Origin: Acidimicrobiia bacterium
GTDB taxonomy: Bacteria > Actinomycetota > Acidimicrobiia > ATN3 > PSLF01
Length of the DNA stretch: 53,096 bases
Reading direction: 5' to 3'
Assembly: GCA_040289475.1 (NCBI GenBank)
Contig: PSLF01000015.1
Span: forward strand, 1 to 53,096
A program made the position numbers and the translations under genes. Under the pieces are notes generated by a model. It worked only from the letters and a program-made list of their open reading frames with translations, was not told the origin of the DNA and searched no databases. Numbering within the stretch: position 1 is the first letter of the stretch; each line of letters starts with the position of its first letter. Shown here piece by piece: positions 1-53,096 of this stretch.

Positions 1-278
1 GAGAGATGGCGCGCCACCGATTCCATAAGCGCCTCAAAGACGGGGTGTTGGGCGAGCGCTTGTAACTTGTAAGACGATTACCAAAGCCCGTCCGCTGGAT
101 GATGTTGTGAGGCGCCCGCTTGACCAGACCGCGAAGCTGCGCTCGAACATTCGCCGGCGCGTGTTGATCTAGCCGGGGATTTGCTTTGCGGGGTGCATCC
201 GCAACTGGATGCGACGCATGCGCAACCCCGGTCTGCGACCCTCCGGAGAATATACGCCTCTTGACTAGGCTTTACCCG
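1..278. other. Coding-poor stretch beside tRNA-Pro
   Basis: No gene can be supported here. Only short open frames exist, for example a 19-codon ATG frame from base 6 that stops at 63-65, and an open frame on the plus strand that ends at the TAG near 170. Neither resembles a family I know. The stretch lies on the 3' side of the minus-strand tRNA-Pro, a classic position for integration scars, but I see no repeat of the tRNA 3' end. The only structured sequence is the inverted repeat at 189-230. Confidence 0.5.
189..230. repeat. Nested inverted repeat
   Basis: An outer pair CGGGGT (189-194) / ACCCCG (225-230) encloses a perfect hairpin GCATCC (195-200) / GGATGC (207-212) with a 6-nt loop, followed by a GCATGC palindrome. 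There is no T-run beside it, so a simple intrinsic terminator is not convincing. It may be a structured RNA, an element end or chance pairing in GC-rich DNA. Confidence 0.3.
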
Positions 279-353
279 TCGGGCCGGCCGGATTTGAACC
301 GGCGACCTCTTGACCCCCAGTCAAGCGCGCTAACCAAGCTGCGCCACGGCCCG
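279..353 (-). tRNA. tRNA-Pro (anticodon GGG)
   Basis: Read on the minus strand, the acceptor arms CGGGCCG (5') and CGGCCCG (3') pair perfectly over seven bases. The anticodon arm is CTTGA / TCAAG with loop CTGGGGG, giving anticodon GGG, which reads proline codons CCC/CCU. The T arm has the canonical GGTTCAAATCC. The discriminator is A, and the 3' CCA is not encoded, so it must be added by nucleotidyltransferase. The 75-nt length is normal. It lies downstream of the carboxylase/lyase group in the same orientation. Confidence 0.95.
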
Positions 354-451
354 CCGTAGCCCCCTACAGGCTAACAACGCATTGGGATATCACTAGGGCA
401 ATTGGCCGGACAGGCCCCTCGGTCGGATGCGCCCTCTTGAACCCGTGTCTA

Positions 452-571
452 TCAATGCCCAGCAATCCAACGCGCTATCCATCCACCTATCTGAACGAGA
501 CGCAGTATGACATAAACAGCAAAAGCCGCCCCCAACAGCTTTATATGCCAGGGAAGAGTAGGACGGCTCAA
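452..571 (-). CDS. Possible 39-aa single-pass membrane peptide
   Basis: Just after the carboxylase, a TTG codon (571-569) overlaps that gene's TGA in the form TTGA and opens a 39-codon frame ending with TGA at 452-454. The peptide starts MSRPTLPWHIKLLG, continues with a hydrophobic stretch AAFAVYVILRLVQIGG, and ends WIARWIAGH. This looks like a basic cytoplasmic head followed by one membrane helix, a common layout for small actinobacterial membrane proteins. The overlap implies translational coupling to the carboxylase. There is no homology evidence, the start is a rare codon and no strong ribosome site was seen, so this is an inference from composition and placement. It is too short for routine gene calling. 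Confidence 0.45.
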   Translation of the reverse strand: MSRPTLPWHIKLLGAAFAVYVILRLVQIGGWIARWIAGH

Positions 572-2142
572 ACCGGAGGCACCCCGTGGTGGCGATCAGA
601 GAAACTACGGTCCTTGTTAGCGACACGCTCTAGCCGAGATGCGAGTTCTGCTCGCAAGTTTTCTGGGTCGACGACTGCATCGACGACGAGGTCAGAAGCT
701 AGCCTCAAAAGGTCGACATCTGCCTCGTATTCTTTTTGCTTTTCCTCTATGAACTTCGCTCTTTCCTCCTCGGGCAGCGACTGGATTTTGTTGTAGTAAA
801 CGGCATTGACCGCAGCCTCGGGTCCCATCACAGCGATAGAGGCCGTGGGAAGTGCAAGAGTGGCATCGGGCTCGAAAGCCGGTCCCGCCATCGCATACAA
901 CCCTGCGCCGTAAGCTTTTCGTACTACGACACAGATCTTGGGCACCGTCGCCTCCGACACGGCCGTAATCATTTTGGCGCCGTGGCGTATGATTCCTTCC
1001 CTCTCGACCTTGGTGCCGATCATAAAACCCGGAACATCGCACAAAAACACGAGGGGGATGTTGAAAGCATCGCAAAGCCAGACGAATCTGGCAGCCTTGT
1101 CTGCAGAGTCGACAAACAAAACGCCTCCCCTCACAGCCGGCTGGTTGGCGACGATTCCAATGACGCGTCCTTTGAGCCGCGCGAATCCCACAATAATTTC
1201 GGGGGCAAACAACGGCTTCAGCTCAAAGAAGCTACCTTTGTCTACTAGCCCTTTTATCAGTAGGTGCATATCGAAGGGCTTGCGTCCCTCAGCGGGCACT
1301 ATGCTTCGGAGCGGAGGCCCTTCCTCTGGCGCGCGAGCTGGCACGGTCGGTGGGTGAGCCCTGAAGTTCTGGGGAAAATAAGAGAGATATCGCCGCGCAA
1401 CTTGGATTGCCTCCTCGTCACTGTCGACGAGAAGGTCTCCACATCCAGAGACAGTGCAGTGCATCTCCGCTCCACCCATCTCCTCGAGCGTCGTGATCTC
1501 CCGAATCACCACCTCTGCCATGCGGGGTGATCCCAGGTACATGGATGCATTGCCTCGAACCATGATCACCACATCACAGAAGGCCGGTATGTACGCCCCG
1601 CCGGCAGCCGACGGGCCCATCAGACAGCAGATCTGGGGAACCTTCCCAGAAAGGCGGACTTGGTTATAGAAGATTCTGCCTGCTCCTCTCCTGCCGGGAA
1701 AGAGCTCGACTTGATCGGTGATCCGGGCCCCAGCAGAGTCGACCAAGTAGAAGATGGGGATCTCGTGCTTGAGGGCTACCTCGGTGATGCGGATGATCTT
1801 CTCGACAGTCCGAGCCCCCCAAGACCCTGCCTTTACCGTAGGATCGTTGGCCATGACACACACTGGCCGCCCGTCTACTGTACCGGTTCCTGTCACCACC
1901 CCATCCGCAGGCAGCTCAGGATCCAATGCATTGGCAAAAGCTCCATCTTCTATAAAAGAGCCCTCATCCAAAAGCAAGTCGAGCCGGTCCCTCACGAACA
2001 ACTTGCGTTGTTCGGCGAGTTTGCTTTTGTAGCGGGGATTCCCATCCCGGATCTTCCGCAAACGGTCAGCGAAAGTCCGAGCCAAATTTTCGGGACCACC
2101 CCCAGCACGAGAGGCAGATAGGTTCTCTATTTCTTTTTCCAT
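568..2142 (-). CDS. Acyl-CoA carboxylase, carboxyltransferase (beta) subunit
   Basis: Transfers the carboxyl group from carboxybiotin to an acyl-CoA such as propionyl- or methylcrotonyl-CoA. The 524-aa length is normal for the family. Two crotonase-like halves are visible: the N-terminal half with the GPSAAGGAYIPAFCD oxyanion/acyl-CoA region (about 170-185), and the C-terminal half with FLCDVPGFMIGTKVE and the RKAYGAGLYAMAG biotin-side region (about 380-430). Its start overlaps the upstream HMG-CoA lyase by 16 bases, so the two are coupled. The lyase neighbour makes methylcrotonyl-CoA (leucine breakdown) a sensible substrate, but propionyl-CoA cannot be excluded from sequence. No biotin carboxylase or biotin carrier subunit is encoded in the window, so it must come from elsewhere. 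Function at family level is confident; the substrate is not. Confidence 0.93.
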   Translation of the reverse strand: MEKEIENLSASRAGGGPENLARTFADRLRKIRDGNPRYKSKLAEQRKLFVRDRLDLLLDEGSFIEDGAFANALDPELPADGVVTGTGTVDGRPVCVMANDPTVKAGSWGARTVEKIIRITEVALKHEIPIFYLVDSAGARITDQVELFPGRRGAGRIFYNQVRLSGKVPQICCLMGPSAAGGAYIPAFCDVVIMVRGNASMYLGSPRMAEVVIREITTLEEMGGAEMHCTVSGCGDLLVDSDEEAIQVARRYLSYFPQNFRAHPPTVPARAPEEGPPLRSIVPAEGRKPFDMHLLIKGLVDKGSFFELKPLFAPEIIVGFARLKGRVIGIVANQPAVRGGVLFVDSADKAARFVWLCDAFNIPLVFLCDVPGFMIGTKVEREGIIRHGAKMITAVSEATVPKICVVVRKAYGAGLYAMAGPAFEPDATLALPTASIAVMGPEAAVNAVYYNKIQSLPEEERAKFIEEKQKEYEADVDLLRLASDLVVDAVVDPENLRAELASRLERVANKDRSFSDRHHGVPPV

Positions 2143-3041
2143 CTCGGGCCCGCTTTGAGAACAGCACTCGGAAGTTCTCGTCCGGCTATTTCTTGAGCAA
2201 GTCTGGCCACTTCTAAGAGGCTATCGAGATCGACCCCGGTCTCGACTCCCATATCGTGGGCCATGTAGACGAGGCCCTCGGTCGCAATGTTTCCCGCCGC
2301 GCCGGGAGCATAAGGACATCCTCCCAGACCACCAATGGACGCATCGAAGTAGCGCTCCCCGGCATCCATGGCCCCCAGGACGTTAGCCAACCCCGTACCC
2401 CGGGTGTCATGGAAGTGGAAGTTAAGCGCCGTCACTTCGTCTGTACCCAAGACCGAACGCACCTCGTGTGCCAAGTCCCAGACTCGCCGCGGAGTGGCCA
2501 TTCCTGTCGTATCCCCCAGTGATACCCCCTGAACTCCCACCTCCACACACCGCCGCACCAGCCGCACAACTTCGGATGGCTTGACGTCTCCCTCGTAGGG
2601 GCATCCCCAGGCGGTGGAGATCGTCACCTCGACATCTGCACCGATTTGAGTTGCCGACGATACGACCTTCGATAACTCTTCGATAGATTCCTCTCTGGAT
2701 CGTCCGGCGTTTTTTTTGTTGTGGGTCTCGGATGCCGAGACCACAAATTGGAGATGGGAAAAACCTGCCTCCAAAGCCCTTTTTGCGCCCTTTTCATTAA
2801 GAACCAGTGCCGAATAAATCACGCCGTTTGCCTTCTCGATACCGGCCCACACATCTTCGGCACCTGCCATCTGGGGCACTTTGTCCGGCCTAACAAAGGA
2901 AGTGACTTCGATTCGGCGAAGACCCGTTTTAGAAAGGGAATCGATTAGGCGAATCCGCTCTGAAACCGGAATCGGAGCCTCGTTTTGAAGGCCGTCTCTT
3001 GGCCCTACTTCTCGGATCTCAATAGATTGCGGAATGTACAT
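2127..3041 (-). CDS. mvaB: Hydroxymethylglutaryl-CoA lyase
   Basis: Cleaves HMG-CoA to acetyl-CoA and acetoacetate, the last step of leucine catabolism, in the cytoplasm. It is a TIM-barrel protein of the DRE-TIM family: EVGPRDGLQNE near residue 10 carries the catalytic Arg-Asp pair, the metal-binding HFHDTRG lies near 210, and the lyase signature GGLGGCPYAPGAAGN near 240 holds the active-site Cys. The 304-aa length is standard. It starts four bases after the Der stop codon and overlaps the carboxylase start, so der, lyase and carboxylase probably share a transcript. The combination lyase plus acyl-CoA carboxylase is the usual leucine/isovalerate degradation pairing. Confidence 0.93.
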   Translation of the reverse strand: MYIPQSIEIREVGPRDGLQNEAPIPVSERIRLIDSLSKTGLRRIEVTSFVRPDKVPQMAGAEDVWAGIEKANGVIYSALVLNEKGAKRALEAGFSHLQFVVSASETHNKKNAGRSREESIEELSKVVSSATQIGADVEVTISTAWGCPYEGDVKPSEVVRLVRRCVEVGVQGVSLGDTTGMATPRRVWDLAHEVRSVLGTDEVTALNFHFHDTRGTGLANVLGAMDAGERYFDASIGGLGGCPYAPGAAGNIATEGLVYMAHDMGVETGVDLDSLLEVARLAQEIAGRELPSAVLKAGPRWKKK

Positions 3042-3045
3042 GGCT

Positions 3046-4392
3046 CTATCTTCTCCGTGATGCCCTAGGTACGACCTTGACCTTTATAGGGGTGGGCCCA
3101 ATCCCTAAATCCTTTCTAAATCTGTTCTCCAGGTATCGGACATACGAATCAGGCAACTTCGCCCCAGTGAAGACAACGAAGGTCGGAGGTTTCCTAGCTG
3201 CTTGAGTGGCATACAGCAGCTTGGGACGCCGCTTGAGCGCACTCTCGAACGGCGGGGGGTTCTCTGCGACGACCCTTTGAAGGACTTCGTTGACCTTGGC
3301 CGTTGTAGCCCGTGAGCTATAAGCCTCCAACACCTCATCTATGACAGGTAAGATTTTCGGCACATTTCGCCCCGTTGCTGCGGACACCCTCAATACAGGT
3401 GCAAAGTCTACGAAGCGAAGTTTGCTTGCCGCCTCCTTCAGTACTCGCTCCTTTGTCTCCTCATCACAGAGATCCCATTTGTTGAGGATCACTGCGATGC
3501 CACAACCAGCCGATAGCGCGCGTCGTGCAATCGATTGATCTTGCTCGGTTACACCCAAACTTGCATCTGCAACCAGAAGAACTACATCGGCCCGGTCGAT
3601 TGCCCTGTAGGTGCGGGTGGCACTGTAGTACTCCACCCTACTCTGGTAGCTGCCTGCCTTCTTTAGGCCCGCTGTGTCAACGAAGCGATACCGCCTCCCA
3701 TGTTCGGTCTGTACAATGCTATCGATCGAATCCCTAGTCGTACCCGCTACATCACTCACAATAGAACGCTCCTCGGAGAGGATTTGGTTGAACAGGGTCG
3801 ATTTGCCCACGTTTGGACGCCCAACTATGGCTACGGCGGGAATCTCCTCCTCTTCAACTGAGAGTGCCGGGGCCCGATCTCCGAGCATCCCCACTATCCT
3901 GTCCAAAAGGTCACCTACGTTCCGCCCGTGTAGGGCCGAGACTGGCACCACCTCGCCCAGTCCCAAGGCGTGAGCTTCATAAGAAGCAGCTTCCCGCGTC
4001 TCGGAATCTACTTTGTTCGCAACTACGATCACATTTGGCGCGTGACCTTCAGTGGCCCGCTTTCGCAACAGGTCAGCGATTTCCCGATCGCCAGGAAGAA
4101 TGCCGGCTGACGCATCTACAACAAAGAGCACGACGTCTGCATGGCGAACAGCCACTTCGACCTGACGAGCGACCAACTCATCTAAGACCTCACCCCTGCC
4201 CGTTTCCCAGCCCCCGGTATCCACCAACGTGAAGAGACGGCCAGCCCACTCGCACACCTCTTCTTTGCGGTCTCGGGTCACCCCCGGAACTTCGGCAGCT
4301 ACAGCGGACTGACGGCCCAAAATTCTGTTAAACAGAGTGGACTTGCCAACATTTGGTCGACCGACTATGCAGACTATTGGGAGCTTGCTCAT
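3046..4392 (-). CDS. der: Ribosome-assembly GTPase Der (EngA)
   Basis: Essential double GTPase that helps mature the 50S subunit. Two complete G domains are visible, each with a P-loop GRPNVGKST (about residues 10 and 180), switch motifs DTGGWE and DTAGLKK, and base-recognition motifs NKVD and NKWD. A C-terminal KH-like domain follows (about 355-448). I chose the ATG at 4392 (MSKLPIVCIVG), which gives 448 aa, the family norm. The frame is open for 24 more codons to 4464, but that extension is unlike the family and would reach the ispH start. Divergent from ispH across 74 bp, which must hold both promoters. Followed at 4 bp by HMG-CoA lyase. Confidence 0.95.
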   Translation of the reverse strand: MSKLPIVCIVGRPNVGKSTLFNRILGRQSAVAAEVPGVTRDRKEEVCEWAGRLFTLVDTGGWETGRGEVLDELVARQVEVAVRHADVVLFVVDASAGILPGDREIADLLRKRATEGHAPNVIVVANKVDSETREAASYEAHALGLGEVVPVSALHGRNVGDLLDRIVGMLGDRAPALSVEEEEIPAVAIVGRPNVGKSTLFNQILSEERSIVSDVAGTTRDSIDSIVQTEHGRRYRFVDTAGLKKAGSYQSRVEYYSATRTYRAIDRADVVLLVADASLGVTEQDQSIARRALSAGCGIAVILNKWDLCDEETKERVLKEAASKLRFVDFAPVLRVSAATGRNVPKILPVIDEVLEAYSSRATTAKVNEVLQRVVAENPPPFESALKRRPKLLYATQAARKPPTFVVFTGAKLPDSYVRYLENRFRKDLGIGPTPIKVKVVPRASRRR

Positions 4393-4466
4393 AAGCGATG
4401 TGAGTAAGGGGTTGATCGCGGGGTTCTCATCGAAGGTCTTTTGGCTGGCGTAGTAGACTATCAACG

Positions 4467-5597
4467 ATGTCCAAGACGACTGTGTCCGTTAGGGGATCTG
4501 CTGGACGAAAAATGGTCGAGCCCGATCCCCCGTTCAACCGATCCACGTCTCGCCAGCGCTCGACCCTTCGCGAGGCCGGCATACAAATAGAGCGTGTGCT
4601 GGTATCGAAGCCTCGAGGGTTCTGCGCGGGAGTCGAGATGGCCATCAAAGCGCTTGTGTGGATGCTTCGCATATTTGGGCCGCCCGTCTACTGCTATCAC
4701 CAAATTGTCCACAATCGTTCGGTTGTAGAAGCTTTTGAAAAAGCAGGGGTGGTGTTTATAGAAGACATCTCGGACGTACCTGGGGGGGCGCCGGTCATGC
4801 TATCCGCCCACGGCTCTGCGCCCCAAGTAGTAAAAGAGGCGGAGCGCCGGGGTGGCTTCGTCGTGGACGCCGTGTGCCCTCTGGTCACCAAGGTTCATCA
4901 CGAAGCACGAACGAGAGCGAAACGAAATTACGAGATTGTGTACATCGGTCACAAGGGCCATGACGAAGCAGTGGGCACTATGGCGGTCGCTCCTGAATCG
5001 ATGCACTTGGTGGAGTCCCGCCAAGAACTAGAGAATCTCGAGCTGAGAAGCGATCGCGCAGGGGTGGCTTTGCTAGCCCAGACCACGCTGTCTCACTTTG
5101 AGTGGGAGGGTATTTTAGAAGAAGCCAAAGCGCGCTTTGGCGACCTGTGGCTTCCCGGACGCGAAGATCTTTGCTATGCCACCACTAATCGGCAAAAGGC
5201 GGTCATGGAGCTGGCAAGGCGCGCCGATGCGATCTTGGTAGTAGGATCTGCTAACTCTTCAAACACCAATGCTTTGGTCTCGGTCGGTAAGAAAGCGGGA
5301 TGTGAGCGCACAGCCCGAATCGACGGCCCAGACGACATCGATCCAGCAATGCTAGAGTCGGCCAAGACAGTGGGGCTTACAGCGGGTGCATCGTGCCCTG
5401 AGTCTTTGGTGGAGGAAGTCATTGCCTATCTGGCACCTTCAGCAGGCGTCGAAGTACTGAGCGTTATCGACGAAGACGAATACTTCCCCCTTCCACCAAA
5501 GCTCAGAGAGCTGCTCGCCGAGCGGTTCGGGAGTGTAGTCGACGATCGAAAAGTAACGGCCGCCGATGCCCTAGCAGAGTTGGAGGACCTCTCCTAA
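4467..5597 (+). CDS. ispH: 4-hydroxy-3-methylbut-2-enyl diphosphate reductase IspH
   Basis: Last enzyme of the MEP isoprenoid pathway; reduces HMBPP to IPP and DMAPP using a [4Fe-4S] cluster. The three cluster cysteines appear in GFCAGVEMAI, VDAVCPLVTKVH and ASCPESLVEEV. The substrate loop SSNTNALV and the TTNRQKAV segment are also present. Length 376 aa is longer than the usual 310-330. The first ~40 residues (Arg/Ser rich) precede the conserved core, so an internal start (ATG at 4512 or a later GTG) is possible; I kept the first ATG. It is the only plus-strand gene between der and plsC and converges on plsC 52 bases later. In related genomes ispH usually sits in this cmk-plsC-der neighbourhood. 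Confidence 0.94.
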   Translation: MSKTTVSVRGSAGRKMVEPDPPFNRSTSRQRSTLREAGIQIERVLVSKPRGFCAGVEMAIKALVWMLRIFGPPVYCYHQIVHNRSVVEAFEKAGVVFIEDISDVPGGAPVMLSAHGSAPQVVKEAERRGGFVVDAVCPLVTKVHHEARTRAKRNYEIVYIGHKGHDEAVGTMAVAPESMHLVESRQELENLELRSDRAGVALLAQTTLSHFEWEGILEEAKARFGDLWLPGREDLCYATTNRQKAVMELARRADAILVVGSANSSNTNALVSVGKKAGCERTARIDGPDDIDPAMLESAKTVGLTAGASCPESLVEEVIAYLAPSAGVEVLSVIDEDEYFPLPPKLRELLAERFGSVVDDRKVTAADALAELEDLS

Positions 5598-5627
5598 ATC
5601 CAGTCGATTTCCTCAAAGTACCGTGCG

Positions 5628-5654
5628 GATAGGCGGGATTGAGGCTAGCCTATC
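5628..5654. terminator. Weak hairpin between convergent ispH and plsC
   Basis: GATAGGC (5628-5634) and GCCTATC (5648-5654) pair perfectly around a 13-nt loop, in the 52-bp gap where ispH and plsC converge. The right arm covers the plsC stop codon. No T-run follows on either strand, so it could slow polymerase from both sides but is not a textbook intrinsic terminator. Confidence 0.3.
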
Positions 5655-6342
5655 GTGACCTCGTTGCTTCGACATGCTTGGATCTGTTGGAAAGATTTTC
5701 TAGCTCATCTAAAAGCGTTTCAAGAGAGCTCTTCAATGCTGAGGTTACCTCTTGCCGTTCCGCTCTCCCACCTCGCCTTATATAGATCGGATCCCCCACC
5801 TTGACAACGACCTTCGAAAACGGATGTGGAACCCCACGTCTGTCGAGCAGTCTGTCAGAACCCAATATCGCGACCGGCACGATCGGAGTATTGGCCCGTT
5901 CTGCCAAGTAAGCAACGCCTGAATGCAGTGGCCCCACTTCCGGACCATCCATTCGTGTCCCCTCTGGAAAGACGCAGACAATCTCTCCTCTTTTGAGGAG
6001 ATAGCAGCCGGTCTCGATAGCTGCTCGGTCACCGAGGCCACGTTTGACAGGAAACGCGCCAAACAGAGTCGATATCCAGCCTCCGAGGCGGCGGTTCCAA
6101 ATCTCGGCTTTGCCCATAAAATGGATAACGCGTCTGGTTGTCAGAGCAACCAAAAGAACGTCTACATAGCTACGGTGGTTCGGGGCAAGAATCACCCCTC
6201 CGCTAGACGGGATTTTTTCTTTTCCAAATAGTTCTAAGCGACACAAAAGCTTGAAAACAACAAGAGCAATCGGCCAGAGGATGCGATATAGGAATGGCCT
6301 CCTTACGACCGTGTATCCGCCTTCGACGTGCTCTTTAGGCAT
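5650..6342 (-). CDS. plsC: 1-acyl-sn-glycerol-3-phosphate acyltransferase
   Basis: Makes phosphatidic acid from lysophosphatidic acid in membrane phospholipid synthesis. Shows the acyltransferase catalytic motif HX4D in NHRSYVD (about residue 55), the glycerophosphate-binding FPEGTRMDG (about 125) and a VPVAI block after it. One hydrophobic segment lies before the HX4D motif, matching membrane association. 230 aa, normal length. It begins 22 bases after cmk ends, on the same strand, so it is probably the last gene of the aro-cmk-plsC transcript, converging with ispH. Confidence 0.92.
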   Translation of the reverse strand: MPKEHVEGGYTVVRRPFLYRILWPIALVVFKLLCRLELFGKEKIPSSGGVILAPNHRSYVDVLLVALTTRRVIHFMGKAEIWNRRLGGWISTLFGAFPVKRGLGDRAAIETGCYLLKRGEIVCVFPEGTRMDGPEVGPLHSGVAYLAERANTPIVPVAILGSDRLLDRRGVPHPFSKVVVKVGDPIYIRRGGRAERQEVTSALKSSLETLLDELENLSNRSKHVEATRSR

Positions 6343-6364
6343 CTTCTCTCCTAGTACCTCTCAA

Positions 6365-7051
6365 TCAAGAGCGCCGAGAGCCTTTCTGTGCCTCCCGCCA
6401 GAGGGCTTCAATCCGGTCCGCCACTGCGGTGGGCTCCAAGTGTGTTGTGTCAATTACTTCGACCCCCTTCGCAGCCTTCAATGGAGACGCTTCTCGCGTC
6501 GAGTCAAGGCGATCGCGTCTCTGAATGTCTTCCAGGAGCTCTTCGAGCGTTCTGCCCTTGTCTGTTTCAAGCCTGCGCATCGCTCGAACTTCGGGAGATG
6601 CTGTGAGGAACACTCTCACGGCAGCATCTGGAAAAACAATAGTTCCAATATCACGTCCTTCGACTACTGCCCCATCGCCAACGTATCTTCTTTGTTTTGC
6701 CACCAGTGCCTGCCTAACCTCTGGAATCGCCGAGTACTCTGAGACAGCACGGTCTACGTCCTTGCTTCTCAACTCTTCGGTAACGTCCTCTCCGCACACG
6801 AAAACCCGACCGTCTTCAGACATCTCGAAATCTAGATTGCCAGCCAGTTCAGACAGGCGAGCTGTATCTGTGGAATCTATTCCAGCACGCAGTGCAAGTA
6901 GCGTGACCGCCCGATACATCGCCCCTGTGTCCAGGTATCTGAATTTCAGTCGATCGGCCAAAAGCTTCGCGACGGTTGACTTTCCTGCGCCTGCTGGCCC
7001 ATCAATCGCTATCACCCTGCGGCGCCTTCGGGTCGAATTCGATTGCGCCAT
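6365..7051 (-). CDS. cmk: Cytidylate kinase
   Basis: Phosphorylates CMP and dCMP to the diphosphates using ATP. Starts with a short basic tail, then the P-loop GPAGAGKST (about residue 20), the YLDTGAMYRA substrate block, EGRDIGTIVFPDA in the centre, and the LID region RRLETDKGRTLEELLEDI. 228 aa, standard length. It lies 40 bp after aroA and 22 bp before plsC. The position beside aroA and upstream of plsC matches many Gram-positive genomes. Confidence 0.95.
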   Translation of the reverse strand: MAQSNSTRRRRRVIAIDGPAGAGKSTVAKLLADRLKFRYLDTGAMYRAVTLLALRAGIDSTDTARLSELAGNLDFEMSEDGRVFVCGEDVTEELRSKDVDRAVSEYSAIPEVRQALVAKQRRYVGDGAVVEGRDIGTIVFPDAAVRVFLTASPEVRAMRRLETDKGRTLEELLEDIQRRDRLDSTREASPLKAAKGVEVIDTTHLEPTAVADRIEALWREAQKGSRRS

Positions 7052-7091
7052 TTCACCCCGTACTCATTGCAGAAGTCGGCCTTCACGGCCC

Positions 7092-8432
7092 CTACGAATA
7101 AAAGTGATCCGATCCAGCCATTCGAATTAGCTCCGAGACAAATTCCGGATAGGAAACGGCGCATGCCGATATGCCATGAACTCGGGACACCCCCTTCGAA
7201 GCGCATGCAAGCATAGCTGTCGCCATAGCGATCCTGTGGTCCCCGTGGGAGTCGTACTCTGCAGCCACCGGCGGGCCGTTCACGCCTTTAATCAGTAGGC
7301 CGTCGGGGCGCTCTTCTATGAATGCACCGGTCTTAGACAGTTCACGAGCAAGGGCAGCAATGCGGTCGGACTCTTTCGTCCTCAGCTCTGCAGCGTCCTT
7401 TATAAGACTCGTCCCACGCGCTAGGCAGGCAGCAGTTGCCAGTATCACAACCTCGTCGATCAAAGACGGTATTTCTCTGGCGCCGATGGAAAATCCCCCC
7501 AGGGACCCATTCCATTGGGCTCGGAGCGTGCCGAAGCTCTGCCCAAGCACCTCTCCTCGGCAATCGCAGACAATCTCGGCCCCCATCGAAACGAGAATAT
7601 CGGCAAAGCGCTTCCGGACTGGGGTAAGCACGACATTTTCGGCTTCCACTGTCGAGTTTGGAATCATTGCAGCTCCGGCGAGAAAAAAAGATGCAGAGGA
7701 TATGTCTCCAGGTATCTCTGCATGGAAGGGAAGCACCTCGGAAGGTTCCAGGCAAATCTCGCCGTCAGCAATCTCGACAGACGCTCCCAGTGCCTTGAGC
7801 ATTACCTCGGTATGCTCTCTTGTAGGGTACTTTTCTTTGACGAGAGTCCGACCCTCTGCTGCTAATCCCGCCAAGAGAATAGCGCCCTTCACTTGAGCGG
7901 AGGCTACTGGCAGCTCGTATTCAATCCCCCGTAGACGTCTACCTCGAATCATCACCGGCGGAACCCCACCAGGAGAAGTGTTCACGGCAGCCCCCATCGA
8001 AGAGAGCGGCACCGCGACTCGGTCCATCGGCCTTCGTCTGAGGGATGCATCTCCGGTAAGAACCGATAGATACGGCAGTCCCGCCACTAAGCCGCTTCCT
8101 AGCCTCATGGTAGTGCCAGAGTTCTGGCAGTCGATCACCCGAGTAGGTTCGGCAAGACCTTCGAGCCCTCGGCCCTCTACCACGACCAGTGCCTCCCTGC
8201 TCTGCAGACCCACCCCCAAGCACTTCAAAAACCTCATTGTTGAAGAGACATCCGCTCCGGTGCTCAAGTTCGATATACGACTCTCGCCTTTGGCAATAGC
8301 TGCCATTAGAAGGGCTCTGTGGGAGACGGACTTGTCACCTGGAGGACGGATGGTACCCGCGAGAACTACCGGGCCCTCTACTACAAGGGTGTCACCGTCG
8401 AGGCGAATTCGGGAATCGTCGTCACTCGCCAT
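7092..8432 (-). CDS. aroA: 3-phosphoshikimate 1-carboxyvinyltransferase (EPSP synthase)
   Basis: Sixth shikimate-pathway enzyme; joins phosphoenolpyruvate to shikimate-3-phosphate. The N-terminal PPGDKSVSHRALLMAA (about 30-45) carries the catalytic Lys. LECQ-type NSGTTMRL and the glycine loop region, the central EISS-like DISSASFFLAG and the C-terminal RTKESDRIAA and DHRIAMA motifs are all present. The core keeps the layout of the bacterial enzyme, at 446 aa. The gene begins 9 bases after tyrA stops, so they are co-transcribed; together with aroF and aroH upstream they supply chorismate, tyrosine and phenylalanine precursors. Confidence 0.95.
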   Translation of the reverse strand: MASDDDSRIRLDGDTLVVEGPVVLAGTIRPPGDKSVSHRALLMAAIAKGESRISNLSTGADVSSTMRFLKCLGVGLQSREALVVVEGRGLEGLAEPTRVIDCQNSGTTMRLGSGLVAGLPYLSVLTGDASLRRRPMDRVAVPLSSMGAAVNTSPGGVPPVMIRGRRLRGIEYELPVASAQVKGAILLAGLAAEGRTLVKEKYPTREHTEVMLKALGASVEIADGEICLEPSEVLPFHAEIPGDISSASFFLAGAAMIPNSTVEAENVVLTPVRKRFADILVSMGAEIVCDCRGEVLGQSFGTLRAQWNGSLGGFSIGAREIPSLIDEVVILATAACLARGTSLIKDAAELRTKESDRIAALARELSKTGAFIEERPDGLLIKGVNGPPVAAEYDSHGDHRIAMATAMLACASKGVSRVHGISACAVSYPEFVSELIRMAGSDHFYS

Positions 8433-8441
8433 CGAAGCGCT

Positions 8442-9617
8442 TTAGCTTCTGCGATCAGAGTCATCGTCTAGCGGGGGTGATTGAGGTCGAACACTCGCCC
8501 TAAATCCCGCTTCCCGCAAGGCTTGGCCCGCCGCTATGGCCTCGTCTTCGCCCTCGATGGTAAGACGCAATAGTCCTGCCCCACCGGACCCCGCCTCGAC
8601 GGGATGGGTAATCGTAACGTCGGAAATGTTTATCCCCCGCTGCCCAACCAAGGTGGTGACTTGCGCCAGCGCCCCCGGACGATCCTCGATAGCTACAGCC
8701 ACCTCCCAAAAAGCGCCTTTTGCCTCTCGCTTAACAAAGAATTCGTTTCGAGCGGCCCTTGCTTCTAAGAGAAAGGTCTTCAACCTCACTGCATCCGACC
8801 CAGCTAGCCACTCTTTTACCTCACCGAGCCTTTTTTGAAGCTCCTCGAGTGCCTCGACGACCGCTTCCCCGTTCCAGGTTAAGATATCGGTCCAAATCTC
8901 GGGGCTACCTGCTGCGATCCGGGTAACGTCGCGAAGTCCTCCTGCTGCGAGCTTAGCAAGTGCTGCTTCCGAGGATGCTTTACGAGAAACGAAGTCCATC
9001 AAGGCTGCCGCAACCACATGGGGAAGATGGCTGACGACTCCTACAAAGCGGTCGTGTTCATCGGGTCTGACGGCTAAAACCTTGGCTCCGGTCTCAGAGA
9101 CGACGCCCGATAGATCGGCCAAGGCTTGAGAGTCGGTCGTCTCCGTGGGTGTCAACACCCATGTCGCGCCTTTGTATAGATCCGCTCGTGCTGCTTCCAG
9201 CCCCGATAACTCCGAGCCGCACATCGGGTGACCCCCGATGAAGTGCTTTCCGGAAGGGATGGCTCTTTCGACATCCCTCACAATCCGGGCCTTGACGCTA
9301 CCCACGTCAGAGACAATGCACCCATCCGGCGCAGCCTTGGCAGCTCTAATAGCTAGCTCGACAACGGTCGAAACGGGCGTAGCAATGAATACGAAATCGC
9401 ACCCCTCTATGGCGTCCTCTAAATCCCTAAAAGCACGGTCGACGGCACCTGCTCGCGCAGCGCGCTCTGTTACCTCGTAGGTTCTGTTCCAGCCCCGAAC
9501 CTCGAAGGACCGCCCCGATTCTAGAGCCGCGGAGCGAAGAGCCATCCCCAAAGATGCGCCCATAAGCCCCATACCTGCGATCGCGACCACGGCTCGATCC
9601 TTACCGCCTGCGGTCAC
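8442..9617 (-). CDS. tyrA: Prephenate dehydrogenase with C-terminal ACT domain
   Basis: Oxidatively decarboxylates prephenate to 4-hydroxyphenylpyruvate for tyrosine. The N-terminal Rossmann fold has AGMGLMGASLGMAL (about 13-26). VSDVGSVKARIV and GGHPMCGSELSG carry the prephenate-binding Ser/His region (about 100-140), and SHLPHVVAAAL is the helical dimer domain. Residues about 305-380 form an ACT domain (VAIEDRPGALAQVTTLVGQ), which suggests feedback control by an amino acid. 391 aa is long because of this domain and a Asp/Arg-rich tail. It lies between aroF and aroA on the same strand. TyrA rather than arogenate dehydrogenase is an assumption from family and context. Confidence 0.92.
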   Translation of the reverse strand: MTAGGKDRAVVAIAGMGLMGASLGMALRSAALESGRSFEVRGWNRTYEVTERAARAGAVDRAFRDLEDAIEGCDFVFIATPVSTVVELAIRAAKAAPDGCIVSDVGSVKARIVRDVERAIPSGKHFIGGHPMCGSELSGLEAARADLYKGATWVLTPTETTDSQALADLSGVVSETGAKVLAVRPDEHDRFVGVVSHLPHVVAAALMDFVSRKASSEAALAKLAAGGLRDVTRIAAGSPEIWTDILTWNGEAVVEALEELQKRLGEVKEWLAGSDAVRLKTFLLEARAARNEFFVKREAKGAFWEVAVAIEDRPGALAQVTTLVGQRGINISDVTITHPVEAGSGGAGLLRLTIEGEDEAIAAGQALREAGFRASVRPQSPPLDDDSDRRS

Positions 9618-9686
9618 TGCAGCTCCTTCCTACATAGCACTAGCCGCGATCCAATTGGAGCCTTTCCGCAGCAGAACACCCCGATC

Positions 9687-10703
9687 TCAACCGATCACGC
9701 GCCCCATCACCCTAGCAATCTGCCTCAACTCGCCCATAAGTCGCTCAAACTCATGAGGGAGAATCGCCTGAGCCCCATCGCACAAAGCTTCTTCGGGACA
9801 CGGGTGAACGTCTATCATTACGCCGTCCGCTCCAACCGCAATTGCTGCTCGAGCCAATGGTCCGACAGCATAGGAACGCCCAGCAGCGTGACTCGGGTCC
9901 ACAATTATTGGGAGATGGGTCAATTGCCGTAGCACCGGTACCGCAGAGATATCGAGTGTGAACCTGGTAGCAGGCTCGTAAGTGCGTATGCCCCGCTCGC
10001 ATAGAACTATGGACTCGTTTCCCTCTTTGGCGATGTACTCAGCAGCTAGCAACCACTCCTCGATTGTCGAGTTCATTCCCCTCTTGAGAATTACTGGCTT
10101 GTGTTGTTTCCCTACCTCAGAGAGGAGCGTGAAGTTCTGCATATTGCGCGCACCCACGCGTAAAGCGTCCGCATATTCAGCAACTAGCTCCACATCTCGC
10201 GCATCTAGGACCTCGGCTACAAAGGGGAGGCCCGTGTCTCGAGAAGCGTCTTTCATGATCTCGAGAGCTTCCTTACCTAAACCCTGAAAGGCATACGGAG
10301 ACGTCCTAGGCTTGAACGCTTCGCCCCTCAGAATCGTCGCCCCTGACGCCGCCACAGCCTTGGCCGACGTTAGCGTCTGCTCCCTGTTCTCTACCGCGCA
10401 CGGCCCGGCTACTACTGCGAAATGCTCTCCTCCAATCTTTGCGGTACCAATCTCGACGATTGTGAGGCCGTCTTGGGCTTCTTTTGCGACGATCTTGTAC
10501 GGCTTCAGTACTGGAATGACGCGCTCGACACCATCGAGTGCTTCGAGGGGAAGAGTTGCGATCTCGGTATCGTCACCGATAGCGCCCACGACCGTCCGGA
10601 ACTTTCCCTTTGAAACGTGGGCCTCTGCCCCGATGGATTTGAGCTTCGCAACGACGCTTCGAACGTCTTCGTCGGTGGCGTTGGGTTGCATGACGATCAG
10701 CAT
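9687..10703 (-). CDS. aroF: 3-deoxy-7-phosphoheptulonate (DAHP) synthase, type I beta
   Basis: Commits phosphoenolpyruvate and erythrose-4-phosphate to the shikimate pathway. The first ~70 residues form the ferredoxin-like regulatory domain of the Thermotoga-type enzyme (MLIVMQPNATDEDVRSVV). The TIM barrel follows with AGPCAVENREQ, RGEAFKPRTSPYAFQG, ILKRGM, DPSHAAGRSY and DVHPCPEEALCDGAQ, which hold the PEP, phosphate and metal ligands. 338 aa is normal for this type. The regulatory domain suggests inhibition by tyrosine, or chorismate/prephenate control through the neighbouring chorismate mutase. It lies between aroH and tyrA. Confidence 0.95.
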   Translation of the reverse strand: MLIVMQPNATDEDVRSVVAKLKSIGAEAHVSKGKFRTVVGAIGDDTEIATLPLEALDGVERVIPVLKPYKIVAKEAQDGLTIVEIGTAKIGGEHFAVVAGPCAVENREQTLTSAKAVAASGATILRGEAFKPRTSPYAFQGLGKEALEIMKDASRDTGLPFVAEVLDARDVELVAEYADALRVGARNMQNFTLLSEVGKQHKPVILKRGMNSTIEEWLLAAEYIAKEGNESIVLCERGIRTYEPATRFTLDISAVPVLRQLTHLPIIVDPSHAAGRSYAVGPLARAAIAVGADGVMIDVHPCPEEALCDGAQAILPHEFERLMGELRQIARVMGRVIG

Positions 10704-10754
10704 TTCAAACCCCGTTCAACCTGGCTAATGTCTATACTCGGTGTCTCGTATCGC

Positions 10755-11117
10755 TCAGTTAGCTAGATCAACTCGCAAACGTTTTGCTTCCCCCTCGTAC
10801 ACGTGTTTAATTTCGCTGCGAGATTTGCTGCTGTAGCAGTGCACGAGAACCCTTATACAACGCGGGGGACCGTGCTCAACTAGTATCTCCCTCGCTCCCA
10901 AAAGAGGCACGTCGAGCAGCCCGATCGCCCGAGCTCCTGCGGCTGGGAACTCCGACCTGAGATCCTCGGTCGCCGTAAAGATGATACTTACGAGATCATC
11001 GCTTCCTACCTCGTTTAGCTCCAGTATCTTCTGAAGCAAAAAAGCTGTTTTATCCACAATCTCTTGAGGATCATCTTTATCTACTGTGATAGCTCCCCTA
11101 ATAGCGACAAGTCTCAC
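10755..11117 (-). CDS. aroH: Chorismate mutase, AroH class
   Basis: Rearranges chorismate to prephenate. It belongs to the monofunctional trimeric alpha/beta AroH class, not the helical AroQ class: MRLVAIRGAITVDKDD at the start, the central SIIFTATEDLRSEFPA and the C-terminal CIRVLVHC with the catalytic arginine. 120 aa, close to the Bacillus subtilis enzyme. It begins 2 bases after rluB ends, so the pseudouridine synthase and the aromatic genes are one operon. Its product feeds TyrA encoded 1.1 kb downstream. Confidence 0.94.
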   Translation of the reverse strand: MRLVAIRGAITVDKDDPQEIVDKTAFLLQKILELNEVGSDDLVSIIFTATEDLRSEFPAAGARAIGLLDVPLLGAREILVEHGPPRCIRVLVHCYSSKSRSEIKHVYEGEAKRLRVDLAN

Positions 11118-11119
11118 GC

Positions 11120-11914
11120 CTAATTTTCCTCGCCCCCACTAGCTCCACCGTTGAGGTGTTTTTTATGGAGCCTCGTTGCCATGTACAACTGGTGGACCTC
11201 GGCAGGTGTGAGGTACCGCCACTGTCCTGAGGAGAGCTTCCGATCTCTCAGAGGGCCTATAGCTGTGCGCACGAGCGCTTCGACTCTGCCCCCGACCGCA
11301 GCTATCATCCTTCTTATCTGGCGCTTGCGCCCCTCTGTGATTGTTATCCGGAGGATCCGGCGGCCTCCCACCTTGTCAAGCTGACGCACTTTCGCTGGCA
11401 GCGTCCTTCCATCCTCCAGTTCTATCCCCCTTCTCAGTTTTCCAAAGGCACCAGGGACCAAGCTTCCCGAAACTGCCACTACATAGGTTTTGTGCAGCTT
11501 AGATGATGGATGAGTGAGCCGGTGGGCAAGTTCGCCATCGTTCGTGAGGATCAACAATCCCTCGCTGTCTTTGTCCAACCGCCCAACTGGAAACAATCTA
11601 TAGCGGTTCGTAAGGTCGTGCGGTAGTAGATCCAAGACCGTCTTTGTTGCATGTTCGTCTTTCACGCTGGTAATTGTTCCGGCGGGCTTGTTCAACAATA
11701 TGTACACCCTTTTCTGGGATAAGGGCACCGGCTCGCCATCTACGGTGATTTCGTCTTTTTCGGGATCCGCTTTATCGCCCAGGCGAGCAACACGTCCGTT
11801 TACCGCAACCCGGCCTGCAGCTATAAGCTCCTCGCACTTGCGACGGGATGCGATGCCTGCACCAGCCAGAATCTTTTGTAAGCGAACTTTACGAGCACTT
11901 GGAGCATCGGGCAC
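11120..11914 (-). CDS. rluB: RluB-family 23S rRNA pseudouridine synthase
   Basis: Isomerises a uridine in 23S rRNA helix 89 (RluB family) near the peptidyl-transferase centre. An S4 RNA-binding domain occupies about 8-70 (RLQKILAGAGIASRRKCEELI region). The catalytic block VGRLDKDSEGLLILTNDG (about 118-135) holds the catalytic Asp, and the C-terminal EGRKRQIRRM motif is present. A basic tail (TRLHKKHLNG) ends the protein. 264 aa, typical. It sits between scpB (14 bp) and aroH (2 bp), matching the conserved scpA-scpB-rluB order. RluE/RsuA paralogues cannot be fully excluded. Confidence 0.92.
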   Translation of the reverse strand: MPDAPSARKVRLQKILAGAGIASRRKCEELIAAGRVAVNGRVARLGDKADPEKDEITVDGEPVPLSQKRVYILLNKPAGTITSVKDEHATKTVLDLLPHDLTNRYRLFPVGRLDKDSEGLLILTNDGELAHRLTHPSSKLHKTYVVAVSGSLVPGAFGKLRRGIELEDGRTLPAKVRQLDKVGGRRILRITITEGRKRQIRRMIAAVGGRVEALVRTAIGPLRDRKLSSGQWRYLTPAEVHQLYMATRLHKKHLNGGASGGEEN

Positions 11915-11928
11915 GACCGTCGTCCCCG

Positions 11929-12606
11929 CTAGGGCTCGAGGTCATTGCGTTCAGTGTCGGCTAAGGTTTCCTGATCCCCTGAGTTTCCCTCGTCCTCCGA
12001 GCGCGAATCGGGCGCGAGGAGTGCCTCTTCTATTCGCTCTGCCTCCCCCGGCTCGGGAGCAAACTGGCCGAGTGGTGGAAGCTCTTCCAGGCCCGAGATC
12101 CCCATCTGCTCGAGGAAGCGAGTCGTCGTACCGTATAAAACCGCTTTTCCCGGACCCTGGTCCCGTCCAACCTCTTCGACGAGACCTCGTACCACTAGGT
12201 TTCTTACCACAGCATCGCAGTTCACACCTCTTATAGCTGCTAGCTGCGCCCTTGACACCGGCTGTTTGTACGCTATGATCGCCAGCGTCTCCAGAGCCGC
12301 GGCAGAAAGCCTCGCGTCTTGCTGGGAGGCAATAAAAGCTTCGACGTATCCGGCCTCATCCGGGTGGGAGTAAAACCGCCATCCCCCTGCCACCTTGCGC
12401 AGGCAGAAGCCATGGCCCTCCCGCTCGTACCTGGCTGCTAGATCTTCGAGCGCTCGCTCGATCTCAGAGTGCGATACCTCGCACACCTCCGCCAAGACAG
12501 AAGGGGGAATAGGATCTTCCGCAACCATCAAGATAGCCTCAAGATGGCGGGCTAGCTCGCCCATGCCCATGTCGCCTGGATCGCCGCTCCTATCAGACGT
12601 GCTCAT
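11929..12606 (-). CDS. scpB: Segregation and condensation protein B
   Basis: Partner of ScpA and SMC in the bacterial condensin; dimeric double winged-helix protein. Core MGELARHLEAILMVAEDPIPPSVLAEV begins about residue 13, with the conserved LSAAALETLAIIAYKQPVSRA-type second winged helix centred at about 100-120 and the VRGLVEEVGRD wing. The C-terminal 40 residues are acidic and disordered. 225 aa. The ATG lies inside the end of scpA (14-base overlap), so ScpA and ScpB are translationally coupled. Confidence 0.94.
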   Translation of the reverse strand: MSTSDRSGDPGDMGMGELARHLEAILMVAEDPIPPSVLAEVCEVSHSEIERALEDLAARYEREGHGFCLRKVAGGWRFYSHPDEAGYVEAFIASQQDARLSAAALETLAIIAYKQPVSRAQLAAIRGVNCDAVVRNLVVRGLVEEVGRDQGPGKAVLYGTTTRFLEQMGISGLEELPPLGQFAPEPGEAERIEEALLAPDSRSEDEGNSGDQETLADTERNDLEP

Positions 12607-13423
12607 CGCCTTGCTCCCCGCGTCGCTCCTGCATTTCCGTAACAGCTTCAGCTGAAACCTCTTGGAGCAATTCCTCGACTGGAAAACGCTCGCCTCCTCG
12701 CCAAATCACAGTGATCTCGCCGAAGGTTCGAAACTGCTCAATGTCGACAAGCTCCTGCTTATAAAGCTCGAGAACAGCCAGGAAGTGGAGTCCTACCTCC
12801 AGACGGGAAGTGCACGAAGCTGTCAGGTCACGAAAGGTTATGTGACGGGCTGCCTGAGTGCGTTCCGCTGTAGAAACAAGCACCTGAGAAAAGCGCACTG
12901 GAGGCACGTAAATGTGGCTCATCTCAAGCGAGGGCTGGGGGGCGCTTCTTGCGAAAACCTCCGCAGCGAGGGCCGCCAGCATTTCGGGAGTAACCCCCTG
13001 CAAAAGCGGCGGCATTACCGATGCATATCTCTCGTCGGGTCCTATTGCACGGGGATATGGTGTGCGTCCAGCAATTAGTCTGGAACCAATGGCCTCTGCT
13101 GCTTTCTTGAAAGTTTTATGTTCGAGAAGCTTTGCGATGAGATAGTCCCGCTTCCCCGCAAGCTCGGCGTCAAGCTCAAGCGCGCCTCCGTCTTTTGAAC
13201 GAAGAAGCCTCGCCGATTTCAGCTCTATGAGAATCGAAGCGATCAAAAGGAACTCGGTGGCGGAGTCTAAGTCGATTTCCCCCAGCCGCTCTAGCTCCTT
13301 TAGGTAATCGTCTACTATCTCGGCTAGCGAAATGTCGTAAATCTCTACCTGGTTGCCCGTGATGAGGTGCAATAACAAGTCGAAAGGCCCACTGAATACC
13401 GGGGTTCGTACCTCGATCGTCAT
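12593..13423 (-). CDS. scpA: Segregation and condensation protein A
   Basis: Kleisin subunit that bridges the SMC heads. The N-terminal block FSGPFDLLLHLITGNQVEIYDI is diagnostic, followed by ATEFLLIASILIELKSARLL. The C-terminal winged helix (FLAVLELYKQELVDIEQ) contacts SMC. I chose the ATG at 13423 (MTIEVRTPVF), five bases after the trpS stop; an in-frame ATG at 13462 would add 13 residues and overlap trpS by 34 bases. 276 aa with the chosen start. Forms the expected scpA-scpB pair; no smc gene is in the window. Confidence 0.93.
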   Translation of the reverse strand: MTIEVRTPVFSGPFDLLLHLITGNQVEIYDISLAEIVDDYLKELERLGEIDLDSATEFLLIASILIELKSARLLRSKDGGALELDAELAGKRDYLIAKLLEHKTFKKAAEAIGSRLIAGRTPYPRAIGPDERYASVMPPLLQGVTPEMLAALAAEVFARSAPQPSLEMSHIYVPPVRFSQVLVSTAERTQAARHITFRDLTASCTSRLEVGLHFLAVLELYKQELVDIEQFRTFGEITVIWRGGERFPVEELLQEVSAEAVTEMQERRGEQGDEHV

Positions 13424-13428
13424 TTCAG

Positions 13429-14523
13429 CTATTGGTCGTTGCTCGTCAGATGTCCGGAGCAAGTACTTCCGTCCAAAACGCCCGACTTTCCCCTGGCCGC
13501 TCTGGAATTCCCAACGCCCACCAGATCCCTTGCTCCCTCCAAAGTAGTCTCCGCAATAGGCTTGACCTTCTCGAAGCCCAAGTCAAGCACCTGATCGACT
13601 CTCCCGGGCTGTTTAGCCTCGGCTCTCCTTTTGCGTATGGGCTCCAACGTGGCGTTCAGATTGCCTGCAAGCTGATCTTTGCAAGCTACGCACCCCCTAG
13701 CTCCAGCTCGACACTCGGCAGCCACAATGGCCGTGTCCTCGGGAGGAGTGAAAAGTTCGTGGAGAGAATAAACAGAACACACCTCGGGACGGCCTGGATC
13801 CTTCAAGTAAATCTTTTGAGGATCCGTGATATAGGACCGAATTTTCTTTTGCACGATTTCGGGAGAATCATCGAGAAATATGGCATTCCCATAAGACTTC
13901 GACATCTTCCTTCCGTCGTTTCCAGGGACTCGAGATGCATCGCTAAGCAATCCCATGGGCTCGGGAAAATACTCTGCTCCAAAAAGATTGTGAAAACGCC
14001 TAACTACCTCCCTACCTAACTCTAGGTGCGGAAGCTGGTCCTCCCCGACTGGCACTACCTCTCCTTTCACCACTGTTATGTCCGCAAGTTGCAAAAGCGG
14101 GTACCCGAGGAATCCATGCGTGGAAATATCTCTCTCCTCCAACTCGGACAGCTGTTCTTTAAAGGTGGGATTGCGCTCCAACCATGAGAGCGGAGTGATC
14201 ATCGAGTAATACAGAGCTAGCTCCGCTACCTCGGGCAAATCGCTCTGCCTGTATATGACGGCCTTCTCTGGATCTAGGCCTGCCGCTATCAGATCTACTA
14301 CAAGGTCAGATGTGTTGACATCTAGTTCCTCGCCGCGATCGTAATCGGTAGAGAGCATGTGCCAGTCGGCAACGAACACGAACACCTCAGTAACGTCTTG
14401 GAGCTGCACCAAGTTCTTCACGTTCCCGAAAAGGTGCCCTATGTGAAGCTTTCCAGTGGGTCGAAATCCGGTGAGAACGCGTTTAGACGCCGCTTCCTCT
14501 ATCGATACTGTGCCTTGAAGCAT
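13429..14523 (-). CDS. trpS: Tryptophan--tRNA ligase
   Basis: Class I aminoacyl-tRNA synthetase that charges tRNA-Trp. The Rossmann-fold signature PTGKLHIGHLFG (HIGH class, about residue 23) and the KMSKS loop GRKMSKSYGN (about 205) are both clear, with the tryptophan-binding blocks FVADWHMLSTDYD and GEDQLPHLELGREV between. 364 aa, slightly long: the last ~25 residues (DGSTCSGHLTSNDQ end) go beyond the usual C-terminus and may be lineage-specific. Located directly before scpA, as found in many actinobacteria. The start MLQGTVS is the first ATG of the frame. Confidence 0.95.
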   Translation of the reverse strand: MLQGTVSIEEAASKRVLTGFRPTGKLHIGHLFGNVKNLVQLQDVTEVFVFVADWHMLSTDYDRGEELDVNTSDLVVDLIAAGLDPEKAVIYRQSDLPEVAELALYYSMITPLSWLERNPTFKEQLSELEERDISTHGFLGYPLLQLADITVVKGEVVPVGEDQLPHLELGREVVRRFHNLFGAEYFPEPMGLLSDASRVPGNDGRKMSKSYGNAIFLDDSPEIVQKKIRSYITDPQKIYLKDPGRPEVCSVYSLHELFTPPEDTAIVAAECRAGARGCVACKDQLAGNLNATLEPIRKRRAEAKQPGRVDQVLDLGFEKVKPIAETTLEGARDLVGVGNSRAARGKSGVLDGSTCSGHLTSNDQ

Positions 14524-14582
14524 GATCAGCTCACTGTCGTCATCTGACTTGCCTCATAGTTTTTGCGATCGGGAGATTCGCT

Positions 14583-15374
14583 TTACAGGATCTGCTCTGG
14601 CGGCACAGGAATCGCGAACTCCCGTCGTTGAAACTTACCAAACGCTCGCTCGAAGTCATCGTCGTCAACTTTGCGCAATGCCGAGATAATTCCAGGATCG
14701 ACACTCCCCTGCTCTGCAAGCACCATCAGCACTTTCAGCCCAAAGGCGGGATCGAATAACGGGGAGGGACTACTTTCCTGGGTGAGCCTTATATCCGGCC
14801 CATTGGCCGCGGCCATACCTTTGTACTGAAGCGTTTTTTCTTGCACGCCCGGTTGAGCGCCAGGCGAAGCGGGTTGGCCACCCGGGAACGTCCCCGACGG
14901 GGGCGTCGGTGTCCCAGGAGTCAAACGCTCTCGCAGACACCTGACTGAGACCTGCTTTTTCTCTCCGGGCCCCAAAACGAAAGATTGATTCTCCAATGGG
15001 ATAAACCGAGCTCCATTTCCTTTCTCGAGATCGCCTACCTCGTATGGGATGAGAGCCGCTACGACTAGAGGCGGCGCGCCATCCGCATTTCTCGCAGAAA
15101 AATCCAAGGAGACCTCGTTACTACCGCTTCCAGCAAGAGGTACGACAAAGCCCGCTAGATCCAATGAGAGCGAGGTTTCTATCGGCTCGGCTGCAGGCTT
15201 CAATTTGTCTTTGTTTCGCAAGAACATCATTGCAACTTCGTCGCCTCCTGGCTTACCACCTAAACCAGTGGCACCGCTGTTTGCCACACCTTTACTGCCT
15301 CGGTTACACCCAGAGGCCAAAACGATTGCCGCGGTTCCAATGACCAGAATCTTTAGTGCCGGTCGATTTACCAT
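14583..15374 (-). CDS. Putative lipoprotein of unknown function
   Basis: I do not recognise this protein. The start at 15374 is supported by an AAGAAGG ribosome site and by a lipoprotein signal: MVNRPALKILVIGTAAIVL then a lipobox LASGC near residue 26. A longer frame reaches 15458 but would overlap the M50 protease gene. The mature part has a beta-rich region with a possible Ig-like pattern (SLSLDLAGFVVPLAG, then VVAALIPYEV), a Pro/Gly-rich linker (about 160-185) and a C-terminal helical part ending PVPPEQIL. 263 aa, one Cys beyond the lipobox region. It lies between the M50 protease and trpS on the same strand, so possibly an envelope partner or substrate of that protease; that is inference only. 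Confidence 0.75.
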   Translation of the reverse strand: MVNRPALKILVIGTAAIVLASGCNRGSKGVANSGATGLGGKPGGDEVAMMFLRNKDKLKPAAEPIETSLSLDLAGFVVPLAGSGSNEVSLDFSARNADGAPPLVVAALIPYEVGDLEKGNGARFIPLENQSFVLGPGEKKQVSVRCLRERLTPGTPTPPSGTFPGGQPASPGAQPGVQEKTLQYKGMAAANGPDIRLTQESSPSPLFDPAFGLKVLMVLAEQGSVDPGIISALRKVDDDDFERAFGKFQRREFAIPVPPEQIL

Positions 15375-15423
15375 CGATGACTCGCCTTCTTGCTGACCAA
15401 ACCTCCGACTAGGGCTAAGAGCG

Positions 15424-16077
15424 TCACAACCCTCCAAGCGACGCAACCATCGCTTCAACCGCCCTGTATGTTGGACCTGCTAAGACGAAGAGAAACACTA
15501 CAAGAACTACCATCCATGCGAGACCGGTGTTGAGCGCGGCAGCGGCCTGGCTATCGGGGAAGCTGTATCTGAAAAACAGAGCGCCATCCAAGGGTCCTGC
15601 AGGAAGCAAGTTGAATACGGCGAGTACTCCACTTAGGAGCGCAACGCGAATGCCGGCAATTCTCGCTCCCCTCAAAAACTCCACGAGAAATCCTGCGGCG
15701 CTTTCGCTGCCGACACTTTCCAACGCCATGCGTGCCAACCGAGCGCCGAGCGCTGCGACCACGCTAAGTGCTGCATTCGAAACAGGACCTGCGATCACCG
15801 ATATGGCAGGCCCAACGCGTCTAGGCTTCATTGCCCTAGGATCGATGGGCGTACTGGCATAGCCAAGCACCGCTCCCGAGCTCAGGATTCCTAAGATAGG
15901 CAAGATCACTGTCCCAAATAGATCCATGTGCGGAAGCGGATTAAGAGTAAGACGACCCGCTTCTTTCGCCGTTTCGTCTCCAAAACGCGTTGCGGCGAAA
16001 GCGTGAGAGAACTCGTGAACCGTAACGCAAAACAAAAATGTGAGATAGCTCAGAACACCATTTACAAAAGCGCTCAC
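15424..16077 (-). CDS. M50 family membrane zinc protease (site-2 protease-like)
   Basis: Intramembrane metalloprotease. The zinc-binding HExxH motif appears as HEFSHA (about residue 21) inside the first hydrophobic helix, and the second metal motif as FNLLPAGPLDG (about 167-178). Five or six membrane segments are visible in 217 aa with no PDZ domain, so it belongs to the short core subfamily often annotated as site-2 protease. Substrate is unknown; the neighbouring lipoprotein 49 bases away and the DksA-type gene upstream give no firm clue. The conserved NPLPHMD segment follows the first helix. Confidence 0.85.
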   Translation of the reverse strand: MSAFVNGVLSYLTFLFCVTVHEFSHAFAATRFGDETAKEAGRLTLNPLPHMDLFGTVILPILGILSSGAVLGYASTPIDPRAMKPRRVGPAISVIAGPVSNAALSVVAALGARLARMALESVGSESAAGFLVEFLRGARIAGIRVALLSGVLAVFNLLPAGPLDGALFFRYSFPDSQAAAALNTGLAWMVVLVVFLFVLAGPTYRAVEAMVASLGGL

Positions 16078-16126
16078 GCTGGGCCTAGGTCTTTGCTCGG
16101 GCGTGTCAGATACGATCTTCTCAGGC

Positions 16127-16465
16127 TTATCCCTGACACTTGATGCATCTCAACGCGTGCGGTCTCGCCTCTAAGCGCCGTAGCGGAATTTCGTCTCCGC
16201 AAATCTCGCATTTTCCGTAAGTTCCCGCCTCCATCCGGGCGAGCGCCTCTTCTACATCGGAAAGAGTTACCTGGAGACGGTCGATCAGCGCCAAGGTCTC
16301 CGCCTTTTCAGCTGTGGCAGCCGCTGAGTCGGCAAAGCCTTCGTTCACCGCAATCTCGACGCTTCCCGACCCCAGATCGACCCCTAGCTCCTTTAGTTGA
16401 ACAATCAAATTGTTTCGCTCTTCTTCGAGTCGTGTTTTTAGATGTGCGTACTTAGCTGTCATCAA
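16127..16465 (-). CDS. DksA/TraR-type zinc finger protein
   Basis: Small RNA polymerase-associated or stress protein of the DksA/TraR superfamily. N-terminal part (1-80) is a helical coiled coil (YAHLKTRLEEERNNL), and the C-terminal C4 zinc finger is CEICG...CIKC (Cys pairs about 85/88 and 106/109, separated by 17 residues). 112 aa, typical of the actinobacterial form. It starts four bases before the xerD stop, separated by 49 bp from the M50 gene. The first ATG is doubled (MMT), so the start may be one codon later. Confidence 0.88.
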   Translation of the reverse strand: MMTAKYAHLKTRLEEERNNLIVQLKELGVDLGSGSVEIAVNEGFADSAAATAEKAETLALIDRLQVTLSDVEEALARMEAGTYGKCEICGDEIPLRRLEARPHALRCIKCQG

Positions 16466-16468
16466 AGA

Positions 16469-17437
16469 TCAACCCCGCTTGAGTCGGCCGATGCCAGAAC
16501 CGCTCCGGTTCCCGGATCGCGGATGAGTGCTGCGATAGACAGACTTGATGCGTGAAAAAGTGATTTTTGTATAAGTCTGAGTCGTAGTAAGGCTAGCATG
16601 ACCCAACATCTCCTGTACCGCTCTTATGTCTGCACCACCTTCAAGCATGTGAGTAGCGCAGGAGTGCCGCAAGATATGGGGGCTCAATTCTTCACCTAGG
16701 CCTACTCTCGAGGCTCGCCTTTTGAGAATTGACCAAAGCCCCTGCCGCGTCAACCTCTGGCCTCTAGCGTTCACGAACAGTGCCGCTGGGGCTCGAATTC
16801 TAGATGCTCTTTCGACTAAAACAGGCCGGGAAAGACTCAAATATCGCTCGAGCGCTGCCCGGGCATGGCTTCCCAAAGGAACTATCCGCTGCTTATTTCC
16901 CTTGCCCACGATCCTCACTAACTCGTTTTCAAGATCGATGTCTCCGAGATCCAGCGCCGCTATCTCGCTTATCCGGGCACCGGTGGAGTACAAGACCTCG
17001 ACGATTGCCCGATCTCTGATGTCGGCAGGCGCAGGTCCGTCAATACTCTCGATCAACCGCTCGATCTCCTCTTTGCTCAGAGCCTTCGGGAGCGGACTCA
17101 TTGAATGTGGCCCTGCTACTTCCCGCGCTGGATTGGACGATGAAATTCCCTCTGCAATTGCGAACTCATAAAAGCTTCTCAATGCAGACAACGCCCTGGA
17201 TACCGAGCGCGCCGAGAGTCCTTCCTTGCGGAGGCTGACAATAAAGTCCTCAACATCGGAGGGACTAGCCTCCTCCGGTCCTTCCAGCCCTCTTTCGGAC
17301 AGAAAGCGAGCAAACCGTGCCAGATCTCGCCTGTAGGAATCCAAGGTGAGACGCGATCGACCTTTCTCTACCGCGAGGTGCTGTAAGAACTCTCCGGCCC
17401 ATTCCCTAGACAGCCTCCCAAGCGGTGCCGCTACCAC
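16469..17437 (-). CDS. xerD: Site-specific tyrosine recombinase XerD
   Basis: Resolves chromosome dimers at dif with XerC. An N-terminal SAM-like DNA-binding domain (about 10-95) precedes the catalytic domain (about 110-300) with the conserved residues in STGARISEIA (Arg), GKGNKQRIVPL (Lys), HILRHSCATH (His-xx-Arg) and LGHASLTTTQTYT (His and nucleophile Tyr). 322 aa. The GTG start directly abuts the ald TGA (TGAGTG). The position between the nudix/pyrG group and scpAB is the normal actinobacterial xerD site. Confidence 0.94.
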   Translation of the reverse strand: MVAAPLGRLSREWAGEFLQHLAVEKGRSRLTLDSYRRDLARFARFLSERGLEGPEEASPSDVEDFIVSLRKEGLSARSVSRALSALRSFYEFAIAEGISSSNPAREVAGPHSMSPLPKALSKEEIERLIESIDGPAPADIRDRAIVEVLYSTGARISEIAALDLGDIDLENELVRIVGKGNKQRIVPLGSHARAALERYLSLSRPVLVERASRIRAPAALFVNARGQRLTRQGLWSILKRRASRVGLGEELSPHILRHSCATHMLEGGADIRAVQEMLGHASLTTTQTYTKITFSRIKSVYRSTHPRSGNRSGSGIGRLKRG

Positions 17438-18556
17438 TCAGCCCAAAACCTCCTTCAGCGGCGTCGCCTCGTAGCCGAGCGCCTCTGCAACCGCGGCATT
17501 TACGACTCTGCCGTAAACTGTGTTGACTCCACTAGCCAACTCTGGATAGACCTCGAAAACCGCGGGGATGCCTTGCTTGCAGATAGCAAGCGCGTAAGGA
17601 AGAGTTGCGTTGGTAAAAGCAAAAGTCGAGGTATGCGGCACGGCTCCCGGCATGTTCGAGACGCCGTAGTGGATAACGGAGTGAACTTCGAATACCGGGT
17701 CTTCGTGAGTCGTCTCCCTCGAGGTCTCACAGACCCCGCCTTGATCGATCGCGACATCTACGATGACTGCGCCGTCTTTCATGGTGCGAACCATCTCTTC
17801 AGTTACGAGCAACGGCGCCCTGGCTCCAGGATTCAAAGCCGCGCCGATGACGACATCAGCTCTGGCGATTTCCTCTGCAATAGTCAGCCGGGATGAGTAC
17901 AGCGTCTGGATCCTTCCCCGGTGAATCGAGTCGACGTATCGTAGCTTTTCAGTGTCCTTGTCGATCATTACTACCTCTGCCTCGGCCCCCTGCGCTATCC
18001 AGGCTGCGTTTCGGCCTACGATCCCAGCTCCGAGGACGACTACTCGAGCAGGCCTGACCCCCGCCGCCCCACCGAACAGCACTCCTCGCCCACCATAAGG
18101 ACGCTGCAAGAAATGCGCCGCTATGTGTGGGGCCATCCTACCTGCCACCTCTGACATGGGAGCCAGCAAAGGAAGAGAGCCGTCGGGCTTCTTGACAGTC
18201 TCACATGCGATCGCGACTACCCCAGAGTCGAGGAGAGCTCGAGTGACCTCGGGATGCGCAGCCAAGTGCAAATAAGCGAAGAGCAATTTTCCTTGCGAGA
18301 GGAATTGAAACTCTTGAGGAGTGGGTTCTTTTACTTTGAGGACAAGGTCTGCTTCGGCCCATACGTCTTCTGCAAGCGGGACGACGCGAGCACCGGCGGC
18401 AGCGTAGTGCGAGTCGGGAATCGAGGAGCCAAGTCCCGCCCCCTCCTCGACATAGACCGAAACTCCTAAGTGTGCTAGTTCAGCTACCCCCTCAGGGGTA
18501 GCTGCCACCCTAAACTCTGAGGGTTTGATCTCCTTGGGAACGCCTACAGCGAGCAC
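17438..18556 (-). CDS. ald: Alanine dehydrogenase
   Basis: NAD-dependent reversible deamination of L-alanine to pyruvate and ammonia. N-terminal KEIKPSEFRVAATP and the catalytic-lysine/histidine segments (VLKVKEPTPQEF and AYLHLAAHPE) are followed by a Rossmann domain with VVLGAGIVGRNAAWIAQGAEAEV (about 170-192). C-terminal NMPGAVPHTSTFAFTNAT is the family signature. 372 aa, matching the mycobacterial and Bacillus enzymes. It lies between the nudix hydrolase (4 bp) and xerD (0 bp), so it is in the same transcript. Confidence 0.95.
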   Translation of the reverse strand: MLAVGVPKEIKPSEFRVAATPEGVAELAHLGVSVYVEEGAGLGSSIPDSHYAAAGARVVPLAEDVWAEADLVLKVKEPTPQEFQFLSQGKLLFAYLHLAAHPEVTRALLDSGVVAIACETVKKPDGSLPLLAPMSEVAGRMAPHIAAHFLQRPYGGRGVLFGGAAGVRPARVVVLGAGIVGRNAAWIAQGAEAEVVMIDKDTEKLRYVDSIHRGRIQTLYSSRLTIAEEIARADVVIGAALNPGARAPLLVTEEMVRTMKDGAVIVDVAIDQGGVCETSRETTHEDPVFEVHSVIHYGVSNMPGAVPHTSTFAFTNATLPYALAICKQGIPAVFEVYPELASGVNTVYGRVVNAAVAEALGYEATPLKEVLG

Positions 18557-18560
18557 CAGC

Positions 18561-20827
<2,267 letters not shown>

Positions 20828-20951
20828 TCACCCTTCTATGTTCGTGTCTGGAAGCGACAGAGGGGAGCCGTAAAGAGCCCCGTGTTCCAATCGTACCATG
20901 CCTTCCCTGCTCCTCGGATAAAGAGGTGTACTCACAACATTGGTAGGACCG

Positions 20952-22640
20952 TCATGAAGCCTTCTTGGACGCTGCTCGTTGCAGGATCTCCTGTGCGTGC
21001 TTGTTAGCGGCTCGGGAGGTGGCTTGTCCGCTCAACATCCGAGAGATTTCCTTGACTCGGTCACCTGGATCGAGTCTTCTAGCACGCGCCCCCGCTGGTC
21101 CCTTCTCGATCACAAAATGGCAATCTCCGTAGGATGCGACCTGAGCCAGGTGCGTCACGCAGATCACTTGTCGTGTCTCGGCTATAGATGCTAAAAGCTC
21201 ACCCACTGCTACGGCGGCAGCTCCACCGACTCCCTGATCCACCTCGTCGAAGACTAATGTCGGCACCCCCTCCTTGCCACCAATGCTGACCTCGATAGCG
21301 AGCATGAGTCGCGCGAGTTCGCCACCCGAGCCAACCTTGTGAAGAGGCTTCGGCGGCATGCCTGGCATCGGCGAAAATGCAAACATTACGCTGTCGCACC
21401 CCACAGGTCCAAAGCCGTCGGGCCAGGAGGGATCCTTGGATGACACTCCCACTTTGAACGTCGCGCCTGCCATCCCGAGCCTAGGAAGAAGCTCCTGCAC
21501 CGACCTTTCGAGGCCAGCCGCACCCTCTCGCCGCTTCCGCGAGATAGAAGAGCCCAGCTCTATAAGGCAAGCAGTGAGAGCATCGAGCTCTCGCTCGAGT
21601 GCTTCTGAGCGACTTTCGGAACCTTCCAACTCTTCTAAGCGACTCTGTGCATGCTCTAAGAACTCGAAAACCTCGGTCGTAGATCTCCCGTACTTACGTT
21701 TGAGATCTCCGAGAAGATCAAGCCGCTCTCGCACCTGAGCGAGACGCTGATCGTCAGAGTCTACCGAGTCAAAATAGCTCCTGAACGCTCGCCTTAGCTC
21801 CTGAAGCTCTTCTGCGAACACGCGACATTTACCGCGCAATTCGTCGAAGGTGGGATCGCACCCCGTCTCGGGTCCAGACGACCCTGCGCGTCCAACCGCA
21901 TCCTGTGCCGACTCAAGTAACTCGCAGGCCTTCGCCGCAGCAGTTCGCAACTCTTCGGCTGCCTCCAGGCGCCTCAGCTCAGCGTACAACTCCTCTTCTT
22001 CGCCTTGGCGAAGGCGGGCCGCTGTAATCTCCGCCACCTGATGCCGTAGAAAATCGATCTCTCGAGCGATTTCTCGGGCATCTACCGCCTGCTCGAGATA
22101 CCGCCGCAAGCTAGTAGCCTTCTGGTAGGTAGCTGCGTACACATCTAGTTCTTCGAAAAGCGGCGCCCCAACGTAGAAGTCCAGAAGTGAAAGCTGCCGA
22201 CGAGGATCTCCTAAAGCCTGGACAGAAAACTGGCCGTAGATCTGGATAGCATCTCCGAGTGCCCGCTCAATCTCCGTCACCGTGGCCATGCAACCGTTGA
22301 GGTACTGCCTGCTCTTACCTCCTGCGTCTATGATCCTTCTGACAACTATCTCGCCGGTGGAGTCGAGATGATCTGCAGTGTTCTGTTGTGGAGAAATTTC
22401 AGTTATTAGTCGCGGCTGAGTAGCGTGATCTAGTAAAAAGCGAGCCTCAATGGTGGAGGAGTTGCCCCACGGACCTACCGCATCTCTAGGCGCTCTTGAG
22501 CCACACAGATACGACAGTGCTTCGACGCACAAGGTCTTGCCTGCTCCCGTCTCGCCAGTGATCACATTTAGCCCAGCATCGAGTTCGAGATGAGCTTCTT
22601 TTAGTAATCCGAGATTTTCGACTCTGACTTCGACTAGCAT
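20952..22640 (-). CDS. recN: DNA repair protein RecN
   Basis: SMC-like ATPase of double-strand break repair. Walker A ITGETGAGKTLCVEAL lies near residue 28; the long coiled-coil arms (about 150-365) are rich in Glu/Arg/Leu; the signature motif is VGSGGELARLMLAIEV (about 435), and Walker B is LVFDEVDQGVGGAAA. A D-loop/H-loop region ends with CVTHLAQVASYGD. 562 aa, normal. Separated from nadK by 174 bp, so it may have its own promoter, and from pyrG by 127 bp. The tlyA-nadK-recN order is strongly conserved in Gram-positives. Confidence 0.95.
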   Translation of the reverse strand: MLVEVRVENLGLLKEAHLELDAGLNVITGETGAGKTLCVEALSYLCGSRAPRDAVGPWGNSSTIEARFLLDHATQPRLITEISPQQNTADHLDSTGEIVVRRIIDAGGKSRQYLNGCMATVTEIERALGDAIQIYGQFSVQALGDPRRQLSLLDFYVGAPLFEELDVYAATYQKATSLRRYLEQAVDAREIAREIDFLRHQVAEITAARLRQGEEEELYAELRRLEAAEELRTAAAKACELLESAQDAVGRAGSSGPETGCDPTFDELRGKCRVFAEELQELRRAFRSYFDSVDSDDQRLAQVRERLDLLGDLKRKYGRSTTEVFEFLEHAQSRLEELEGSESRSEALERELDALTACLIELGSSISRKRREGAAGLERSVQELLPRLGMAGATFKVGVSSKDPSWPDGFGPVGCDSVMFAFSPMPGMPPKPLHKVGSGGELARLMLAIEVSIGGKEGVPTLVFDEVDQGVGGAAAVAVGELLASIAETRQVICVTHLAQVASYGDCHFVIEKGPAGARARRLDPGDRVKEISRMLSGQATSRAANKHAQEILQRAASKKAS

Positions 22641-22814
22641 CCCCTACTCGCAATGTCCAGACAAGCAACGGCTCTAGTACACACGCCATCCGGCCGCTTA
22701 GCGCCGAGCTGTCTAATCCAGCAGCCCAGACGCCGATTTACTTCGCCTTCGAGACGAGGTTATCAAAAGGATAAGACAGATCGAGGAAACCCCCGTTGAA
22801 CTGGACGATTGCGC

Positions 22815-23678
22815 CTAATCTAGCCCGAACTTATTCCGAACCCGCTCGAGGAAGGGCCTTGGGGGACGTAAAAGAGCAAATCGGACTGGCTCGGCCGCCC
22901 TCCCGACGACACATCTAGCCCCCGGACCCATCACCGCCCAGCGCTGTCCGTCCAAAGCGATCTCGGCCGGTCTGTCTGCACGAATCGTGAGTTCTACTAC
23001 CGACGTTGCGGGCGAGACAATTGTTCGGTCGAACAATCCGTGTGGAGCCACCGGGACAACCAAAATCGCTTCCACATCCGGGTCCACAAGAGGGCCGTGA
23101 ACCGAGAACGCATAACCGGTCGATCCGGTCGGCGTCGAAACCAAGACACCATCAGCTCGGTACGAGGTCAGCATCGTGCGATCGATGGTCACCTCAATTT
23201 CGACAAGACGCTGTGCGTCACGTTTCTCTACCGAAACTTCGTTCAAAGCGACTGGATAAAATTGCTTTTCCAGAACATTGGCATCGCCGGTAATCGACAC
23301 GACTTCTAAGGCCATCCGCTCCATCACGGCGTATTTGGCCATCTTTATCTTGTCGACGGAGCCCAGCGCCTCCTCGGGTTCGGCAGTCGTTAGAAACCCC
23401 ATCGAGCCCACGTTTACAGCCAAAACGGGAACTCCTCTGGCATAACGCGCAGCTCTCAGCGTTGTCCCGTCCCCACCGACGCTGATGATTAAACCTGCTC
23501 TGTGTGCGTGCTCCTCCTCACATCCGAGATCGGACCTCTGGAGTACGGCTGCTGTTTCTCCGAGCAGCCAAACCTCCGCGCCCGCCCGTTCTAGAGCGTG
23601 AAGCAGCTGAGCCGCTACACGGCGTGCCTCGTGCCGAGTGGGGTGGATAGTCAGTGCTATGGGAAATGGTGACGTCAT
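22815..23678 (-). CDS. nadK: NAD kinase
   Basis: ATP- or polyphosphate-dependent phosphorylation of NAD to NADP. Motifs ISVGGDGTTLRAARYA (about 60-75, GGDG), NVGSMGFLTTAEP, the ADGVLVSTPTGSTGYAFS substrate block and a C-terminal Ig-like half (EIALDGQRW) are present. I chose the ATG at 23678 because it overlaps the tlyA TGA as ATGA; the frame is open six codons further to 23696 but the shorter start shows translational coupling. 287 aa, typical. Cytoplasmic tetramer. Confidence 0.94.
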   Translation of the reverse strand: MTSPFPIALTIHPTRHEARRVAAQLLHALERAGAEVWLLGETAAVLQRSDLGCEEEHAHRAGLIISVGGDGTTLRAARYARGVPVLAVNVGSMGFLTTAEPEEALGSVDKIKMAKYAVMERMALEVVSITGDANVLEKQFYPVALNEVSVEKRDAQRLVEIEVTIDRTMLTSYRADGVLVSTPTGSTGYAFSVHGPLVDPDVEAILVVPVAPHGLFDRTIVSPATSVVELTIRADRPAEIALDGQRWAVMGPGARCVVGRAAEPVRFALLRPPRPFLERVRNKFGLD

Positions 23679-24418
23679 TTTTGGTCCAGTTTCCAAGCAG
23701 AAAGGTACTCGATGTTTCCACTAGCTCCAGGTATTGGAGAGCACCGAAGTCCCGCAAGACAAAGCCCCTCGGCTTCCAGGCGCTCGATGACTCTCTTTAG
23801 CACTTCTCTGTGCACCGAGGGGTCTCGTAATACGCCTCCTCGTTGAACCTTCCCTCTTCCCGCTTCGAACTGTGGTTTTATGAGAACGATGAACCAAGCT
23901 TCTGGTGCGGCGAAAGAAACGAGCGACGGTACAACCTTTGTTGCGCTTATAAAAGACACATCAACCGTGACGACTTCGATGGCATCTGGAACCATCGTCG
24001 CGTTGAGATCCCTTGCATCTGTAGCCTCGAGTGAAACCACCCGAGGGTCTCGCCTCAACCGCTCATTTAGTTGAGCTCTGCCAACATCGACGGCATAAAC
24101 CTTAGAAGCGCCGTGGCGCAACAAGCAGTCCGTGAAACCTCCCGTGGAAGCGCCCACGTCGAGACAGATCTTGCGATGCGGAGAAATCCTAAATGAGCGT
24201 AGTGCTGCTTCCAGCTTCACCCCCCCTCGAGAAACGTATTTCGGCCGCGTCCCACTCACAAAAATCGGCTCTTCTGGTGAAACCAGCCTCGCACTCTTAG
24301 TCGCCAGCACTCCCGAGACCATGACCCTTCCTGTATTGACCAACTCCGCCGCTTGTGAACGGGTGGATGCCAACCCTCGCCTTACAATCTCCTTGTCAAG
24401 GCGCTCTCGGCGCATCAC
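23675..24418 (-). CDS. tlyA: TlyA-family 16S/23S rRNA 2'-O-methyltransferase
   Basis: Methylates ribose of 16S C1409 and 23S C1920 (family knowledge). An S4 RNA-binding domain at the N-terminus (RLDKEIVRRGLASTRSQAAEL, about 5-25) is linked to an FtsJ-like SAM-dependent domain: DVGASTGGFTDCLLRHGA is the SAM-binding motif (about 90), VYAVDVGRAQL binds SAM ribose, and LIKPQFEAG is the catalytic Lys region. 247 aa, usual length. Overlaps nadK by 4 bases and follows the small coiled-coil gene by 3 bp. Confidence 0.94.
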   Translation of the reverse strand: MMRRERLDKEIVRRGLASTRSQAAELVNTGRVMVSGVLATKSARLVSPEEPIFVSGTRPKYVSRGGVKLEAALRSFRISPHRKICLDVGASTGGFTDCLLRHGASKVYAVDVGRAQLNERLRRDPRVVSLEATDARDLNATMVPDAIEVVTVDVSFISATKVVPSLVSFAAPEAWFIVLIKPQFEAGRGKVQRGGVLRDPSVHREVLKRVIERLEAEGLCLAGLRCSPIPGASGNIEYLSAWKLDQK

Positions 24419-24421
24419 ACC

Positions 24422-24718
24422 CTAGGCCTCTTTGTCGGGCGAGTCCGGCCGTCGACTGCTCGACAGCATCGAATTCCACTCTTTATCTATGCTGGCCAGA
24501 TCGTTACGGAGAGATTCTAGTGCAGAGACAACCTTGTCGATCATGGTCCACAGCTCATTGAGCCTTCTCCGGACTTCTTCGAGTTCCTGACGAGCTCCAC
24601 CGGTCGTTACGGCGTTCTCGTTTTGCGCGGGCAACGAATCAAGCTTTTCAGACGCTTGGCCCTTTGAGTCTTCATCCTCGCTAGAATCCGAAGTCTGGGA
24701 TGATAAGCTCTCGTTCAT
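24422..24718 (-). CDS. Small acidic coiled-coil protein, unknown
   Basis: I do not recognise it. The 98-residue product has a Ser/Asp/Glu-rich, low-complexity N-terminal half (DSSEDEDSKGQASEKL), then a heptad-like helical stretch (about 45-85, LEEVRRRLNELWTMIDKVV and VSALESLRNDLASI), ending with a charged tail. No signal peptide or Cys. A protein of this type may oligomerise or act as a scaffold, which is inference. It ends 3 bases before tlyA and so is likely the first gene of the tlyA-nadK transcript. Start at 24718 overlaps the divergent rhomboid start (24717), and an alternative ATG lies at 24724. Coding is supported mainly by its tight link to tlyA. Confidence 0.55.
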   Translation of the reverse strand: MNESLSSQTSDSSEDEDSKGQASEKLDSLPAQNENAVTTGGARQELEEVRRRLNELWTMIDKVVSALESLRNDLASIDKEWNSMLSSSRRPDSPDKEA

Positions 24719-25574
24719 GGCCATTCCTCTCAGAGACGATCTTTATCCTCGTAAGATACCTTTCGTCACTCTGGCGATTATCGTCATCAACACAGCGATT
24801 TGGATTTTTTGGGAGCCGACCTTTCGAATTCCCCAACCTGTGCACGTTGGACCAGTAGGAAACCAAGTAGCCTCCGACACCCACCAGAACTTTCTCCTCA
24901 TAAATGCTGCGATCCCGTGCGAGCTTGTACAGCGGCGGCCGTTAGTCGTAAAGGAGGTGAGAAGCCTTCTCGAGAAACAGCGCGATACGGCTTGTATCCC
25001 CAAAGAAAAACTCGGTACGGGCGGAGAGTACAAGCCCGTATTTCCCAACAAAAAAATATGGCTGTCACCACTCCTATCCATGTTCTTCCACGGGAATTTG
25101 GCTCACTTGTTCGGCAATATGCTGATTCTTTTGATCCTTGGCAACAACGTCGAAGACAAACTTGGTCATCTTCGCTATCTCTTCCTGTATCTAGGAGGAG
25201 GGGCGATTGCCGAGGTCGCGCATGTAGCCTCGAACCCATATTCCATCACCCCTGCTATCGGAGCCTCCGGAGCAATTGCCGCAGTGATAGGAAGCTTCCT
25301 AGTGTTTTTTCCCTTTGCTCGCGTCCTGACATTAATTACCTTTCCGATCCCTCTTGCCGTGTACTTGCCGGCGTTCGCGCCGATTTTGTTCTGGTTTGTC
25401 CTTCAGTTCACCCCTATCGTCGGATCCAATGTGGCCGTGTGGGCCCATATAGGAGGATTCGCTGCCGGTGTACTGACGGGGCCACTCCTTTACGCTACGA
25501 TCAGGCCTCCGCGGACCTCACCGCTGCCGCGAGGACCTGTCTGGGTCAACACGAGACCCATAGTTCGACTCTGA
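24717..25574 (+). CDS. Rhomboid family intramembrane serine protease
   Basis: Membrane serine protease. The family-typical MAIPLRDDLYPRKIPFVTLAI start is kept from 24717. The catalytic Ser is S184 in GASGAIAAVIG (helix 4) and the His is H244 in WAHIGGFAAG (helix 6); HGNLAHLFGNM in helix 2 is the oxyanion/structural motif. A ~65-residue hydrophilic segment between helix 1 and helix 2 (about 40-100, with two Cys) is longer than usual. 285 aa. Divergent from the tlyA-side gene, with start codons overlapping. The 3' end overlaps the convergent HAD gene by 57 bases, so it is a compact locus. Substrate unknown. Confidence 0.9.
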   Translation: MAIPLRDDLYPRKIPFVTLAIIVINTAIWIFWEPTFRIPQPVHVGPVGNQVASDTHQNFLLINAAIPCELVQRRPLVVKEVRSLLEKQRDTACIPKEKLGTGGEYKPVFPNKKIWLSPLLSMFFHGNLAHLFGNMLILLILGNNVEDKLGHLRYLFLYLGGGAIAEVAHVASNPYSITPAIGASGAIAAVIGSFLVFFPFARVLTLITFPIPLAVYLPAFAPILFWFVLQFTPIVGSNVAVWAHIGGFAAGVLTGPLLYATIRPPRTSPLPRGPVWVNTRPIVRL

Positions 25575-26495
25575 GTTACGCGACAGTACAGCTTGCACCG
25601 CGCGAGCTATCTCGGGGTCGCCGCCCTCCGCAGAGATGTCGCCTTTTGGACCTCGAAGTATGAGTACCGGATTGTCGAGCAGTGTGGGAAGAGATTTGGC
25701 AACCAGCTTGGGAGGGTACGGCGAACGGACTGCGTCTTCGAGGCTAGCTACGCCAGACAGCACCAGAGCCGAGTCGAAACCGAGTCGATGAGCAAAAGCC
25801 AAGTCGGTGTCCCAGCGATCTCCCACTACAAGGGCATGCGCATCTCCCAGTTGATTCGAGACCAGATCCACCATCGGCCAGTGCGGTTTCCCTGCCACGC
25901 GAGCCTTGCGTCCCGATGCGACTTCCACAGCTGCAACCACCGCTCCTGCCCCAGGAACCAGGCCAGATGGAGTAGGGTAGGTCGGGTCCTCATTGGTCGC
26001 GATGAACTCCGATCCTTCTCTTATAAACCGTGACAGCAGAGAAAGTCGCTGGTAGTTAAAGTTGCGATCGACTCCCAGTACAACGCCGGGCGGAGCCTCG
26101 GGATCACTCCACTCTTCTGGAGCGACAGGCTCGATCCCGACTTTTCTTAGGGCATCGTGAACTCCTTTTCCTCCCGCTGCAACCACCCGGGGCTTCAACG
26201 GTGTAACCCCTTCTTTACCACTCAAGCGCTCAGCCAACGTCTGAAGCATCATCCTGGCAGCAGCGGCGGAAGAAGTGAGGACTTGCGAGGGGTCTGCTTT
26301 AAACGGTCCCGCTGTAAGCATCTGAGCAAACGCTTCGGGAGTACGATATGAGTTGTTGGTTACAAAAACCACTCTCGCGCCCGTGCTTTCGATTTTGAAA
26401 AGTGCCTCCGGTACCCCCTCGAAGAGACGACCGTCCAAGTAGCAGACCCCATCCAGATCGATCACGAACGCTTCGTAGGTCTCCAATGGGTGCAT
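25518..26495 (-). CDS. HAD superfamily (IIA type) phosphatase
   Basis: Likely removes phosphate from a small sugar or nucleotide phosphate, like NagD and 4-nitrophenylphosphatase relatives. Motif I DLDGVCYLDG (nucleophile Asp, about residue 13), motif II TNNSYRT, motif III lysine AGKPHWPMVD, and motif IV VVGDRWDTDLAFA (about 235) are all read. 325 aa, with a C-terminal extra of ~40 residues beyond the family, which overlaps the rhomboid 3' end. The TPR gene lies 46 bp upstream. Substrate cannot be named. Confidence 0.88.
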   Translation of the reverse strand: MHPLETYEAFVIDLDGVCYLDGRLFEGVPEALFKIESTGARVVFVTNNSYRTPEAFAQMLTAGPFKADPSQVLTSSAAAARMMLQTLAERLSGKEGVTPLKPRVVAAGGKGVHDALRKVGIEPVAPEEWSDPEAPPGVVLGVDRNFNYQRLSLLSRFIREGSEFIATNEDPTYPTPSGLVPGAGAVVAAVEVASGRKARVAGKPHWPMVDLVSNQLGDAHALVVGDRWDTDLAFAHRLGFDSALVLSGVASLEDAVRSPYPPKLVAKSLPTLLDNPVLILRGPKGDISAEGGDPEIARAVQAVLSRNSESNYGSRVDPDRSSRQR

Positions 26496-26541
26496 ACTTG
26501 GCTCCGGGTGCTCAAGATCGGATACAAGTTGAATTCAGATG

Positions 26542-26943
26542 CTAATCAGATTGCTCTCGAAAAGACGACTCTTCGTTGCCGTAACGCCGCATCTGCAGGC
26601 GCTCGTAGGCCTTTGCATACTCCTCGTTGCCCGGATTCATTACCCTCGCCATCTGCAGATGCGAGCGAGCTCTGTCGTCATCACCCCTTCTCATCGCGCA
26701 GAGGGCGAGAGCGTAGTAGGCATAGTCGTTCGAAGGATCTATCGCCAACAACTCGGTGAACTCCTCTTCTGCTTGACGCGCTCGCCCAGATATGAAGTAA
26801 GCGCGCCCCAGCGCTTCCCTGACCGATCCCTTCGACGGCTCGACGTCTCGTATCGCCTCGAGGATGACGGAGGCGGCGTGCGCGTTACCCGATGCGAGCA
26901 ATTCTTTGGCCCTCATCCATCTCTCATAAAGACTCGCCGCCAT
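26542..26943 (-). CDS. TPR-repeat protein
   Basis: Three tetratricopeptide-like helix pairs are visible in 133 aa: AKELLASGNAHAASVILEAI, ALGRAYFISGRARQAEEEF and ALALCAMRRGDDDRARSHL. TPRs mediate protein contacts, and a protein this short is probably an adaptor. No signal or membrane segment. It reads toward the HAD gene and starts with an ATG at 26943; upstream is a 301-bp gap shared with the divergent DUF1015 gene. Confidence 0.85.
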   Translation of the reverse strand: MAASLYERWMRAKELLASGNAHAASVILEAIRDVEPSKGSVREALGRAYFISGRARQAEEEFTELLAIDPSNDYAYYALALCAMRRGDDDRARSHLQMARVMNPGNEEYAKAYERLQMRRYGNEESSFREQSD

Positions 26944-27244
26944 GCCGTTGCCTCCCTAGTAGTCCAAGCACCGATTTGCGTGCCTTTCCAGGTTGTTCGA
27001 ACTTCGTTCGCTTTGAACTTGCCCCCAGCGTCTTACTTCCTTCACGAAAATGCTCAGATATTCTCGACCAGCCAGCCTCCGCGCGGCTACCCTCGCAAGA
27101 AGTGTGCCTGATGAATTCAAAAGAACACGGATTCATTCGCCACCCCCCGATCGCCTCGTCGCATAAACGGCGGCGAGTCACGGCTGGCGCATGACCCGTG
27201 TAGCTTTGTTCATTCGCACGTTACGTTGAGAATGGAGGGTTATC
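26944..27244. promoter_or_regulatory. Divergent intergenic region, no gene seen
   Basis: This 301-bp gap separates TPR (minus) from DUF1015 (plus). A GGAGGG ribosome site lies a few bases before the TTG start of DUF1015 (27245). I see only weak promoter-like hexamers (TTGTTC near 27208). An 85-codon minus frame crosses it but is probably a shadow: no family match, Arg/Ser/Gly skewed composition. Confidence 0.4.
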
Positions 27245-28480
27245 TTGGCACTAATAGAGCCGTTCCGAGGGATCAGATACAACCTCGAAAAAGTGGGCTC
27301 ATTGAGTGATGTTTGCGCACCGCCATACGACGTCATAGACGAGGCGGAAAAACGACGCCTTCTAGAAACCAGCCCTTACAACTCGGTTCGACTCATCCTC
27401 CCCGAGGACGAAGACGGGGAAGATCGCTTTTCTGTCGCTGCCCGAACGCTGAGTGAATGGATGCGTCAGGGGATTCTACTGATCGACGAACAGCCGTCAG
27501 TTTATCCGTATCGAATGAAGTACGTGCATCCCTCGAGGGGTCCGCAAGTCACAGCCGGACTCGTCGTATCGGTGAGCCTCGACCGGCGTTACAGAATCGT
27601 GCCACACGAGCGGACGATGGCAAAACCGCTCGAGGAGCAGATGCGATTGCTGGCTTCTACAAAGGCAAACCTGTCCCCGGTATACCTCCTTGTCGTTCCG
27701 GCACAAGAGTACTCGGGTGTAGTCACCAAAGTAGCTCTCGAGGACTGGCCTCTTTTGGGTGAATGCACTGAGCCCTCAGGAGTCGAGCACTGCATATACA
27801 AAATCGATGAGGGGGACATACTCCAAGAACTGCAATCCAGTATGGAAGAAGCTGTATTGGTAATTGCCGACGGGCACCACCGTTTTGAAGTCGCCCGGTC
27901 TTTTTGGGAAGCCACTAGGGAGCCCGGATCGGATCGCATCATGGCATTGGTCGTCGACCTCGACCAAGCAGCCCATGGCCTACAAGGCACTCATCGGATC
28001 ATTGTTGGTTCAGCGGATGACCCCGAGGAGCTATTGAAGCGCTTCAAAGCAGCCTGTGGTGGCTCCGAGGAAATACTTCCCGATCCAACCTCGCTGTATT
28101 CTCTTCTAGATAAAGGACGCGTCATACTACTCACTCGCCACAATGCGTCCTCGCCAAAACATCCCCTTGTGAGCGCACACTGTTCGATTTTCACAGCAAG
28201 CTCGGCATCGAACGAGATATCTTCCACTCCGTCGGCGTGGGTTCACGACTCTGTCCTCAACACCGTTCCCCAAGATGCCGTCGTATTCGAATCCTCTCTC
28301 GAAACGGCTTTCGCAGCTGTCATAGAGGGCAAAGCAGTAGCTGCTATACTTCTCCCTCCCCCCTCACTCAAGGTCGTAACAGCGGTAGCCAGAGCTGGGT
28401 CATTACTTCCCCAAAAGTCAACTTACTTTTATCCGAAGCCTAGGACCGGTGCCGTGTTCCGGAGGTTCGACGCAGGATGA
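27245..28480 (+). CDS. DUF1015 family protein
   Basis: Matches the uncharacterised DUF1015 family by ALIEPFRGIRYN at the start, the APPYDVID block (about 20-27), the RIVPHERTMAKP and DGHHRFEVARSF motifs (about 209-220). DGHHR resembles the nucleotide-binding signature of ParB/SerK-type proteins, so an ATP-dependent small-molecule kinase activity is possible but unproven. 411 aa, normal for the family. TTG start with a clear GGAGGG ribosome site. The stop overlaps the next ATG (ATGA), coupling it to the metallo-beta-lactamase gene. Family assignment is from memory. Confidence 0.85.
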   Translation: MALIEPFRGIRYNLEKVGSLSDVCAPPYDVIDEAEKRRLLETSPYNSVRLILPEDEDGEDRFSVAARTLSEWMRQGILLIDEQPSVYPYRMKYVHPSRGPQVTAGLVVSVSLDRRYRIVPHERTMAKPLEEQMRLLASTKANLSPVYLLVVPAQEYSGVVTKVALEDWPLLGECTEPSGVEHCIYKIDEGDILQELQSSMEEAVLVIADGHHRFEVARSFWEATREPGSDRIMALVVDLDQAAHGLQGTHRIIVGSADDPEELLKRFKAACGGSEEILPDPTSLYSLLDKGRVILLTRHNASSPKHPLVSAHCSIFTASSASNEISSTPSAWVHDSVLNTVPQDAVVFESSLETAFAAVIEGKAVAAILLPPPSLKVVTAVARAGSLLPQKSTYFYPKPRTGAVFRRFDAG

Positions 28481-29418
28481 GTCGAAGTATGCAGCGCGTC
28501 GGATCCCGAATCTACATGATCGATTCGGGGTTTTTGGGGCTTCCTAAGCTGGCTGCTGTTTACTACATCGATGCACCTCGGCCGGCCTTGATCGAAACTT
28601 CGGGATCTTTAGTAGCCCGGGAAGTTATCGAGACCTTGAAGAGCGCGGGCGTGGATGCTCTTGCCTATGTCATCGTCTCTCACATTCATCTCGATCACGC
28701 AGGAGGAGCTGGACACTTTCTGAAGGAGTACCCCGGAGCGAAACTGGTAGTCCACCCCGAAGGTGCCCGTCACATGGCCGATCCAGAACGGCTTCACAGA
28801 AGCGCAGAGCGTGTCTATGGTAAGCAAGCCATGATCAAGGAGTGGGGATACCTTGAGCCCGTACCTAAAGACGCCATCGTTCCAGCCGCAGATGGACAGT
28901 CACTCGACTTAGGCGACGGAGCACTGCGCATCCTCTTTACGCCAGGCCATGCAAAACACCACATTTGCGTCTTTGACCTTTCCGAAGGAGCTCTGTTTCT
29001 CGGAGACTCCGCGGGTGTGTATCTGTGCGACGTGGAATACCAGACTCTATCGGCACCGCCTCCAGACCTCGATCCATACTTGGCATGCGAATCACTGGAG
29101 AGAGTGGCTGAGCTAGTACCCGAGGTTATTCTCTTTACCCACTACGGCCCCGGGAATGAGACCGAGCGGCTTCTCGAAAACGCTCGCAGACAGTACATGG
29201 AATGGCTCCGAGTAGTGGAGGATGGGTTTTATCGCTCTCAAAACACTGAAGAAATCGCCGAGCGTCTCGCTAAAGAAGCGGACCCCGAACGAAGCAGACT
29301 CCCCCAAGACGCTGTCGCACGGCTTGCCAAGCTCGTGCCATACGACGTGCAAGTTGAGGGGTATATAGGCTATCTCCGGCGTCGCACAGAAAAGAAGAGG
29401 CGCAACATTGGAATTTAG
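28477..29418 (+). CDS. Metallo-beta-lactamase-fold hydrolase
   Basis: Zinc (or iron) hydrolase fold, 313 aa. The metal motif HxHxDH is SHIHLDHAGG (about residue 69-77), followed by GHAKHH (His), LFLGDSAG (Asp) and FTHYGPG (His). C-terminal helix is rich in Arg/Lys. The physiological substrate is unknown; glyoxalase-II-like or quorum-lactonase-like activities are both possible. Coupled with DUF1015 by a 4-base overlap. The TAG stop is followed in the same frame by about 107 open codons that end in a universal stress domain, discussed under findings. Confidence 0.88.
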   Translation: MSRSMQRVGSRIYMIDSGFLGLPKLAAVYYIDAPRPALIETSGSLVAREVIETLKSAGVDALAYVIVSHIHLDHAGGAGHFLKEYPGAKLVVHPEGARHMADPERLHRSAERVYGKQAMIKEWGYLEPVPKDAIVPAADGQSLDLGDGALRILFTPGHAKHHICVFDLSEGALFLGDSAGVYLCDVEYQTLSAPPPDLDPYLACESLERVAELVPEVILFTHYGPGNETERLLENARRQYMEWLRVVEDGFYRSQNTEEIAERLAKEADPERSRLPQDAVARLAKLVPYDVQVEGYIGYLRRRTEKKRRNIGI

Positions 29419-29514
29419 TATGTCTTCACGCAGACCCACCCGAGATCCCCAAAGCCTCCTTGGACCCCTCCCCTGAAGCTCCTCGCGAGTGGCAACCTCC
29501 GGATCGATATCGCA

Positions 29515-29739
29515 GTGTTACAGTCCGTTCTGGGTCCAGAACGCGTCAAATTCACAACTTTCGATTCCAAGCCAGTCCGAGCTATTCTCAGCTATTTGGA
29601 AGGCACACCCGATCCGGTAGACCTCTTGGTACTGGGAAGCCGTGGACATACCACCCTTCCCAGACCCCACATAGGATCCGTGACATTTTCACTAGCCCAC
29701 CGCGCAGATATCAACCTCTTCGTAGCAGGCGCGGAATAA
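29515..29739 (+). pseudogene. Truncated universal stress protein (C-terminal half)
   Basis: A GTG-started 74-codon frame matches the C-terminal half of UspA-like proteins: LLVLGSRGHTTLPRPHIGSV fits the ATP-binding pattern G-x2-G-x9-G-S. The N-terminal half, which should bear a VDGS-type start and phosphate contacts, is missing, so a normal ~140-aa protein is not encoded. No clear ribosome site precedes the GTG. The frame is open from the TAG of the metallo-hydrolase, but those 32 codons do not look like a Usp N-terminus. Probably a decayed or truncated gene. The exact limit is uncertain. Confidence 0.7.
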
Positions 29740-29800
29740 AACCTTGCGTTTCGGATCCAGGGCATAATCGGCAAAAATGCATTTCGAACCCAAGCATCGC

Positions 29801-30946
29801 TCAGGCAACAAAGATGGACGTGAAGTACATAAACGCTAGACCTGTTCCCAAACCCCCGGTGATGTGAGGAGCTAGAACAGCGCCGCCACCCGAGGTGAGC
29901 AATCCCCATACCTCTGCTACGACCTCTGCGATTGCACCCAATCCAACTGCCAAGAGCGCTACAGATATAGGCTTCGATGGCGTCAGGCTTCCGATGAGAA
30001 GTCCGCCGAGCGCTGGCAGCCCTGCAATTGCCGCCGCCCACTGGTAAAAGAAAATCGAGCGCGATTTTTTGCCTGCCACAGCCGCTATAGCAACACCTTC
30101 TGAAACATTGTGCACGGCAAATCCCAGCGCCAATAAGCCACCCACGGCTAGGACCCCTGCTGCTTCAGCGCCAGCCACCGCTAGCCCTTCTCCCAGATTG
30201 TGAAGTCCGATCGCCACAGCCAAAGCCCATGCGGCGACCAGAGCTCGATCCTCGCCTCGCTTGGATCCCATCCTCCGAGCCCACTCGTATATGGCCGCGA
30301 AAGAAATCACAGAGACACTTACCACGAGCAGTCGTCCTGCCAGAGGTGCTACAAGCTCTGCCGATAGCTCAAAGGTATCGAAGCTGGACTCAACCCCAAT
30401 GGCCAGCAAAACACCGATAGTAAAGGCCAAGAAAAACTCGCTCGTTTTGTGACCCGATCTCCGGAGCACGGGCCTCAATAGCATTCCCGCTGCGACCGGA
30501 AGAACTCCCATTCCAAGGCCTAGCGGAACATAGCGTTTGAACAAATCCCTCCCAGGGTGGGGGGTCTCCACTGGAAAGTTGAGGGTGTGGACGAGGGTTT
30601 GTCCATCCGCACTCACAAGTTTCAATTCCAATGGTTCGCCTCTTATCCAGGGGTAGTAAAGGTCAATGTCGGCAGTTTGTAGACGCCGAATCTCTAGCCG
30701 GTCGCTGGAAAACTGCCAGTAGGCGCCGTTTATGGCTACTTGAGCTATGTTTACAGGCACACTCCCGCCGTTGCGCACCGTCACAACGATCCGACCTGGC
30801 TTGAGAACTACCCGCTCCACCGATAGCGACTGTGCCACCGAGTCGCCGGTCTTGTGAGACATCCACTTAGGAAGATAGAGCACGATGCCGGCTAACACTA
30901 GAGTGAGGCCTCCCACGAGAAGGGCCCCCACCGTGACCTTCTTCAC
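29801..30946 (-). CDS. ZIP family metal transporter with extracytoplasmic domain
   Basis: Likely imports divalent metal (Zn, Fe or Mn). I chose the GTG at 30946, because its GTGA overlaps the multicopper oxidase TGA; the longer frame to 31030 would overlap that gene. 381 aa: an N-terminal membrane helix, an approximately 110-residue beta-rich extracytoplasmic domain (up to about 140), then about seven hydrophobic segments. ZIP motifs are GLHNLGEGLA and AVHNVSEGVAIA in two consecutive helices, with metal-binding His/Glu pairs. The Ig-like ectodomain is unusual for bacterial ZIPs and is reminiscent of archaeal members (from memory). Translationally coupled with the oxidase, regulated by the DtxR gene of the same operon. 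Confidence 0.85.
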   Translation of the reverse strand: MKKVTVGALLVGGLTLVLAGIVLYLPKWMSHKTGDSVAQSLSVERVVLKPGRIVVTVRNGGSVPVNIAQVAINGAYWQFSSDRLEIRRLQTADIDLYYPWIRGEPLELKLVSADGQTLVHTLNFPVETPHPGRDLFKRYVPLGLGMGVLPVAAGMLLRPVLRRSGHKTSEFFLAFTIGVLLAIGVESSFDTFELSAELVAPLAGRLLVVSVSVISFAAIYEWARRMGSKRGEDRALVAAWALAVAIGLHNLGEGLAVAGAEAAGVLAVGGLLALGFAVHNVSEGVAIAAVAGKKSRSIFFYQWAAAIAGLPALGGLLIGSLTPSKPISVALLAVGLGAIAEVVAEVWGLLTSGGGAVLAPHITGGLGTGLAFMYFTSIFVA

Positions 30947-32001
30947 CCCTCTACCGCCTCGAAGATCCCGATCCAACCTAGCTCGGCGAATTCCGACACG
31001 TGTGCGTGGAACAGGTACTTCCCCGGCCATCTGTATCGGAGCTCCAAGATTGCACGCTCCCCCTGTCCGAGCACAATCGTGTCTGTGGTACCGTCCGGCT
31101 CTAAGCGAGTTCCGGTCATATAAAAGTCGAAGAAATTTGCGTGGGAGTGAAACGAGTTGACTAAGTCGAACTCAGTAATGTTGACGAGGTATATCCGGAC
31201 AAGCTCTCCAACGCGCACCCGAATCGGGTTGCGAAAGTAGTAAAAGGCTTCCGTATTAATCGCATAAAACTCGTTTTTTTCGTCGCCATCGGTGTCGAAT
31301 GCGTTCATCACCATCACCAACTCGTCAGCCGGCGGCCTTTGCGACGCGGGATCTACGATAAATACCCCATAAAGACCCTTGTGAATGTGACGCTTCACAG
31401 GCATCACGTGGCAGTGGTAGAGGTGAAGGCCGAATGGATCTGCGTCGAACTCGTAGACAAAAGTTTGTCCCGTCTCGACGATCTCAAAAACACCGTCCAT
31501 GTCTGCTCGGTGGAACCCATGAAAATGGATAGTGTGCGGATGGGGAGAGGCATTCTGGAAACGAATCCTCAGGTGATCACCTTCTCTAGCCCGAAGCGTC
31601 GGGCCTGGAACCCGGCCATTGTACGTCCATGCTGGAAAGCGCACCCCGGGAGCGATCTCTATCTCGCGATCGGCAGCAAAAATCCGGTACTCCCGAATAG
31701 AGCGGCCGTCATCTGTAGCGGTCATCGTCCCGTAATCGAACTCCCGCAGGTACGACATCGGATCAAAGACTGAAGTGTTATACGCCCCTACCGTGCAGTT
31801 CAAGTCGTGAGACACGACGTAAGGCTTGCGAGACTCGGCCGCATTATCTTGAGTGGAGAAGCTCGTTGCACTCTGCGAACCCACGGCCCGATAAGCCACC
31901 AACCCCGCAAGTCCCGCGGTTCCGCCCCCAAGAGATGCTCGAAGAAGTTGCCGTCTCGTAACCCGCGCTACGAAAGGCCGAATGATCGATCGTCTTCTCA
32001 T
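30943..32001 (-). CDS. Two-domain multicopper oxidase
   Basis: Copper oxidase, exported by the Tat route: RRQLLRASLGGGTAG near residue 16 is a twin-arginine-type signal. Four His-x-His pairs for a trinuclear centre are present: IHFHG, LYHCHVMP, FHSHANFF and YLFHAHVSEF. The Cys/His type-1 copper site is in the first domain (LYHCHVMPVKRHIHKG); the second domain has Ala in the Cys position (HAH). Thus a two-domain oxidase with T1 copper only in domain 1 (type C pattern). 352 aa. Overlaps the regulator and the ZIP gene by 4 bases each. The substrate might be Fe(II), Mn(II) or Cu(I), or nitrite; I cannot tell. Confidence 0.9.
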   Translation of the reverse strand: MRRRSIIRPFVARVTRRQLLRASLGGGTAGLAGLVAYRAVGSQSATSFSTQDNAAESRKPYVVSHDLNCTVGAYNTSVFDPMSYLREFDYGTMTATDDGRSIREYRIFAADREIEIAPGVRFPAWTYNGRVPGPTLRAREGDHLRIRFQNASPHPHTIHFHGFHRADMDGVFEIVETGQTFVYEFDADPFGLHLYHCHVMPVKRHIHKGLYGVFIVDPASQRPPADELVMVMNAFDTDGDEKNEFYAINTEAFYYFRNPIRVRVGELVRIYLVNITEFDLVNSFHSHANFFDFYMTGTRLEPDGTTDTIVLGQGERAILELRYRWPGKYLFHAHVSEFAELGWIGIFEAVEG

Positions 32002-32891
32002 CGCCGAGGGTTCCGTCTGCCCGCCTCAGGGAGACGATGGGCCAACGCTTGATTTTTCGAGCTTGCCTCCTTTGATAAAACCTCGATCCGCACCCTTTGG
32101 GCGAGCCCCCGTGCCAATGGAATCATTCCTCCGTCACCCTCGAGCCACACGGGCCCTCCGTACGGCTCTATATGCGTTATTCGAAACCGGCGATTCGGTA
32201 AGATCCCCAAAGTCACTAAGCGACTGACGGCGTCTTCTTCCTCGTCATCGAGTTCCGAAACCCGAACCACCGAGCCTTCACTAACTGCGTCCAAGCGTCT
32301 GTAAGGGCCCCCTCCTTTCGCTTTGAGCCCAGTTGGCGGCCCCGAACAAAAACCTCGCCGAGACGAAGACCGGTCTCCAGTACGTCCAATCTCATTCGAA
32401 GCGAAAGCCAAGCCGGCTTGACTAGTGATTGTCGAGTCAGATTTGGAGGGAAGAGACTCGGCTGCCTTAGTTGCTTTCCGGCGCCTTTGGCGAGTTGGCG
32501 GTATCCGATGGCCATGCGGATCGCGTTCGGGATAACCCAGGTAAGTATCAATCCGCTCCTCCAGCCGATCGCTGACTACCGCTTCGAGTGCTGCTGCCTC
32601 TGGATGAAGCTCTTCCAAGGAGTAACCCAAGACCTCGTATAGAAATGTCTCGACCAGTCGGTGCTTGCGAACGATCCTTTCAGCAGATGCCCTGCCTTTT
32701 GGCGTGAGACTCACGCTGCCCCTGTGGAGGCGTCGCACCACTCCGTCGGTCTCTAGTCGCCTAAGCATTACAGAGGCAGTAGCCGTGGAAACCTTCAGTC
32801 GCCGTGCCAATGACCCGGTGCTGACATATCCTTTCGAAGCCTCTTCCGTGTAAAGAGCTTTTAGATAATTAGTGATTGCGTTCTTAGACAT
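31998..32891 (-). CDS. DtxR-type metal-dependent regulator with FeoA-like domain
   Basis: Represses genes when loaded with Fe(II) or Mn(II). Winged helix at about 5-65 (STGSLARRLKVSTATASVML), metal/dimer region at about 75-140 (HRLVETFLYEVLGYSLEELHPEA and DPHGHRIP), and a C-terminal FeoA/SH3-like part (about 210-275). Between them is a ~65-residue low-complexity linker with Ser/Arg, longer than in MntR/IdeR, possibly disordered. 297 aa. The start codon 32891 lies inside a perfect palindrome, a likely autoregulatory operator. The gene has no Shine-Dalgarno-like sequence, consistent with a leaderless transcript. Overlaps the oxidase ATG by 4 bases (ATGA). Confidence 0.9.
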   Translation of the reverse strand: MSKNAITNYLKALYTEEASKGYVSTGSLARRLKVSTATASVMLRRLETDGVVRRLHRGSVSLTPKGRASAERIVRKHRLVETFLYEVLGYSLEELHPEAAALEAVVSDRLEERIDTYLGYPERDPHGHRIPPTRQRRRKATKAAESLPSKSDSTITSQAGLAFASNEIGRTGDRSSSRRGFCSGPPTGLKAKGGGPYRRLDAVSEGSVVRVSELDDEEEDAVSRLVTLGILPNRRFRITHIEPYGGPVWLEGDGGMIPLARGLAQRVRIEVLSKEASSKNQALAHRLPEAGRRNPRR

Positions 32892-32900
32892 ATCTAAGAA
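32881..32900. promoter_or_regulatory. Palindromic operator over the dtxR start codon
   Basis: TTCTTAGACATATCTAAGAA has perfect 8-base arms around CATA. The regulator's ATG (complement of bases 32889-32891) lies in the centre. The core (TTAGA...TCTAA) resembles DtxR/MntR-type boxes. With no ribosome site upstream, the site probably overlaps the transcription start, so bound repressor would block initiation of the whole dtxR-oxidase-ZIP operon. A TTTATC hexamer just upstream could be the -10. Confidence 0.65.
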
Positions 32901-32986
32901 GGATAAACGAACAATCTAAACTTGCCTACATCATTGAGCGGTCCAAGCGCTCCTAGATAATAAAAAGAGGTTGGGACTCTGAGTTG

Positions 32987-33472
32987 TTATGAGGCGACGG
33001 TAAGGGCAGCCCTCATACCAGCCCGATAATGTCCCGCAATATTGCAGATGAGCACGTATTTGCCCGGAGTTAGGTCGACGGATTTAGTAGCAGTCATAGA
33101 AGGGCTCAGCTCATCGGGTTCTATCTCGGTGACCACCTCCACAGCGCCACCTTCTTCGACTGTGTCCTGAGGTCCGACCGGAAGCATGTCCGCAGCGAGA
33201 TCAGTTTTGATCACGACAAGTTCATGTGGCATGGTGCCCTCGTTGTGAGCCATGAACGTAACCTTGCCAGCTTTGGCGGACTCTCCCTCGACGCGAATCG
33301 AGTACTCCTTTAGATAGGTTTGGACCGTCATCTCGGTCTTGGAGAGCGAAGGAGACTGAGTGGATTCGGCGGCCCTAGGGGCAGTATTGCTCTTGCAGGA
33401 GACAAATATCGATGCAACTGCCAAAGCCGAAAGCAGGCAACAAGTAGATCGGACGAGTCGTGATAGGACCAT
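32987..33472 (-). CDS. Lipoprotein cupredoxin (plastocyanin/sulfocyanin-like)
   Basis: Blue-copper electron carrier anchored outside the membrane. The start 33472 (MVLSRLV) has a GGAGGTG ribosome site; the longer frame to 33892 is spurious and overlaps the MFS gene. A lipobox IFVSC follows the signal (about residue 25). A T1 copper site is formed by His in MPHELVV and the C-terminal cluster LICNIAGHYRAGM (Cys, +5 His, +10 Met). 161 aa. Placed between MFS (74 bp) and dtxR (95 bp), it may exchange electrons with the two-domain oxidase; that link is inferred from proximity. Confidence 0.88.
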   Translation of the reverse strand: MVLSRLVRSTCCLLSALAVASIFVSCKSNTAPRAAESTQSPSLSKTEMTVQTYLKEYSIRVEGESAKAGKVTFMAHNEGTMPHELVVIKTDLAADMLPVGPQDTVEEGGAVEVVTEIEPDELSPSMTATKSVDLTPGKYVLICNIAGHYRAGMRAALTVAS

Positions 33473-33546
33473 TATCTTCACCTCCGTCACGTTGGGAGGC
33501 CCCACTAGCAGATGCTGCAACGCTACTAATGATCTGTCCGCTCCGT

Positions 33547-35040
33547 CTAATGCTTTGAGCGCTTGGCTCCGCCCTGCGATGCCAAAAGCGCCAGCATCTG
33601 CTGAGCGTCCTGGACAATTGTGAAGCGAGCCCGCCACAGAATCAGGCTTCCTGCAACTATCGGTGGGCTCACTAAAATAAATGCGCGCCGAAGAGAATGC
33701 GTGAGATCTGAGAGCAGTCCGACCACAGCGGGCGCCAACGCGGTGCCAAACACGGCCGTCACTAGGGCGAAAGCTGATGTACCGACCCCCCGGGAGCTCG
33801 CAGGCACGACATCCATTACGGAGGCCCTCAAGGTAGGGGGAACGGTTGCTATGAGAACGACACCAGCGAATTGGAACGCTATGCTCACCCAAACAACACT
33901 AACTATCCAGGAAACAAAAAAGGCAGCAGCTCCCCCCAAGATCATCGCCACCGACATGTCGATCCGTGCCGCGTAACCTTTTTTGGACAATAACCTGTCT
34001 GCGAATGATCCACCCCAGAACGTGCCAATAATTCCCGCCACCCCCAGGATTCCCGCTGTGACAGTCGCCGCCTTCGTGAGACTCATTCTTGAGTACCGCT
34101 GGTGAAAAACTGCTAACCAGTACCCAATCCCTTGAACAGTAAAGAGTAGGGTCGCCGCACCGATCAGGATGTAGCGCATGGTGCGAATCCGCAACAAGGC
34201 AATGATTTCTCTTATCAGATCCGCCGCTGCATACCGCAGAAAAGACCAGAGTCCTAGCGTAGAAGGATCTTCTAGCTCCCGTGATCCTGACAATTGAGTC
34301 TCGCCTGCTGCTTCGAAGGTGTCGCTTAGCTGGGAGTGTCGGGGCCCGACCATCGTTTTGTCACCCTGGCCCTCGTGCGGGGATCGCTCGCTATTTGGAC
34401 TTGGGATTCTCGAATTTTCACTTCGAGGTTTCAACGAATCCAGATCGGCCTCTCCCCTTTTTGGCTCCCTTAGCCGAAAGGCCATAATCGCCACCAAAGA
34501 TCCCGGCATACCTACAAGCAAAAACGCCCAGCGCCACCCCAACCGAGACCCTATGTAACCGGCCAGAGCGAGGCCTACTCCTTGGCCCACGAAAAACATC
34601 ACTTGCTGCACCGAGAACACCCGGCCGCGGGTATGCGGAGGGAAGTAGTCACCAATCAAAGACGTGGCTGCTGGGTCGGCTAGGGCTTCCCCGAATCCCA
34701 TCACGCCCCTCGCCACCAGAAGACTCGGATAGTTGAAAGCTGCAGCCGACAGCGCCGACAGCGCGCTCCAGGAGGCAATGGTGTATCCGATAACCCGTCC
34801 TCTCCGGTAATTGTCAGCTATCCATCCAGCTGGGATCGAAGCGAGAACATTGAGAAAAATAAAGGCGAAACCCAACAGTCCCAGCTCGCGATCCGAAACG
34901 GAGAAATACTGGCCGATTAAAGGGAGAACCCCTCTTTGTATTGCGGCGTCGACATTGCCGACAAAACTCACGAGCGCTAGCACTAAAAGCGGAAATGTGT
35001 AGATACTTTCCCGCTTTGGTTCGGTCTTGCCGTCCTCCAC
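33547..35040 (-). CDS. Major facilitator superfamily transporter
   Basis: Twelve-helix permease-like, 497 aa. The MFS signature between helices 2 and 3 is read as GWIADNYRRGRVIG (about 72-85), with typical N-terminal helices (LVLALVSFVGNVDAA) and a central hydrophilic loop (about 200-270) with Ser/Glu. The overall layout resembles spinster-like or multidrug-type exporters. GTG start follows directly after an in-frame TGA. It precedes the cupredoxin on the same strand by 74 bp. The substrate is unknown; a role in metal or siderophore export is only a guess from context. Confidence 0.88.
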   Translation of the reverse strand: MEDGKTEPKRESIYTFPLLVLALVSFVGNVDAAIQRGVLPLIGQYFSVSDRELGLLGFAFIFLNVLASIPAGWIADNYRRGRVIGYTIASWSALSALSAAAFNYPSLLVARGVMGFGEALADPAATSLIGDYFPPHTRGRVFSVQQVMFFVGQGVGLALAGYIGSRLGWRWAFLLVGMPGSLVAIMAFRLREPKRGEADLDSLKPRSENSRIPSPNSERSPHEGQGDKTMVGPRHSQLSDTFEAAGETQLSGSRELEDPSTLGLWSFLRYAAADLIREIIALLRIRTMRYILIGAATLLFTVQGIGYWLAVFHQRYSRMSLTKAATVTAGILGVAGIIGTFWGGSFADRLLSKKGYAARIDMSVAMILGGAAAFFVSWIVSVVWVSIAFQFAGVVLIATVPPTLRASVMDVVPASSRGVGTSAFALVTAVFGTALAPAVVGLLSDLTHSLRRAFILVSPPIVAGSLILWRARFTIVQDAQQMLALLASQGGAKRSKH

Positions 35041-35363
35041 TCAAACCCCCGTTTTCCCTAGCGCCCCAAAACGGCCCGGCATCCGTCCCCGAAGTGTCGA
35101 ATCTACAAGCAACTTCGCGCCCGCAAAACCCATCGGCCACAAGCCGCGCCATTGGCCACGACATGGTCCGCTCGATACCGAGAGAGGCTACAAACTCCCG
35201 GGCGGGATGACTGAATTGCACTCGATAGTACCTATCTGTCCGTCAAAAGACCAGTACTGATTAGCTATCAACTACCCCTCCGAACTTGCCTTTCGCCTGA
35301 TATAGGCCATTTGCAGCGCGGCCGTAAATTCCTGGTTCTATGAAAGGATCTCCCCCAAATAAG
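35041..35363. other. Gap without supported gene
   Basis: This 323-bp stretch lies between the small membrane protein (35364-35852) and the MFS gene, both minus. A minus frame reaching 35221 crosses the MFS start and is a shadow. No tRNA, strong hairpin or promoter consensus was recognised; it probably holds the MFS promoter and 5' leader. Confidence 0.4.
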
Positions 35364-35852
35364 TCAGCCTCGTCTGTAGCGGTCGTATCCGAGAAAGAGG
35401 GTACAATCCTGGTACAGATCGTAGTTGCTCCCCTCGAGGGAGTCTAGGTAGCTGCGAAGCGGCTCTGAAATTCCTCCGCCGGCTCCGGCCGAGAAGGACC
35501 CGCGCCTCATAACTTCTTTTCTGCAAAGCCTCGACATCTGAGCCCTTCGGAACGACCACCACCCGAGTTTTGATGCAAAGTAGAACGGCAGGCCAAGTAG
35601 AACAAGCCCCCACTTGCCCCCGACCGCGCTGTAGGGATCTTCCCACTCGTCTAATTTCCCCGACACAGCGAGCGCTACTAAGCCGAAAAGCCCTCCGACA
35701 ATAGTGATGCGAGCAACCGAGAAGCCATCCCTAGCGAAGGCAAAGTCGACAACTCTTACCAACAGAACCCGGACAGGTCTAAGCGCCATCAACAACGCTA
35801 CTTCACTCGTCAGCGCTACGATGAGAAACAATCTGTTTGTTCCCATGACCAA
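35364..35852 (-). CDS. Small integral membrane protein of unknown function
   Basis: I do not recognise the family. The 162-aa product has an N-terminal hydrophobic helix (LFLIVALTSEVALLMAL), a second (TIVGGLFGLVALAVSG) and a third (KWGLVLLGLPFYFASKLGWW), and then a basic/Ser-Gly-rich segment and a C-terminal soluble part with DLYQDCTLFLGYDRYRR. No signal peptide cleavage site is obvious. It stands alone between two gaps. Coding is supported by the clear membrane helices and lack of an alternative frame. Confidence 0.65.
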   Translation of the reverse strand: MVMGTNRLFLIVALTSEVALLMALRPVRVLLVRVVDFAFARDGFSVARITIVGGLFGLVALAVSGKLDEWEDPYSAVGGKWGLVLLGLPFYFASKLGWWSFRRAQMSRLCRKEVMRRGSFSAGAGGGISEPLRSYLDSLEGSNYDLYQDCTLFLGYDRYRRG

Positions 35853-36096
35853 GTGCCTCCAGCCCCGAAAACGCCAGTCTCACGGCTGGGACAATCCCGT
35901 TCATCTACAAACACCCCAGCAATTCTGCCCCGAGATTAAGACCATATATGGCACATCGTGCCTTTTGAATTGATACATTTGCATGGTTACTTGAATTCGC
36001 AAGTCGGCCAAGAGCACGAGTGCCACAACGCTCCCGTTCTGTTCGTTTTGAACGAATTCCAAGCGCCCGAGCAGATGATGCGTTCGGCCTTGTTGA

Positions 36097-36276
36097 TTGG
36101 CCCTGCAGCGTTTAGGTATCGACCTCGAAGACGAGGTAGTGCTCACGTGTGCCAGCGGAAACAGGGCCATGACCGCTGCCTCCATACTCGAGGCCAAGGG
36201 TTTCAGTCGAGTTGCCGTTCTAGAAGGCGGGGTAAGCGGGTTGAAGGAAAAAAGGGCTTCCTTTTTTATTGTTTGA
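36097..36276 (+). pseudogene. Rhodanese-domain fragment
   Basis: Starting just after a TGA, the frame reads LALQRLGIDLEDEVVLTCAS then GNRAMTAA and VAVLEGGV, matching the C-terminal half of a rhodanese domain including the active-site loop CASGNRA with catalytic Cys. It ends at TGA 36274-36276 with an unrelated tail (FFIV). No start codon or N-terminal half is present. Such domains are commonly fused to ArsR-type regulators; an ArsR-like fragment lies 170 bp on. Confidence 0.8.
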
Positions 36277-36328
36277 TTGCCGCGTTCGGCATCACAAAAG
36301 CTGTCTCTAACTTTTTCGCTGGGTTGGC

Positions 36329-36451
36329 ATGAAGATCGACCTTGCAGGACCCAAGCAGCGCGGTCTGGCGATGGGACTCAACGAGTTCGCTGGGTACTTT
36401 TGCGTAGCTGTTGGTGCATCTTCTACTGGACTACTAGCGTCAAGGTGGTGA
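36329..36451 (+). pseudogene. Fragment of an MFS transporter
   Basis: A 40-codon frame (MKIDLAGPKQRGLAMGLNEF plus AGYFCVAVGASSTGLLASRW) matches an internal MFS segment around the helix 4-5/10-11 region, where PK-RGLAMGLNE-AGY is typical. TGA cuts it. The remaining protein is absent. It is not a copy of the intact MFS at 33547-35040, whose matching region differs. Part of a decayed locus. Confidence 0.7.
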
Positions 36452-36519
36452 CCGAAGCTGTCGGGGTAAGCGTCGCAAATGCCAACCGCCATCTTCATCA
36501 GCTACCTACCTCCATTTGA
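36448..36519 (+). pseudogene. ArsR-type HTH fragment
   Basis: VTEAVGVSVANANRHLHQLP reads as the recognition-helix region of an ArsR-family winged helix (L/V-SVANAS-HL-QL pattern), then stops at TGA. It overlaps the MFS fragment end and reaches 14 bases into the thioredoxin gene's 3' end. Read with the rhodanese fragment, it suggests an original ArsR-rhodanese regulator with an MFS neighbour. Confidence 0.65.
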
Positions 36520-37039
36520 TGGTACAGCCAACTGGCTCGGTCTCTTGGATACGAGGCAGATTCCCCTGCAGTAGGGCGTCAAGAGCGTTACGTAGGTAGT
36601 GGCTCTCCACTGCTGCGGGATCGTCATAGTTATCGTCAATGGCACCGTGATAGCGTAAAAGCCGATCCCTGTCGAACACGAACACTTCCGGTGTGCGCTC
36701 CGCCCCGTAGGCCCGAGCCACTTCTTGTGACTCATCCCTCAGATAAGGGAAGTTGAACCCTTTGGTTGCCGCCCGTTCTTTCATCGACTCGAAGTTGTCC
36801 TCCGGATACTTGGTGTCGTCGTTAGAGTTGATGGCAATAAGTTGCACGCCTTTTTCTTTGTAGTCGGCCTGGATTTGTATCATGCGGTCCTCCCAAGCCT
36901 TGACATAGGGGCAATGGTTGCAGCTGAAAATCACGACCAAAATATGCTTGTCGTCGTAGTCGGAAAAAGAGTGAACGGCCCCGTCGACTCCTGGAAGCTC
37001 AAACGGAATCGCCCTGTCCCCTAGTTTGAGATTGGCCAT
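36506..37039 (-). CDS. Thioredoxin-family (AhpC/TlpA-like) protein
   Basis: Cytoplasmic redoxin with thioredoxin fold; no signal peptide. The active-site CxxC is SCNHCPYVKAWEDRM (about residues 39-42), followed by INSNDDTKYPEDNF and the cis-Pro region ERTPEVFVFDRD. 177 aa, typical of the AhpC/TSA-like thioredoxin-family proteins. Ribosome site AGGAGG before the ATG. Upstream lie a direct repeat and AGGCTAGCCT; the gene is on the same strand as the 107-aa protein. Role: thiol-disulfide exchange or peroxide removal, not specified. Confidence 0.88.
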   Translation of the reverse strand: MANLKLGDRAIPFELPGVDGAVHSFSDYDDKHILVVIFSCNHCPYVKAWEDRMIQIQADYKEKGVQLIAINSNDDTKYPEDNFESMKERAATKGFNFPYLRDESQEVARAYGAERTPEVFVFDRDRLLRYHGAIDDNYDDPAAVESHYLRNALDALLQGNLPRIQETEPVGCTIKWR

Positions 37040-37113
37040 TTCTTACCTCCTGAACTCGTCTCGACCTGCTCCGTTTATGCCCCACTACCCAGTGACCCTT
37101 TAGGCATATACAG

Positions 37114-37131
37114 CTATTAGATCTATTAGAT
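37114..37131. repeat. Tandem CTATTAGAT repeat in the redoxin leader
   Basis: CTATTAGAT occurs twice in direct tandem (37114-37122 and 37123-37131), upstream of the thioredoxin-family gene, followed at 37134-37143 by the palindrome AGGCTAGCCT. The pair could be a regulator half-site array; no regulator can be named. Confidence 0.4.
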
Positions 37132-37142
37132 AAAGGCTAGCC

Positions 37143-37466
37143 TCACTCTTCAGCTCCGATGCGTGCTCGGATTGCCTCCCTTATCTTTGTAGTATCCGGA
37201 AGAGGTCCGAGGGAACCATCCGACTTCGTATAGGTCCTACAAGACAACCGCCCGGATTCATCTCGGCTGGCAGGGTCTATATCTTGGCCATCCACAAGAA
37301 TCGTAGGAGAACCCGCGAAGCCGGTACGACGAGCCTCTTCTTCAGTGTTGACCTCTAAGACCTCTATGTCCGCCTGGATGGCATCTTCCGCAAGTACCTT
37401 CTGTACTCGCTCAATCGCCTCCTTATAGGAGTGACACTCGGGCCAGTAGATAACGGTCACCCTCAT
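37143..37466 (-). CDS. Thioredoxin-fold protein lacking CxxC
   Basis: A 107-aa thioredoxin-like protein. It begins VTVIYWPECHSYKEA, where relatives have WxxCxxC, followed by IQADIEVLEVNTEEEA and FAGSPTILVDGQDID, a cis-Pro-type loop (GSPTILV). The first active-site Cys is present but the second is Tyr (ECHSY), so a classical dithiol is absent; a second Cys is in LSCRTYT. This pattern recalls small glutaredoxin/thiol-lyase-like proteins next to metal or mercury genes. It begins 7 bp after the alpha/beta hydrolase gene, implying co-transcription. Confidence 0.8.
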   Translation of the reverse strand: MRVTVIYWPECHSYKEAIERVQKVLAEDAIQADIEVLEVNTEEEARRTGFAGSPTILVDGQDIDPASRDESGRLSCRTYTKSDGSLGPLPDTTKIREAIRARIGAEE

Positions 37467-37472
37467 GCTTTC

Positions 37473-38306
37473 TCATGCCTTCGCACGTGTTGCACAATTT
37501 CCGGCCACCTCAGCTATCCACTGCAAAAGAAGCTCGTTGAGATCGTCTTGGCGTTCTACCCCTAGGGAGTGTCCAGCACCTTCGAACGAAACAAACCTGG
37601 CACCCCGGATTAGCTCGGCGATGGCTTGTCCGTTCGGATGCGGAAGCAGGGCATCCTCTGTACCGTGTACGACAAGAGCAGGGGCCTGGACCCACTTGAG
37701 CCTCGTCGAGGCGTCGTGCTTGAGCGCTGCCTCAAGATGCCTCCTAAATACATACTCCACAGGGCGCATAGCTCGTGCTTCCTGGATCAGCTCCTCTAGC
37801 AGCTCCGGATTGTTTTGCCGAAAACTTTCCGAGTAACCCAGCTCGGCGGAGTTTCGCTCAAACTCCTCGGCTGACATCTCCTCTCTCTTGGACCACAGCT
37901 CCAGTACCTCACGACGGGGTGGAACGGATTTCGAGCCGCCCGCTGTCGAGCAAAGTACCACCAAGCTCTTTGTCATATAAGGAAAACCGATGGCAAACTC
38001 TTGGGCGATCATGCCTCCCATCGACTGCCCAACAATGTGAGCCTCTTTCCATCCGAGCGCAGCCATCACATTTGCCGCATCGTGAGCGAACATTTGGATC
38101 GAGTATGGATGGTCGGGCTTATCCGACTCGCCTACCCCTCGGTTGTCAATAACTAAAACCTGGAAATGGCGGGAGAGTGCAGGAACCTGAAATCGCCAAC
38201 TCTCTTTCGGTCCTCCCAGTCCAGCCAAAAGGACAACTCGCTCTGCAGAATCCTTCCCCGACACCTGATATCCAAGTTCGACCTCGCCTACTTTGATCCG
38301 AGCCAT
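37473..38306 (-). CDS. Alpha/beta hydrolase
   Basis: Serine hydrolase, 277 aa. Nucleophile elbow GQSMGGMIAQ (about 93-102), acid VHGTEDALLPH (about 210) and catalytic His in GAGHSLG (about 255) form the triad; LLAGLGGPKESW is the oxyanion HG-like loop. Similar to the esterase/3-oxoadipate enol-lactonase group, but the substrate is unknown. It lies 33 bp after the GT4 gene on the same strand, and before the 107-aa protein. No signal peptide. Confidence 0.88.
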   Translation of the reverse strand: MARIKVGEVELGYQVSGKDSAERVVLLAGLGGPKESWRFQVPALSRHFQVLVIDNRGVGESDKPDHPYSIQMFAHDAANVMAALGWKEAHIVGQSMGGMIAQEFAIGFPYMTKSLVVLCSTAGGSKSVPPRREVLELWSKREEMSAEEFERNSAELGYSESFRQNNPELLEELIQEARAMRPVEYVFRRHLEAALKHDASTRLKWVQAPALVVHGTEDALLPHPNGQAIAELIRGARFVSFEGAGHSLGVERQDDLNELLLQWIAEVAGNCATRAKA

Positions 38307-38339
38307 TGCGCCTCTCCTAACCGCGTACCCTTGCGCTCT

Positions 38340-39560
38340 TTACAAACCTGCTAAAAGTGTCCTATATATCGCCTCCATTGCTACGGCCTCAGCCTCGATT
38401 CGCATCGGAGGGCGCATGCGCATGGCTGTTCGCTCCAGAACGAAAGGGTCGTACGCAATTTTTTCGAGAATATGTGCCAACGCCTCGGCGTCTCCCATCG
38501 GAACCTCCCACCCTCCCTCGCATTCTTTTACGATCTCCGACATTCCACTGGGGCCTGTGCATATTACGGGAACCCCGGAGGCGAGCGCAGACTCGGCAAC
38601 CAATGAGTGTGTCTCCGGCCAGATAGATGGAATGACAACAATGTCGGTGGCAGAGAGTAGGTCGGGTAGGTATACAAAGTCGTATGGCCCTTCGAACGAG
38701 ACGCGTTCGTCCTTGGCTGCGAGCTCGACAAGGCTCTTGTAGTACTCGGTCTCGTCGTAGCAATCCCCGTGTATGAAAACCCGCAAAGGAGCGCCTGGGA
38801 TCTTGGCGAGAGCAGCGAGCAGGATGTGAGCCCCTTTGTGATGCAAAAGAGTTTCCAGGAATCTCAGCCTCAGCGGACTTTTCGAGCGTTGCATCGGCTG
38901 CTTTCCAAGTTGCCATCTTTTCTGGTGCGAGATCGTCCCTGAGGGAAGCAGGATCCAAGAGGAGGTTGCAAACCCTTCCCTCGAAAATGTTTCCATGACG
39001 AAGCGGGTCGGAGCCACGACCGCGTCGAAGTACTCCAGCTCCGCGCGAGCCCAGGCCATCCGCTCTTCTCCATCTGGCACAGAGCAGACTGATTTGCAAT
39101 TCGATCCTGCATTGGCAGATACGCACAAGGAGGAGTCCACTCTGAGTAACTGGACTCTGGGGCAAAGGAACCAGTAGTCGTGAAGATGGACCACTGTCGG
39201 CAGACCACACGCAGAAGCCACCCTTCTTGCCTCCGGATACATCATCGGGTGCTGGACGTCTACGATGTCGGGACGAAGCTCCTCGATTACAGACGCAACT
39301 ACTAGAGCGGTATCGATATCCCAGTGGTGGTCCGGAACCGCCGTGTAGGCGCGGGTGGGGGCGAACTGCCATACCTCGTTGCCCTCGTACATGTAGCGGG
39401 TGGGCTCAAACTCGTGGTTGCGACCCCGAGGTATCACCGAAAGCACGGCCACTTGATGCCCGAACTTTTGCATGTGAGTAGCCAGAGTCTGAGTGGACCT
39501 CGCCACGCCTGTGGGAAAGTACGGAAGATATTGGTGGGTGACGTAAAGAATTCGTTCCAC
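38340..39560 (-). CDS. GT4-type glycosyltransferase
   Basis: Retaining GT-B transferase that uses a nucleotide sugar, 406 aa. Starts with RILYVTHQYLPYFPTGVARST-like acceptor loop (about 2-20). Donor domain: LRFLETLLHHKGAHILLAAL (about 230), LSATDIVVIPSIWPETHSLV and the ALASGVPVICTG-GMSEIV block, which gives the E-x7-E pattern. It is encoded before the 919-aa pyruvyl/glycosyltransferase on the same strand (66 bp), so both likely act on one surface polysaccharide or glycolipid. Acceptor not identified. Confidence 0.9.
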   Translation of the reverse strand: MERILYVTHQYLPYFPTGVARSTQTLATHMQKFGHQVAVLSVIPRGRNHEFEPTRYMYEGNEVWQFAPTRAYTAVPDHHWDIDTALVVASVIEELRPDIVDVQHPMMYPEARRVASACGLPTVVHLHDYWFLCPRVQLLRVDSSLCVSANAGSNCKSVCSVPDGEERMAWARAELEYFDAVVAPTRFVMETFSREGFATSSWILLPSGTISHQKRWQLGKQPMQRSKSPLRLRFLETLLHHKGAHILLAALAKIPGAPLRVFIHGDCYDETEYYKSLVELAAKDERVSFEGPYDFVYLPDLLSATDIVVIPSIWPETHSLVAESALASGVPVICTGPSGMSEIVKECEGGWEVPMGDAEALAHILEKIAYDPFVLERTAMRMRPPMRIEAEAVAMEAIYRTLLAGL

Positions 39561-39626
39561 GGTTGATTGCTCCTCTCGAGACTCTCGGAGCCCTCACCCC
39601 AACCTTGCGTCGGAGGATGCAGTTCC

Positions 39627-42386
39627 TCAAAGCCCCCGCAATAACTCCTCGATAGGCCCTAAGTCCCGCTGCGCCCGCGAAGCGTCTCCTACGAAAGTCC
39701 CAGCCAGTCCGCCTGCGACACGAGCAATAAACCGGCGCCCAGCGTTCGCTCCACAGCCGTCATTAGCGGAGGCAAACTCCAAAAGTATAGGGGCTCGCAA
39801 GTACTCCGCTAGGCGCTGTCTAAGCAAAGATCTGAGATCGGAGAATGAAACACTTCGGTCGTAGGGCTCTTCATCGACGCTGCCTGAAATCCATAACAGC
39901 GCGTCGTAGACCTCTTGGAGCTCCGACTCGTGCCATTCCGAGTCAAGCTGGTCCACCGCTTCATCGGCTCCTGACTTTATCTCCTCCGAAACTTTGTGGA
40001 GTCGAGCTACAAGACCTCTCGCTTGGGTTTCGGCAAGACAAAGATCTACCGCCCTAATAAGATTCGCCGTGAGATAAGCGACTGTGGCCAGCGGGCCATC
40101 GCTGAATCGCGATCGAGACGTCGGTACTAGTAGTTCCGCTAGACAAGTTCGGTCCGCAATGTGGCGACGCATGTGATATAGGGCGCTCCTGTCGTGGGAG
40201 TGAATAACTGGCGCCTCATGGCAGTACCCGAGCTTGAAACCCCTATTTAGCGCTCTCACCGCAAAATCCAGATCCTCTCCGAAACGGACTCGCCTGAACC
40301 CAAGCTTTTCCAGAACCTCTCTGCGGTAGGCGCAACAGACATTGTCCGCTCCAGACACCCACCTTCGCCTCTCTATGAAAGTAAGTGAATCGAAGTTTCG
40401 TTGGCCTTCCGGAAAAACGGCACTGCGATCGAGACCCAAAAATCGGTTGTGCTGGTAGACGGAAAAGGCGCCGTAGAGGTCGGCGCCAGAGCGCGGTACT
40501 TGACGGCCTGAGGCTGCCGCTATCTCTCGAGCGCTGTCAACCACAGCTATTAAGTTCTCGAGAGTAGCTTCAGTAGCAGGAAGGGCGTCTTGAGTGAGAA
40601 AGATCAAGTACTCCCCCGAGGCTTCTGACGCTAGGTAGTTCCGCGTCTCTCCGTGATTGAAGCTAGAGGCCTCAACGTGTATAACGCGGGCGCCGAACGA
40701 CTTCGCCACCTCCAGAGTCGCATCCGCAGACTCCGAATCGGCGACAATGATCTCGGCTTCGTCGCCGCCCTCTGAACAGCGAACCGCTTGCAACAGCTCG
40801 CCGAAGTGAGGACCTGCGTTTTTGGTGGGTATCAATATGCTTGCCCGGGCCAGCAGAGGACAACCCGATGATGCTCGCTCACGACGCAGAGGTGCCCCGC
40901 CGCCAAAGCGTTCCCCAAAAAGAAAAACCACTGCCTCTTTGGCCCTTTTTTGCCTCGTTCTGTGAAGACCAGGGGAATCCTCGGGCGCCGCCCTAATTCG
41001 AGCGAGTTTTCTAGGCCCGCCTTCTGACTCGAGGTCAGAAGAGGCACCGTATTTGTCCTCCTTGTTGTTCGGCGCTGTTTGCGAAGGCCCTCCTCCCAGC
41101 GGCCTCCCCAGCGCTGCCTCCACGGCTGGTCTTAGCATCTGCCGGGACCACTCCGGGAGCCTCGGCCACAGCACTTTGCCAGTTCGTTTAGCCAGTTTCA
41201 ATGTTCTCTGCAGCGCCCGAGTCTCGGTAGAGTGCCTAATCTCTTCGTTGAGGCGCCAGAGCTGGTGCGCCACCTCTCCTAGGAACTGGTCCGGTCTTGG
41301 CTTCGTCTCCTCTCGGGCTCTCTCAGCTGCGGTCCGCCAAGACTCTTGTTCCCTCACCACTTTCCGGTACTGATGCGCAAAGTGATCCAGCTCCTGGAGA
41401 GCTTGCTTGTAGAAGGACGAGTGCAAAACGGTGTGTTTGGGCTGAAGGGAGGGCGGCTGGGACAATTTCTTGCGGGGTCTTTTGGGAAGCCGCAGTACCT
41501 CCGCCATCGCCTCAAAGTGCTCGCCGAGCCGAACCTTGTCTTTTTCAATCTGCGAAGAGAAGTCCGCCTTTTCGCCTAACGCCCGTTCCAGTTTTATGCT
41601 CAGGTCGTCGGAGGAGTGAAACCCGCGATCCTCCAGGCCCCGTTCGGCCAAAAACGCTCTAACTTTGCCAGGCCTCGCGAAGACTAGGAAGGGCACGTTG
41701 TGCGTGTAGGCAAACAGAGCCCCGTGGAAGGACGCGCACACAAGTAGCCGACACTTATAAATAGCCCCTAATTTCTCGGCTGGAGTCTCGGCCATTGACA
41801 GAGGGATTTCCCGGTCCGCGAGGGCGCCAATCCGGACCATCGTCGCTGCGTCGCCCGCATACGGCGTGAGCGAGATCCACCTCACATCAAGGTCCTGCAG
41901 CTGCCGGAGAATCGTCGGCAACTTCTGACAGTGGTGCAGCATGTTGGAGTGAACATGGAAAAACACCGTCGAAAACTGGCTCACCTCTTCTGGAGGGTAG
42001 GCGGGATCGAGGGCCATAGCGACATCAGGGACAACAACGGCATCCGGCCGCACTTCCTCAATCATCGCCTTGTCCGCCTCGGACCTCACCGAAACATAGG
42101 CGTACTCGGACAAGTACTCCATGTCTGTCGAGGAAGTAACACCAGCGGCGTTTAAAACGTGTCTTCCCTTTAGTCTGAAAGCGTCATAGAAGGGATCCCC
42201 GGGCGCCCGCAGCAGCTCGCCGCCCCCAACTACCGTTAGATTCGAAGGGCTTGGCTTTTCTTCGGGGTCCAGAATCTTTGGTTCGGCACCACGCTCTAGG
42301 ACAAAGCGAAGCATCACCTCGCCGATGGCTCTATCGCCGGTGTTGTCGTTGACAGAGTCGAACAGCAGGTTCACGGTTTTTGGCAC
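39627..42386 (-). CDS. Fused polysaccharide pyruvyltransferase-like and GT2 glycosyltransferase
   Basis: A 919-aa two-enzyme fusion. Residues 1-about 310 resemble polysaccharide pyruvyltransferase (CsaB/WcaK family): NLLFDSVNDNTGDRAIGEVM, then VVGGGELLRAPGDPF, SVRSEADKAMI, LVCASFHGALFAYTHNVPFL. About 310-510 is a helical and then Pro/Ser/Arg-rich linker. About 513-760 is a GT2 domain: RASILIPTKNAG, IIVADSESADATLEVAKSFG, and RFGEDLDFAVRALNRG (about 703). The tail (760-919) is helical, of unknown role. No membrane helices, so cytoplasmic or peripheral. Such a fusion would add a sugar and a pyruvate ketal to the same surface glycan. The domain split is by eye. Confidence 0.85.
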   Translation of the reverse strand: MPKTVNLLFDSVNDNTGDRAIGEVMLRFVLERGAEPKILDPEEKPSPSNLTVVGGGELLRAPGDPFYDAFRLKGRHVLNAAGVTSSTDMEYLSEYAYVSVRSEADKAMIEEVRPDAVVVPDVAMALDPAYPPEEVSQFSTVFFHVHSNMLHHCQKLPTILRQLQDLDVRWISLTPYAGDAATMVRIGALADREIPLSMAETPAEKLGAIYKCRLLVCASFHGALFAYTHNVPFLVFARPGKVRAFLAERGLEDRGFHSSDDLSIKLERALGEKADFSSQIEKDKVRLGEHFEAMAEVLRLPKRPRKKLSQPPSLQPKHTVLHSSFYKQALQELDHFAHQYRKVVREQESWRTAAERAREETKPRPDQFLGEVAHQLWRLNEEIRHSTETRALQRTLKLAKRTGKVLWPRLPEWSRQMLRPAVEAALGRPLGGGPSQTAPNNKEDKYGASSDLESEGGPRKLARIRAAPEDSPGLHRTRQKRAKEAVVFLFGERFGGGAPLRRERASSGCPLLARASILIPTKNAGPHFGELLQAVRCSEGGDEAEIIVADSESADATLEVAKSFGARVIHVEASSFNHGETRNYLASEASGEYLIFLTQDALPATEATLENLIAVVDSAREIAAASGRQVPRSGADLYGAFSVYQHNRFLGLDRSAVFPEGQRNFDSLTFIERRRWVSGADNVCCAYRREVLEKLGFRRVRFGEDLDFAVRALNRGFKLGYCHEAPVIHSHDRSALYHMRRHIADRTCLAELLVPTSRSRFSDGPLATVAYLTANLIRAVDLCLAETQARGLVARLHKVSEEIKSGADEAVDQLDSEWHESELQEVYDALLWISGSVDEEPYDRSVSFSDLRSLLRQRLAEYLRAPILLEFASANDGCGANAGRRFIARVAGGLAGTFVGDASRAQRDLGPIEELLRGL

Positions 42387-42636
42387 GGTGCCTCCTAGAA
42401 TTACCTACCGCCTTGTTCCGACCGTCTCGGGACCGATCGCTCTAGCTTACTCACGAGGCCACGGCGTGCCCAACGAGCAGTTCATCCGCGAGCTCGCCTT
42501 AGAACTGCTCGATCCTGTGAATCTTAAGGTTGAGATATTCCGAGCGCTAGGGATAGGCGTGGCGCTCAGGATTTTAGCAAGCAGGCGGCCGTGTCCCGCT
42601 TTTGGATGTGACAATTCTGGGCCTGGTTGCCGAAGT

Positions 42637-43221
42637 CGATTCGTCCAGCTCGCTCAAATCTCCCACAAGATTCATGACCACCCCGAGCTTGGATTCGAGG
42701 AACATTTCGCATCTGAGCTGCTGTGTGAATGGCTCGAATCCAAGGGATTTCAAGTCCATCAAGGAGTTTTTGGCTTGAGCGCCGCTTTTCTGGCTACAAA
42801 AGGCTACGGCTAGCCAAGGTTCGTGGTGTGTGCGGAGTACGACGCCCTTTTCGAGATCGGTCATGCCTGTGGCCACAATGTCATAGCCGCCGCAGCGGTT
42901 GGGGCAGGTGTGGGAGCGACGCAGGTCGCCTCTGAATTGGGGTTCGAAATACTAATAGCAGGAACTCCAGCGGAAGAAACTGTGGTCGGCCGGGCCTCAC
43001 ATCCCTCTTTACAGGCCGGCATAAAGAGCGGCAATGCCCTCGATGGTATAGTCGAGGCGTACTTGGCGCTGCGCCAACTCGATCTCGGACCGTACGAGCA
43101 ATGTGCGGGGGTCATCACAGAGGGCGGCAAGGCGCCCAACGTGGTACCAGAGATAGCTACTGCTTCTTACTACGTGCGTGCCACGACCCGTGTCGAGCTG
43201 GAGTCGCTATGGAGCCGCTAA
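42637..43221 (+). pseudogene. Broken M20 peptidase/amidohydrolase
   Basis: Frame 42637-43221 reads FVQLAQISHKIHDHPELGFE, then VVCAEYDALFEIGHACGHN (metal-binding Cys/His), GTPAEETVVG (catalytic Glu) and GVITEGGKAPNVVPE, all typical of M20D amidohydrolases. It is broken by an in-frame TAG (42811-42813), has lost the central metal/dimer part between GTPAEE and GNALDGIV, and lacks the C-terminal third; the end is overwritten by the next gene's start (43209). A second frame before 42640 (LVAEVD) suggests a frameshift at the N-terminus. No function should be expected. Confidence 0.85.
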
Positions 43222-46200
43222 TCTCACCCAAGACTCGCGTGGCCACGGCGGCGGTCGCGTTCCTGCTTCTCATAGGGGCGGGGTCTCCGGCTAAGGCGAA
43301 CGTTAGCGGTGCAGGTTCAGGAGCCCTAAGAGCCGGAGTCGCGTTCGCTACGTCCTTACGCTCCTGTCGGCCTTTTACTTTCCGCATTGACGGGGTGCCC
43401 TCAGTAGCCAATCCATTCGACCCCCAACAGATCGATGTTGTCGCTCGTTTCCAGTCGGGAAGCAGAGTTTATGACGTCCCCGCCTTTTATACACAAGACT
43501 ATCAACGATCCAGAGACGCCAGCGGAGCGGAGATTCTTCAGCCACAAGGGAACCCCTACTGGGCAGTGCGCTTTACCCCTCCGGCAGGAGGAACATGGAA
43601 CTGGGAAGTCACAATTCGCCGAAACGGCTCGTTGATCTCGATCCAAGATAAGGGTCAGTTCTTGTGTGATAGCACCGACCATGGCCCGCTCAGGCGACAT
43701 TTAAGCGATCCTAAAAAACTCGAGCACGCCGACGGAACTCCATACCTAGCCATGGGCGAGAACCTCGGATGGTACGGCCCAGGTGGAACCTTCGACTACG
43801 ATGCATGGCTCGATCGTCTAGCCGCCCAAGGTGCAACCTGGATCCGGGTGTGGATGGCGTCATGGTCGTTCGGATTGGAGGGGATCCGGCGGGACTCTTC
43901 TGGGGCTGTCGTCGAGACTTCGCTCGGAAACTACACCGCCCGCCTCGACAGGGCTTGGCAGCTTGACTACGTGATCGAAGCTGCACGTGCGAGGGGAATT
44001 GCGACACAGCTGGTCATCCAATACCACGGACCTTTTTCACTCACTACCAACAGCGAGTGGGCCGACAACCCCTACAACTCGGCGAATGGCGGGCCGATCT
44101 CGGATCCCGCCCTCTTCTTCACAGACCCCACATCCCGGCAGCTAGTTCGACAGCGCCTCCGCTACATCGTCGCCCGGTGGGGATACGCCGACAACGTGAT
44201 CTGGGAGTTGTGGAACGAGGTTGATCTCACCGCTGGCCAGCCCAACGACATACTCACCTGGCACGACGAGATGTTCAGGTACCTAGACTCGCTCGATTGG
44301 GTGCCCCACTTGCGCACAACTAGCATCTCGGAGTGGCTCGACTTCTTGCAGCCCCTCCCTCGCTGGGCAGGACTGTGGTCAAATCCGCTGTGCGACCTCG
44401 TACAGATTCACCTATACGGTCAGGGCGCCAATCTTCCTATTGACTTCACGCGCTGGATCCCCGCCCTCGTGGGGTCGGCGTCGAGATCGTTTGGCAAGCC
44501 CGTTTTGATGGGAGAGGCTGGGGTCGACGCAAGAGGACCCACCCAAACCTTGGCTGCCGATCCTTTAAGTCTTGGCATCCACGAACTCGTGTGGGCCGGG
44601 CTGTTCGCGGATAGCTACGGAACCGGCATGACTTGGTGGTGGGACAACCTCATACACCCTCTCGACTTGTATGCAACGATAGGATCCCCCAAAACCCTCG
44701 TATCGGATCCACCCCTTTCGACCTCTGGTCTCTCGTCGGGACCCGCCACTGCGACCTCTGCGGATGGAGCTTCGTTGTACGGTGCCGAATTGAGAGGCGA
44801 GCGCACTCGTCTAGCCTGGGTGCGAAACCCCAATCATTGGTGGTTCCGTCCTGACTTCTCACAGATTCAGGGTGCGATCCTCCGACTCGCAGGGATGGAG
44901 CCTGGGGCGTGGCGAGTGCGATTCTACGATCCCTACACGGGGAGATGGATAGGCGACGCTCCCATAGAAGTCGGTCTCGACGGCGCTCTCTCTCTAAACT
45001 TGCCGACTTTCCAGGGAGAGATCGCCGTGCGGGCGGACAGGGTCGAGCAGAAAATGTATTTTGCCGAAGGCGCAGCAGTAGATGGCCTCTTTGAGACATG
45101 GCTTCTTTTGCAAAACCCGTCTTCTACCCTGGATGCCTTAGCGGCTGTAAAGATGCTAAGGGCCTCCGGCCCGCCCATTGTCACCCACGTGGCTATACCG
45201 TCGTCACAACGTGTGTCGCTCAGGATCGGCTCTTACCTTCAGGACTTCGAAGTAGCTTTCGAAGTCGATGTGTTGAAAGGAACAGTCGAAGCAGAACGGG
45301 CTCTGTATTCGGTCCATCCCGACAGGCCAGGCGCCACACTCGCTTCGGGAATCGAGACCCTATCCCAGCGTTGGTTCTCCGCAGAGGGCGCGGCTGATGG
45401 ACCATTTGAGACATGGCTTCTTTTGGCCAATCCCGCGCCCCAAACAGTGACAGCGACGGTAACGTTTCATACGGACTCGGGAGTAAGACCGGGCCCGACA
45501 GTAGATCTCTCCCCGTCTAGTAGGAGAACACTGAAGGTCAACGATTACGTTGGTGCACCCACCTACCACGTCTCCTCCGCAGTCGATGCTAGCTCTCCGA
45601 TCGTCGTAGAGCGGGCTGTCTATAAGAGAAACCCCGCGTGGTCGCCCCTTCGAGGATCCGCTACCGCGGATGTAGCCCAACCCCAGCCATCGACGATCGC
45701 ACTGCTTCCCGAGGGATCCACTGCTGGATTCGAGACGTGGTACTTGATCGCGAATCCTTCCGAAAACGCTGCATCGGTGACGATTACTCCGATGACTTCG
45801 TCAGGTCCTGGTGCAGGGCTTCAGCTCAGGGTTCCACAAGCATCGCGTGTCTCGGTAAGAGCTAACGACTACTGGCCAAACTTGGTCTCCCTAGGAGCGG
45901 TAGTCGAATCCGACATAGCTGTCTTCGTGGAGACCGCACAGTACGGGCTCGATGGAGCCTTCGCCGGAACCGCCCACTCCACCGCGCCGATAACGAAGGC
46001 GGTAAAAGCATGGGACCTTCCAGAAGGGGCAACTGCTGGTGGCTTCCGCTACTATGTCCAAATTCTCGACCCATCCGACACTGAAGCTAACTGCACCCTG
46101 AGGTTTGTCACCGCGGAAGAAGCGACCCTCAACACGCTCGTCGTTGTTTCACCTCGCACCCGCCAGACCTTCGCCATACACGAGATGATCTCCGTACCTA

Positions 46201-46325
46201 GCTTCGACGTACACGGCTCTGTAGAGTGCTCTGTCCCGGTGGCCGTCGCCCACACTCTGCTGAGTCCTCCTTCGCTGAGCGGGGACTCCACGTCCTCTCC
46301 GGCGATCCCCTCGCGCCTGGTCTGA
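43209..46325 (+). CDS. Secreted clan-A-type glycoside hydrolase with four C-terminal repeats
   Basis: A 1038-aa exported enzyme. ATG 43209 gives a signal peptide (MEPLISPKTRVATAAVAFLL, cleavage near AKA-N). The frame is open to 43101 upstream but lies in the M20 remnant. Residues about 35-160 form a DUF5060-like Ig domain; about 165-520 is a TIM-barrel with acid/base E337 in WELWNEVD and probable nucleophile E436 in VLMGEAGVD, 99 residues apart, typical of clan GH-A. Four ~105-residue repeats begin at 617, 722, 831 and 935, each with EG-x-G-FETW-L-NP. These are likely adhesion or cell-wall domains. Substrate: a plant- or microbial-type beta-glycan; not determinable. The stop is 220 bp before the iron-transporter gene. 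Confidence 0.88.
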   Translation: MEPLISPKTRVATAAVAFLLLIGAGSPAKANVSGAGSGALRAGVAFATSLRSCRPFTFRIDGVPSVANPFDPQQIDVVARFQSGSRVYDVPAFYTQDYQRSRDASGAEILQPQGNPYWAVRFTPPAGGTWNWEVTIRRNGSLISIQDKGQFLCDSTDHGPLRRHLSDPKKLEHADGTPYLAMGENLGWYGPGGTFDYDAWLDRLAAQGATWIRVWMASWSFGLEGIRRDSSGAVVETSLGNYTARLDRAWQLDYVIEAARARGIATQLVIQYHGPFSLTTNSEWADNPYNSANGGPISDPALFFTDPTSRQLVRQRLRYIVARWGYADNVIWELWNEVDLTAGQPNDILTWHDEMFRYLDSLDWVPHLRTTSISEWLDFLQPLPRWAGLWSNPLCDLVQIHLYGQGANLPIDFTRWIPALVGSASRSFGKPVLMGEAGVDARGPTQTLAADPLSLGIHELVWAGLFADSYGTGMTWWWDNLIHPLDLYATIGSPKTLVSDPPLSTSGLSSGPATATSADGASLYGAELRGERTRLAWVRNPNHWWFRPDFSQIQGAILRLAGMEPGAWRVRFYDPYTGRWIGDAPIEVGLDGALSLNLPTFQGEIAVRADRVEQKMYFAEGAAVDGLFETWLLLQNPSSTLDALAAVKMLRASGPPIVTHVAIPSSQRVSLRIGSYLQDFEVAFEVDVLKGTVEAERALYSVHPDRPGATLASGIETLSQRWFSAEGAADGPFETWLLLANPAPQTVTATVTFHTDSGVRPGPTVDLSPSSRRTLKVNDYVGAPTYHVSSAVDASSPIVVERAVYKRNPAWSPLRGSATADVAQPQPSTIALLPEGSTAGFETWYLIANPSENAASVTITPMTSSGPGAGLQLRVPQASRVSVRANDYWPNLVSLGAVVESDIAVFVETAQYGLDGAFAGTAHSTAPITKAVKAWDLPEGATAGGFRYYVQILDPSDTEANCTLRFVTAEEATLNTLVVVSPRTRQTFAIHEMISVPSFDVHGSVECSVPVAVAHTLLSPPSLSGDSTSSPAIPSRLV

Positions 46326-46499
46326 AGCTCAGCGCTACCCCGACACTACCCATCCTCGAACTTGAGCCTAGTCCCCGCTTCTAGCCGTGCCTTTCCCTAG
46401 CACCGTCAGCCACCTAGGTGAAATCTGGCGCAATTTTGGCCCTCGTATTTCAAAATTCCGATAAGTTCGCTAGGATTTAGCCCGAGGAAAGAGATTCCT

Positions 46500-46518
46500 T
46501 TAGGCTAGCCGAACACCC
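46500..46518. promoter_or_regulatory. IdeR/DtxR-like box upstream of iron transporter
   Basis: TTAGGCTAGCCGAACACCC matches the actinobacterial iron-box consensus TWAGGTWAGSCTWACCTWA at 13 of 19 positions, mostly in the left arm and centre. It lies 28 bases before the ATG and just after the putative -10 GATAAG (46460-46465). A repressor there could block iron uptake when iron is plentiful. The right arm is poor, so this is a candidate only. Confidence 0.45.
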
Positions 46519-46545
46519 GAAGCAGGAACGAGAGGTAAAGAAGGG

Positions 46546-47574
46546 ATGTTAATCCGAAAGATCTTGGCGATGCTCGTACTGGTGACCTTGGCTGGTTCCG
46601 CTTGTGCCAACCGAACCAGCACCGCCGGCGGCGCCGGCTCCGGCAAGGAACAAGTTGTCAGGGTGTATACGTCCCGCCACTACGGCATAGAGCCAGTATT
46701 TGAGGCGTTCACCAACGACACGGGCATCCGAGTCGAGTTCACAACCGGGGGGGATGCAGAGCTCCGAGAGCGACTACAAGCCGAGGGCGACAACACCCCC
46801 GCGGATGTGTTCATGACAGTAGACGCAGCCAACTTGTACTTGGCCGCACAATCGGGCCTTCTGGCGGAAACCTCCTCTACTGTTCTCAACTTCGCTGTGC
46901 CCGAGAATTTGAGAGATCCCCAGGGTCGATGGTACGGGCTAAGTCTCAGAATTCGAGCAATAGCCTACGCGCCCGATCGAGTAAGCCCCTCGGAGCTCTC
47001 CACCTACGAAGCGCTCGCAGACCCTAAATGGAAGAAGCGGCTCTGCTTGCGGCCTGCCACTCATCCCTACACGGTGTCACTTGTTGCGGGAATGATCGCT
47101 GCAGACGGGCCTGAGGAGACGGAGCGAGTGGTAAGAGGGTGGGTCTCCAACGAGCCCGTGTATATCAACTCCGATGTCGAGCTACTAAAGAACGTGGCAG
47201 CCGGCCGCTGTGACCTTACCTTGGCAAACAGCTATTACCTAGCAAGACAGATAAACGATGATCCTTCCTTTCCTGTCAAGATGTTCTGGCCGAACCAGGA
47301 TGGAAGGGGTGCCCACGTCAACATAAGTGGCGCTGGTGTCACAAGAGCTGCCAAAAACCCGGAGGGAGCCAGGCGCTTGATTGAATGGCTGGCCATTAGG
47401 GGACAACGGCAGTTTGCAGACGCCAACTTCGAGTTTCCGGCGAATCCCGCAGTTCCCCCGGCGCCTATCCTTGCCTCCTGGGGAGAGTTCAAAAAGGATC
47501 CGCTTTGGGTAGGAGAACTGGGAAGACTCCAGCCGGAGGCAGTCAAGATCTTGGACAAGGCGGGGTATCTCTGA
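46546..47574 (+). CDS. Iron(III) ABC transporter substrate-binding lipoprotein
   Basis: Type II periplasmic-type binding protein of the FbpA/FutA family, 342 aa, lipid-anchored (LVTLAGSAC lipobox, about residue 20). The two iron-ligand tyrosines are seen in ANSYYLARQ (about 229-230), and VYTSRHYGIEPVFEAF holds an early Tyr. GGDAELRERLQAEG and NISGAGVTRAAKNPEGARRL are the family blocks. GAGAGG ribosome site upstream. First gene of an operon with the permease (55 bp) and ATPase. An IdeR-like box is upstream. Confidence 0.92.
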   Translation: MLIRKILAMLVLVTLAGSACANRTSTAGGAGSGKEQVVRVYTSRHYGIEPVFEAFTNDTGIRVEFTTGGDAELRERLQAEGDNTPADVFMTVDAANLYLAAQSGLLAETSSTVLNFAVPENLRDPQGRWYGLSLRIRAIAYAPDRVSPSELSTYEALADPKWKKRLCLRPATHPYTVSLVAGMIAADGPEETERVVRGWVSNEPVYINSDVELLKNVAAGRCDLTLANSYYLARQINDDPSFPVKMFWPNQDGRGAHVNISGAGVTRAAKNPEGARRLIEWLAIRGQRQFADANFEFPANPAVPPAPILASWGEFKKDPLWVGELGRLQPEAVKILDKAGYL

Positions 47575-47629
47575 CATCCGGATCAGGGTGAGTAATCGGT
47601 AAGGCAAAGGGCAAACGGTTCGAAGGGCA

Positions 47630-49384
47630 GTGAGTACATCTTCTGGTGTCGCCGAAAGCTTCGCCAGCGCCCAGCGCGGAGGAACCGTCGGATATGACGA
47701 GGGCCCCCGCAGCTGCCCGCACGGCACAAGTCGCCCAAAATGCGGGCCTCCAGTTCCTTCCCGACAACCGCTCTCTCTCGGCTGGACAGCTATCTCCATG
47801 TTTTTTGGGATGGGGCTGGTAGCGCCTCTCGCCACCCTGGTGGTATCGGGGATCACACTCAACCGCGGGGTGTGGAAGCACCTCGCTTCTACGAGGCTGC
47901 CTTCGATGGCTTGGTCCACAATCGTCTTGGCGGCACTAGTGTGCCTTGGGACATTGATCCTCGGAACGACACTCGCCTGGCTAGTCACTGCCTACCGCTT
48001 CCCTGGCAGATCGCTAATGGCTTGGCTCCTGCCGATGCCTTTGGCGATGCCCGCCTATGTCCTTGGGTTTTTGTTCGTCTCGTCGATGGACTACGCCGGC
48101 CCGATCCAATCATGGGCTCGGTCGGTCTTTGGACGAGATGTTTGGTTTCCCGACGTCCGCTCTATCCCATGGGCTGCCTTCGTGATGTCGCTTACTTTCT
48201 ATCCATACGTCTTCTTGCTAGCGAGAGCGGCCTTCAGAGAGCAAAGTGCCGGCATGTTAGAGGTCGCTCGCACAGCTGGATTCGGCCCTCTCGAGACCTT
48301 CTTTAAGGTCGTGTTTCCTCTGGCCAGGCCTTCTCTAGCGGCTGGTGCGTCCCTGGCCGTGATGGAGACTCTTACCGACTTTGCCACCGTAAGGTTGTTC
48401 AACGTCCAGACCCTCGCCGATGGAGTCTTTAGGGTCTGGTTTGGCTTGGGAGATCGACAAGCCGCCACGCAGCTAGCTGTGGCGCTTCTCGTGTTTGCGG
48501 TGATCGTAGTTGCTCTCGAGCGGATCATGCGGCGCAGAGCTCGATATACACAGCAGTCTGGGGGTACAAGACCGCTGAGCCCTGTAGTTCTCAGAGGACT
48601 AAAAGCATGGGCAGTGACCGCACTAACAGCAACCGTCGTTCTTTTATCTCTAGGGATTCCACTTGTTTGGCTCACTTCCTGGGCTTGGGAGGCCACCCGG
48701 CGCGGTCTCACCCGGACACCGGTGGGAGGATTCGTGGACCACGCCTACCACAGCGTATTTTTGGCAGTCCTCTCTTGCATACTGTGCCTGACTGTCGCCA
48801 CCCTCCTTGCCAACGCAGTTCGCTTCGAGGAAAACCCCATCGTAAAAGTCTCAGCGAGGCTCGTCACCGTTGGCTATGCCATCCCCGGCGCCGTGGCCGC
48901 AGTGGGAGTGGTGCTCGTGCTCACTTCGCTCGACCGGGTTAGCTCGTCCATTTTTTCTAGATGGATTTTCATTACGGGAAGTCTTGCAGGGCTGGCCTAC
49001 GCCTATGTCGTCAGATACGCAGCAGTGGGCTGCTATTCGCTTGAGGCCAGCCTGGCCAAGGTGACGCCTTCGATAACTTGGAGCGCCCGCACGCTTGGCG
49101 CTAGGCCGACTAAGGTTCTGTGGAAGATCCACCTTCCGATGATGAGGTCCGGGGCAGTAATGGCGGCAGCTTTAGTGTTTTTAGATGTGATGAAAGAATT
49201 GCCGGCGACGCTTCTTCTCAGACCTTTCGGGTACGACACCTTGGCCGTGTGGATATGGAGGATGACCTCTGAGTCGCGCTGGATCGAAGCCTCACTTCCG
49301 GCTCTAGCCTTGGTAAGCGTCTGCCTCGTCCCAATGGGGATATTCGTGAGGCGCTTCGAAAAAGGGGAAGGTTCCCTCACATGA
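47630..49384 (+). CDS. Iron(III) ABC transporter permease
   Basis: 584-aa fused two-half permease of the FbpB type with about twelve membrane segments. Each half has an EAA-like coupling loop: LEVARTAGFGPLETFFKVVF (about 215) and ITWSARTLGARPTKVLWKIH (about 500), which contact the ATPase. The N-terminal 50 residues are hydrophilic and unusual. GTG start with GAAGGGCA in front. Overlaps the ATPase by 4 bases (ATGA). Together with neighbours it forms a complete Fe(III) importer. Confidence 0.93.
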   Translation: MSTSSGVAESFASAQRGGTVGYDEGPRSCPHGTSRPKCGPPVPSRQPLSLGWTAISMFFGMGLVAPLATLVVSGITLNRGVWKHLASTRLPSMAWSTIVLAALVCLGTLILGTTLAWLVTAYRFPGRSLMAWLLPMPLAMPAYVLGFLFVSSMDYAGPIQSWARSVFGRDVWFPDVRSIPWAAFVMSLTFYPYVFLLARAAFREQSAGMLEVARTAGFGPLETFFKVVFPLARPSLAAGASLAVMETLTDFATVRLFNVQTLADGVFRVWFGLGDRQAATQLAVALLVFAVIVVALERIMRRRARYTQQSGGTRPLSPVVLRGLKAWAVTALTATVVLLSLGIPLVWLTSWAWEATRRGLTRTPVGGFVDHAYHSVFLAVLSCILCLTVATLLANAVRFEENPIVKVSARLVTVGYAIPGAVAAVGVVLVLTSLDRVSSSIFSRWIFITGSLAGLAYAYVVRYAAVGCYSLEASLAKVTPSITWSARTLGARPTKVLWKIHLPMMRSGAVMAAALVFLDVMKELPATLLLRPFGYDTLAVWIWRMTSESRWIEASLPALALVSVCLVPMGIFVRRFEKGEGSLT

Positions 49385-50427
49385 TGGACAGCGCACCAAC
49401 GAATCCTTCTTGTTCCCCTGCCCTTCTCTGCTCTGGCCTTTATAAATCGTTTGGTTCGACTGTCGCTCTTGAAGGTTTGAACCTCGAGGTTGCCCCTGGA
49501 GAGCTGCTAGTGCTCTTCGGGCCAAGCGGATGCGGCAAGACCACCGCCCTCAGGGCAATCGCTGGAATAGAGCCCCCAGATGCTGGGGAGATTTGGATAG
49601 GAGGGCGCAAAGTTTCTGGCGACACCTGGGTTCCGCCCGAGGAGCGGCGAGTAGGCATGGTCTTCCAGGACTGGGCGCTGTTCCCTCATCTAAACGTCGA
49701 AGAAAACGTGGCTTTCGGCGCAAAAGGATCCAAGCGCAAGAAACGAGCCAGAGTCGCTGAGGTACTCGAGTTGGTACACCTCGGCGGCTACGAAAAACGA
49801 ATGCCCCACGAGCTTTCGGGCGGACAACAGCAGCGCGTGGCACTCGCCCGAGCACTGGCCTCCGATCCACAGATTATCCTCTTGGACGAGCCATTCTCTA
49901 ACCTCGACGCATCGCTACGGGCCGAGCTGAGGACTGAAGTGAGGGATGTCCTTTACAAAGCAGGCATCACGGCCGTGTTCGTAACCCACGACAGAGAGGA
50001 GGCCCTCTCGATCGCAGACCGAATCGCCGTCATGGTCAACGGCAAGGTGATCCAAGCGGGCACGCCCTACGAGCTGTACTCGGAGCCACCCAACGCTTTG
50101 GTGGCCAGGATGCTGGGAGACGCGAACGTGTTCTTGGTAGAGGTTCGTGACGGCTTGGCTCACACGCCCTTTGGTGAAATCCCGTCGTACAAGAGGGATG
50201 GTGTGGCGCTCTTGCTTGTGAGGCCAGAGAGCATAGACGTGAAGCCCGACCCCGAGGGAGATGCGACCGTGGAGAGGATCGAGTTCTATGGCCACGACCA
50301 ACTGTTGCGTTTGTCCTTGAGCAATGGCACAACTCTCGAGGCCCGGACCATTGGGGGAAGACCAGTTGCAAGCGTGGGTGCGAGAGTCAGGACTGCGCTC
50401 TTAGAAGAGCCAAGGTTCTTGGGGTGA
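49381..50427 (+). CDS. Iron(III) ABC transporter ATP-binding protein
   Basis: ATPase of the FbpC type, 348 aa. Walker [15 protein letters not shown] (about 45), Q-loop [15 protein letters not shown], signature [15 protein letters not shown] (about 145), Walker [13 protein letters not shown] and switch His in [10 protein letters not shown] are present. The C-terminal ~100 residues form a TOBE-like regulatory domain ([12 protein letters not shown]). Start ATG overlaps the permease TGA, so the three iron genes are tightly coupled. Followed by a 105-bp convergent gap before marR. Confidence 0.95.
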
Positions 50428-50532
50428 AAGGACTCGGGGTAAGTGTCATCGGGCAGGCATGCCCACCTCAACCCCGGCACCACGCTTGCGTAGCGCAATA
50501 GCGCCCGTGGCCCACGGCCTGCGCACCCGAGA

Positions 50533-51231
50533 TTAGGAGACCGGCACGTGGTCGGGACAGTCCAGCCTTATCAATCTATCTCCAAAGGGAGCGTCAACAA
50601 AGGCACAGTGGTGCGGCCTCTCTGGGTCTGGGTGTGCGTTCGGTCTAAAGTACACGCAGGTAAGACACATCCTCGCCACCGGGATGGCGCCTTGCTCCTG
50701 GAGACGACGGATGAGAGTCGTAACGATATCAAGAAGCGCGAGTTTCTGATCCTCTCTAAGGGCGTCGAGTGCGGCTATAAGATGATCAGGCCAAGAGGCT
50801 AGCTTGGACGCTGCACTCTTCCCTTTTGCTGTCAGCCTCAACGAGAGAGCACGGGCGTCTTTTCCCGAGCGCCCCTTTGTCACCAAGCCTTTTCTTACGA
50901 GCGCCCCAACCGCCTCACTTACCGTCGGTAGCCCAATCCCCAGCTCGCGAGCGACCGATACGAGGGTTCCTAGCCCGTCGTGGCGCCACAGCAGTGCCAC
51001 GATCTCTGCCTGTGTAGCAGAGAGCCCGGATGCAAAAGCATCTCGGCGCGCACCGTGTCTAATTGCAGCACCGAGTTTAGACAGTCCAACTGCTAGCCGC
51101 TCGGAAAGGTCGCCTGCCTCCGCATCGAATGCCTCAGCTCTTTCCTCGCTATTGTCTTTTTCCTTGCTGCCGCCTCCTTGTGCCACGACTCTTCGCTCTA
51201 CGCTAGCCCCACCAACCATCCCTTCGTACAT
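50533..51231 (-). CDS. MarR-family regulator with C-terminal Cys/His tail
   Basis: Winged-helix regulator, 232 aa. N-terminal 40 residues are acidic and low complexity; the HTH core is TQAEIVALLWRHDGLGTLVS then ARELGIGLPTVSEAVGALVR (about 75-115) with wing VTKGRSGKDARALSLRLTAKG. The tail (about 186-228) has Cys189, Cys192, Cys209, Cys225 and His200, His207, His208, His228: MCLTCVYFRPNAHPD then PHHCAFVDAPFGDR and LDCPDH. This could hold zinc or an iron-sulfur cluster. It is transcribed from the side of the protoglobin gene with a dead IS between. I have seen such tails in annotated MarR proteins but cannot name the family. Confidence 0.85.
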   Translation of the reverse strand: MYEGMVGGASVERRVVAQGGGSKEKDNSEERAEAFDAEAGDLSERLAVGLSKLGAAIRHGARRDAFASGLSATQAEIVALLWRHDGLGTLVSVARELGIGLPTVSEAVGALVRKGLVTKGRSGKDARALSLRLTAKGKSAASKLASWPDHLIAALDALREDQKLALLDIVTTLIRRLQEQGAIPVARMCLTCVYFRPNAHPDPERPHHCAFVDAPFGDRLIRLDCPDHVPVS

Positions 51232-51268
51232 TCCCTGGCAGTATCCTTCTCGGTGTAATTGACGTCCT

Positions 51269-51289
51269 CCCCACGGCTAAAGCCGGGGG
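51269..51289. repeat. IS right-end hairpin
   Basis: CCCC-A-CGGCT (51269-51278), loop AA, AGCCG-GGGG (51281-51289): a stem with a single A bulge, followed on the plus strand by ATTCTTTCT. It matches the subterminal hairpin of IS200/IS605 ends (known to bind TnpA) and may also act as a plus-strand terminator. Confidence 0.8.
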
Positions 51290-51310
51290 ATTCTTTCTCG
51301 CCTTAGCGAG

Positions 51311-51439
51311 CTACGCGGGGGCGCACTGATAAGGGTGCCACCGCACGCCCGTGGGGGACGCCATCGCCCCAACTACTGGGTCTTGGCCCAGATGCTTGCG
51401 CCGGATGTTGATCGCGCCGACGCCATCGCGGTGGAATTC
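51311..51439 (-). pseudogene. tnpB C-terminal remnant
   Basis: The frame reads EFHRDGVGAINIRRKHLG, then VGAMASPTGVRWHPYQCAPA, ending at TAG (51311-51313). This is the typical end of the IS605-type accessory protein TnpB (an RNA-guided nuclease); only the last ~43 residues survive, with none of the RuvC acidic residues or the zinc-ribbon. It directly adjoins the tnpA fragment. Confidence 0.8.
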
Positions 51440-51441
51440 GA

Positions 51442-51561
51442 TCCTTTCATCTGTTTGACCAATCGATGGATGCCAAACTGCGGGTCTACTTCCACAAGCA
51501 AATTTACGTGGTCCGGCATGACCTCCATTTCGATGATTTCAGCACGGCGTTCATCCGCTAC
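51442..51561 (-). pseudogene. tnpA remnant with mutated HUH motif
   Basis: The frame reads VADERRAEIIEMEVMPDHVN then LLVEVDPQFGIHRLVKQMKG, matching the middle of a Y1 transposase TnpA. The HUH pair, normally HVH, is HVN here, so metal binding is lost. The N-terminal part and the catalytic Tyr helix are absent. After QMKG the sequence changes to tnpB. Confidence 0.8.
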
Positions 51562-51607
51562 GGTCCCGGGGCTTGCGGCGGCCGGGATTTGGTCAGAGAT
51601 CCCCCCT

Positions 51608-52201
51608 CTACCAGTCTTCCCCAGCATAGGGATGGCTCCACAACGCCACTTGCAAGGTTACCGACTTGAACCAAGCCTGATGCATCTTGTCAACATCTTC
51701 TGGCGAGTGACCTTTCTTCGCCAAGAAATCCTTGATAGTTAGCGTGATAGGCGAGATAAAAGCGATGAGATACCTCAAGGGGATGTAAGGTACCGACTGC
51801 ACTGCATCGGTCTTGTTCTTTTTTTCTCGATGGTGCCGGAGCCCAATCTCCTCTGCGTAGTCTAGGTATGCCCTGTCGTGGGGGCGGTTGCATGTGTCGA
51901 GGATCCACTGGCCGAAACGGCCTCTTACTGCCTGTAAGTATCTCGAATCGGGCTGTCCGTCCGGGCCGCTGAAGTAGTAAACGAGATGCGGATGCGACCC
52001 GACAAAGCCATACCACAAGTCAAGAATGTCGTCGACTTGATCGGCTAAAACCTCGCCAGCCATGCGAAGGTACCTTTCGTCTTCTTCGCTAAAAAGCACT
52101 GCTGTCTTTAGCTTTTCGAACTCCTCGTCGCCAAGCGGTGACGTAGCCACCTCCCCGGTGCCGTAGGTGTATCCGGAAATTTCACCTCGCCCCTCTGCCA
52201 T
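51608..52201 (-). CDS. Protoglobin
   Basis: Single-domain heme globin, 197 aa, closely resembling the protoglobin of Methanosarcina acetivorans as I recall it (about 195 aa). Conserved blocks are ISGYTYG at the start, LDLWYGFVGSHPHLVYYF (W63 and Y64 correspond to distal-site W60/Y61), F96, and IGLRHHREKKNKTDAV, where H123 corresponds to the proximal heme ligand H120. C-terminal FKSVTLQVALWSHPYAG is also conserved. Binds O2, CO and NO; suggested roles are NO/nitrite detoxification or gas sensing. Ribosome site GAGGAGG. Its only likely regulator neighbour is marR, 0.4 kb downstream. Confidence 0.95.
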   Translation of the reverse strand: MAEGRGEISGYTYGTGEVATSPLGDEEFEKLKTAVLFSEEDERYLRMAGEVLADQVDDILDLWYGFVGSHPHLVYYFSGPDGQPDSRYLQAVRGRFGQWILDTCNRPHDRAYLDYAEEIGLRHHREKKNKTDAVQSVPYIPLRYLIAFISPITLTIKDFLAKKGHSPEDVDKMHQAWFKSVTLQVALWSHPYAGEDW

Positions 52202-52800
52202 TTTGCGTTCCTCCTCTTTCGCCTTCTGCGGCTACCTACTCGATAGTGCATATCTCGCCACAACCCCTAGACGCTTCGAGACATCGATGGCTGAGCCAAG
52301 AAACCCCCGAAGGCAGGCGTAGATATTATTCGGACTCCGAACTATACTTCAATATCGCTCGGTTGTCAACGAATCGCTATGGAGACCAACGGGCGCAAAA
52401 AGCTGGGGATCACATTCGGGATCCCCATAAGAAGCGGGACTTAGGTTCTTTGGAGACGACACCCGGATCGAGGGCTCCTCTCGCAATTCACCGCCTTTTC
52501 AATGTTTCGATCGCGTGCCCCGGAGGCTTCTTTCGCACTACACAGCCCCTGCACCAAAAGAGGAAAAAGAGAGGCAGCCGGTGCGAGGAAAACGCCCTGC
52601 CTCCCTGAATCCAGGCCTCCCAATAACTGCGACAGAAAACTAGCTGCCTGTGAAAACTGCCGTGCTTACCCATTCACAATGGCTCCAAAATCGCACGCAT
52701 GCCTTGGGGCGATGGTCTCTCCTCAAGTGGGTTGGGACGGTTTCAGCCGGGAGTGCTTAGCTATATGAGGTTCGCCGAAACTTCTGAACCCTTTGATTAA
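52202..52800. other. Protoglobin upstream gap without supported gene
   Basis: 599 bp with no convincing frame. Several short plus-strand frames (to ~120 codons) have Arg/Ser/Pro-rich shadow-like composition and no family match. It should contain the protoglobin promoter; the palindrome at 52329-52341 is the most ordered sequence. Confidence 0.4.
52329..52341. promoter_or_regulatory. Palindrome upstream of protoglobin
   Basis: TTCGGA-C-TCCGAA is a perfect 6+1+6 inverted repeat, with further TAT/ATA pairing two bases out, in an AT-rich stretch 128 bases before the protoglobin start. Size and symmetry suit a MarR-type dimer operator, but no consensus is known for this regulator. Confidence 0.35.
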
Positions 52801-52923
52801 GTGAAGTGTCTGGTCGACGCCGAGATCGGAGGGAACAATGGCAAGAGCCACAAGGCCAACGACATGCTCAATATGACAGCCGATGATTATTCAGGCCAGC
52901 CGACCCGATTCGACCTCAAGTAA
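52801..52923 (+). CDS. Possible 40-aa peptide, unknown
   Basis: A GTG-led frame (immediately after TAA) reads VKCLVDAEIGGNNGKSHKAN then DMLNMTADDYSGQPTRFDLK and stops at TAA. Composition (Asp, Asn, Gly, Thr) is protein-like and differs from the surrounding shadow frames, but I recognise no family and see no ribosome site. It may be the 3' end of a gene that has lost its beginning. Its stop lies within a tandem duplication. Confidence 0.3.
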   Translation: MKCLVDAEIGGNNGKSHKANDMLNMTADDYSGQPTRFDLK

Positions 52924-52935
52924 ACCTCAAGTAAA
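52914..52935 (+). repeat. 11-bp tandem duplication
   Basis: CCTCAAGTAAA is repeated perfectly in tandem (52914-52924 and 52925-52935). The first copy encodes the end of the 40-aa frame (DLK plus TAA). Looks like slippage duplication. Confidence 0.7.
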
Positions 52936-53035
52936 AAGACAATGGGCACTACCAACGCCCTTGAAAAATTCAGATAAACATCCAGCTCAAACTTGAATAA
53001 CTCGGCGCGGTTGGCAAAGTCTCGCTTCAATTGGC

Positions 53036-53055
53036 CCGCAACTATTTAGTTGCGG
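53036..53055. promoter_or_regulatory. Perfect 9+9 palindrome near window end
   Basis: CCGCAACTATTTAGTTGCGG has perfect 9-base arms around TT. No T-run follows, so an operator or an element end is more likely than a terminator. The gene it serves would be beyond the window edge. Confidence 0.4.
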
Positions 53056-53096
53056 AAATTCAGCACTACATCTTGCCTCCAACCAGCATGGCAATA

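Follow-up and report, generated by a model that had tools for sequence, protein, structure and literature searches.

In the ammonia-oxidising archaea (AOA), key players in the nitrogen cycle, the gene of a multicopper oxidase (MCO1) is known to adjoin that of a ZIP permease, as in the pair NVIE_000600 and NVIE_000590 (Reyes et al. 2020, PMC7785015). The genes present and modest responses to copper have led to this conserved pair being interpreted as a system for copper uptake, a model proposed in PMC7785015 and repeated in PMC7819960; when copper is limiting, expression of the pair in Nitrososphaera viennensis increases modestly (log2 0.81 and 1.33), and the motif associated with that limitation is TTCSGSMTTTGWACYANT (PMC7785015). 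Marine AOA are reported to be without iron-specific transporters, Nmar_1130 being among the few generalist candidates (PMC6776035), and so a role of the pair in Fe or Mn would fill a gap. A precedent for oxidation-aided gain of Mn comes from Pseudomonas putida GB-1, in which Mn oxidation increases the Mn content of the cell (PMC3798386). While the archaeal pair was already known, a bacterial triad of regulator, MCO and ZIP, an operator shared between bacteria and AOA, and an altered metal sensor are further aspects that emerge from the locus described here; no description of them was found in the literature searched (subscription journals lay outside the search), and the same search returned no paper that placed a DtxR box together with the MCO-ZIP pair.

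The locus lies in a window of 53,096 nucleotides from an Acidimicrobiia bacterium (contig PSLF01000015.1, positions 1 to 53,096), and its five genes share the minus strand with short gaps between them. In the direction of transcription, these encode an MFS transporter (33547–35040; Pfam MFS_1), a probable cupredoxin lipoprotein (32987–33472), a DtxR/MntR-family regulator (31998–32891), a two-domain MCO (30943–32001) and a ZIP-family transporter with a GTG start (29801–30946). An earlier note on this DNA had described the last three as joined by ATGA and GTGA overlaps, and the junction sequences bear this out, with the regulator stop and oxidase start reading GCGATGAGAAG at 31998–32001 and the oxidase stop and ZIP start reading GGGGTGAAGAAG at 30943–30946. 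That note had also proposed a coupled unit of metal oxidation and uptake. The metal-linked oxidase and importer stood, with strong synteny, but the five-gene extent did not, as the unit proper is three genes, i.e. regulator, MCO and ZIP.

The oxidase carries a Tat-type signal, RRQLLRAS, followed by two cupredoxin domains, matched by Pfam Cu-oxidase_3 at residues 114–219 and Cu-oxidase_2 at 229–347. Type-1 copper is confined to domain 1, just as the earlier note had stated, for the residues C197 and H205 are present in 40 of 40 relatives (the axial residue in the window oxidase being L210) and the equivalent position in domain 2 is Ala in 38 of 38. We take a two-domain MCO with type-1 copper in domain 1 to be of type C, a type expected to form trimers with trinuclear copper sites and to reduce O2. 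In the same alignment, all eight His of the trinuclear site are conserved, and the site is complete. Oxidases 38–46% identical were considered as members of the same class; five of their loci were opened, no such ZIP lay nearby, and they were therefore set aside as another subfamily.

The ZIP is divergent when judged by Pfam, reaching 11.3 bits against the Zip cut-off of 35.1, and this divergence is why a Pfam Zip search of the source genome came back without a match. The product is nonetheless a ZIP-family protein, with transport predicted, on the basis of its similarity to ZupT, its two HNxxEG motifs and its modelled fold. The motifs, HNLGEG and HNVSEG, lie in two helices of an eight-helix core, and H249, N250, E253, N280 and E283 are invariant in an alignment of 29 sequences; in a Foldseek search, the top PDB matches of the AlphaFold model (pLDDT 85) are BbZIP, with probability 1.00. 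Between an N-terminal anchor helix and the core, approximately residues 40–123 (30578–30829, minus strand) form the Ig-like external domain that the earlier note had recognized; it is all-beta in the model, with pLDDT mostly 86–97, and Foldseek pairs it with FlaG and FlaF of the archaellum. This ectodomain is kept in the ZIPs of all relatives of the pair.

Conserved synteny in relatives, on which the earlier note had staked its reading, is strong. The MCO and ZIP genes adjoin in members of nine phyla, AOA included, and in 36 of the 37 loci with enough contig; the pair is also carried by named plasmids from Rhodococcus, Rubrobacter, Deinococcus and Stanieria. Because the arrangement recurs in so many genomes, it is not due to chance. 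The note's mention of such neighbours in AOA likewise held good, both in the published pair (PMC7785015) and in all 30 of the closest AOA loci compared here. The regulator gene is directly upstream of the pair in 16 bacterial loci; in several others it is divergent or lies a short way downstream. Other neighbours vary: FieF/MntE-like CDF exporters are encoded nearby in several relatives, in keeping with a Mn/Fe role, several genomes and plasmids have CDF, P-type ATPase and ArsR-family genes in the vicinity of the pair, and on the Rhodococcus plasmids, where the exact operator described below is absent, CopC and CopD genes flank it.

Spanning the start codon of the regulator gene is a perfect 20-bp palindrome, TTCTTAGA-CATA-TCTAAGAA (32881–32900), which resembles a DtxR box and constitutes a predicted DtxR-type operator at the regulator's own start. 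Its core, TTAGN6CTAA, immediately precedes the first gene of the operon in 29 of 44 bacterial loci; it is present in 15 of 17 regulator-first loci (0.03 expected) and 14 of 24 oxidase-first loci (0.04 expected). When bacterial loci are pooled, 31 such sites fall in 4.4 kb of upstream sequence as against 4 in 586 kb elsewhere, and the decoy CTAAN6TTAG has no sites. The core also precedes the pair in 30 of 30 of the closest AOA loci (0.22 expected), although these genomes share ancestry and therefore do not represent 30 independent events; soil-type AOA mostly have a near-match only, e.g. TTAACCTAGGCTAA. In its outer bases, the site agrees with TTAGGNNNNCCTAA, a shortened IdeR/DtxR consensus proposed in PMC8464063. 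By its sequence, then, TTAGN6CTAA is a DtxR-type operator core, to which binding is predicted. As a mark of a genome-wide regulon, the palindrome was considered and rejected; the exact sequence has a single copy in the genome, near-matches (8, vs 9 in the control) are no commoner than in the control, and no regulon is therefore claimed. A generic scan for promoters and terminators gave no more than chance.

The regulator scores above the Pfam cut-offs for the DtxR N domain, the DtxR C domain and FeoA, and a winged helix, a dimerisation domain and a C-terminal FeoA/SH3-like domain mark it as a DtxR/MntR-family protein, also in an AlphaFold model. Among its bacterial relatives, the primary metal site reads D/N, E/D, E, H, a set that PMC10317159 assigns to MntR, and the best match is an MntR model; judged by these residues, the relatives' regulators carry MntR-type (Mn) ligands. 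In the window regulator, the primary site is N8, A100, E103 and A104 and is thus incomplete, the changed residues A100 and A104 being encoded within 32580–32594 (minus strand). All other regulators read keep E, D or C at the first of these positions and H at the second, which correspond to E99 and H103 of MntR and to C102 and H106 of DtxR, in a numbering based on MntR and DtxR reference sequences whose columns agree with ungapped alignments to solved chains. Because two primary-site ligands have been lost, the response of the window regulator is probably altered, acting via the ancillary site, whose residues H77, E81 and H96 are retained, or no longer depending on metal. A linker insert of ~55 residues (32310–32474, minus strand), which is predicted to be disordered and is missing from relatives, separates the DtxR core of the protein from its FeoA domain. 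The earlier note had mentioned neither the operator nor the damaged metal site. As a case of signal change in a DtxR-family sensor, this regulator offers a natural experiment.

The operator, together with the MntR-type ligands of the bacterial regulators, speaks for acquisition that responds to Mn/Fe and weighs against the model of copper uptake in AOA. We judge, with modest confidence, that the three genes form a DtxR/MntR-repressed operon for Mn/Fe acquisition in which the oxidase makes metal available to the ZIP importer. According to this model, the regulator would bind TTAGN6CTAA in the promoter of its own gene and, once the cell has enough Mn(II) or Fe(II), shut off itself, the exported MCO and the ZIP; when metal is scarce, the Tat-exported, O2-reducing oxidase would act at the cell surface beside the ZIP ectodomain, with a metal ion or a ligand that binds metal as electron donor to its type-1 copper, and the ZIP would carry the divalent ion inward. 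Metal might be freed by oxidation of a chelator, of a competing cuprous ion, or of metal that is then re-reduced at the transporter. Since the permease is a ZIP, unlike that of Fet3-Ftr1, the oxidase is more likely to free metal than to hand over an oxidised ion directly. We infer that a metal causes the repression, that this metal is Mn or Fe and that oxidase and ectodomain touch, and the substrate of the oxidase is likewise inferred. An oxidase seems at odds with an importer of divalent ions, which is a point against a Mn/Fe role, and the copper genes of the Rhodococcus plasmids, the copper response of N. viennensis, the near-matches of soil AOA and the lost ligands of the window regulator have also been counted against it. 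A broader reading, which is possible but speculative, is that Mn/Fe-responsive, oxidase-coupled ZIP import extends across bacteria and AOA, governed throughout by the same kind of DtxR-type operator, that the oxidase docks on the ectodomain, and that in the lineage of the window the regulator gave up its primary site and responds to a different signal, though it has kept the operator. A DtxR-type promoter site common to bacteria and AOA provides a direct and cheap way to test which metal is served.

Copper uptake or homeostasis, in which the oxidase would convert Cu(I) to Cu(II) and the ZIP would import it or handle copper, has behind it the published MCO1-permease model with its modest induction under copper limitation (PMC7785015, PMC7819960) and the copper genes adjoining the pair on Rhodococcus plasmids; it is unlikely, however, given that a DtxR-type operator rather than the copper-limitation motif precedes the pair in bacteria and AOA, that the regulators are of MntR type, and that a copper enzyme made to gain scarce copper would be costly. 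The CDF, P-type ATPase and ArsR-family genes that accompany the pair in several of the genomes and plasmids would suit detoxification, with extracellular levels of reactive Fe(II), Mn(II) or Cu(I) brought down by the oxidase and the ions balanced by the ZIP and nearby CDF exporters. Yet a repressor-type Mn/Fe operator predicts expression at low rather than high metal, and the partner that stays constant, the ZIP, is of importer type, making this quite improbable. Chemistry on nitrite, NO or hydroxylamine, like that of NirK-related enzymes, is most improbable of all; although the best NCBIfam match of the oxidase is the copper nitrite reductase model and a hydroxylamine role has been discussed in the literature for AOA oxidases, the 97.8 bits of that match fall far under the NirK cut-off of 296.3, the eight-His trinuclear oxidase site is complete where NirK would have a single type-2 copper site, and a metal transporter is the constant partner.

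There is also little probability that all five genes act together, the MFS protein exporting or importing a chelate and the cupredoxin passing electrons to or from the oxidase. Their common direction and short gaps, and the cupredoxin genes that flank the pair in two other lineages, fit such a unit, but no MFS relative adjoins the unit in the other loci compared, and the MFS gene is best regarded as a neighbour only. Membership of the cupredoxin, as the earlier note had it, finds a partial parallel in four genomes from a single Actinomycetota family and in two Chloroflexota, where a cupredoxin gene adjoins the unit; there, though, it lies on the opposite side of the operon and encodes other cupredoxin types. 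The window protein has a copper loop, CNIAGHYRAGM, and barely passes Pfam (SoxE 5e-5, Copper-bind 4e-4). Its gene ends 95 bp before the regulator gene, the operator at the regulator start separates it from the three genes, and it is probably on a separate transcript from the operon.

Turning from these alternatives back to the proposed Mn/Fe acquisition operon, its parts compare with known systems in different degrees. The oxidase is closest by sequence, among solved structures, to the two-domain MCO of PDB 3gdc (366 bits), presumably from Arthrobacter sp. FB24, which likewise has type-1 copper in domain 1; for PDB 7rab, a literature search turned up no paper. The regulator shares domain order, operator core and the ancillary residues with MntR, DtxR and IdeR, but differs in the Ala at two primary positions and in the long linker insert. 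With yeast Fet3-Ftr1, the unit shares the pairing of a multicopper oxidase at the cell surface with a permease for metal; it is not of that type, in which a ferroxidase feeds Ftr1, having instead a ZIP and a two-domain rather than three-domain oxidase, and channelling or ferroxidase activity is here hypothetical. A close likeness is to the MCO1-ZIP module of AOA, to which the locus belongs by virtue of adjacent MCO and ZIP genes of these families: the window oxidase is 54–57% identical to ZIP-adjacent AOA members of the same oxidase family, and gene order, a ZIP with an ectodomain and, in most AOA promoters, TTAGN6CTAA are held in common. What sets the bacterial loci apart is that their operon often includes the regulator, and, whereas the published reading of the archaeal pair is copper uptake, Mn/Fe is the metal suggested by the operator and by the regulators of the bacterial loci.

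The unit at issue lies entirely on the minus strand and runs from a DtxR-family regulator (31998-32891, domain searches) through a two-domain multicopper oxidase (MCO; 30943-32001, domain searches) to a ZIP transporter with a GTG start (29801-30946, HNxxEG motifs and AlphaFold model), with a probable cupredoxin lipoprotein (32987-33472, weak domain match) and an MFS transporter (33547-35040, domain searches) located upstream. Gene calls and domain searches confirmed these five genes as named in the earlier note, and the ATGA overlap between regulator and oxidase and the GTGA overlap between oxidase and ZIP are present in the sequence. In the domain search of the window proteins the ZIP scores under the Pfam cut-off; its assignment is secure, because alignment finds the HNxxEG motifs conserved and the AlphaFold model (pLDDT 85) has BbZIP as its structural match. 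In that model the predicted Ig-like external domain follows the first helix and precedes the ZIP core. Residue comparison agrees that type-1 copper in the oxidase, of the kind called "type C", is confined to domain 1, and finds the trinuclear site complete. Downstream of the ZIP gene, a 74-aa reading frame (29515-29739, plus strand) matches the C-terminal half of universal stress proteins (Usp, 1.4e-6) and is likely a remnant. Five WhiB matches place the window's genome in Actinomycetota; among the control genomes, WhiB was matched in the actinobacterial one only.

Relatives were gathered by oxidase search, and the loci were then read around each oxidase, in Chloroflexota, Gemmatimonadota, Bipolaricaulota, Methylomirabilota, Bacillota, Actinomycetota and Nitrososphaerota, with further relatives in the window's own phylum and plasmid-borne ones in Rhodococcus, Rubrobacter, Deinococcus and Stanieria. 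Of the 37 loci with room for it, 36 have a ZIP of the same family after the oxidase. The two genes are also neighbours in ammonia-oxidising archaea (AOA), as the earlier note suggested, with all 30 of the closest loci showing the pair. In 16 bacterial loci the regulator gene sits directly upstream, and in others it is divergent or just downstream; Rhodococcus opacus pROB01 has the gene order of the window, with ends adjoining or overlapping. In the oxidase tree the window groups (support 97/82) with three genomes from its own phylum whose gene order is identical, and the AOA members form a separate group. The window's class also has an oxidase subfamily, 38-46% identical; none of its five loci that were read (L088-L092) has such a ZIP nearby. 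Membership of the MFS transporter, which the earlier note had proposed, fell away, as its gene is not kept beside the unit in other loci. Support for the cupredoxin is scattered: plastocyanin-like genes lie immediately 3' of the ZIP gene in four genomes from a single Actinomycetota family and in two from Chloroflexota (L055, L057, L060, L061, L026, L038). FieF/MntE-like CDF exporters turn up repeatedly as neighbours. On Rhodococcus plasmids (L135, L137) a gene for a Rieske (2Fe-2S) protein comes just past the ZIP, and in Rubrobacter (L133) one lies near it; the MCO-ZIP pair also has CbtB-type (cobalt transport) genes beside it in Rubrobacter and in the cyanobacterium Stanieria (L133, L138).

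Spanning the start codon of the window's regulator is a perfect palindrome, TTCTTAGACATATCTAAGAA, the sole exact copy in the 1.97 Mb genome. When its core, TTAGN6CTAA, was scanned upstream of the first operon gene in relatives' loci, it was found in 15/17 regulator-first loci (expected 0.03) and 14/24 oxidase-first loci (expected 0.04). Pooled, 29 of 44 bacterial loci have a site, with 31 sites in 4,400 upstream bases, while 585,616 bases elsewhere in these loci contain 4; a decoy with the halves exchanged (CTAAN6TTAG) occurred 0 times upstream in these 44. The scan found the core in 30/30 AOA loci, one of them at a contig edge; among more distant AOA, 4 of 12 have the exact site and several others near-matches. 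These counts are not independent events, since the AOA genomes are related and the Rhodococcus plasmids carrying the pair lacked the site on scanning. AOA MCO1-ZIP promoters (L101-L130) often have two such palindromes, spaced 19 bases apart, that directly adjoin a TATA-like stretch, and soil-type AOA (2.8-3.4 Mb genomes; L140-L144) mostly have a one-mismatch or weaker site, e.g. TTAACCTAGGCTAA, in the same place.

The primary metal site of the bacterial relatives' regulators reads D or N, E or D, E, H, a set that on its residues is MntR-type by the published criterion (PMC10317159); among NCBIfam models they match an MntR best, at a score below its cut-off. MntR/DtxR reference numbering was checked against solved chains. 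In ungapped alignment to solved structures, the window's regulator has N8, A100, E103 and A104; every other member read has E/D/C and H, respectively, in place of the two alanines. It retains second-site H77, E81 and H96, and about 55 residues, predicted disordered, are inserted ahead of its FeoA domain. As judged from sequence, the altered protein may act independently of metal, may be tuned to its second site or may just be decaying, although plain decay is made less likely by the intact frame and the perfect operator. It is the only intact DtxR-family gene found in its genome; a second (G000:C2:36493; L093 1273-1802) is split in two by a frameshift within the metal-binding domain.

The best-supported reading of these sequence features is that the unit would serve Mn/Fe-controlled metal acquisition: low metal would release the repressor, the exported oxidase and ZIP would then be made together, and the oxidase would act beside the ZIP's ectodomain. 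The oxidase substrate is the weakest step. Because ZIP transporters move divalent ions, a chelator or competing cuprous ion fits better as substrate than the cargo itself. Mn oxidation raises cell Mn in Pseudomonas putida GB-1 (PMC3798386), so an oxidase can in some way serve uptake. Family searches of the window's own genome found no match to FeoB, three ZnuA-type binding proteins and a sole Nramp match split across two frames (G000:C6:36818-37901; L099, L100), which is either a broken gene or an assembly error.

The MCO-ZIP pair is already published for AOA, where it was interpreted as copper uptake (PMC7785015, PMC7819960) and where MCO1 induction under copper limitation was modest (PMC7785015); the papers searched contained no description of the bacterial triad of regulator, oxidase and ZIP, the shared DtxR-type operator or the window's altered sensor. 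The copper-limitation motif of the AOA study (PMC7785015) differs from the operator found here. The TTAGN6CTAA core agrees in its outer bases with the shortened IdeR/DtxR consensus, TTAGGNNNNCCTAA (PMC8464063).
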